Shown here in pieces: positions 1 to 28,844 of a DNA stretch of 28,844 bases. The stretch's first letter is position 1; each line of letters starts with the position of its first letter. The notes beneath the pieces are model-generated. The model did no database searches, was not told the origin of the DNA, and saw nothing but the letters and a program-made list of their open reading frames with translations. The translations under genes and the position numbers were made by a program. Source of the stretch: a virus. Location: positions 1 through 28,844 of IMG/VR virus record IMGVR_UViG_3300029798_000024. The stretch is one strand, 5' to 3'.

Positions 1-347
1 ATGCCTTGGATTTTTCAGAACGTCATTCGGACGGACTGGCGACAGATGAGGAAATGGCCGCCGCAAGGGCCGCCGCAAGGGCCGCCGCAAGTGCCGCCGC
101 AAGTGCCGCCGCAAGGGCCGCCGCATGGGACGCCGCATGGGACGCCGCAAGGGCCGCCGCAAGGGCCGCCGCAAGTGCCGCCGCAGGGGACGCCGCAGGG
201 GCCGCCGCAAGGGCCGCCGCAAGGGCCGCCGCATGGGCCGCCGCAGGGGACGCCGCAGGGGCCGCCGCATGGGACGCCGCAAGGGCCGCCGCATGGGACG
301 CCCAAGACGAATGGCTGAGAACCAACATTGTCCCTAATTTCAACTGA
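1..347 (+). CDS. Alanine-rich tetrapeptide-repeat protein, 5' partial
   Basis: The reading frame is open from base 3 and runs to TGA at 345-347, so the true start probably lies before the window. After a short ordinary stretch containing ERHSDGLATDEE, the protein has 20 consecutive four-residue units of the form (A/D)AA(R/S/W/G), then a short tail with DEWLRTN. The pattern would form one long alanine helix with the variable residue every fourth position. From memory, similar Ala-Arg-Trp repeat tails preceded by a 'DGLAT-EE' segment occur at the C-terminus of various phage and bacterial proteins, some annotated as putative immunity proteins; the function here is unknown. Because the DNA repeat is in units of 12, several other frames are also open, but only this frame joins non-repeat sequence on both sides with normal composition. 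The next gene starts 7 nt after the stop. Confidence 0.6.
   Translation, partial: ALDFSERHSDGLATDEEMAAARAAARAAASAAASAAARAAAWDAAWDAARAAARAAASAAAGDAAGAAARAAARAAAWAAAGDAAGAAAWDAARAAAWDAQDEWLRTNIVPNFN
57..296 (+). repeat. Tandem 12-bp repeat, 20 units
   Basis: Twenty tandem copies of a 12-bp unit (gcc gcc gca agg and variants) lie in frame inside the first gene. Variation is nearly confined to codon 1 (gcc or gac) and codon 4 (agg, agt, tgg or ggg, all reachable by one or two base changes). No indel breaks the frame. Confidence 0.95.
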
Positions 348-354
348 CAAAAAC

Positions 355-1248
355 ATGACAACATCCGCCCTAACCCTAATCATCCCGCCAGCTCTGGCGA
401 TGGATTCCAACTACCGCCTGACGGTCAATCCCGCCGCCATCGCCGCCCGCGACTCGCTCGTTGTCGCAGCCAGGTCAATCGCCACGGTTGACGCCGCCAA
501 CATCGCAGAATCGCAAGCGACCCGCAAGGCCCTCGCCCGGTTGCGGATCGACGTCGAGAAAGTGCGCGTCGAGCTTAACAATCGGCCGCTCGAAATCCAG
601 CGCGACACGAACGCCAAATCCGCCACTTTCCTCGCCACCGTCCAAGCCGAGGAATCCCGCCTCGCCAAGCTCGAAGGCGACTTTGCCGCCGAGGTCGAGC
701 GCATCCGCCGAGCCGCCGCCAGCGAAGCCGCCCGCCTGGCTCTTGAGGTAGCCGCCCGGCGCCTGGAAGCGGAGCAAGCCGAGGAATCCCGCCGCCGGGA
801 AGAAGAGGCGAAACGCCTGGAAGCCGAACGGGCCGCAGAAGCCGCCAGAATCGCCGCAGCCGCCGCCGAGGCATCCGGTGACCTTGACGCCGAGATTGAC
901 GCCGCCGCCGCGCAGGACGCCGCCACAGCCGCCAAGGAGGAAGCTCTACGGGCGCGGCTCGAAAACGAACGACTCGCCGCCGACGAACGGTCGCAAGCCG
1001 CGTGTGCCGCCGCGATGGCGGAAAAGGCGATTGTCCCGGCAGCGGTATCCGGCGTGCGGCACGAGTGGGATTACGAGGTCGTCAACCTCCGTGCCTTTGT
1101 CCAGCACTGCCTCGACACCGGCAAGAGCTTGATTGACTACGCGCCCAAGCGTGCCGCCATCTTGAATATTCTCCGCGCCGTTCCATTGGACGCCGAGCCG
1201 CCGGTCATTCCGGGGCTGTCAGTGTGCAAGAAGGCGAAGGTTAGATAA
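355..1248 (+). CDS. Coiled-coil phage protein of unknown function upstream of recT
   Basis: 297 residues from the ATG at 355; a TTG at 328 would add nine residues, but it overlaps the previous gene and I prefer the ATG. The central third (roughly residues 85-230) is Ala/Glu/Arg-rich with long heptad-like stretches and should form a coiled coil. The C-terminal 65 residues are different: a compact segment with HEWDYEVVNL, then PKRAAILNILRAV, ending in IPGLSVCKKAKVR. From memory, this tail recurs in phage proteins encoded next to annealing recombinases. No enzymatic motif is visible. Position directly before the RecT-like gene (24 nt gap) suggests a role in phage recombination or replication. 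The leader 'ctgacaaaaac' has no Shine-Dalgarno. Confidence 0.7.
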   Translation: MTTSALTLIIPPALAMDSNYRLTVNPAAIAARDSLVVAARSIATVDAANIAESQATRKALARLRIDVEKVRVELNNRPLEIQRDTNAKSATFLATVQAEESRLAKLEGDFAAEVERIRRAAASEAARLALEVAARRLEAEQAEESRRREEEAKRLEAERAAEAARIAAAAAEASGDLDAEIDAAAAQDAATAAKEEALRARLENERLAADERSQAACAAAMAEKAIVPAAVSGVRHEWDYEVVNLRAFVQHCLDTGKSLIDYAPKRAAILNILRAVPLDAEPPVIPGLSVCKKAKVR

Positions 1249-1272
1249 TCTCCCAAACCAAACACCCCAACC

Positions 1273-2388
1273 ATGAACGAACAACTCCAAGTAAAAAATC
1301 TACCAGCCGCCATGGCGAGACTGGATCAAATCGCCAACGACTGCGCCCTCGTTACCACGACTGGCAGCCCGTTTAGTCAAGCTATCTCAATGGCAGGAGC
1401 AATGCAGGAAATCCGCGCATCGCTCACGGATGAGGTCATGCAAAAGGCAATCATGCCGCTGATGAATAGCAAGCTCGGCTTCCGCACGGACAAAGACCCG
1501 AACCGCCCGGCGTGGAACAAGCGAACGCAAAAGATGGAAGCGCCGGAGTCTTACAAGATTGCCACTGTACGAGAATGCTTGATTGAGGCGACTCTTCGCG
1601 GATTGCCGCCGGTCGGGAATTGTTGGAATATCATTGCCTCGCAGTCCTACACCACCAAGGAGGGGCTATGGTTCCTTATCGGCAAGAAGGTGCCGGGATT
1701 GACTGATTTCAAGGTTTGTGTAGGCGTGCCGAAAATGATTCATGCCGCTGGCGATGCCCGCAACGCTGCGGATGACGAGGCCAAGGGCGCATTGGTGGCA
1801 TGTTACGCGACATGGAAAATGCACGGCGTGGTCGACAGGACGGATAGGGATATTCCGATCCGCGTCAACGCCATGATGGGATCGGATGCAATCATGGGAA
1901 AAGCAGAGCGCAAGATTCTAGCCGCCGCATACGCTCAGATTACAGGCACGGTGCTTGGCGAGGGTGACGTTAGCGAGGGCGACGCCGAGCTTCGCAACGT
2001 CACGCCACAGGCGGCGGAAGTGCCGCAGATCGAGGTCGGCAATCCCTTCAAGGAGCCCGCCAGGCGCGGACGCCCGAAAGCTGAGGTCGCGCCGGAACCC
2101 GCCGCCGAACCCGCGCCGGTCGAGGTCACCCACCGCCAGCGGGTGACATTCACCAACCTGACGAAAAAGGACGGCGTGACGGAAAAGGGCAAGGCGTATT
2201 CGATTTACACGCTCTCCTATGACAACGGCATGAGCGATTGCGAGGCAACCACGTTCTCAACGACGCTCCTGAAGCCGCTGGACGGTTTGGAGTTTGGCAG
2301 CGAGATCGAGATTGAAACCGCGCCTAGCAAGAAGGACGGGATGCCGGACAATCTGACATTCGTTGGACGGATCGGAGGTGAAGCGTGA
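1273..2388 (+). CDS. RecT/Red-beta-like single-strand annealing protein with C-terminal accessory domain
   Basis: 371 residues. The N-terminal two thirds look like the RecT/Red-beta class of annealing proteins, which coat ssDNA made by a partner exonuclease and anneal it to homologous DNA. Visible signs are TVRECLIEATLRGLPPVGN (about 97-115), equivalent to the RecT 'aa-lGL-P-g' segment, the following beta-rich KEGLWFLIGKK stretch, and GSDAIMGKAERKILAAAY (about 206-223). A Pro/Ala-rich linker (about 255-285) leads to an 80-residue beta-rich domain from about RVTFTNLTKKDGV to the end. This could be a small OB-like or ssDNA-binding domain, by inference only. The YqaJ-type exonuclease is encoded about 730 bp downstream, the usual pairing. 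The leader 'cccaaaccaaacaccccaacc' lacks G. The family call rests on pattern memory, not a search. Confidence 0.6.
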   Translation: MNEQLQVKNLPAAMARLDQIANDCALVTTTGSPFSQAISMAGAMQEIRASLTDEVMQKAIMPLMNSKLGFRTDKDPNRPAWNKRTQKMEAPESYKIATVRECLIEATLRGLPPVGNCWNIIASQSYTTKEGLWFLIGKKVPGLTDFKVCVGVPKMIHAAGDARNAADDEAKGALVACYATWKMHGVVDRTDRDIPIRVNAMMGSDAIMGKAERKILAAAYAQITGTVLGEGDVSEGDAELRNVTPQAAEVPQIEVGNPFKEPARRGRPKAEVAPEPAAEPAPVEVTHRQRVTFTNLTKKDGVTEKGKAYSIYTLSYDNGMSDCEATTFSTTLLKPLDGLEFGSEIEIETAPSKKDGMPDNLTFVGRIGGEA

Positions 2389-2597
2389 TCCAAGAAAACG
2401 CAAGGGACTTTTGTTTTTTCGCCGGATACTCGCCGGATGGCGGAAAGACGCAATGGCTGATTGCCGCACGGTCCATGGACGAATTGGAAATCGCGTGGCA
2501 ATGCCAGCGCGGATGCAATGTCGCATTGGACAAGACATTGACGATGAATGTCAGATACAAGAGTATGGAGAGAATTACAATCTACGACGAACCATGA
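2385..2597 (+). CDS. Small conserved-looking phage protein, unknown function
   Basis: 70 residues from a GTG start whose last two bases form the TGA stop of the annealing protein (GTGA overlap), a coupling typical of this operon. It ends in an ATGA overlap with the next gene, so both borders agree with translational coupling. The protein contains FCFFAGYSPDGGKTQWLIAA and two cysteines in a WQCQRGCN segment. No domain is recognised. Its place between the annealing protein and the exonuclease suggests an early DNA-metabolism protein or host-takeover accessory, by position only. Confidence 0.6.
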   Translation: MIQENARDFCFFAGYSPDGGKTQWLIAARSMDELEIAWQCQRGCNVALDKTLTMNVRYKSMERITIYDEP

Positions 2598-2911
2598 ATA
2601 ATATCACAATGGACAAGCAATACCGTTACCGCAACGGCAATCCGGCCAGGGTGCTTTGCGTGGACGGGCCGAAAGAAAACTTCCCGGTGATCTCGGTGAC
2701 GGGAAACGGCGCAATGTTTTCCCACACAGCCGACGGGCATTTTTTGAATATCAACGCCGACGAACAGGACCTGATCGAAGTCATCCCGAAATGGCGCGGG
2801 GAGATTTGGATTAGCTCTGATGGTCGCGCAATGGATCTACCGGATAGTTTGCACGAACTAGCGCAAGGAAGCGGCTGGCGTAAAATCACGGCTGAGGAGG
2901 TGGAACCTTGA
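2594..2911 (+). CDS. Small phage protein, unknown function
   Basis: 105 residues from the ATG at 2594, which overlaps the previous stop as ATGA; an internal ATG at 2609 is also possible. The frame is open further upstream, but that part is the shadow of the previous gene. The sequence has the look of small phage accessory proteins (YRNGNPARVLCVDGP, then a beta-rich segment ending GHFLNINADEQDLIEV). It is probably a small beta-sheet domain. The C-terminal part carries WRGEIWISSDG and GSGWRKITAEEVEP. Function is not known. The downstream TTG start overlaps its stop. Confidence 0.65.
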   Translation: MNNITMDKQYRYRNGNPARVLCVDGPKENFPVISVTGNGAMFSHTADGHFLNINADEQDLIEVIPKWRGEIWISSDGRAMDLPDSLHELAQGSGWRKITAEEVEP

Positions 2912-3120
2912 AACTAAGCTCTGAACAAATCGAAAAGCTGCGATCCGTGGCGGTTGGATTTGCAAAAACACTGGAAATCGAATGCGACACTAACGAAAAC
3001 GCTTGCATCATCATTGCAATTCTAATAGCAGGATTTGCCAGATCAGCAGACGTTCCAACAGAAGTCGTATTAGAATTAATCATTGAGAAAACACAGCAAA
3101 TCGAGGAAAACAATCCATGA
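2908..3120 (+). CDS. Small helical protein, unknown function
   Basis: 70 residues starting at a TTG that overlaps the preceding TGA (TTGA); there is no internal Met codon, so TTG is the only sensible start. The protein is predicted to be helical, with a hydrophobic middle (ACIIIAILIAGFARSA) that could be an amphipathic or membrane-touching helix but is short for a confident membrane segment. It ends in an ATGA overlap with the exonuclease gene. No family is recognised. Confidence 0.6.
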   Translation: MKLSSEQIEKLRSVAVGFAKTLEIECDTNENACIIIAILIAGFARSADVPTEVVLELIIEKTQQIEENNP

Positions 3121-3821
3121 ACAACTGCACCATCTATCCAATCGACCAAGGCTCGCCGGAATGGCACGAAGTCCGCGCCAGGTGCTTTACCGCCAGCGAG
3201 CTCGCGCCGTTCTTTTTGGAAAGTCGCACGGCCACGCAAAAGGCCGCACGCCGCAAGCTGATTATGCAAAAGGTCCGTGAGGATCTTCACCGCCGGGGCA
3301 TACATTACGAAGAGTGGGAGCGAGAGGCGATGGACAAGGAAGAGCGTGCGATGCAATTCAACATCGCAGTCCAACGCGGCAAGGCATTGGAGCCGATGGC
3401 GCGGCAAGAGTATTCCGACATGACCGGAACGGTGATTAAGATGGTGGGATTCATCATGCACGAATACGGAGGATTCGGATGCTCTCCTGACGGACTGGCA
3501 GTAGGGTCGATTGTGTCAACCGAAGATCCATCCCACGGTCTTGAAATCAAATGCGTTATGCCGGAAAAGCATCTTGCGATGATGCTGGACCCGCAGGCGC
3601 TTGCGGATGAATACGCCTATCAGATTCACGGCAGCATGGCGGTGACAGGCTTGGACCGTTGGGATTTATTCGGATACTGCCCTAACTATCCGCCAGTTTT
3701 CGTGAAGGTCGAAAGATCGGAGTTCACCGAGCGTTTGCTCGCCGGGATCAAGTCAATGGTGGACGAAAAGGAAGAGACGATGGAACAACTCAAAAAGATA
3801 TGGGGGGCGTGGAAGCCATGA
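3117..3821 (+). CDS. YqaJ/lambda-exonuclease-type recombinase nuclease
   Basis: 234 residues. It should resect double-stranded DNA ends 5' to 3', giving the ssDNA that the RecT-like protein binds. Family marks are readable in order: QGSPEWHEVRARCFTASE (11-28); GKALEP with Glu92 and the following AR..Y; CSPDGL with metal-binding Asp125; and LEIKC with Glu143 and Lys145. The last two form the D...ExK core of the PD-(D/E)XK fold. A later AYQIHGSMAVTG segment matches the conserved 'Q-q--m--tg' of YqaJ proteins. The length is normal for the family and all core residues are present, so it is likely active. Start and stop both overlap neighbours as ATGA, placing it within one transcription unit. Confidence 0.88.
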   Translation: MNNCTIYPIDQGSPEWHEVRARCFTASELAPFFLESRTATQKAARRKLIMQKVREDLHRRGIHYEEWEREAMDKEERAMQFNIAVQRGKALEPMARQEYSDMTGTVIKMVGFIMHEYGGFGCSPDGLAVGSIVSTEDPSHGLEIKCVMPEKHLAMMLDPQALADEYAYQIHGSMAVTGLDRWDLFGYCPNYPPVFVKVERSEFTERLLAGIKSMVDEKEETMEQLKKIWGAWKP

Positions 3822-4036
3822 ATCCCAACCTTGAAACCTGCATCATCTTTGCCGCACGCTACGCCCATAACCGTCCGACCGGAGCTGCAATAATAGTCGT
3901 TAAAATGCTGAAAGACGCATGGCGCGACTTGTCTCCATACGGGAGGAAAACCATATTGAAGGAAGCGGAAGACGCGGCATACGGGCGCGAAGAATGGCAA
4001 TTGCTACGGGACTTCGCAAGGGACTTCAAGCCATGA
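3818..4036 (+). CDS. Small phage protein, unknown function
   Basis: 72 residues from the ATG at 3818, overlapping the exonuclease stop; a start at 3800 is formally possible but would overlap the exonuclease by 22 nt. The sequence (AARYAHNRPTGAAIIVVKML, then REEWQLLRDFARDFKP) is helical, with a motif often seen in small phage early proteins. No function can be assigned. It ends in an ATGA overlap. Confidence 0.65.
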   Translation: MNPNLETCIIFAARYAHNRPTGAAIIVVKMLKDAWRDLSPYGRKTILKEAEDAAYGREEWQLLRDFARDFKP

Positions 4037-4203
4037 GTGAATCCAACATCAAGCGATTGTTGCGCGAGCATTCCGACGATGCCATCAAAGGCATCTATCG
4101 CACGCTGTCATGTTCCGCTAAGTCGGCGCGGCACGGGTCATGGGAAGCCAGGCGGCTAGCGGAGGTGAGGGAAGAGCTTAAACGGAGGAAGATGGTTGTA
4201 TGA
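4033..4203 (+). CDS. 56-residue basic protein, unknown function
   Basis: Starts at the ATG at 4033, which shares ATGA with the previous stop, and ends in another ATGA overlap. The protein begins MSESNIKRLL and is rich in Arg/Lys/Glu with a helical C-terminus (EARRLAEVREELKRRK). The frame is open upstream to 3919, but that is the shadow of the preceding gene. The next small protein also begins MSES; the shared start could be an old duplication or chance. Confidence 0.55.
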   Translation: MSESNIKRLLREHSDDAIKGIYRTLSCSAKSARHGSWEARRLAEVREELKRRKMVV

Positions 4204-4370
4204 GTGAATCCGAACAAGAGTTAAATGATTTGCGCCAGCGTAACGACGTTCTAACTCAGGACGCTGATAGATGGCGGAAGATTGCGGCGATTCACAATGC
4301 CAACTACGAGGCGGCGAAATCGGAGTTGGCGAGAGTTAAGAAACTGATAGAACAAAAGGAAAGGAAATAA
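4200..4370 (+). CDS. 56-residue coiled-coil protein, unknown function
   Basis: A short gene below common length cut-offs. ATG at 4200 overlaps the previous stop (ATGA), and TAA at 4368-4370 is followed two bases later by the next start. It begins MSESEQELNDLRQRND and continues with a strongly heptad-like, charged helix ending LIEQKERK, so a small coiled coil is expected. Both borders fit the operon exactly, which is the main reason to accept it. Confidence 0.6.
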   Translation: MSESEQELNDLRQRNDVLTQDADRWRKIAAIHNANYEAAKSELARVKKLIEQKERK

Positions 4371-4371
4371 A

Positions 4372-4650
4372 ATGAAAATGATTGAAGTGAAAAAGCGGTG
4401 CTATCCGCCTGAGCAAATATCCGACATGGTGAAATACCTACAAGGACTGCTGGATTCAATACCGGAGGACAAGCGGGCAAATGCGCGATTTGAGATTGAT
4501 TGGGATGGTTCGGAGTGTTACTTCGTTTACGAGCGCGAAGAAACGGACAAAGATATTGCATTGAGAGCAAACCTCGCGACCCGCGATATTGAGGCGCTTC
4601 AAAGGAGAATCGCTGCTATAAAGAACAGCAACAAAGACATACAATTATGA
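4372..4650 (+). CDS. Small phage protein, unknown function
   Basis: 92 residues from the ATG at 4372, right after the previous stop; a second ATG two codons later is an alternative. The first part is helical (YPPEQISDMVKYLQGLLDSI), followed by a short beta-like stretch (ARFEIDWDGSECYFVYERE) and a C-terminal helix. It ends in an ATGA overlap with the next gene. No motif is recognised. Confidence 0.65.
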   Translation: MKMIEVKKRCYPPEQISDMVKYLQGLLDSIPEDKRANARFEIDWDGSECYFVYEREETDKDIALRANLATRDIEALQRRIAAIKNSNKDIQL

Positions 4651-4943
4651 GCAACAAGCCCGAAGTAACAAACGCCCGCATGAGCCAATTCATCGTCACC
4701 ACAGTTGACCAGGTGCGCGAAACACTGGAAGAGAGATCGGACGATATTCTCAAGGCGTGGCAAGAGACAGTCCAAGAGTCCGTTGACGGCGGGGATGATT
4801 TTCCCAAGCTGAAGGTCGCGTTTGGGACCGTGGTTGACCTGGAAGCCAACAAGATAGAAACGACGCTGCGGTTCACTTGCGCGTATAAGTCAACGATTTC
4901 CACTCCGATAGAAGATCCAAACCAAACCGAACTGCCGTTATGA
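4647..4943 (+). CDS. Small phage protein, unknown function
   Basis: 98 residues; start and stop are both ATGA overlaps. The N-terminal half is acidic and helical (DQVRETLEERSDDILKAWQE), and the second half is beta-rich (KLKVAFGTVVDLEANKIETTLRFT). From memory, this resembles small proteins found next to RuvC-like genes in phages, but I cannot name a function. Confidence 0.65.
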   Translation: MSNKPEVTNARMSQFIVTTVDQVRETLEERSDDILKAWQETVQESVDGGDDFPKLKVAFGTVVDLEANKIETTLRFTCAYKSTISTPIEDPNQTELPL

Positions 4944-5440
4944 CAACATACATAGGCATAGACCCAGGCAACAAGGAGAGCGGATGGTGCGTAATTCAAA
5001 ACGGGAGAATTGTTGGCAGCGGCGTGATGGAAAACAACTCGATGCTTGATTCATCAATGATGGATATTCCGTGGCCTAACACTATGGCAATCGAGTGGAT
5101 TCAGTCAATGGGCATGGCGGTAGGCAAGGAGGTTTTCGAGACGTGCCTTTGGGCCGGTCGGTTCGCGGAACGCGCCAGGTGTCCAGTCAGACTGATTCCG
5201 CGCGGACAAATCAAGCTCCATCATTGCGGATCGTCACGCGCCAAGGATGCCAACGTATGCCAGGCTCTGCGGGATAAGTATGGGGAGAAGGGAACAAAGA
5301 AGGCGCCGGGATACTTCTACGGAGTCAATAGCCATGCTTGGCAGGCGTTCGCAGTTGCCGCGTATTGCTTGGAAGGCGGCAAGAGTGCCGGGGAAATCGG
5401 GATAAGAACGGGCGAATGCGGAAGGGTTAGGAATTTATGA
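4940..5440 (+). CDS. RuvC-like Holliday-junction resolvase
   Basis: 166 residues with an RNase H-like/RuvC layout. The first strand is YIGIDPGNKESGW with catalytic Asp8. A second acidic site is in MAIEWIQSMG (Glu52). KDANVCQALRDKYG carries Asp103, and the C-terminal helix VNSHAWQAFAVAA has His132 where many homologues have Asp. His at the last metal site is known in true RuvC proteins, so activity is plausible. It would cleave branched intermediates left by recombination or replication before packaging. The gene is coupled to its neighbours by ATGA overlaps at both ends and lies directly before the helicase. Confidence 0.75.
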   Translation: MTTYIGIDPGNKESGWCVIQNGRIVGSGVMENNSMLDSSMMDIPWPNTMAIEWIQSMGMAVGKEVFETCLWAGRFAERARCPVRLIPRGQIKLHHCGSSRAKDANVCQALRDKYGEKGTKKAPGYFYGVNSHAWQAFAVAAYCLEGGKSAGEIGIRTGECGRVRNL

Positions 5441-6858
5441 ACTACGAACAATTCATCGAACGAAAATCACAGCTTGGGGGCGAGTCCGGCTTTGAACCGC
5501 TATGGATGCCGGATTTCTTATTCCCGTTTCAGCGATCATTAGACGAATGGGCAATCCGTAAAGGACGGGCAGCTATCTTCGCAGACTGCGGACTTGGCAA
5601 GACTCTAATGCAATTGGTTTGGGCGGAGAACGTAGTTAGAAAAACCAATAAGCCGGTTTTGATTCTTACACCGCTGGCAGTGGGGTCGCAGACGGTTAGA
5701 GAGGGCGGGAAATTTGGAATAGAATGCAAGCAGTCGCGGGACGGGTCGATTGGATCAAAGATTGTTGTTAGTAATTATGAGCAACTCCACAAGTTCAACC
5801 CTGATGATTTCTCCGGGTTGGTATGCGACGAATCATCCATCCTGAAACACTTCACCGGGGCAACGCAAAAGCAGGTGACGCGATTTTCCAACAAGCTGCC
5901 ATACCGACTGCTTTGCACCGCCACGGCAGCGCCTAACGATTACACGGAACTTGGCACGTCAAGCGAGGTATTGGGGCAGCTTAATTATTCTGAAATGCTC
6001 ACGCGGTTTTTCCGCCAACTTGACGACAAGGGGCAGAAAAAGGAGCTTCGCGACCAAGCGGCTAACGAAAAGGCGGCAAAACATTTCCAACGGCTGTCAT
6101 TCCGCGTTTCTCAAACCATCAGCCAATACAGGATCAAGCATCACGCACATGACGCGTTTTGGCAATGGATTTGCTCATGGGCCAAGGCGTGCCGAAAGCC
6201 GTCGGACATTGGATTTGATGACACCGGATTTGATTTACCGGAACTCATAACACGCGACCATGAAATCACCCCAGCGACACCAACGGAAGGATTCCTTTTC
6301 ACCATGCCAGCATGCGGACTTGGAGAAGAGAGGGATGAGCGCAGGCGCTCGCTGGGGCAGCGGTGCGACCTGATTGCAGACCTCGTTAATCACGACCGCC
6401 CTGCTGTAGTTTGGTGCCACATGAACAACGAGGGGGACCGCTTGGAACATTCAATCAAGGACGCCAAGCAGATAGCAGGAAGAACACCGGATGAGGAAAA
6501 GGAAGAGCTTTATGACGCCTTTGCATCCGGTCAACTTCGCGTGCTTGTCACCAAGCCTAAAATCGGGGCATGGGGATTGAACTGGCAACATTGCAACCAC
6601 GTTGTGACGTTTGCCTCGCACAGCTATGAGCAATTTTATCAAAGCGTCCGACGTTGCTGGCGTTTTGGGCAGAAAAACCCGGTGACGCTCGACATCGTAT
6701 CGACTGATGGTGAGGTCGGCGTGCGCCGATCAATGGTCCGCAAACAATCACAGGCGGACGCGATGTTTTCGGAGCTGGTAAAGCACATGGACAGCGCATT
6801 GACGATCAAGAGAGAAAGAAAAGACAACACTAAAACCGAACTACCAAAATGGCTGTAA
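5437..6858 (+). CDS. SNF2/DEAD-type superfamily 2 helicase
   Basis: 473 residues with the full superfamily 2 motif set: a Q-motif-like FPFQRSLDEWA (29-39), Walker A ADCGLGKT (49-56), DESS in place of DEAH (131-134), motif III TATAAPND (161-168), motif V TKPKIGAWGLNWQ (372-384) and motif VI QSVRRCWRFGQ (402-412). The arginine-rich motif VI and overall layout match phage SNF2-like helicases that remodel replication or recombination intermediates. No extra nuclease domain is present. It overlaps the RuvC-like gene (ATGA) at its start and the methyltransferase by ten bases at its end, so the three are probably translated together. Confidence 0.85.
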   Translation: MNYEQFIERKSQLGGESGFEPLWMPDFLFPFQRSLDEWAIRKGRAAIFADCGLGKTLMQLVWAENVVRKTNKPVLILTPLAVGSQTVREGGKFGIECKQSRDGSIGSKIVVSNYEQLHKFNPDDFSGLVCDESSILKHFTGATQKQVTRFSNKLPYRLLCTATAAPNDYTELGTSSEVLGQLNYSEMLTRFFRQLDDKGQKKELRDQAANEKAAKHFQRLSFRVSQTISQYRIKHHAHDAFWQWICSWAKACRKPSDIGFDDTGFDLPELITRDHEITPATPTEGFLFTMPACGLGEERDERRRSLGQRCDLIADLVNHDRPAVVWCHMNNEGDRLEHSIKDAKQIAGRTPDEEKEELYDAFASGQLRVLVTKPKIGAWGLNWQHCNHVVTFASHSYEQFYQSVRRCWRFGQKNPVTLDIVSTDGEVGVRRSMVRKQSQADAMFSELVKHMDSALTIKRERKDNTKTELPKWL

Positions 6859-7823
6859 TAGAACAACTGCTAACTGATAAATACGCGCTATACAATTCCG
6901 ATTGCATGGCAGTGATGAAAGACCTAAAGGACGAATCCATTCATCTTTCCGTTTATTCCCCGCCGTTTGCCGGGCTATACCAATACTCCAGCGACGAACG
7001 CGACATGAGTAACAACGTGAGTTATGAGGAGTTCCTCATCAACTACGGATTCTGCATCGGCGAGATCGCAAGACTCACAAAGCCGGGAAGGGTAAGCGCC
7101 GTGCATTGCATGGATATCACCACCGGAAACAGCGGGTGCGATCACTTGCGGGACTTCCCTGGAGCGATCATCCGGCTGCATGAGGACCGCGGAATGGAAT
7201 ACATCGCCCGTTACCACGTCTGGAAAGAGCCGTTGACGATCCGCAACCGCACCATGATGAAAAGCCTGAGTCACAAGCGGGTTTGCACGGACTCAACGAA
7301 GTGTAGTATGGCAAACGCGGATTATCTTCTGATTTTCCGCAAGAAGGGAGAGAATCAGATTCCAGTGACGCACGAGCAAGGTCTTTTGTCCTATGCTGGA
7401 GAGCGTCACGTCCCGGATGAATTGCTTCAATGGCGCGGATGGGCTGGAAGCCAACTCCAGAACCGTTATTCGCAGTGGGTTTGGAGGCAATACGCGGATG
7501 CGTTTTGGGATGATGTGAGGATTGATCGCACGCTTCCCTTTCGCGCCGCCAAGGACAAGGACGATGAAAAACACGTCCACCCGCTCCAACTCGACGTGAT
7601 AGAACGTGCCTGCGTCCTTTGGAGTAATCCCGGCGAGGTTGTGCTAACCCCGTTCATGGGCGTAGGAAGCGAGTGCTACGGGGCGGTGTTGAACGGGCGC
7701 AAGGCCATTGGAATTGAACTCAAGGAAACCTATTACCGACAGGCTGTGCGCAACATGGCCGACGTGGAAAACCACACCGAACAGGACTTGATACCGATGA
7801 AATTTGACCCGGCTGGCGAGTGA
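6849..7823 (+). CDS. Site-specific DNA methyltransferase (beta-type, N4/N6-amino)
   Basis: 324 residues. The catalytic motif SPPF (37-40) comes first. The S-adenosylmethionine site TPFMGVGS (267-274, the FxGxG motif) comes near the C-terminus, followed by KAIGIELKETYY. This order is that of beta-class amino-methyltransferases acting on cytosine N4 or adenine N6. A HPLQ segment before the FxGxG motif (HVHPLQLDVIERA) is typical of the class. The target-recognition region between the motifs is about 200 residues. No restriction endonuclease is adjacent, so it is likely an orphan enzyme used against host restriction or to mark phage DNA. The start overlaps the helicase end. Confidence 0.85.
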   Translation: MAVIEQLLTDKYALYNSDCMAVMKDLKDESIHLSVYSPPFAGLYQYSSDERDMSNNVSYEEFLINYGFCIGEIARLTKPGRVSAVHCMDITTGNSGCDHLRDFPGAIIRLHEDRGMEYIARYHVWKEPLTIRNRTMMKSLSHKRVCTDSTKCSMANADYLLIFRKKGENQIPVTHEQGLLSYAGERHVPDELLQWRGWAGSQLQNRYSQWVWRQYADAFWDDVRIDRTLPFRAAKDKDDEKHVHPLQLDVIERACVLWSNPGEVVLTPFMGVGSECYGAVLNGRKAIGIELKETYYRQAVRNMADVENHTEQDLIPMKFDPAGE

Positions 7824-7848
7824 AGCGCAACCCCTCCAACATTCCCGC

Positions 7849-7877
7849 TTGACCCAGGCATTAAAATCCGATACAAA
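7849..7877 (+). promoter_or_regulatory. Possible promoter before the replication-like gene
   Basis: TTGACC (7849-7854) and TACAAA (7872-7877) are separated by 17 bases in the 150-bp gap after the methyltransferase. Both boxes are imperfect, and the call rests on spacing and position only. Confidence 0.3.
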
Positions 7878-7946
7878 AGGCGCGTCGCAAGCGACCGTCG
7901 TCTGAGAGCCGATGAAACCGAACTTACAAATCTTGCCCGCCCCATG

Positions 7947-7965
7947 CTCCCGCCCTTTGCGGGAG
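7947..7965 (+). promoter_or_regulatory. Hairpin overlapping a ribosome-binding-like site
   Basis: CTCCCGC and GCGGGAG form a perfect 7-bp stem with a 5-base loop. The 3' arm contains most of GGGAGG, the only good Shine-Dalgarno-like sequence nearby, placed 7 nt before the ATG at 7974. Folding would hide this site. No T-tract follows, so it is not a simple terminator. Confidence 0.45.
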
Positions 7966-7973
7966 GCTCTCAC

Positions 7974-8894
7974 ATGGAGGCGGGCGACTTTCATCCGATG
8001 AACTGGCTTAACCTACCAGTGGCAATCATCCACTCCCCGCAATATGTCGGGTCTGATCCGGTGCATCGCGCCACATGGCTGAACCTGTCGGCATACTGCG
8101 CCTCGCAAGAAAACGGCGGGACGATTGAGGATTGCCGGGATTGGAAATGCCGCCGCTGGCAGCAGACCTGCGGAGTGACGAAAGCCGAGGTTGAGGACAC
8201 TTGCGAGCTTTGGGGTTTTGAGGGCCGTTCGCTGGTCATTTGGGGCTACGATTCCGACAAGGAAATCGAGGTGGCAGCCAAGCGCAAAGGCGGCAAAACC
8301 GGAGGCTTGAAGCGGGCGGAAAACGAGAGATCGAGGCAGGCGGAATTAGCGGCTTCAAGCTCAGCTTCAAGCTCAGCTTCAACGGAAGAGAAGAGAAGAG
8401 AAGAGAAGAGAATAGAAGAGAAGAAAGAAAGCTCGCTGCGCTCGCTTGGCGCGTGCGCGTGCGACACCCCGCCGATTTACGCCGATTCCATGCCAACGGA
8501 AGCCGCCGCCGATATGCTGGCGATGGAAGGGCTGATCCAATCCATGCGCCCTGGATGGAAGGTCGCGCTCTCCGACGCCGAGCAACAGGCGATGATGAGC
8601 AACGCCAGGTGCATCTCCTCAATCGACTCCGCCGGGTGGAACGTGATGCGCGATTACCTCGCCGCCAGACTGCCCGAGGGGATGCCGGGATACCAGCCAA
8701 GGAGCCGCCTTAAATTCATCGAAGCGCTTCCTGACGTCCACAACTACGCCGGGGAGTGGCGGCGCAAGCAGGGCGAGGCGAGAGGGCGCCGGACGATTGC
8801 GGCAGTCACCGCGCCGAGGTCGATTCCGCGCAACGAGCTTGCCGAGGTTTTCGGAAGTCAGAACAGCCGAGATCACCCGCCGCAGGTCGGGTGA
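7974..8894 (+). CDS. Replication-initiation-like phage protein (N-terminal conserved domain, low-complexity linker)
   Basis: 306 residues from the ATG at 7974, chosen because GGGAGG precedes it by 7 nt; starts at 7944 (316 residues) and 7998 (MNWLNL, 298 residues) are alternatives. The first 100 residues, with GSDPVHRATWLNLSAYCASQ, WKCRRWQQTCGVTK and AAKRKGGKTGG, match in my memory a common phage domain of winged-helix appearance found in replication-region proteins. Then comes a Ser/Ala then Glu/Lys/Arg linker made by simple repeats (about 125-145), and a C-terminal region with a helical segment (NVMRDYLAARLPEG) of unknown role. No helicase or primase motif is visible. It is probably a replisome-organising or origin-binding protein, by inference from position. 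Confidence 0.55.
   Translation: MEAGDFHPMNWLNLPVAIIHSPQYVGSDPVHRATWLNLSAYCASQENGGTIEDCRDWKCRRWQQTCGVTKAEVEDTCELWGFEGRSLVIWGYDSDKEIEVAAKRKGGKTGGLKRAENERSRQAELAASSSASSSASTEEKRREEKRIEEKKESSLRSLGACACDTPPIYADSMPTEAAADMLAMEGLIQSMRPGWKVALSDAEQQAMMSNARCISSIDSAGWNVMRDYLAARLPEGMPGYQPRSRLKFIEALPDVHNYAGEWRRKQGEARGRRTIAAVTAPRSIPRNELAEVFGSQNSRDHPPQVG
8352..8425 (+). repeat. Simple-sequence tract inside the replication-like gene
   Basis: Adjacent direct copies of a 12-base unit (gctcagcttcaa) are followed by a run of the pentanucleotide 'gaaga'/'agaag'. Together they encode the Ser/Ala then Glu/Lys/Arg linker. Gain or loss of one 5-base unit would shift the frame. Confidence 0.8.
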
Positions 8895-8921
8895 ATCGAC
8901 CTGTTCGCAACAAACCAAGCC

Positions 8922-9254
8922 ATGAAAACAAACCGCCGCCGCAAGACAGACGCGAAAACCGACGGCCACGGGCTTTCCGACGGCGACCTTTTCGAGCGCA
9001 AGATGCGCGTCATTGGCCGCAGCGTGGGACGGGCTTGCGACGAATGGCTGGAAAGGAAAGGGATCGTGACGGTGGATTTCATGGGACGGACCAAGGAAGA
9101 TAGGGACGATGGATGCAACAGAATAATCTCGGGCGAAAGCCAACAACACAGAAAACAACACAAGAAACAACATGAAAAAAGCAATAGTGACACTGACAAG
9201 CGCGAGTCCTTACTCGCAATCGCGGCAATACTCAGCCGACATCCCGAAACTTGA
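8922..9254 (+). CDS. Basic protein, unknown function, overlapping the next gene
   Basis: 110 residues from the ATG at 8922. The N-terminal part is Lys/Arg-rich (MKTNRRRKTDAKTDGHG); a middle helix reads LFERKMRVIGRSVGRACDEWLERKG. The last third (QQHRKQHKKQHEK and onward) is low in complexity and reads over the first 83 bases of the next gene in another frame, an unusually long overlap for this window. The middle helical region looks like real coding sequence; the tail may only be read-through of the C/A-rich leader of the next gene. No family is recognised. Confidence 0.5.
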   Translation: MKTNRRRKTDAKTDGHGLSDGDLFERKMRVIGRSVGRACDEWLERKGIVTVDFMGRTKEDRDDGCNRIISGESQQHRKQHKKQHEKSNSDTDKRESLLAIAAILSRHPET

Positions 9255-9747
9255 AAAGGAATCATCCGCCGACTACGACGCCCGCAACTGGCGCGAGCAT
9301 CAGCATTACGACAAGAAAACCAAGGAAGTTTACATCCCGCCAATGGCGTTCAAGAATGCGCTCATGGAATGCGCCCAATACCTCGGCGAGAAAATCCCCG
9401 GCAAGGGCAATGCGACATGGACCAAGCATTTCACCGCCGGGATTCTCGTCACCGATCCGCTATTGCTTGGCGTGAAGATGGACGAAACCGAGGGGGAAAC
9501 ATTCTCATGCCACGCGGACGGCAAGCGCGGCAGCGGCACCCGCGTCCCCCGCAAGTTCCCCGTGATTCACGAATGGGAAGCCAAGGCGACTTTTTACATT
9601 CTTGACGAAACCATCACGAAGGACGTTTTCACCCGCTACCTTGTCGAAGCCGGGAAGTTCATCGGCGTCGGCAGGTTCCGCCCGCGCAACGGCGGATTCT
9701 ACGGGCGTTTCCATGTCGGGGACGATCTGACATGGGAGGATTGCTGA
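9172..9747 (+). CDS. Conserved-looking phage protein, unknown function (glycine-rich C-terminal loop)
   Basis: 191 residues from the ATG at 9172, preceded by a G-poor leader (agaaacaac). Recognisable blocks are SPYSQSRQY (near 10-20), VYIPPMAFKNALMECAQYLG, GKRGSGTRVPRKFPVIHEW and a C-terminal ILDETITKDVF then GKFIGVGRFRPRNGGFYGRF. From memory this block pattern is shared with uncharacterised proteins of several phages; I cannot name a function. The 'IPP--FK-AL' block and the Gly/Arg-rich C-terminal loop faintly recall the RAMP/Cas7 fold, which is a speculation only. Position between replication-like and unknown genes suggests DNA or RNA handling. Confidence 0.65.
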   Translation: MKKAIVTLTSASPYSQSRQYSADIPKLEKESSADYDARNWREHQHYDKKTKEVYIPPMAFKNALMECAQYLGEKIPGKGNATWTKHFTAGILVTDPLLLGVKMDETEGETFSCHADGKRGSGTRVPRKFPVIHEWEAKATFYILDETITKDVFTRYLVEAGKFIGVGRFRPRNGGFYGRFHVGDDLTWEDC

Positions 9748-9913
9748 TTTTCTCCACGCCACAGCACACCACCACACACCACATCACGCCACACCACAAC
9801 GCAACACGACAATCAGTTTCCAGCGCCTCACGGCACACCACTCCACCCCACACCACAACACAACACGACACTCCACGACACAACGCAACATCCCCTCTCA
9901 CCCAACAAAAAAC
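9748..9913 (+). repeat. C/A-rich repetitive intergenic region, copy 1
   Basis: 166 bp almost free of G on the + strand, built from CAC, CAA and CACGA words. It includes the block ACACGACAATCAGTTTCC (9804-9821), which returns twice in the gap after the next gene, and a 20-base stretch (9817-9836) repeated exactly at 10421-10440. Short frames through it give His/Thr-rich peptides and are not genes. Confidence 0.85.
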
Positions 9914-10420
9914 ATGACAACAGACATCAACCCGGACCAAACAATCGGACGCGCATTAGCCGAAACCGAATTACTAACCAAACACCTCGCAACCGCCCAA
10001 ATCGGTCAGGTGTTCACCTATCAGGAAATGAACGCCGCCTGCAAGGATGACGTTCAAGCCCGCAACACGATCCTGCAAACCGCCAAGCGCAACCTTATGA
10101 AGCCGCCGCACGGCATGGTTTTCGGGACAATCATGGGAGTCGGCATCAAGCGGCTTTCAGACGAGGAAATCCCGGATGAGGGAGCGATGGCGGTCAAGCG
10201 TTCGCGCAACATTTCCCGCAAGGGTTTGAAAAAGATGAATTGCGCCGACATTGGCAAGATGCTGCCGGAGACGAAAATCAGGCACATAACCACAAAGACG
10301 ATTCTCGGGCTTTTCAACGGGTCGGGCTCGCGCAAGGTTCACGCCCTTGCCGAGCGGTCGGCGCGGACTTCCGACAATTTGCAGATTGGCAGCGTTGCCG
10401 ATTTGTTCGGTAAGAAATGA
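9914..10420 (+). CDS. Phage protein of unknown function flanked by C/A-rich repeats
   Basis: 168 residues from the ATG at 9914. The N-terminal half contains ALAETELLTKHLATAQIGQVFTYQEMNAAC and VFGTIMGVGIKRLSDEEI, blocks that from memory recur in phage proteins of unknown role. The C-terminal half is basic (AVKRSRNISRKGLKKMN) and Ser/Arg-rich. The arrangement resembles a small DNA-binding protein, but no helix-turn-helix can be called with confidence. It is the only gene in the window enclosed by related C/A-rich repeats on both sides, which could mean it entered as a cassette or acts on those repeats. Its start follows cccaacaaaaaac and has no Shine-Dalgarno. Confidence 0.7.
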   Translation: MTTDINPDQTIGRALAETELLTKHLATAQIGQVFTYQEMNAACKDDVQARNTILQTAKRNLMKPPHGMVFGTIMGVGIKRLSDEEIPDEGAMAVKRSRNISRKGLKKMNCADIGKMLPETKIRHITTKTILGLFNGSGSRKVHALAERSARTSDNLQIGSVADLFGKK

Positions 10421-10721
10421 TTTCCAGCGCCTCACGGCACCGCACGCCACGGCACAACACGCCACCCCACGGCACGCCACCGCACAACACGACAATCAGT
10501 TTCCAGCACGCCACGGCACCACACGTCACCGCACGCCACGGCACAACACGCCACCCCACGGCACGCCACCGCACAACACGACAATCAGTTTCCTGCACAT
10601 CGCTTCACAACACGCCACGACACGTCACACCACAACACAACACGACACGACACGACACAACACGACAAACCCGCGAAAGATTAACCTTGCTAAACCAACT
10701 GAAAACAGGTAGACGCCAGAC
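10421..10721 (+). repeat. C/A-rich repetitive intergenic region, copy 2, with 67-bp direct repeat
   Basis: 301 bp without a credible gene. It begins with the 20-base stretch shared with 9817-9836, contains a 67-bp perfect direct repeat (10438-10504 and 10527-10593, period 89 bp), then decays into CACGA/CACAA words to about 10665. Within the repeat the word CCACGGCAC recurs several times. The + strand is strongly depleted of G, so RNA made from it should be poorly structured. The last 50 bp hold a weak promoter-like pair (TTGCTA 10687-10692, TAGACG 10710-10715) before the next start. Confidence 0.9.
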
Positions 10722-11462
10722 ATGATCGCAACGCCAACCAAAAGGGCTGCACGCACGCGCCGCGACACCGGCGAGCTAACCCGCGACCAGAAACGCCAGC
10801 GCGAGCGCAACGCGGCAACCGAGGCGAGGCTCGCGACCCAGACCACGCCCCACAAGTGGGAGCGCCGGGGAGTCCAGCCCGAGGTTGTGCCGGTCAAACC
10901 GTCGGGCTTTACCGCGCTCATGCGCCTTGCTGCCGCCGTTGCCGAGGCGAGCGATCCGGCGGAAAAGGCGCAACTTGAGGCCGAATATCGCAAGGAAGCG
11001 ACGTCTGTTGCGGATCTAACGGAGGACATTGGTGACCACAAGCTCAGGCTGATTGAGGGCGAGATGATTGCGGCTGGCTTTGCGCCTATCGTGGAACCGG
11101 AGGAGATGAGCCGCAAAGACTGGACGGCATTCCACTCCCGCCTCATGGCGTGCAAGCGAAAGGCGGCGGCATGGCTGGCAAGGTCGCGTGACTTTGCGAT
11201 TGAGCGTTGGGGTAATGACTTCGTGGAGAAGAGCGAGGCGCAGATGGAGCTGGCGTTGGGCATTGAGCCGCGCCAACTGCCGCAACGTGACGACGCGCCG
11301 GAGGTGCGGATGGCCGCGACGGTCGCTAAAAAGGTGGCGAGGTTTGAGGGAGCGGACTTGGCAGCGTGGAAGGTGGACGACTTGAGGGCGGTGGCGGATG
11401 CGCTGAATCCCGTGGTGGGCTTTACGATGCGGATAGGGCTGGAATTGAAATCGAGGGAATAG
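10722..11462 (+). CDS. Basic helical phage protein, unknown function, before the packaging genes
   Basis: 246 residues from the ATG at 10722. The N-terminus is very basic (TKRAARTRRDTGELTRDQKRQRERN), followed by a region with VPVKPSGFTALMRLAAAVAEA, helices rich in Glu/Lys, and WTAFHSRLMACKRKAAAWLARSRDFA. No catalytic motif is visible. Its place just before the terminase genes would suit a packaging accessory or DNA-binding protein, but this is only positional. The last residues (VVGFTMRIGLELKSRE) end at TAG 11460-11462, followed by a 224-bp gap. Confidence 0.7.
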   Translation: MIATPTKRAARTRRDTGELTRDQKRQRERNAATEARLATQTTPHKWERRGVQPEVVPVKPSGFTALMRLAAAVAEASDPAEKAQLEAEYRKEATSVADLTEDIGDHKLRLIEGEMIAAGFAPIVEPEEMSRKDWTAFHSRLMACKRKAAAWLARSRDFAIERWGNDFVEKSEAQMELALGIEPRQLPQRDDAPEVRMAATVAKKVARFEGADLAAWKVDDLRAVADALNPVVGFTMRIGLELKSRE

Positions 11463-11505
11463 CTGACATGGCCGAAATCGTTACGAGGATTGACGGAGAC
11501 GCGCC

Positions 11506-11590
11506 GGGAGGGGTGTTGGCTGGCTTGGTAGCGGGTGGGGGTAGGGAAGGGGCTAGGGCTACGCTAGGCACCCCGTTAAGGAGTCTCCTT
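11506..11590 (+). promoter_or_regulatory. Structured G-rich gap upstream of terminase, candidate packaging site
   Basis: A run of five G-tracts (11533-11558) with loops of 1, 2, 2 and 3 bases fits a G-quadruplex motif; another GGGAGGGG lies at 11506-11513. It overlaps a hairpin (GGGGCTAG 11549-11556 with CTAG 11564-11567 and CCCC 11571-11574, 3-base bulge) and is followed by the hyphenated palindrome AAGGAG-T-CTCCTT (11578-11590). In lambda-like phages the cos or pac site lies just before the small terminase gene, so this is the best positional candidate. Function is inferred. Confidence 0.4.
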
Positions 11591-11648
11591 GGCGATTCTA
11601 ACGCTCCACGCGCAGCGCTCCGCGGGATTTTCTCGTGCATGAACTTTT

Positions 11649-11654
11649 TACAAT
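11649..11654 (+). promoter_or_regulatory. Possible -10 element before the terminase genes
   Basis: TACAAT matches the sigma70 -10 consensus at five of six bases, 32 bases before the start at 11687. No convincing -35 box lies 16-18 bases upstream, so the call is weak. The surrounding T-rich words (ctttttacaa, ctttttagaa) are a short imperfect direct repeat. Confidence 0.25.
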
Positions 11655-11686
11655 AGGACGCCACGCGCCGGAAACTTTTTAGAACA

Positions 11687-12190
11687 ATGCCCAAACCAAC
11701 GCTAGCCACAGTCTGCGCCAAGCATGGTATTACAAAAAACCAGCTTGACGCCGCCCGCGCCAAGGGCGTCAACGTCTGGAATGATTCCCAGATGACTGCC
11801 CACCTAGCCTCCCGCCGCCATCGGCAGAAACCGGACGCGAAGATTTCCGGCGATTCCCTCGCTGCCACCGCCCGCACGCTGGAAGAAATGCAAGCCGCGC
11901 TCGCTGCCGCCCAAGACGCGGCAACCGTAAAAATCCTCGCCTCCAAGATTGCCGGAATGGAACGAGCCGCCAAAGCGCAGGCGTTCCGTCGCGACCTCGT
12001 GCCGATTGGCGAGGTCAAGGAAAGCATCGTCAAGATCGTATCGGCAGCCCGTGGCGAATTTCTAAAACTCACCAGCGACCTGCCGCCGCAGCTTTCCGGC
12101 AAGACCCCGCCGGCGATCCAGAAGATTCTCCGGGCGGCAATCGTGGCCGTCCTAACCCGACTCTCGAATGACTGCGACGCCGCGTATTGA
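11687..12190 (+). CDS. terS: Candidate terminase small subunit
   Basis: 167 residues directly before the large terminase, overlapping it by 23 bases. The N-terminal segment TLATVCAKHGITKNQLDAARAKGVNVW looks like a helix-turn-helix of the kind used by small terminases (Nu1 type) to bind the packaging site. The middle is a charged helical region (TLEEMQAALAAAQDAATVKILASKIAGME) suited to oligomer formation. In lambda-like phages this subunit recognises cos or pac and recruits the motor. The call rests on gene order, size and the helix-turn-helix-like start rather than on a clear family match. The leader (aactttttagaacaatg) has no Shine-Dalgarno. Confidence 0.65.
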   Translation: MPKPTLATVCAKHGITKNQLDAARAKGVNVWNDSQMTAHLASRRHRQKPDAKISGDSLAATARTLEEMQAALAAAQDAATVKILASKIAGMERAAKAQAFRRDLVPIGEVKESIVKIVSAARGEFLKLTSDLPPQLSGKTPPAIQKILRAAIVAVLTRLSNDCDAAY

Positions 12191-13952
12191 TCCCGTTCTT
12201 TCCGGCGCTCGCATCGGCTGGCGCCCCCCAACATCGCTAACCCTGTGGCAGTGGGGCGAGAAACATCTGACGCTGCAAAACTCTTCCCGCTCTTCCCGCT
12301 TCCTTGCCTCCGAAACGCCTTGGCTCATGGCTCCGTTAGAGTGTGCCGCCGATCCTGAAATCTTCCAGGTCGTGATGGTTGCGCCGACCGGAAGCGGCAA
12401 GTCAACCATGGCGGAAGTTCTATTCGCTTACATCGTTTGCGAAGATCCAGGCAACCTCCTATACGCCTCGCAGACCGATCCAGACGCCGCGTTTTGGGCA
12501 GAGACGCGCCTTGTCCCGACGCTGAAAGCCTGCAAGCAAATGGACGGATTGTGGAGCGATGACCGCAACAAGACGCGCAAGTTAGAAATCATCCTGCCTC
12601 ACATGGCGATGAGCATGGGAGGCGCGAACCTGTCAAACTTCACCAGCAACTCATGCCGCTGGCTTTATGGTGACGAGGTTTGGATATGGGCGGAGGGGCT
12701 GATACGCGAGTTTCACGCCAGGCATCATAACAGATGGAATCGAAAAATCTATCTGGTATCGCAGGGCGGCACGACTCAATCGGAGTTCCACGACGAATGG
12801 CAGAAAACGGACAAAGCGGAATACTCGTGGAAGTGCGATGCCTGCAAGGTGGCTCAAATTTACTCTTTCGACTCGCTCCGGTTCGACCGGATAGAGCGCG
12901 AGGACGGCACGCTTGATGAGCAGGCAACGTCCGAAACGGCGCGAATGGAATGCGCCAACTGTCGCGCTCAATACGCCGACACGGCGGCGAACCGCCGCAA
13001 GCTGGCTAACAGCAATCTCGGCAACGGTCACAAGGGCTACATCCCGCAAGACAACCCGCAAGCGTTGGCCGGAAATCGCGGCTTCCACGTTGACCGGCTG
13101 GCGGTGTTTGACGTGCCTTGGTCCAAGGACGTTCTGAATTTCTTGGAAGCGCAGCGCATGATGAAAGCCGGGATTGTGGACAAGCTCAGACAGTGGAAGC
13201 AAAAGGACCGGGCACAATTCTGGGATGATTCCATGGCCGATGTTAAGATCGAGCTTTCCCGCTCCGCTGATTTCTCGAAAACCGAGCATGATGACGGGCA
13301 GCCGATTGAGGGAGAGGTTGCGCGGGCAATGACGGCAGACGCCCAGAAAGATCACTTCTGGGTAATCATCATGGCATGGCGGGCGGGCGGAACTTCGCGC
13401 ATCCTTTTCGAGGGGTTTGTCCAATCGGACGGAACCGGCGCCGCCCTCGACGCGCTCGCCAAAAAATACCGCGTGCCGCCTAACCACGTCCTGATTGACA
13501 CGCAGTATGACCAGCCCGAGGCCGATACGATTGGCGAGCTTTGCGCGAGATATGGCTGGCTTGGCGTGCGTGGCAACGGCAAGGTTCGCGGATTCCCATA
13601 CCGGACCAAGAGCGGAAAATCCGCTGAAAGACTCTACTCGAAAATCTATCGCGCCCCGGCGAAGTCAGGCGGAATCGCCCGATATATCTGGCTTGCGACG
13701 AATCCAGTCAAGGACATTGCCCACAGGATTCTGACAGGCGAGGGATCGGCTTGTGAGCTTCCCGGCGACCTTTCCAAGACGTTTGAAAACCACGTTCGCG
13801 CCGAACAGCGCGAGACGGTCAGGGACAAGAACGGACACGAAATGACGGTTTGGGTCCAAAAGAACCGGAACAATCACTTGTGGGATTGCTTCGTTTACCA
13901 GGTTCTTTTCGCGCTTATATACGGCTGCTTCCACGTCTCTGAGGAAGAGTAG
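12168..13952 (+). CDS. terL: Terminase large subunit, GpA family
   Basis: 594 residues. This is the ATP-driven packaging motor and DNA-cutting nuclease. Walker A is APTGSGKST (72-80) and the Walker B-like acidic pair is in WLYGDEV (Asp169, Glu170). CDAC (223-226) and CANC (262-265) form a likely zinc-binding pair, as in GpA proteins. The C-terminal half holds acidic strands of the RNase H-like nuclease, such as VLIDTQYDQPEAD. Length and order match lambda GpA-type terminases, which often work with cos sites. The start ATG lies inside the end of the small-subunit gene, suggesting coupled translation. A promoter-like box begins 9 bases after the stop. Confidence 0.9.
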   Translation: MTATPRIDPVLSGARIGWRPPTSLTLWQWGEKHLTLQNSSRSSRFLASETPWLMAPLECAADPEIFQVVMVAPTGSGKSTMAEVLFAYIVCEDPGNLLYASQTDPDAAFWAETRLVPTLKACKQMDGLWSDDRNKTRKLEIILPHMAMSMGGANLSNFTSNSCRWLYGDEVWIWAEGLIREFHARHHNRWNRKIYLVSQGGTTQSEFHDEWQKTDKAEYSWKCDACKVAQIYSFDSLRFDRIEREDGTLDEQATSETARMECANCRAQYADTAANRRKLANSNLGNGHKGYIPQDNPQALAGNRGFHVDRLAVFDVPWSKDVLNFLEAQRMMKAGIVDKLRQWKQKDRAQFWDDSMADVKIELSRSADFSKTEHDDGQPIEGEVARAMTADAQKDHFWVIIMAWRAGGTSRILFEGFVQSDGTGAALDALAKKYRVPPNHVLIDTQYDQPEADTIGELCARYGWLGVRGNGKVRGFPYRTKSGKSAERLYSKIYRAPAKSGGIARYIWLATNPVKDIAHRILTGEGSACELPGDLSKTFENHVRAEQRETVRDKNGHEMTVWVQKNRNNHLWDCFVYQVLFALIYGCFHVSEEE

Positions 13953-13960
13953 CGGGTTTT

Positions 13961-13989
13961 TTGACATCCGCGCAAAGGTCCGCAATGTC
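13961..13989 (+). promoter_or_regulatory. Internal promoter-like module A, 34 nt before a GTG start
   Basis: TTGACA (13961-13966), a 17-base spacer, then AATGTC (13984-13989). The distance from the first T to the GTG at 13995 is 34 bases. Both ends of the module (TTGACATCCGC and GTCGCGCCGTG) are identical in module B at 19961, while the spacer centre differs, as expected of a promoter. Transcription starting about 7 bases after the -10 position would begin at the start codon, giving a leaderless transcript. Confidence 0.55.
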
Positions 13990-13994
13990 GCGCC

Positions 13995-14306
13995 GTGTCA
14001 ATTTTCGCGACCGCACGCGCAATCTACCTATCGCTAAAAGACGATCCATCCGCGATTGAGAAAATCCAGCAGGCTGCGTCTGAGCTTGCCGTCGCCATCG
14101 CCACCGATCCGAACGGAGCCGGGACGATCACAAGCGCGACCATGAACGGGCAAACCTTCGCTATGATCAACGCCCTGACCCCGCGCGACCGTCTGGCAGT
14201 TCTTCGCATTGTTCTAACGTCATTTGACGCCGGAATGACCCCGCAACGCACGGCGCAACCGCTGTTCATTTCCACTAACATTTACCCGACCTATAATGCT
14301 AGTTGA
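13995..14306 (+). CDS. Small protein at the gpW position (head-tail joining candidate)
   Basis: 103 residues from GTG 13995; there is no earlier start after the large-terminase stop and no nearby internal Met. Blocks are SIFATARAIYLSLKDDPSAIE, GTITSATMNGQTFAMINALTPRDR and LAVLRIVLTSFDAGMTPQRT. In lambda the gene between large terminase and portal is gpW, a small head-completion protein whose 'G-----F---S--DL' pattern is loosely recalled here by NGQTFAMINALTPRDRL. The similarity is weak, so the role is positional. It has its own promoter-like sequence and overlaps the portal gene by 11 bases. Confidence 0.6.
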   Translation: MSIFATARAIYLSLKDDPSAIEKIQQAASELAVAIATDPNGAGTITSATMNGQTFAMINALTPRDRLAVLRIVLTSFDAGMTPQRTAQPLFISTNIYPTYNAS

Positions 14307-15852
14307 CCGCTACGGGCAAATGATCCGCTACGCGCACTCCGCGCAGCAGACGATGAACAAGGGGCAAATCTACCCGGTGCGCCCGCTTGACATTGAAAAA
14401 CTCATTACGGCTCGCGACTCGCAAACCCTTCGCAGTTTGTCCGGTCGATTATTCACCAACATGGGCGTTCCCCGTTGTGCCGTCGGTCAGATTGCCGACT
14501 TTTCCATTGGTGAGGCATGGCTTCCATCCTATCGCGTGCAGTCGGACGCCGATGCCGGAAAACGCGTGGCAGGATTCATGCGGGACGTTTGGTTTCCCAA
14601 CTGCGACGTGCGCGGTGGGTTCTACGACTGGCAAACCTTATTGTGGTTGACAATTATAGAGCTTTATCGGGACGGGGATTGCTTCTGGGCGCTTATTAAA
14701 GGCGATGACGGATTCCCGAGAATCCAAATCATCCGCGCACACCGGATAGGGAACGGTGGCAATGGCGGCGGGTATTCAAACGAGATTCAATCCGGCAAGT
14801 GGCAGGGATTGAAAATTCACGACGGGATCATTACCTGGCCAAGCGGAAGGGTAGCAGCCTATCGCCACTTGTTAGGAGACGGCATGGATGACTTCGAGGA
14901 TATTGACGCCGCGAACATGATTCACATCATGTCACCTGATTATGCCGATCAATACCGGGGACTCCCAGCGTTCACTCACGCAATTGACGATTTTCTATCA
15001 ATGCTCAGTTCCAACACGGATGAGCGCATTCGCATGCAGATTGTGTCGCGCATGTATCTGACCGTGTTCAACGAAACCGGAGGCCCGGACCTTGATGACC
15101 CGCGCTCTATCATGCAACCGGGCGTTGATAGTAACAATCCGCTTCAACCTCGCGACGTTACTGCAACGGAAATTTCCGGCGGCATCACCTACTTTCAGGC
15201 GGGTGGAGGCGAGAAGATCGAGCAAACCAAGCACGAGAATCCTGGTGACATTTACAACAACTTCAACGATCGCATGATTCGATCATCGCTCGTTGGAATC
15301 AAGTGGCCGATGGCGCTCGTTTGGCAGGCTGCCGGACAAGGCACCGCTGAGCGCACGGAAATAATGAAGGCCCGCCGAACTGTGGTAGCATGTCAGAAAC
15401 GAATCCGTTATGCAGCACGCCGCGCGTTTGGATGGGCATACAGCGTATTTGCCGATCCGTCCACAAGTCCGAAAGATAGCCGATGGGCGCAAGCGTTGCC
15501 GGTTCTTAATTACCCGTTCTCATGGGACTTCACCACACCGCCGCGCATCACCGTTGACGACGGGCGCGAATCAAAGGCGATGTTAGACGAATGGCGTGCA
15601 GGTGCTCGAAACCTCTGCGACATAATCGAAACGCAGACCGTTGCCGAGTTTTACGCGGCACGCGCTGATGAAATCGCAATCCGCAAAGTAATCGCCCGCC
15701 AAAAAGCGGAAGAGGCCAGCAAGTCCAGCGGATTCGACATCACGATTGACGACCGGGAAATGGCGATGCTTACGCCTAACGAGGTTTCTCCATCCGCCAC
15801 AATGGACGCGGAAGAAACCACAACCGAAAAGCCAACCACTCAAGACGAATGA
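14296..15852 (+). CDS. Portal protein, lambda gpB type
   Basis: 518 residues. The portal forms the ring at the head vertex through which DNA enters and leaves and to which the tail joins. Marks of the lambda-type family are the N-terminal TARDSQTLRSLSGRLFTNMG (about 36-55), YDWQTLLWLTIIELYRDGDCFWAL (about 112-135, the conserved 'W------dGe-f'), NMIHIMSPDYADQYRGLPAFTHAI (about 209-232) and the later GIKWPMALVWQAAGQGTAERTEIMKARR. The C-terminus is acidic and disordered-looking (EETTTEKPTTQDE). Gene order (terminase, small gene, portal, protease) is that of lambda. It overlaps the protease gene by four bases (ATGA). Confidence 0.88.
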   Translation: MLVDRYGQMIRYAHSAQQTMNKGQIYPVRPLDIEKLITARDSQTLRSLSGRLFTNMGVPRCAVGQIADFSIGEAWLPSYRVQSDADAGKRVAGFMRDVWFPNCDVRGGFYDWQTLLWLTIIELYRDGDCFWALIKGDDGFPRIQIIRAHRIGNGGNGGGYSNEIQSGKWQGLKIHDGIITWPSGRVAAYRHLLGDGMDDFEDIDAANMIHIMSPDYADQYRGLPAFTHAIDDFLSMLSSNTDERIRMQIVSRMYLTVFNETGGPDLDDPRSIMQPGVDSNNPLQPRDVTATEISGGITYFQAGGGEKIEQTKHENPGDIYNNFNDRMIRSSLVGIKWPMALVWQAAGQGTAERTEIMKARRTVVACQKRIRYAARRAFGWAYSVFADPSTSPKDSRWAQALPVLNYPFSWDFTTPPRITVDDGRESKAMLDEWRAGARNLCDIIETQTVAEFYAARADEIAIRKVIARQKAEEASKSSGFDITIDDREMAMLTPNEVSPSATMDAEETTTEKPTTQDE

Positions 15853-16700
15853 AGACAATCACGCCGACGATCTCAATGCTCAGAATGTTAGCCAGCATCA
15901 AAGGCGAGCATTGGATGATTCGACCCGACATGATCGAGCGCCATGCGCTTGCCGCCTTGGACGTGCCGAGCTTCAAATCCGAAAGCGACGATGACGAGGA
16001 AGATTATTTCATCACCCGACCCGAACCGGCAATCGACGCAAACGGAGTTGGCAGGGTCTCGGTGGCTGGAACGCTATTGGATAGCTGCCCGCCAATTTAT
16101 GAACGGCTTGGAATCGTCACATGCTATCCGACAATCATAAACGAGGCGCAATCCCTAATCGCCAAGGGAGCCAGGTCGATTCTGTTTGTCGTGGATTCTC
16201 CCGGCGGAATGGTTGGCGGAAACGCTGAAACTTGCGGAGCCATCAAGTCGTTAGGAGTTCCAACCGCCGCATTCGCCGTTGGCATGGCTTGCTCCGCAGC
16301 ATATAAAATTGCCGCAAGCACTGATTTGATTATTGCCACTCCATCCGCAGAGGTTGGAAACATTGGAGTAATTCTGTCATGGGCGGATTGCACCGGATTC
16401 TGGCAAGAGATGGGTATTGAGATGAAGGCGCTCACCAATAAAGGCGCTGATTTGAAAAGCACGTTCCACCTCGAGCCTAACGCAAACCAGCTTGTTTTTC
16501 TGCAAGAAAAAATTGACCAAATGGGAGCTGACTTCCGCGAATGGATCGAAACAAACCGCCCGCAAGTTGATGCTGAGGTTTTCCGCGCCGGATGGTATTG
16601 CGGACTCGCCGCAGAAAGCATGGGACTGATTGACGGCATGGGAACAATCGAAGACGCATCGGAAGAGCTTGCAACCAGAAATTTTGACATCGGCAAATAA
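15849..16700 (+). CDS. Prohead protease, S49/SppA-like (lambda gpC type)
   Basis: 283 residues with a ClpP/SppA-like crotonase fold. VDSPGGMVGG (115-124) forms the oxyanion region, Ser149 in GMACSAAY is the nucleophile, and the general-base lysine should be Lys203 in the TNKGADLKS segment. TPSAEVGNIGVI (164-175) is the usual conserved stretch between them. It processes scaffold and capsid proteins during head maturation. Unlike lambda gpC, no scaffold is fused to its C-terminus; the scaffold is a separate gene 34 bases downstream. The N-terminal 60 residues are probably a self-cleaved or targeting part. Confidence 0.85.
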   Translation: MKTITPTISMLRMLASIKGEHWMIRPDMIERHALAALDVPSFKSESDDDEEDYFITRPEPAIDANGVGRVSVAGTLLDSCPPIYERLGIVTCYPTIINEAQSLIAKGARSILFVVDSPGGMVGGNAETCGAIKSLGVPTAAFAVGMACSAAYKIAASTDLIIATPSAEVGNIGVILSWADCTGFWQEMGIEMKALTNKGADLKSTFHLEPNANQLVFLQEKIDQMGADFREWIETNRPQVDAEVFRAGWYCGLAAESMGLIDGMGTIEDASEELATRNFDIGK

Positions 16701-16734
16701 CAACCCAACCTAACCACGAATCCAACCAAACATT

Positions 16735-17181
16735 ATGATCTTCACTCAAAAAGGAATCAAGGAAGCGCTCGCCGCGAAAGACGCCGAGATTGCAAGTCTC
16801 ACTTCAGACCTATCCGCCGCCAACATCCGCCTCGAAGAAATGAAGGGAGCGAACGAGCGAATTGCGGAATTGGAGCAAGGTGCGACTGAAGCTGCCGAGC
16901 AACTCGCCACGGCTAACGCTGCCACCGCCTCGGTCAAAGCCGAACTAGCCACCGCGCAAGCAGCCATCGCCGCGCATCCGGCCGCGCTTCAAGCTGCTTT
17001 AGAATCCGCATCAGCGCAGGCGGTTCAAATCGCCGCCGCCGCCGGTCTTGCCGCTCCGCTTGTCTCGACCGCCACCAACGAATCCGCCGGAATCGCTCTT
17101 TCACAATCCGCGTTCGATGCTCTCGACGCCACCGCGAAAATGAATTTCCGCAAGAATCCTAAAAACAAAATCAACGACTAA
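16735..17181 (+). CDS. Capsid scaffolding protein
   Basis: 148 residues, mostly Ala/Glu/Gln/Thr with heptad periodicity (EIASLTSDLSAANIRLEEMK; ERIAELEQGATEAAEQLATA), so an elongated coiled coil. The C-terminus is basic (MNFRKNPKNKIND), as needed for contact with the capsid inside. Small coiled-coil proteins between protease and coat gene are scaffolds in many tailed phages. Neither enzymatic motif nor signal peptide is present. Its leader (caacccaacctaaccacg... ) lacks a Shine-Dalgarno. Degradation by the upstream protease is expected. Confidence 0.75.
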   Translation: MIFTQKGIKEALAAKDAEIASLTSDLSAANIRLEEMKGANERIAELEQGATEAAEQLATANAATASVKAELATAQAAIAAHPAALQAALESASAQAVQIAAAAGLAAPLVSTATNESAGIALSQSAFDALDATAKMNFRKNPKNKIND

Positions 17182-17218
17182 TCCAATCCAATCCAATCCA
17201 ATCCAACCAAACTGAATT
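17181..17218 (+). repeat. ATCCA pentanucleotide repeat in the capsid gene leader
   Basis: Five tandem ATCCA units (17181-17205) followed by ACCAA fill the 37-bp gap between scaffold and coat genes. The leader has no G until close to the ATG and no Shine-Dalgarno, although the coat protein must be made in the highest amount. Confidence 0.85.
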
Positions 17219-18397
17219 ATGGCCGCTCCTACTACCAATAACACCCTTACCAATCTAATCCCAGACTTTTACGCGACCGTCGACGTTGTCGCTCGCGAGC
17301 TTGTCGGCTTCCTTCCCGCCGTGATGCGCGACCCCGTTGCGGATCGCGTGGCAGTTGGGCAAACCCTCCGCGTGCCTCAGACTCCCGCCAACGCCGCAGG
17401 CAAGGATATTGTCCCCGCCATGGCGCTCCCCGCAGCCGCGAATCAAACCATCGGAAACGCATCGCTGACTCTAACCAAGTCCCGCAGCTTCCCGTTCTCA
17501 TGGTCCGCTGAAGATCGCTACGCAGTCAACCAAGGCCCCGGCACTCTCTCGCTAAATCAGCAGCAGATCGCCCAGGCCATCCGCGCTTGTGTGAACGAAA
17601 TCGAAACCGACGTTGCCACCGCCGCTTATCTTGGCGCAAGTCGCGCCGTGGCCGTTGCTGATACCAGCTCGTTTAAGGGAACGCTGGCAGACATTGCCCT
17701 GCAAAAAAAAGTGCTGGACGATAACGGCGCTCCCGGCAGCGACCGTCACATGGTCATTTCCACGACCGGCGGCGCGGCCCTTCGCACGCTTGGGCAGCTC
17801 ACCAAGGCTAATGAGGCTGGAACCGCTGACACGCTCCGCAATGGCACGCTGCTAGACATTCACGGTTTTGGAATCCGCGAATCGGCGCAAATCCAATCGC
17901 CCGCAATCGGCACCACTTCCACCGCCGTCCTCGCTTCCACGGCGACCACGGTCGGGCAGACGAGCTTCACGCTAAAAGCAACCGGCAGCGGCACCATCGT
18001 TGCTGGTGACGTTGTGACTATCGGAGTCGGCGGCGATACCAACAAGTACGTTGTCGCGACTTCCACTGCAACCACTTCCGTTAGTGGTGCGACCTTCACA
18101 ATCAATGCTCCTGGATTGCGCGTGGCACAGGGCGCGGCGGAGCATGCCGTGGCAGTCGTGGCAAAGTCGGATCGCTCTATCGCATTCGCCCGCCCCGGCA
18201 TCTTGCTTGCAACGCGCTTGCCGGTTTATGACGGATTCGACCTTGCCATCATGCGCGAGGTTGTCACCGATCCAATCAGCGGCATCAGCTTCGAGTTCGC
18301 GGTTTATCCTGGCTATCGCATGGCAACCTTTGAAGTTGCCGCCGCATGGGGCGTCAAGGTGCTTCGCCCCGAATTCGTTTCCTGTCTTCTGGGGTAA
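17219..18397 (+). CDS. Major capsid protein, P22 coat type
   Basis: 392 residues. The N-terminal part (NTLTNLIPDFYATVDVVARELVG) and the stretch GQTLRVPQTP...LTLTKSRSFPFSWSAEDRYAVNQG match, from memory, the P22 gene 5 coat family, an HK97-fold capsid lineage. GTIVAGDVVTIGV (about 257-269) resembles the P22-type 'G-L-AGDvfTI' segment of the inserted domain. The C-terminus LAIMREVVTDPISGISFEFAVYPGYRMATFEVAAAWGVKVLRPE is typical of the last strands. Thr/Ala-rich segments in the middle may be a surface domain. The strong terminator 20 bases after the stop would end or reduce transcription here. Confidence 0.85.
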   Translation: MAAPTTNNTLTNLIPDFYATVDVVARELVGFLPAVMRDPVADRVAVGQTLRVPQTPANAAGKDIVPAMALPAAANQTIGNASLTLTKSRSFPFSWSAEDRYAVNQGPGTLSLNQQQIAQAIRACVNEIETDVATAAYLGASRAVAVADTSSFKGTLADIALQKKVLDDNGAPGSDRHMVISTTGGAALRTLGQLTKANEAGTADTLRNGTLLDIHGFGIRESAQIQSPAIGTTSTAVLASTATTVGQTSFTLKATGSGTIVAGDVVTIGVGGDTNKYVVATSTATTSVSGATFTINAPGLRVAQGAAEHAVAVVAKSDRSIAFARPGILLATRLPVYDGFDLAIMREVVTDPISGISFEFAVYPGYRMATFEVAAAWGVKVLRPEFVSCLLG

Positions 18398-18416
18398 CTG
18401 ATGGTGTTCATGGAAG

Positions 18417-18453
18417 CCGGGGCGGGTGGAAACGCCCGTCCCGGTTTTGTTTT
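18417..18453 (+). terminator. Rho-independent terminator after the capsid gene
   Basis: A 12-bp stem (18417-18428 with 18433-18444, two G-T pairs) closed by a GAAA tetraloop, followed by TTTTGTTTT. It sits 20 bases after the coat stop. It may reduce transcription into the tail genes relative to the coat gene. The T-run pairs with AAG before the stem, which lengthens the hairpin. Confidence 0.88.
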
Positions 18454-18469
18454 CCAACCTAACAAAACA

Positions 18470-19033
18470 ATGCAAAAGATTATGCTCGAATTACTGGCGG
18501 AAAAGGTCTTGACCGTAACCGCGAACAATGGATCCGCCGCAACCGTTCGCCGGGTCGCGCAATCCGGCAGCAATACCAACTACATCGTGACCGAGCTTGC
18601 CGCCGGAGCATCAACAATCATCGGCCCGTTCATGGGAGTTAGGGAATACGCAATTGAAGCAAACGGAGCATTGCCGACATATACGATCACCGATCCGGCA
18701 AGCGGACGTGACGCCGTGACGAAATATCCGGCAGATGGCGCAATCGCGATTTCAAACAGCCTAGCCGTAATCACCAAGGGCAGCGCTGCCGCGATGACTC
18801 TGGCAGCTCCTACGCTGGATGAAGATGGCACAATTCTGAAAGTCATCAGCGCAACAGCTTTTGCGCATTTCGTCACAGCCGAAAACTTGCTTATTAATGA
18901 CGGCACCAGCGGAGGCGCAAAAGACATGATCGAATTTCCGGCATACGTCGGAGGGGCCATAACGCTTGCCGCCTACGGTGGCGAATGGTATGTAATGGAT
19001 GGGTATAGCGTAGGGGTATCGGTAACGGTCTAA
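18470..19033 (+). CDS. Structural or head-completion protein of unknown type
   Basis: 187 residues from the ATG at 18470; the frame is open back to 18401, but that part is the terminator. The protein has a run of beta-rich, Gly/Ala/Thr-rich segments (AAGASTIIGPFMGVREYAIE; AEFPAYVGGAITLAAYGGEWYV-like ending) and no cysteine or enzymatic motif. It resembles small head-decoration or tail-attachment proteins in composition only. The position right after the coat gene is where decoration or head-completion proteins are encoded. The leader ccaacctaacaaaaca has no Shine-Dalgarno. Confidence 0.6.
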   Translation: MQKIMLELLAEKVLTVTANNGSAATVRRVAQSGSNTNYIVTELAAGASTIIGPFMGVREYAIEANGALPTYTITDPASGRDAVTKYPADGAIAISNSLAVITKGSAAAMTLAAPTLDEDGTILKVISATAFAHFVTAENLLINDGTSGGAKDMIEFPAYVGGAITLAAYGGEWYVMDGYSVGVSVTV

Positions 19034-19036
19034 TCA

Positions 19037-19369
19037 ATGTCACTCCTAACAGCATTCGCCGCCGCCGCGTCCAAAGCCGCCGGCGCCGTAATCGGGATGG
19101 AAAAGATCACCATCGGAACCGGGCCGCCTGTTGACGCCGTGCTTGGCGAGGTCATGGATGACCGGACCTATGTCGACTTCGGGCATGACCAGCAACAGAC
19201 GCTCACAGCCGTTGTGCGGCTCGCTGACTGGCTTGTTGGCTATGCCGCGCCGGGGACTCCATACATCGGCAAGAAAGCGGTGGCGCGAGGCGTGGAGTTC
19301 CGCGTTGAGACTGTCAATATCGGCCAGGCGTTCGTCACCGTGAAATTCCAAAACACCGGGAAATCGTAA
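19037..19369 (+). CDS. Head-tail connector candidate
   Basis: 110 residues. It begins with a helix SLLTAFAAAASKAAGAVIG and continues with beta segments (EKITIGTGPPVDAVLGEV; DWLVGYAAPGTP; KKAVARGVEFRVETVN). The N-terminal helix followed by small beta domain is the look of head-closure or tail-attachment proteins such as lambda FII, but no direct match was recognised. The gene order (after coat, before tail genes) supports this. The stop is inside a short AAATCG/CGATTT inverted repeat. Confidence 0.6.
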   Translation: MSLLTAFAAAASKAAGAVIGMEKITIGTGPPVDAVLGEVMDDRTYVDFGHDQQQTLTAVVRLADWLVGYAAPGTPYIGKKAVARGVEFRVETVNIGQAFVTVKFQNTGKS

Positions 19370-19390
19370 CCGGAAAGTGCGATTTTTCTT
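19361..19390 (+). terminator. Weak terminator-like hairpin
   Basis: AAATCG (19361-19366) pairs with CGATTT (19380-19385) across 13 bases, followed by TTCTT. The stem is short and AT-rich and the stop codon lies in the loop, so it may be only a weak terminator. It overlaps the start of the ligase promoter region. Confidence 0.3.
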
Positions 19391-19417
19391 GCGTCGGATA
19401 TGGTTTTTCGGTATTTT
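19389..19417 (+). promoter_or_regulatory. Promoter-like pair before the ligase gene
   Basis: TTGCGT (19389-19394), 17 bases, then TATTTT (19412-19417). The GTG at 19424 lies 7 bases after the -10 box and 35 bases from the start of the -35 box, nearly the geometry of the other internal modules. Each box matches the consensus at four of six positions. Confidence 0.45.
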
Positions 19418-19423
19418 TCCACC

Positions 19424-19957
19424 GTGAGCGCCGCCCTGCTGATTTCCGATATTCCAGCCGATCCTGCCGGATGGTGGATTTCCGAGAAATATGACGGCGT
19501 TCGCGCCATCTGGACCGGCACGAAGCTGATGAGCCGGAATGGAAACGATCTTCGCGCCCCGGCATGGTTTGTTGCCGGCCTGCCGGATTGCCGCTTGGAC
19601 GGCGAGTTGTGGATGGGGCGCGGTAGGTTTGACGATCTTGTTTCCACGATCCAGCGCAAAGATTCCAATTGGGAAGGCGTTCGCTATATGGTTTTCGATC
19701 TTGCGGACCCTTCCATGCCGTTTGAAGAGCGCAACGCGATTCTTTCCATACTGCCTCCAATCGGGCATCTTGAGGCAGTCAACCACCGCGCCTGCAAGGG
19801 CCACAGTGACCTTGACGCCACTGAGGCGGCTATTGTTGCCGCTGGCGGTGAGGGATGCGTCTTGCGCCGTCCCGGTCACCTTTACCGCCCTGGACGCGCC
19901 GGGGACGTTGTGAAGGTGAAACGTCTAACGAAAGACGTTGACCGCTGGCAGGGCTGA
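19424..19957 (+). CDS. ATP-dependent DNA ligase catalytic domain (LigE-like), lacking the OB domain
   Basis: 177 residues from GTG 19424; ATG 19400 (185 residues) is the alternative, but the promoter spacing and the family-like start favour GTG. The nucleotidyltransferase motifs are all present: motif I EKYDGVRA with Lys22 that takes AMP, SRNGND (37-42), motif III LDGELW with Glu61, VFDL (90-93), motif IV EGCVLRRP (143-150) and motif V VVKVKR (162-167). The protein ends at DVDRWQG, where ligases begin the OB-fold domain that carries motif VI, so this domain is absent. LigE-like signs are ADPAGWW and APAWFVAGLPDC...LDGELWMGRGRF. No signal peptide is present. It would seal nicks if the OB domain is dispensable, or be another nucleotidyltransferase. 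It sits among head-completion genes and looks like an inserted moron gene. Confidence 0.85.
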   Translation: MSAALLISDIPADPAGWWISEKYDGVRAIWTGTKLMSRNGNDLRAPAWFVAGLPDCRLDGELWMGRGRFDDLVSTIQRKDSNWEGVRYMVFDLADPSMPFEERNAILSILPPIGHLEAVNHRACKGHSDLDATEAAIVAAGGEGCVLRRPGHLYRPGRAGDVVKVKRLTKDVDRWQG

Positions 19958-19960
19958 CTT

Positions 19961-19989
19961 TTGACATCCGCCACCTATCCGCCAAGGTC
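19961..19989 (+). promoter_or_regulatory. Internal promoter-like module B, 34 nt before a GTG start
   Basis: TTGACA (19961-19966), 17 bases, then AAGGTC (19984-19989), with GTG at 19995. It shares TTGACATCCGC and GTCGCGCCGTG exactly with module A at 13961 and has the same 34-base spacing; 26 of 37 bases agree. It begins 3 bases after the ligase stop. Confidence 0.55.
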
Positions 19990-19994
19990 GCGCC

Positions 19995-20714
19995 GTGGTC
20001 AAGGCGTCGATGGATATGGGCATGTTGGAACGCTCGTTGAGAAAATCAGCGAAAGCGTTCGGCGAAACAACCGCGCAATCGGTTAGGCGTTGGGGAGTTT
20101 CAACGTGCCGAAAGCTGGCGGTGGAAACATCCGCATTCGGGCAAACCGGAACTTTCAAGACTCAGAAGCAGGCTATTGAAAATGACGCCAAGAAAGTCCT
20201 TCACGTCTATCCAGACGAGTTTGGAAACAATACCGGGATCATCACGGCGAAAAACAAGAAGCTTCTTTTGTCGGCGGAAGCCGTGAACGATTGGATAGAG
20301 CTTAACCGCACCGGTCGCAACGGACGGACGCCGAAAAAAGGATTGCCATCAGAAGAAAGAAAATGCTGCAAGGCAACCACGTTCAGGTCGGCAATGCGGA
20401 TACGATTCAAGCACGCTGGCATGGCGAAGGGCGGATGGCTTGGCGCGGGGATGGAAATCGCCCGCGAAGTTGGCGGTGGATACAAGGATGTAATCGGAAA
20501 GAATTTCATGTCCTACGCGCAAAAGTTTTCGCACATGGGGACGGCGACAAAACCCCAACCGGGATGGAAACCGTTCACAAATCTAATCAATCGCGTTCCT
20601 CACGTATCGCGTCCTAACGTGCTTCATCGAAACGGAATACAAGAGGCCGTGAAGTGGGGCGGAATACGGGCGCTGAGTTGGTATAAACAAGCATTAGCCG
20701 CAAAACTGAAATGA
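19995..20714 (+). CDS. Tail-completion or minor tail protein candidate
   Basis: 239 residues from GTG 19995 (ATG 20010 is an alternative). It is a basic protein with helical N-terminus (MLERSLRKSAKAFGETTAQSVRRWG), then KLAVETSAFGQTGTFKTQKQAIENDAKK and a C-terminus with several RFKHAGMAKGGW and WGGIRALSWYKQALAAKLK blocks. Composition and position suit the HK97 gp10 / lambda Z class of tail-completion proteins (DNA- or tail-end-binding), but there is no firm match. It overlaps the next gene by 4 bases (ATGA). Confidence 0.55.
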   Translation: MVKASMDMGMLERSLRKSAKAFGETTAQSVRRWGVSTCRKLAVETSAFGQTGTFKTQKQAIENDAKKVLHVYPDEFGNNTGIITAKNKKLLLSAEAVNDWIELNRTGRNGRTPKKGLPSEERKCCKATTFRSAMRIRFKHAGMAKGGWLGAGMEIAREVGGGYKDVIGKNFMSYAQKFSHMGTATKPQPGWKPFTNLINRVPHVSRPNVLHRNGIQEAVKWGGIRALSWYKQALAAKLK

Positions 20715-21154
20715 CCGCCGAACTAGCCAAACAATCCATCCTCGACTGGATCACTGCCAACCACGCCCATTTTCCGATCCTCGCCGGAATCGAAACCCGC
20801 ACGATGGGTGACACTGAAAATACCGTCTTTCCGTTCATCGGAATCATGGAAACCGGAATCACCACGCTTGTTGACGGCGGCGTAATCATGCACGGAGTGG
20901 ATGACATTACCGCCCAGGTTGACGTAATCAGCGTGCCGGAATCGGAAGCCGACGCCGGGACCAGTCTCGCCAACCACAACCTGATTGTGGACGCGGTTTG
21001 GCAAATCCTCGCCAATCGCGACGGCATCTTGTTTTGCGAAGAGCGGAACAACTGCCGGATCTTTGACATCCGCGCATCTTCTCCAACAATGACTGCGAAT
21101 GACGGCCACCGGGTCAGCACAATCCCTCTCACGATCATAGCCTGTCCAATCTAA
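20711..21154 (+). CDS. Tail terminator-like protein
   Basis: 147 residues. Its order (after a Z-like protein and before the tail tube) is that of lambda gpU, which ends the tail tube. Visible segments: LAKQSILDWITANHAHFPIL, a beta region (VFPFIGIMETGITTLVDGGV; ITAQVDVISVPES), a helix (NHNLIVDAVWQILANRDG) and a final strand STIPLTIIACPI. This alternation of a helix and beta strands fits the gpU fold. The call is by order and secondary-structure pattern, not by a sequence match. Confidence 0.55.
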   Translation: MTAELAKQSILDWITANHAHFPILAGIETRTMGDTENTVFPFIGIMETGITTLVDGGVIMHGVDDITAQVDVISVPESEADAGTSLANHNLIVDAVWQILANRDGILFCEERNNCRIFDIRASSPTMTANDGHRVSTIPLTIIACPI

Positions 21155-21166
21155 CCAATCAATCAA

Positions 21167-21598
21167 ATGGCATCAGCAGCAACAGTTTACGGCGGCGGGC
21201 AATACGGCCTCGCAACGGATGTTTCAGCGACCGGACTTGTCGCCGCGACAAATCCTTTCACGAAGTCAAGCAAGACGGCGGAAGCGCCTGATCACATCGG
21301 GAATACCTGCATGGTTTCCATCTATGACCCGCGCTGTGAAGTCAGCATGGAAGGTGTGGTTGCGGCAAAAGGCACCGGCATGGTCGGGACCATCGGCGGA
21401 TTGATTACGCTCTCAAACACCACGAAAAACACCCGCTTGCGCTTGTCTGAAAACCTTGTTTCAGCGGCCACGACCGGCGCGGGAATCATCCTGACGGACT
21501 ACTCTCTCACACCGGAACAATCCGGGTTTGAAAAGGGCAGCTTGAAAGGCGTTTACTTCGCTTATCTCGACACTACTTCAACTTACAGCGCATCGTAG
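21167..21598 (+). CDS. Major tail tube protein candidate
   Basis: 143 residues, beta-rich and Gly/Thr/Ala-rich (TVYGGGQYGLATDVSATGLV; ISMEGVVA-like centre CEVSMEGVVAAKGTGMVGTIGGL; SLTPEQSGFEKGSLKGVYFAYL). Position directly before the chaperone/tape-measure genes is that of the major tail protein in siphoviruses. Highest tail expression would be expected, but there is no internal promoter. The leader caatcaatcaaatgg is C/A-rich without Shine-Dalgarno. Size is at the small end for tube proteins. Confidence 0.6.
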   Translation: MASAATVYGGGQYGLATDVSATGLVAATNPFTKSSKTAEAPDHIGNTCMVSIYDPRCEVSMEGVVAAKGTGMVGTIGGLITLSNTTKNTRLRLSENLVSAATTGAGIILTDYSLTPEQSGFEKGSLKGVYFAYLDTTSTYSAS

Positions 21599-21609
21599 CG
21601 CATCCGCTT

Positions 21610-22203
21610 ATGACAAATGAAATGGTTGGACAATACAGCAAGCACACCGGGGACATCAACCTAGCCGCCGCAATCATGGCGTGCCAAGTTCCGTTGGACC
21701 CTGATAACCCGGTTCGCCTGATAGAATCCGCGCCGGATCAAAAGTGCTACGCGAGCTTTCACCTAATGGAACGCTCCGAGGACGGCACGACGGAAACGGA
21801 AAAGCTGATGGAACATTGGAGCGGGTTTGTCACCGATGATCCCTTGCCACTTGATCACGGCTTCCGCCATATCTGCGATTTCATCCGATCGCGTGCCAAG
21901 GGCGTCAGAATGAATACATCGGACTGGATTGACTACGCTGTTGAGTATTGCGCGGAGCGTGGTGTAAAGCTGCCGGGGCTGACCAATCTGCAATCCGTTC
22001 CGGCATTCGTCAACGCGCTGCCGTTCGCCATGCAAAGCTACATCCTCGCTTTTGTATTCAATCGTGATTACTGCCTGCAACTTTATCGGAACGCCCGCCG
22101 CGCAAAGTTCATGGCATCAGATGACGGGATAAGGCATTCAATGATCGACCGGGCTTTGCCGCAGTGGAAAACGAAAGAACTCCTATCGAGACTCCAAGGA
22201 TAA
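21610..22203 (+). CDS. Protein of unknown function between tail tube and tail chaperone
   Basis: 197 residues. Mixed alpha/beta composition with several cysteines (MACQVPLDPDNPVRLIES; CYASFHLMERSEDGTTETEKLMEHWSG; DWIDYAVEYCAERGVKLPG; FNRDYCLQLYRNARRAKF). No family is recognised. Lambda has no extra gene at this place between tube and chaperone, so it is an addition or a fused or duplicated chaperone-region gene. It has the same strand and tight spacing (7 bases to the next start). Confidence 0.6.
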   Translation: MTNEMVGQYSKHTGDINLAAAIMACQVPLDPDNPVRLIESAPDQKCYASFHLMERSEDGTTETEKLMEHWSGFVTDDPLPLDHGFRHICDFIRSRAKGVRMNTSDWIDYAVEYCAERGVKLPGLTNLQSVPAFVNALPFAMQSYILAFVFNRDYCLQLYRNARRAKFMASDDGIRHSMIDRALPQWKTKELLSRLQG

Positions 22204-22210
22204 CTAACAA

Positions 22211-22588
22211 ATGAAACGACAAGACCTTCTCACACTCAACTGGACCGGCCCGCAGCTAACGCTAGACGGGCGCGACATTATCCTATCGTCTGGAGCTTAC
22301 GAGCTTTTGCGATTATGGGGAAATTGTATTGTCGATTGCCCACTCGGAAATAATTACGCTCTTGGGGAGGCGTCGCTTGTTTGCTACTCAACAAAAGACG
22401 AATTGAAAGAGTTGCGAAATATATCTCCAGAGCAGCGGCGAGAAATCGTTGTAGATTTTATGATTGACCATGATGGAACAATTCAAGAATGCTACGAAGG
22501 GCTTGTTTTGCGCCTGAAATCCATCAACGCCGCTGCGGTGGAAAGCGAGCTGCCGGGAAAGTCTCAGGATGCACCCCCAGCTTTCTAG
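22211..22588 (+). CDS. Tail assembly chaperone, short form (lambda gpG-like)
   Basis: 125 residues. It is helical with LLTLNWTGPQLTLDGRDIILSS at the start and LKELRNISPEQRREIVVDFMI in the middle, ending in LPGKSQDAPPAF at TAG 22586-22588. In siphoviruses such a gene makes the short chaperone that binds tape-measure protein, and a -1 frameshift makes a longer form. The slippery heptamer lies at codons 115-117, close to the end, and the downstream frame is open without a stop. Order (before the tape measure) supports this. Confidence 0.8.
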   Translation: MKRQDLLTLNWTGPQLTLDGRDIILSSGAYELLRLWGNCIVDCPLGNNYALGEASLVCYSTKDELKELRNISPEQRREIVVDFMIDHDGTIQECYEGLVLRLKSINAAAVESELPGKSQDAPPAF

Positions 22589-22797
22589 CAAGTCTCAAGC
22601 TCTTCGCACTCAAGAACAATCTCAACCCCGATACCCTGATATGGCATACGGACATGGCCGAGGTAATGCAACTGCTTCACGCGGAAGGAATCCAGAACGG
22701 AAGGACTTTCCAATGGCTGAATTACTTCGACCCCGAGCCGGAACTATTGGCGGAATTTGAGGCAACCTATCAAGACTCTGAATTTGAACTAACGTAA
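22211..22797 (+). CDS. Tail assembly chaperone, long form made by -1 frameshift (gpGT-like)
   Basis: 195 residues: 117 from the upstream frame (ending ELPGK), then 78 from the -1 frame, beginning VSGCTPSFLASLKLFALKN at 22561 and ending at TAA 22795-22797. Shifting at GGA AAG to GGG AAA leaves Gly-Lys unchanged and continues at GTC. The added part has LIWHTDMAEVMQLLHAEGIQN and an acidic end DPEPELLAEFEATYQDSEFELT. In lambda the extension (T) recruits the tail tube protein while the G part binds the tape measure. No start codon with its own signals exists for the second frame. Confidence 0.82.
22555..22561 (+). other. -1 frameshift slippery site G GGA AAG
   Basis: GGGAAAG in the zero frame is read as G GGA AAG, matching the X XXY YYZ rule with X=G, Y=A, Z=G, the same heptamer as the lambda G-GT site. 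The zero-frame stop lies 24 bases downstream and the -1 frame is open to 22797. Confidence 0.88.
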
Positions 22798-23924
22798 TGG
22801 CTATCGAAACCAAGGTAAAGGTTGGATACGACGGGACCGCCGTAAAGCATGGATTTGACCAGATTGCCAAGCATGGAAAGGCGACCGGGGAAAAGCTGAT
22901 AGGCGCATTCGGCTTCAAGGAAATAGGCAAGGCTGCGTTGGCATTTGCTGGAATCGGATCGGTAATGACCGTGTTTGGAAAGGGATATGAAACCTTGTCG
23001 TGGGGAGCGGAATTGGCACAGCTATCAAAGCAACTTCACATGACGGTTCCTGACTTGATGGAACTTGAAGAGCAATTCCGGCTTTGCAGGCTGGACGGCG
23101 ACAGCCTCGGCGTGACAATCGGCAAGATGAGAATGTTCTTGGAAAAAGCGTGGGAAGCACCGGGGGAGGAGCGCGACATGCTGAAACAAATGGGACTCGG
23201 CGTGCAGCAAATGGACAAGATGAAAAACGCCAAGCAACAATTCGAGGCTATTCTCAACGGCATGTCAAAAGTTGCGGAAAGGGAGCAGGAAAAATACCTC
23301 AAATCTATCTTCGGAAAGGGCGGATTTCCGATTTCGAGATTCATCGGAAAGTCCGGCGATCTATCAAGCCAGGCAAAAAAGAACCTTGGAGAGGCGCCGG
23401 AATATATCGACAAGCACATTGAGAATCTTGAGAAAGCCGAGCTGGCAATCGGAATGTTGGCTACCAGCATTCACCTTGCATACGTTCATATCTTCGATGC
23501 GTTGCAACATGTTTTTGGAGAGGATTTTATCGGCAAGTTTATCAAGAACAACCTATCATCCGGGGCGCTGGAAAAGGCATTCAATGATTTCGCGGGATAC
23601 CTGAAAGGCAAAACCGCAGGCGATGTTTTCGCTGACATCGGCAGGCAGATGGCGGAAGGATTCATGTCAGGGATCGGCAACACTTTCAACAAGCGGGTTG
23701 CAGGGACGGCACAAGGAGACTACGGGGCAAGCTCGCTAGGCATAAGCATAGCGAGGGCATGGATCGACACTAAGGCATTATTCACTCATCAAGAAAGCCA
23801 TGTCCTCGGAACCGGGACTGTGATGACCGGCAACGTGGAAGCATTCTACAGAGGTCTTGACCGGATAGGAGAATACCTGTCAACAATAGTCAAAAACGGG
23901 GGCCAGCTAGTCTGGGGAAAATAA
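22797..23924 (+). CDS. Tail tape-measure protein, short
   Basis: 375 residues. It starts with TKVKVGYDGTAVKHGFDQIAKHG, has a hydrophobic helix region (FKEIGKAALAFAGIGSVMTVFG, about 40-62) and continues with long amphipathic helices, as in tape measures that set tail length and are ejected with DNA. The ATG overlaps the chaperone stop in TAATG. By the ~1.5 Angstrom per residue rule for tape measures the tail would be about 55 nm, short for a siphovirus. No peptidase or lysozyme domain is visible. The middle (SVMTVFG-KGYETLSWGAELAQLSKQLHMTVPDLMELEEQF) is typical of phage tape-measure N-termini. Confidence 0.75.
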   Translation: MAIETKVKVGYDGTAVKHGFDQIAKHGKATGEKLIGAFGFKEIGKAALAFAGIGSVMTVFGKGYETLSWGAELAQLSKQLHMTVPDLMELEEQFRLCRLDGDSLGVTIGKMRMFLEKAWEAPGEERDMLKQMGLGVQQMDKMKNAKQQFEAILNGMSKVAEREQEKYLKSIFGKGGFPISRFIGKSGDLSSQAKKNLGEAPEYIDKHIENLEKAELAIGMLATSIHLAYVHIFDALQHVFGEDFIGKFIKNNLSSGALEKAFNDFAGYLKGKTAGDVFADIGRQMAEGFMSGIGNTFNKRVAGTAQGDYGASSLGISIARAWIDTKALFTHQESHVLGTGTVMTGNVEAFYRGLDRIGEYLSTIVKNGGQLVWGK

Positions 23925-24835
23925 TGGGAGCATCGGCAGCAATCGTTCACGGAAGCATTCAGCCTTATGAGTGGAAGCAAACTTGCGACTTCACGGCGAG
24001 CAAAGACGAAACCGGGAAATGGAAAGGGCAGGCGTCTTTCAACTGCCGAAAGTATGACTTTGCGATACTGTCACTAACGACATTCCGCAGGGGAGTCCCT
24101 ATCGGCGCAGTGGTTAACGCGAAGTATGCAGGCGAGTGGTCATTTCTTCTGATAGAAACCACGTCGCACCAGCACAAGGCAGGCGGCATAACTGAAATCA
24201 CCGTTACTTTCGGCGGGCGCGATCCCAACGACAGCGACAAGAACGAGGATGAGCTTACTTATGGCTTGAAGGCAACGACGACCGAGGCTTGCATCTTGGA
24301 AAAGATCAAGAAAGCGGAATCGCCTGGAGGCATAACCGAGGCTGAAACGGCAGCGGGAGCTTTGTCGGCGGATGAATACGAAATGATAACCCGTCTTTTC
24401 AACAATCAGCTTTTCGTCCGGCCTGCCAAGAATGACAGCGGAGATACGGCGGTTTACTTGGTGGACATTCACGAAGCGGACTTCGGAAAGATTTCAAGCG
24501 CGAACGGGCTGGAATGGTATAACGAGATTTTCAAACGCGGACACCGGACATACGACCGCCCCTTGCTGGTATGGTACAAGAAAGGCTCCAACATCGGAGG
24601 CTTGCCAGCCGAAAGAATGAAACGGTTTTCGTATATCGACCCTAATCCTGAAAATCTCAACCCGGAAATTCCCAAGGCTTTCCCCGACAGGAATTGGAGG
24701 CTTATGGAAATGTCATGCTCGCAAAGCAGCGGGACCAACAAGAACACGACGGAATACGAACTCGGCTGGCACATGTCACCGGGTCCTGGAGATCAAAAGT
24801 TCCCGGTTAAGATTTACACGATGCCGACAACCTAA
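23924..24835 (+). CDS. Tail-tip or minor tail protein, unknown family
   Basis: 303 residues, starting in a TAATG overlap with the tape measure. The N-terminal part is beta-rich (KGQASFNCRKYDFAILSLTTFRRG; WSFLLIETTSHQHKAGGITEITVTFGGRD), the centre has an acidic helix (EAETAAGALSADEYEMITRLFNNQLF) and the C-terminal half is rich in Trp, Tyr and Pro. The order after the tape measure matches distal tail proteins that build the tip. No direct family recognised. Confidence 0.6.
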   Translation: MGASAAIVHGSIQPYEWKQTCDFTASKDETGKWKGQASFNCRKYDFAILSLTTFRRGVPIGAVVNAKYAGEWSFLLIETTSHQHKAGGITEITVTFGGRDPNDSDKNEDELTYGLKATTTEACILEKIKKAESPGGITEAETAAGALSADEYEMITRLFNNQLFVRPAKNDSGDTAVYLVDIHEADFGKISSANGLEWYNEIFKRGHRTYDRPLLVWYKKGSNIGGLPAERMKRFSYIDPNPENLNPEIPKAFPDRNWRLMEMSCSQSSGTNKNTTEYELGWHMSPGPGDQKFPVKIYTMPTT

Positions 24836-24838
24836 CCA

Positions 24839-25729
24839 ATGCCAGCACCTTCACAAGTCGGGATTGAAAAGCCGCATCCGGTAACCCCTACCACTCCTTT
24901 CAGTTCCAAGTGGGCGAACTCGGTTGCGAGGTCAATCGACGCCTTGCACGGGCGCGGTGACGACAAGTCACCGATGCCGCTATCTCCGCGCATAGTCAGC
25001 GCATTCTGGCCCAAGTTCTATTGGCGCGACGATTCTGTTTATTTCACACTTTCGCCAGGATCAATAATCGAGCGGCACACGATCACTGGAGAGGCTTTGC
25101 AATACTGGCCGATCACGAGCATTGATTCCGGCACGGGCAAGGAAATCGAATACGGGCCGATTGCCGATGGATACAGCGTCTATGTCCATTATGATACCAA
25201 ACCGATTGGATCGGTAGGCACTGGATCGCCATACGTTGACCCTGAGATCATAATCGCCACCGCACCGGCAAGCACGCACTACGCGCCACCGATAGAAGGC
25301 GATTCGGGAAGCTCTGGAACGCAATACGTCAAGCTATGCACGCTGCATATCAATTCAGAAACGAAGTGCCTTTCAGTTGACAAGGTGGCGATGGGCGACA
25401 ACGTGAATCATTGGCGCGACCTCCCGAAATTCAAGGCCACTGGCTACACCAGCGGAGTTCACGCGCTTTTTACCAGGTTCAGTCTAACGGATGGCGCGTT
25501 CCATTACAAGGGACTCAAGGCAACTGGAGACGTTACGCTGACAGAATCCGGCGGGGCTGGATCGGAGATTATTGAAATCGGAACAACCTCGGCAACCGGA
25601 CCTAGCTTCAATATCGAGATTTCTTACGGCGGATACCCGGCGTCTATATTTCTTTACGTTAGAAACGGTCGATTCGTTTCCGTCGATGAAGGAGCCGCCG
25701 TGCCGACTCACGTTGTGGTGGGGGCGTAA
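24839..25729 (+). CDS. Tail or baseplate protein, unknown family
   Basis: 296 residues, beta-rich. N-terminal part is Pro-rich (MPAPSQVGIEKPHPVTPTTP), then a WANSVARSIDALHGRG segment also known to me from tail proteins that hold the fibre, followed by strands (FWPKFYWRDDSVYFTLSPG; DGYSVYVHYDTKP). The C-terminal half is Gly/Ser/Thr-rich (GDVTLTESGGAGSEIIEIG). Likely a structural part of the tail tip. A short GGGCG/TGCCC hairpin followed by TTTTT lies at its stop and may be a weak terminator. Confidence 0.6.
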   Translation: MPAPSQVGIEKPHPVTPTTPFSSKWANSVARSIDALHGRGDDKSPMPLSPRIVSAFWPKFYWRDDSVYFTLSPGSIIERHTITGEALQYWPITSIDSGTGKEIEYGPIADGYSVYVHYDTKPIGSVGTGSPYVDPEIIIATAPASTHYAPPIEGDSGSSGTQYVKLCTLHINSETKCLSVDKVAMGDNVNHWRDLPKFKATGYTSGVHALFTRFSLTDGAFHYKGLKATGDVTLTESGGAGSEIIEIGTTSATGPSFNIEISYGGYPASIFLYVRNGRFVSVDEGAAVPTHVVVGA

Positions 25730-25744
25730 GTATGCCCGTGATTT

Positions 25745-25773
25745 TTGACAACCGCCGCAAACTCAAAACAATA
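25745..25773 (+). promoter_or_regulatory. Internal promoter-like module C, 34 nt before an ATG start
   Basis: TTGACA (25745-25750), 17 bases, then ACAATA (25768-25773), with ATG at 25779, the same 34-base spacing as modules A and B. Outside the -35 box and the following CCGC (A and B: ATCCGC; here ACCGCC) it shares little with them. Confidence 0.45.
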
Positions 25774-25778
25774 CCGCC

Positions 25779-26636
25779 ATGCCACTTTCCAACGTATCAT
25801 CCACCGCCAGCCTGTTCGGGACGGCAACCCACACGCGGGCCGGTATCGTGGGCTCTGACACTCTCGGCGCTCAGATGACCGTGACACAACTCGCCTCGAC
25901 GGTCGGGTTTGTCATTACCGCCACGCTCGCAAAGGTTGGCGACGCTCTCCTTGTAAATGTCCCGGCAAACTCTTCCAGCGGCTCGACTGCATGGGTTGCA
26001 GGCGCGGCTCAAATCGAAACCGCGACCGTCGTAGCGGCCAGCGGATGCACGTCTAACGGCAACTGCGCCCTCGTGCTGACTTCCGGCGTGGTGGCAGGCT
26101 CGCCGCTCACCGTCACCGTGCCGCTCACAACCGCCGCAAACACCGCGACGTTGGTTGCTGCCGCGCTTGCGGCCGGACTCGCGGCAAATGCAGCCGTAGC
26201 CGCTAAATACGCCGTCACAAGCAGCGGAGCGGACATTATTTTGACGCGAGCAAAAGACGCTAACGGCTTTTACCAGGCGACGGATTCAACGCTTAATCTC
26301 GCAATCCCGGCAGGCATCGGCATCACGGCGGCGGCGACAAGCGCCGGAACGCTCGCAGGAACCCAAACCAGCGGGGCGCTGGTATCCGGCGGCGATGGCA
26401 AGGACTTCGAGGGGATTGCGACGCCGACAATTACCGCGGTGCAAGCTCTGGATATTCGCATCTTGAACGGAGGGGCTAATGCCGTATTGGCCGCGACCAG
26501 TTTTCCTATTCCAGCCCTGTTTGTTGACCGCCTCGCCAGCGGGGCTTTAGGGTCGCTCATTGGAGGCGCTATCACGATCACCGCAACTGCCGCGAACACG
26601 CAAATCTATATGACAGTTTTCGGAACCTCCGCCTAA
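25779..26636 (+). CDS. Ala/Thr/Ser-rich tail or fibre-associated structural protein
   Basis: 285 residues dominated by Ala, Thr, Ser, Gly and Val, with beta-strand repeats (VTVPLTTAANTATLVAAALAAG; AVTSSGADIILTRAKDANGF). The 'VTSSGADI-LT-----n---' block is familiar to me from phage tail and fibre proteins. No catalytic motif is visible; two cysteines lie close together (SGCTSNGNCALV). The gene has its own promoter-like module. The composition and place suggest a head or tail decoration or fibre-joint protein. Confidence 0.6.
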   Translation: MPLSNVSSTASLFGTATHTRAGIVGSDTLGAQMTVTQLASTVGFVITATLAKVGDALLVNVPANSSSGSTAWVAGAAQIETATVVAASGCTSNGNCALVLTSGVVAGSPLTVTVPLTTAANTATLVAAALAAGLAANAAVAAKYAVTSSGADIILTRAKDANGFYQATDSTLNLAIPAGIGITAAATSAGTLAGTQTSGALVSGGDGKDFEGIATPTITAVQALDIRILNGGANAVLAATSFPIPALFVDRLASGALGSLIGGAITITATAANTQIYMTVFGTSA

Positions 26637-26637
26637 C

Positions 26638-26979
26638 ATGTCTAACGAATCATCCATCACGCTTGCTTCGATGGTCGTCGGGGACACCTTCGACGAATTG
26701 ACATGCGCCATGTCCAGCACCGGGACGGCGCTCGCTTCGCACTTGGCATCGGTGACAATCACATGGATTGACACGGAAGGCAACGCCGGTCCGATCTGGA
26801 CAAGCGCGAGCGGAGCAATCACGATCACAAGCGCGGCCAACTGGCAATGGAAAGTGAACAAGATTGCCGCTGATACCCGCACAATCGGATTGTGGCTTGG
26901 AGACGTCCTTTTCGTTGATGCCGACTCCGATAGAAAAACCCGCTGGTTAATCCTGCAAAAAGTCACCGCGCACCCATGA
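26638..26979 (+). CDS. Small tail-region protein, unknown function
   Basis: 113 residues starting one base after the previous stop. It is beta-rich with SITLASMVVGDTFDELTCAM, TITWIDTEGNAGPIW and a final strand TRWLILQKVTAHP. The 'GDTF-----' start and 'W-----d' end resemble small baseplate-side proteins that precede fibre genes, but there is no firm match. It overlaps the next start by four bases (ATGA). Confidence 0.6.
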   Translation: MSNESSITLASMVVGDTFDELTCAMSSTGTALASHLASVTITWIDTEGNAGPIWTSASGAITITSAANWQWKVNKIAADTRTIGLWLGDVLFVDADSDRKTRWLILQKVTAHP

Positions 26980-27848
26980 GCGACAAGATCACAGCGTATC
27001 TAACGCAATCCACTGAGACGGTCACAAGCACGTTCACTCAGAACGGTGAGACGCTGGTTGCGAGCTACGTCCAAGCCGCACGCGGGGCGAAGGGTGAAGA
27101 TGGCACCGGAAGCGGCGGAACATGGGGTGGAATCACCGGAGACGTCTCCCTTCAAACCGATCTTGGAAACTCTGCCACCAAGGATGTCGGCACCACGGCC
27201 GGCACGGTGGCGGCTGGAGACGATTCAAGATTCAACAGCGGATTGACTCCGACCGAGCACGCATCGTTGTCAATCGGAACAGGAATTTCAGAAATCCAGT
27301 TCGAGGCGATTCAAGCCGGTTCAGGCGGAGAAAATGTCCAAGTGTGCATTGCTGATCCGGTGACGACGCAACCGCTTACAGTCACCGCGGTTGGAAACCT
27401 GCTTACGATCACCCCGTCGTCACGGGCCAATCTGATTGTGGCGAGTGAACTCCAGAAGGTGGACGAAACACCGTTCGGGCTGAACAATCTGGTTTTCGTC
27501 AGCGAAGGATTGTTCACGGCGGACGGACGCGATTACCGTTTGGCCAGCCGGCCGATGTGGGCTAGACTCAATGTCAATACAGGGTCCAATTATTGCGAAC
27601 TGTACGTCTGGCCGGCAAACTCCAACACCCCTGGCATCTACACTGGATCGACCGCCAACTATATGACGTGTGGCTGGACGGTAGCCGACGCCAACCCGGA
27701 CATCACGCCGGAATTCCAAGCCGTTGAATCGAAGGTGTCCGAGGCGGTCAAAGCGGTCAATTCCATCGCCTCACTAGCCACGGCACGGTCTGGTAGCACA
27801 GGCTACGGTCCTCTGATTACGCAAGTAGCAACCAATCTTTCCCTCTGA
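26976..27848 (+). CDS. Tail fibre-like protein
   Basis: 290 residues. The N-terminal part is YLTQSTETVTSTFTQNGETLVASYVQ, then the collagen-like ARGAKGEDGTGSGGTWGGITG and a common fibre motif (DVSLQTDLGNSATKDVGTTAG; TVAAGDDSRF). Such segments are used in phage fibres for trimer formation. The C-terminal half (LNVNTGSNYCELYVWPANSNTPG) may be the receptor-side domain. The stop overlaps the next ATG. Confidence 0.75.
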   Translation: MSDKITAYLTQSTETVTSTFTQNGETLVASYVQAARGAKGEDGTGSGGTWGGITGDVSLQTDLGNSATKDVGTTAGTVAAGDDSRFNSGLTPTEHASLSIGTGISEIQFEAIQAGSGGENVQVCIADPVTTQPLTVTAVGNLLTITPSSRANLIVASELQKVDETPFGLNNLVFVSEGLFTADGRDYRLASRPMWARLNVNTGSNYCELYVWPANSNTPGIYTGSTANYMTCGWTVADANPDITPEFQAVESKVSEAVKAVNSIASLATARSGSTGYGPLITQVATNLSL

Positions 27849-28844
27849 TGAAACAACGATTCACAGCAGATCCGCTTCGGTCTCAGGTTGACAATCTACT
27901 TGAGTCCGGAGACGGAATTGTGTCCGTCGTTGGCGGGGTGCCGAAGGAACCGAAACAGCTTCTTGATTTACTGGCTGAAAGCGCGGTGGACAACCGGGAC
28001 GCACTAGAGTTGGGGACTGCCGCGACAGAGGACGCCACGGCTTTTGCCACTGCTGCACAGGGCGGTAAAGCCGATACTGCGCTTCAATCGCTTTCAGGGG
28101 CGTTGCTTACGGGTGATATTTCATCGTGGGCCAAAGCCGCCACAAAGCCAACCTACACGTATTCTGAAGTAGGAGCAGATGCCGCAGGAGCTGCCGCAGC
28201 CGTCACACTGGGGACACTTGGAGCCGCTAGAGCCATCGAAACCAAGACGGGAGATTTCACCGCAGTCGTTGGAGGCTGCTACATCGTCGAGACTGCTACA
28301 ATCGTCAGCATCACCGATCCGGCGGGGACAACTCAAGGACAGTCCTACGAGGTCTGGATCGGCAGCGGCACGATCCGGTTTGGCGGCGCAGGCACGGTTT
28401 TCGCGGCATCCCGCCTATCCATCCGCCGCAGATACACCGGCAGCGCATGGGCGACTCTATCGCCAACCGTGACGGATTTGCTAACGGCCAACGGCGGCCT
28501 GACCACGGCTGGCACGGTCACCTTCGCCGCCGGAACCACGTTCGGAGCCATGGGGACCGGCGTGGCGGCGCTTTTCCGGGCGGCGCTTTTGAGCGGGACG
28601 GTGGGGGATGCGTTGTTTTTGGCGGCTACTCAGGCGGCAGCACAGTCGGCGTTAGGGGTGATGGCGAGGTCAAAGAGCCGGGCAGTGCTGATTGAACATG
28701 AATTTTGCGGAGCTTCTACGTTTTCCCTAGCTCCTTTTGTCACAACTGCCATATCGTCTGGAACATTGGCAAACGGTTTAGGAATTACTCCGAACCATCC
28801 TGGAGTATGTATCATTAAAGACTCCGCCACTGCCAACGGAGGGT
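27848..28844 (+). CDS. Tail fibre-like protein, 3' partial
   Basis: At least 332 codons from ATG 27848 with no stop before the window end. It starts MKQRFTADPLRSQVDNLLES, continues through Ala/Gly/Thr-rich segments with the fibre motif SSWAKAATKPTYTYSEVGAD (about 95-114), a beta region (YIVETATIVSITDPAGTTQG; YEVWIGSGTIRFGGAGTVF) and LFLAATQAAAQSALGVMARS, common in fibre proteins. The C-terminal part just before the end (EHEFCGASTFSLAPFVTTAI) begins a new, less repetitive domain. It is probably the main receptor-binding fibre. Confidence 0.75.
   Translation, partial: MKQRFTADPLRSQVDNLLESGDGIVSVVGGVPKEPKQLLDLLAESAVDNRDALELGTAATEDATAFATAAQGGKADTALQSLSGALLTGDISSWAKAATKPTYTYSEVGADAAGAAAAVTLGTLGAARAIETKTGDFTAVVGGCYIVETATIVSITDPAGTTQGQSYEVWIGSGTIRFGGAGTVFAASRLSIRRRYTGSAWATLSPTVTDLLTANGGLTTAGTVTFAAGTTFGAMGTGVAALFRAALLSGTVGDALFLAATQAAAQSALGVMARSKSRAVLIEHEFCGASTFSLAPFVTTAISSGTLANGLGITPNHPGVCIIKDSATANGG

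Follow-up and report, generated by a model that had tools for sequence, protein, structure and literature searches.

The PRM promoter of the lambda cI gene is a phage sigma70 promoter with its +1 at the A of the start codon, and its mRNA is leaderless. The late operon described here is similar in that phage promoters of the sigma70 type are predicted to have their +1 at a start codon, but PRM serves a single regulatory gene, whereas here a repeated set is found in a late structural operon. Among bacteria, leaderless promoters with the -10 element directly before the open reading frame (ORF) occur in Deinococcus-Thermus (PMC12340547), and mycobacteria have leaderless RTG genes, leaderless translation from ATG or GTG being efficient there (PMC4633059). 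The likeness to both groups lies in a -10 a few nt before the start codon and an ATG or GTG as first codon of the transcript, here a predicted one. In these bacteria the habit is host-wide; here it is predicted for the late genes of one phage lineage, and a strong, extended -35 (TTTGACWTTCGCC) is conserved.

Two kinds of phage repeat are also comparable. The start-associated sequences of cluster K mycobacteriophages (PMC3203893) are short asymmetric repeats at a fixed distance before many phage starts, mostly in one orientation, but their place is 3–7 nt upstream of the start and they include a Shine-Dalgarno core; in the sequence before the starts studied here no such core was seen at 3–7 nt, and a -35/-10 pair is found instead. 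The stoperators of cluster A mycobacteriophages (PMC6550527) are asymmetric sites that recur in one orientation, in some cases within promoters, and the present box is likewise an asymmetric repeat in one orientation. Stoperators are bound by a repressor, and no fixed distance to start codons or to a -10 is known for them. Our literature search on leaderless late promoters of phages and on promoters of Verrucomicrobia found no prior report among the papers searched.

Phased boxes in the late operon

The DNA analysed, here called the window, is the whole of a 28,844-nt stretch, a 28.8-kb virus record of 56% GC with tailed-phage gene order. All late genes lie on the plus strand, in the order terminase, 103-aa gene, portal, protease, 148-aa gene, major capsid, ligase and tail genes, and a Shine-Dalgarno sequence is absent from most gene starts of the window. 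Searches of the window against Rfam, for tRNAs and for near-identical phages were all empty, and a standard terminator scan performed no better on it than on shuffled sequence.

The initial annotation had placed the first T of a TTGACA exactly 34 nt before three start codons, and this was confirmed for GTG 13995, GTG 19995 and ATG 25779, with boxes at 13961, 19961 and 25745. The genes are those of a 103-aa protein between terminase and portal (13995–14306), a 239-aa late protein (19995–20714) and a 285-aa late protein (25779–26636). Each is preceded on the plus strand by a predicted leaderless promoter with a 16-nt spacer. At 13961–13997 the -35 TTGACA (13961–13966) is followed by the -10 CAATGT (13983–13988), and the predicted +1 is the G of GTG 13995; at 19961–19997 the -10 is CAAGGT (19983–19988) and the predicted +1 the G of GTG 19995; at 25745–25781 the -10 is AACAAT (25767–25772) and the predicted +1 the A of ATG 25779. 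These -10 elements match TATAAT poorly. The first two sites share both of their ends, TTGACATCCGC and GTCGCGCCGTG, as had been described; that their spacer centres differ freely is only partly right, since the -10 and the motif TTCGC/TCCGC are conserved. About 0.009 TTGACA would be expected per offset before the 39 starts, and three or more has a probability of about 1e-7, or about 5e-6 once 40 offsets are allowed for. The hexamer itself is in mild excess in the window, 20 copies as compared to 13.6 expected, and it is its phasing, rather than its frequency, that is exceptional.

The initial annotation had missed two more copies of the element, which stand at 16684 and 21063; their start codons lie 51 and 104 nt downstream, and both contain the extended word TTTTGACATCCGC, slightly altered. 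The copy at 21063–21097 is a predicted leadered promoter on the plus strand for gene 21167, with a -35 TTGACA, a 16-nt spacer, the -10 AACAAT (21085–21090), a predicted +1 at 21097 and a 70-nt leader. The one at 16684–16718, also on the plus strand, is predicted to serve gene 16735 directly before the major capsid gene, with a -35 TTGACA, the -10 CAACCT (16706–16711), a predicted +1 at 16718 and a 17-nt leader. All five sites thus have NANNNT at a 16-nt spacer (CAATGT, CAAGGT, AACAAT, AACAAT and CAACCT). A weight matrix built from 23 sites of relatives, with no window sequence in the training, ranked the same five highest on both strands, all on the coding strand: 13961, 19961, 21063, 25745 and 16684, scoring 26.2, 25.4, 21.5, 16.8 and 14.2, with the next-best position at 13.4. 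One of six approximate shuffled controls scored 19.6, and the score alone is therefore no proof of the weaker sites, which appear to be backed additionally by their placement before conserved genes and by counterparts in relatives.

The degenerate pair proposed 35 nt before the ligase start proved credible. The predicted leaderless promoter (19389–19426, plus strand) reads TTGCGT 19389-N17-TATTTT-N6-GTG 19424, and two orthologous ligase genes have the same architecture, TTGCGC-N17-TAGATT-N6-GTG in L097 and TTGACG-N17-TAAATC-N6-GTG in L071; the matrix did not rank the site, and all of its support comes from these orthologues. The gene (19424–19957, plus strand) encodes a protein with an ATP-dependent DNA ligase domain (PF01068, E 9.5e-9). 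Comparison with L097 and L071 shows GTG 19424 to be the conserved start, and it is probably the true one, preferred to ATG 19400, which would read 8 codons too long. GTG starts are found in 3 of the 38 genes of the window (13995, 19424 and 19995), which are three of the four predicted leaderless genes, a count that is a weak point because the gene list otherwise preferred ATG. A weaker pair, also proposed, before the start at 10722 (TTGCTA-N17-TAGACG-N6-ATG) does exist in the sequence, but it is weak, went unranked by the matrix and gained no support.

Conservation and the -10 signature in relatives

Searches with the capsid and portal proteins gave well over 150 related contigs. In 45 portal-related contigs, TTTGAC at -35 (equal to TTGACA at -34) was the top position-specific hexamer before candidate starts, with 21 occurrences, close relatives included, against 0.74 expected and nothing equivalent on the other strand. 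After dereplication of all contigs, offset 34 had 28 sites and offset 35 had 11, as compared to about 2–3 at other offsets, and the minus strand was flat. The enrichment of the spacing that the initial annotation had proposed to look for in related phages is thus strongly positive. A second peak was seen at offsets 19 (27 sites) and 20 (12 sites). About 30 dereplicated sites gave the consensus TTTGAC(A/T)-TTCGCC-N10-NANNNT-N5-C-(A/G)TG, and the core TTGACA/TTGACT is present in all window sites and in most relatives.

The arrangement was found before the same genes in these phages. TTGACT stands at exactly -34 before the orthologues of gene 13995 in L005 (2398), L006 (121) and L044 (7210), of gene 19995 in L005 (9718, with CAAAAT at -12 to -7) and of gene 25779 in L007 (11334) and L045 (10185). 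The capsid proteins of L005, L006 and L007 are 71% identical to that of the window and those of L044 and L045 54%, and the proteins compared for 13995 and 19995 have 29–49% identity, so the elements can be regarded as footprints in diverged sequence. In protein alignments the N-termini of the 13995 orthologues coincide or lie within one residue, and most 19995 orthologues align at the same start. The 19995 orthologues with a box start with GTG (4 of 4), and those compared that lack it start with ATG (5 of 5).

The leadered positions recur as well, namely the region just before the capsid gene and the 142–143-aa gene 21167. A box of the 21063 type is also found upstream of the 21167 orthologue in L005 and L008 and before an ORF of the same size in L176 and L195; in L044 and L097 this orthologue is predicted to be leaderless. 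The element just before the capsid gene is also found in L008 (2412, ORF at 2468), and L176 has at 10542 an arrangement like that of 16684, with an ORF 50 nt downstream, as has L187 at a similar distance. In the protease region itself, the window (15849–17181) has a protease gene and, after it, a distinct 148-aa gene, whereas a single longer ORF spans this region in L008 (1829–2905) and L005 (4131–5204); the TTGACA box and an internal ATG lie within this ORF, as with nested protease/scaffold genes.

The A at -11 and the T at -7 are the key bases of a sigma70 -10, and a pyrimidine followed by a purine is the usual start of transcription, here with the first base of the start codon taken as +1. 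Among 32 sites at offset 34/35, A is found at -11 in 30 (94%), T at -7 in 20 (62%) and a pyrimidine at -1 in 31 (97%). The pair A(-11)..T(-7), present together in 20 of the 32, is the best A..T column pair, and in 3,000 permutations no pair of columns, whichever they were, exceeded 9 sites. At sites where the box stands at -35 (L044 12841, L210 1390, L097 3707) a spacer of 17 keeps the last base of the -10 at 7 nt before the start; the predicted +1 thereby coincides with the ATG or GTG throughout the 34/35 peak, spacer 17 covarying with offset 35. The elements accordingly have what is expected of a sigma70-type promoter, a -35 hexamer near TTGACA and a 16–18-nt spacer to a -10 with A(-11) and T(-7).

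It was also possible to separate the -10 from the start codon. Eleven boxes of the clade have no start at 33–36 nt, and A is found at offset 23 in 10 of them and T at offset 27 in 6 (both together in 6), concentrated at the 16-nt spacing, whereas A..T was near background in 12 minus-strand control boxes. Eight of the 11 lead into ORFs 38–110 nt downstream. The -10 is found 16 nt from the box even where no start codon is adjacent, which means that it goes with the -35 and not with the start codon, and this speaks for a sigma70-type promoter rather than a translation signal.

We also scanned a viral collection for TTTTGACWTTCGCC followed by RTG, with ORFs of at least 60 codons. Among the matches listed, offset 34 had 7 ORFs, with A at -11 in all 7, and eight other offsets had 15, with A at -11 in 4. 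The feature appears to be confined to this phage lineage, since the seven belong mostly to relatives that were known before.

Interpretation of the box

From the architecture and conservation observed, we infer that the boxes act as -35 elements of sigma70-type promoters inside the late operon, and it is likely that these give leaderless mRNAs at 13995, 19995 and 25779, and probably at the ligase gene. That a transcript begins at the start codon, as the initial annotation had suggested, is supported by the enrichment of the spacing, by the -10 signature at the right place and by the tie between -10 and -35, the 5' ends themselves being predicted. RNA polymerase would read the full element, TTTGAC(A/T)-TYCGCC-N10-NANNNT, as a promoter and begin transcription 7 nt after the last -10 base, at a purine preceded by a pyrimidine. 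This purine would be the first base of the GTG or ATG at 13995, 19995 and 25779, and probably of the ligase GTG 19424, which implies an mRNA with no 5' leader, translated through direct recognition of its 5'-terminal RTG. At 16735 and 21167 the same promoter would be followed by a short leader. A message of the whole operon may cover the start codons as well.

A plain sigma70 promoter does not include TTCGCC after its -35. The conservation of this motif directly after the -35 (element TTTGACATTCGCC) hints at a second reader of the site, conceivably a regulator. A search for a phage sigma factor (PF04542) in 18 viral records, which may be fragments, found none; a search for a T7-like polymerase (PF00940) gave no match, and neither did its control.

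In many relatives, prophages of Verrucomicrobia among them, the same box stands at -19 or -20 relative to the start codon. In some cases (L218, L227, L230, L236, L237 and L245) this is before apparent orthologues of 13995 and 19995, the orthology being judged by position, size and N-terminus only. A pyrimidine is found at -1 in 22 of 22 offset-19 sites, and the region between box and start is GC-rich with no -10. Hairpins between box and start in this class had a mean fold energy of -1.08 as compared to -0.87 in shuffled sequence, and are not a feature that these sites share. The TGA of the box is the stop codon of the upstream gene in 13 of 44 cases, and this is not general. A 93-aa gene in L218 and L236, whose portal is about 35% identical, has the box at -20, and its apparent counterpart in the window, 13995, at -34, a shift of 14 nt between apparent orthologues. 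Another box, TTTTGACA, is found 13–14 nt before start codons in L016, L017, L019, L021, L041, L064, L081, L084 and L291, with a GC-rich gap, a strong pyrimidine preference at -1 and no -10; a cluster of these is also present at G003:C116 (L141, L142), not on the contig of the capsid-related prophage.

With its box at -19/-20, a sigma70 promoter cannot give a transcript that begins at the start codon, and since other relatives place the box where no -10 fits, it may serve as something other than a -35. Either the box at -19/-20 has another reader, or the -34 sites are that reader's site combined with a -35. It is conceivable, though we give it a rather low chance, that TTTGAC is the core of a promoter system of the phage lineage in two registers, as a -35 at -34 with a -10 in the clade of the window, and, in other relatives, at -19/-20 with a strict pyrimidine-purine step at the start and without a -10, where a different initiation factor, possibly phage-encoded, would drive leaderless transcription.

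The box without a -10 in other relatives would also suit a different role, that of an asymmetric, stoperator-like site (TTTGACWTYCGCC) for a phage repressor, which would silence the late genes in the lysogen with only some copies overlapping promoters. The single orientation relative to transcription, the repetition at gene borders and a conservation that reaches beyond a -35 all agree with this, and stoperators too are asymmetric and mostly in one orientation (PMC6550527). An operator, however, needs no exact phasing to a start codon (34/35) or to a -10 at 16–17 nt, in this clade almost all extended boxes of the coding strand have an A at the -10 position, and no repressor gene was identified in the fragment; we therefore consider this primary role unlikely. 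It seems quite improbable that box and spacer are instead a translation start signal read in the operon mRNA. Such signals are a known kind in the start-associated sequences of cluster K (PMC3203893), and the box does keep two tight distances to start codons, 19/20 and 34/35, as one would look for. The leadered sites, however, keep the distance between -10 and box while the start codon lies 38–110 nt from the box, the 16S rRNA of the host of a related prophage has no complement to TTTGACA, and conservation falls on the positions at which a promoter melts and initiates (-11, -7 and -1/+1). That a common hexamer came to this spacing by chance could be argued because TTGACA is only slightly enriched in the window, but the probability of about 5e-6 after 40 offsets and the independent conservation at orthologous starts speak against it, and the comparative data refute it; chance is very unlikely because distant relatives have kept this layout upstream of the same genes. 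The sigma70-type promoter with a leaderless transcript is thus the reading that we prefer.

Host and implications

Relatives of the capsid and portal are found as prophages not only in Verrucomicrobiota but in Proteobacteria and others as well, and a published list (PMC10783764) counts Verrucomicrobia bacterium IMCC26134 and Akkermansia as Shine-Dalgarno-scarce. Together these make a host in the Verrucomicrobiota likely for this uncultured phage. Leaderless mRNAs would be fitting for a host in which Shine-Dalgarno pairing plays little part. A 400-kb portion of the IMCC26134 chromosome had no strong hexamer phased to gene starts, and TTGACA is rare there. The leader of the major capsid gene (17180–17218) is a tandem AATCC repeat and poor in G, and relatives have similar C/A/T-rich leaders (CTAACC, CAACCAAC) before the capsid gene and the 21167 gene; these may be leaders free of structure, for a host that lacks Shine-Dalgarno pairing.

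The element predicts start codons, such as GTG 19424 over ATG 19400 for the ligase, and is a usable signal for gene callers in a poorly annotated lineage. The system would also suit tests of the competition between leaderless, leadered and operon mRNAs. Discussions of leaderless expression usually concern either hosts in which it is a general habit or single phage genes. If the proposed promoters are real, this phage solves translation initiation through the placement of its promoters, apparently in hosts that are poor in Shine-Dalgarno sequences.
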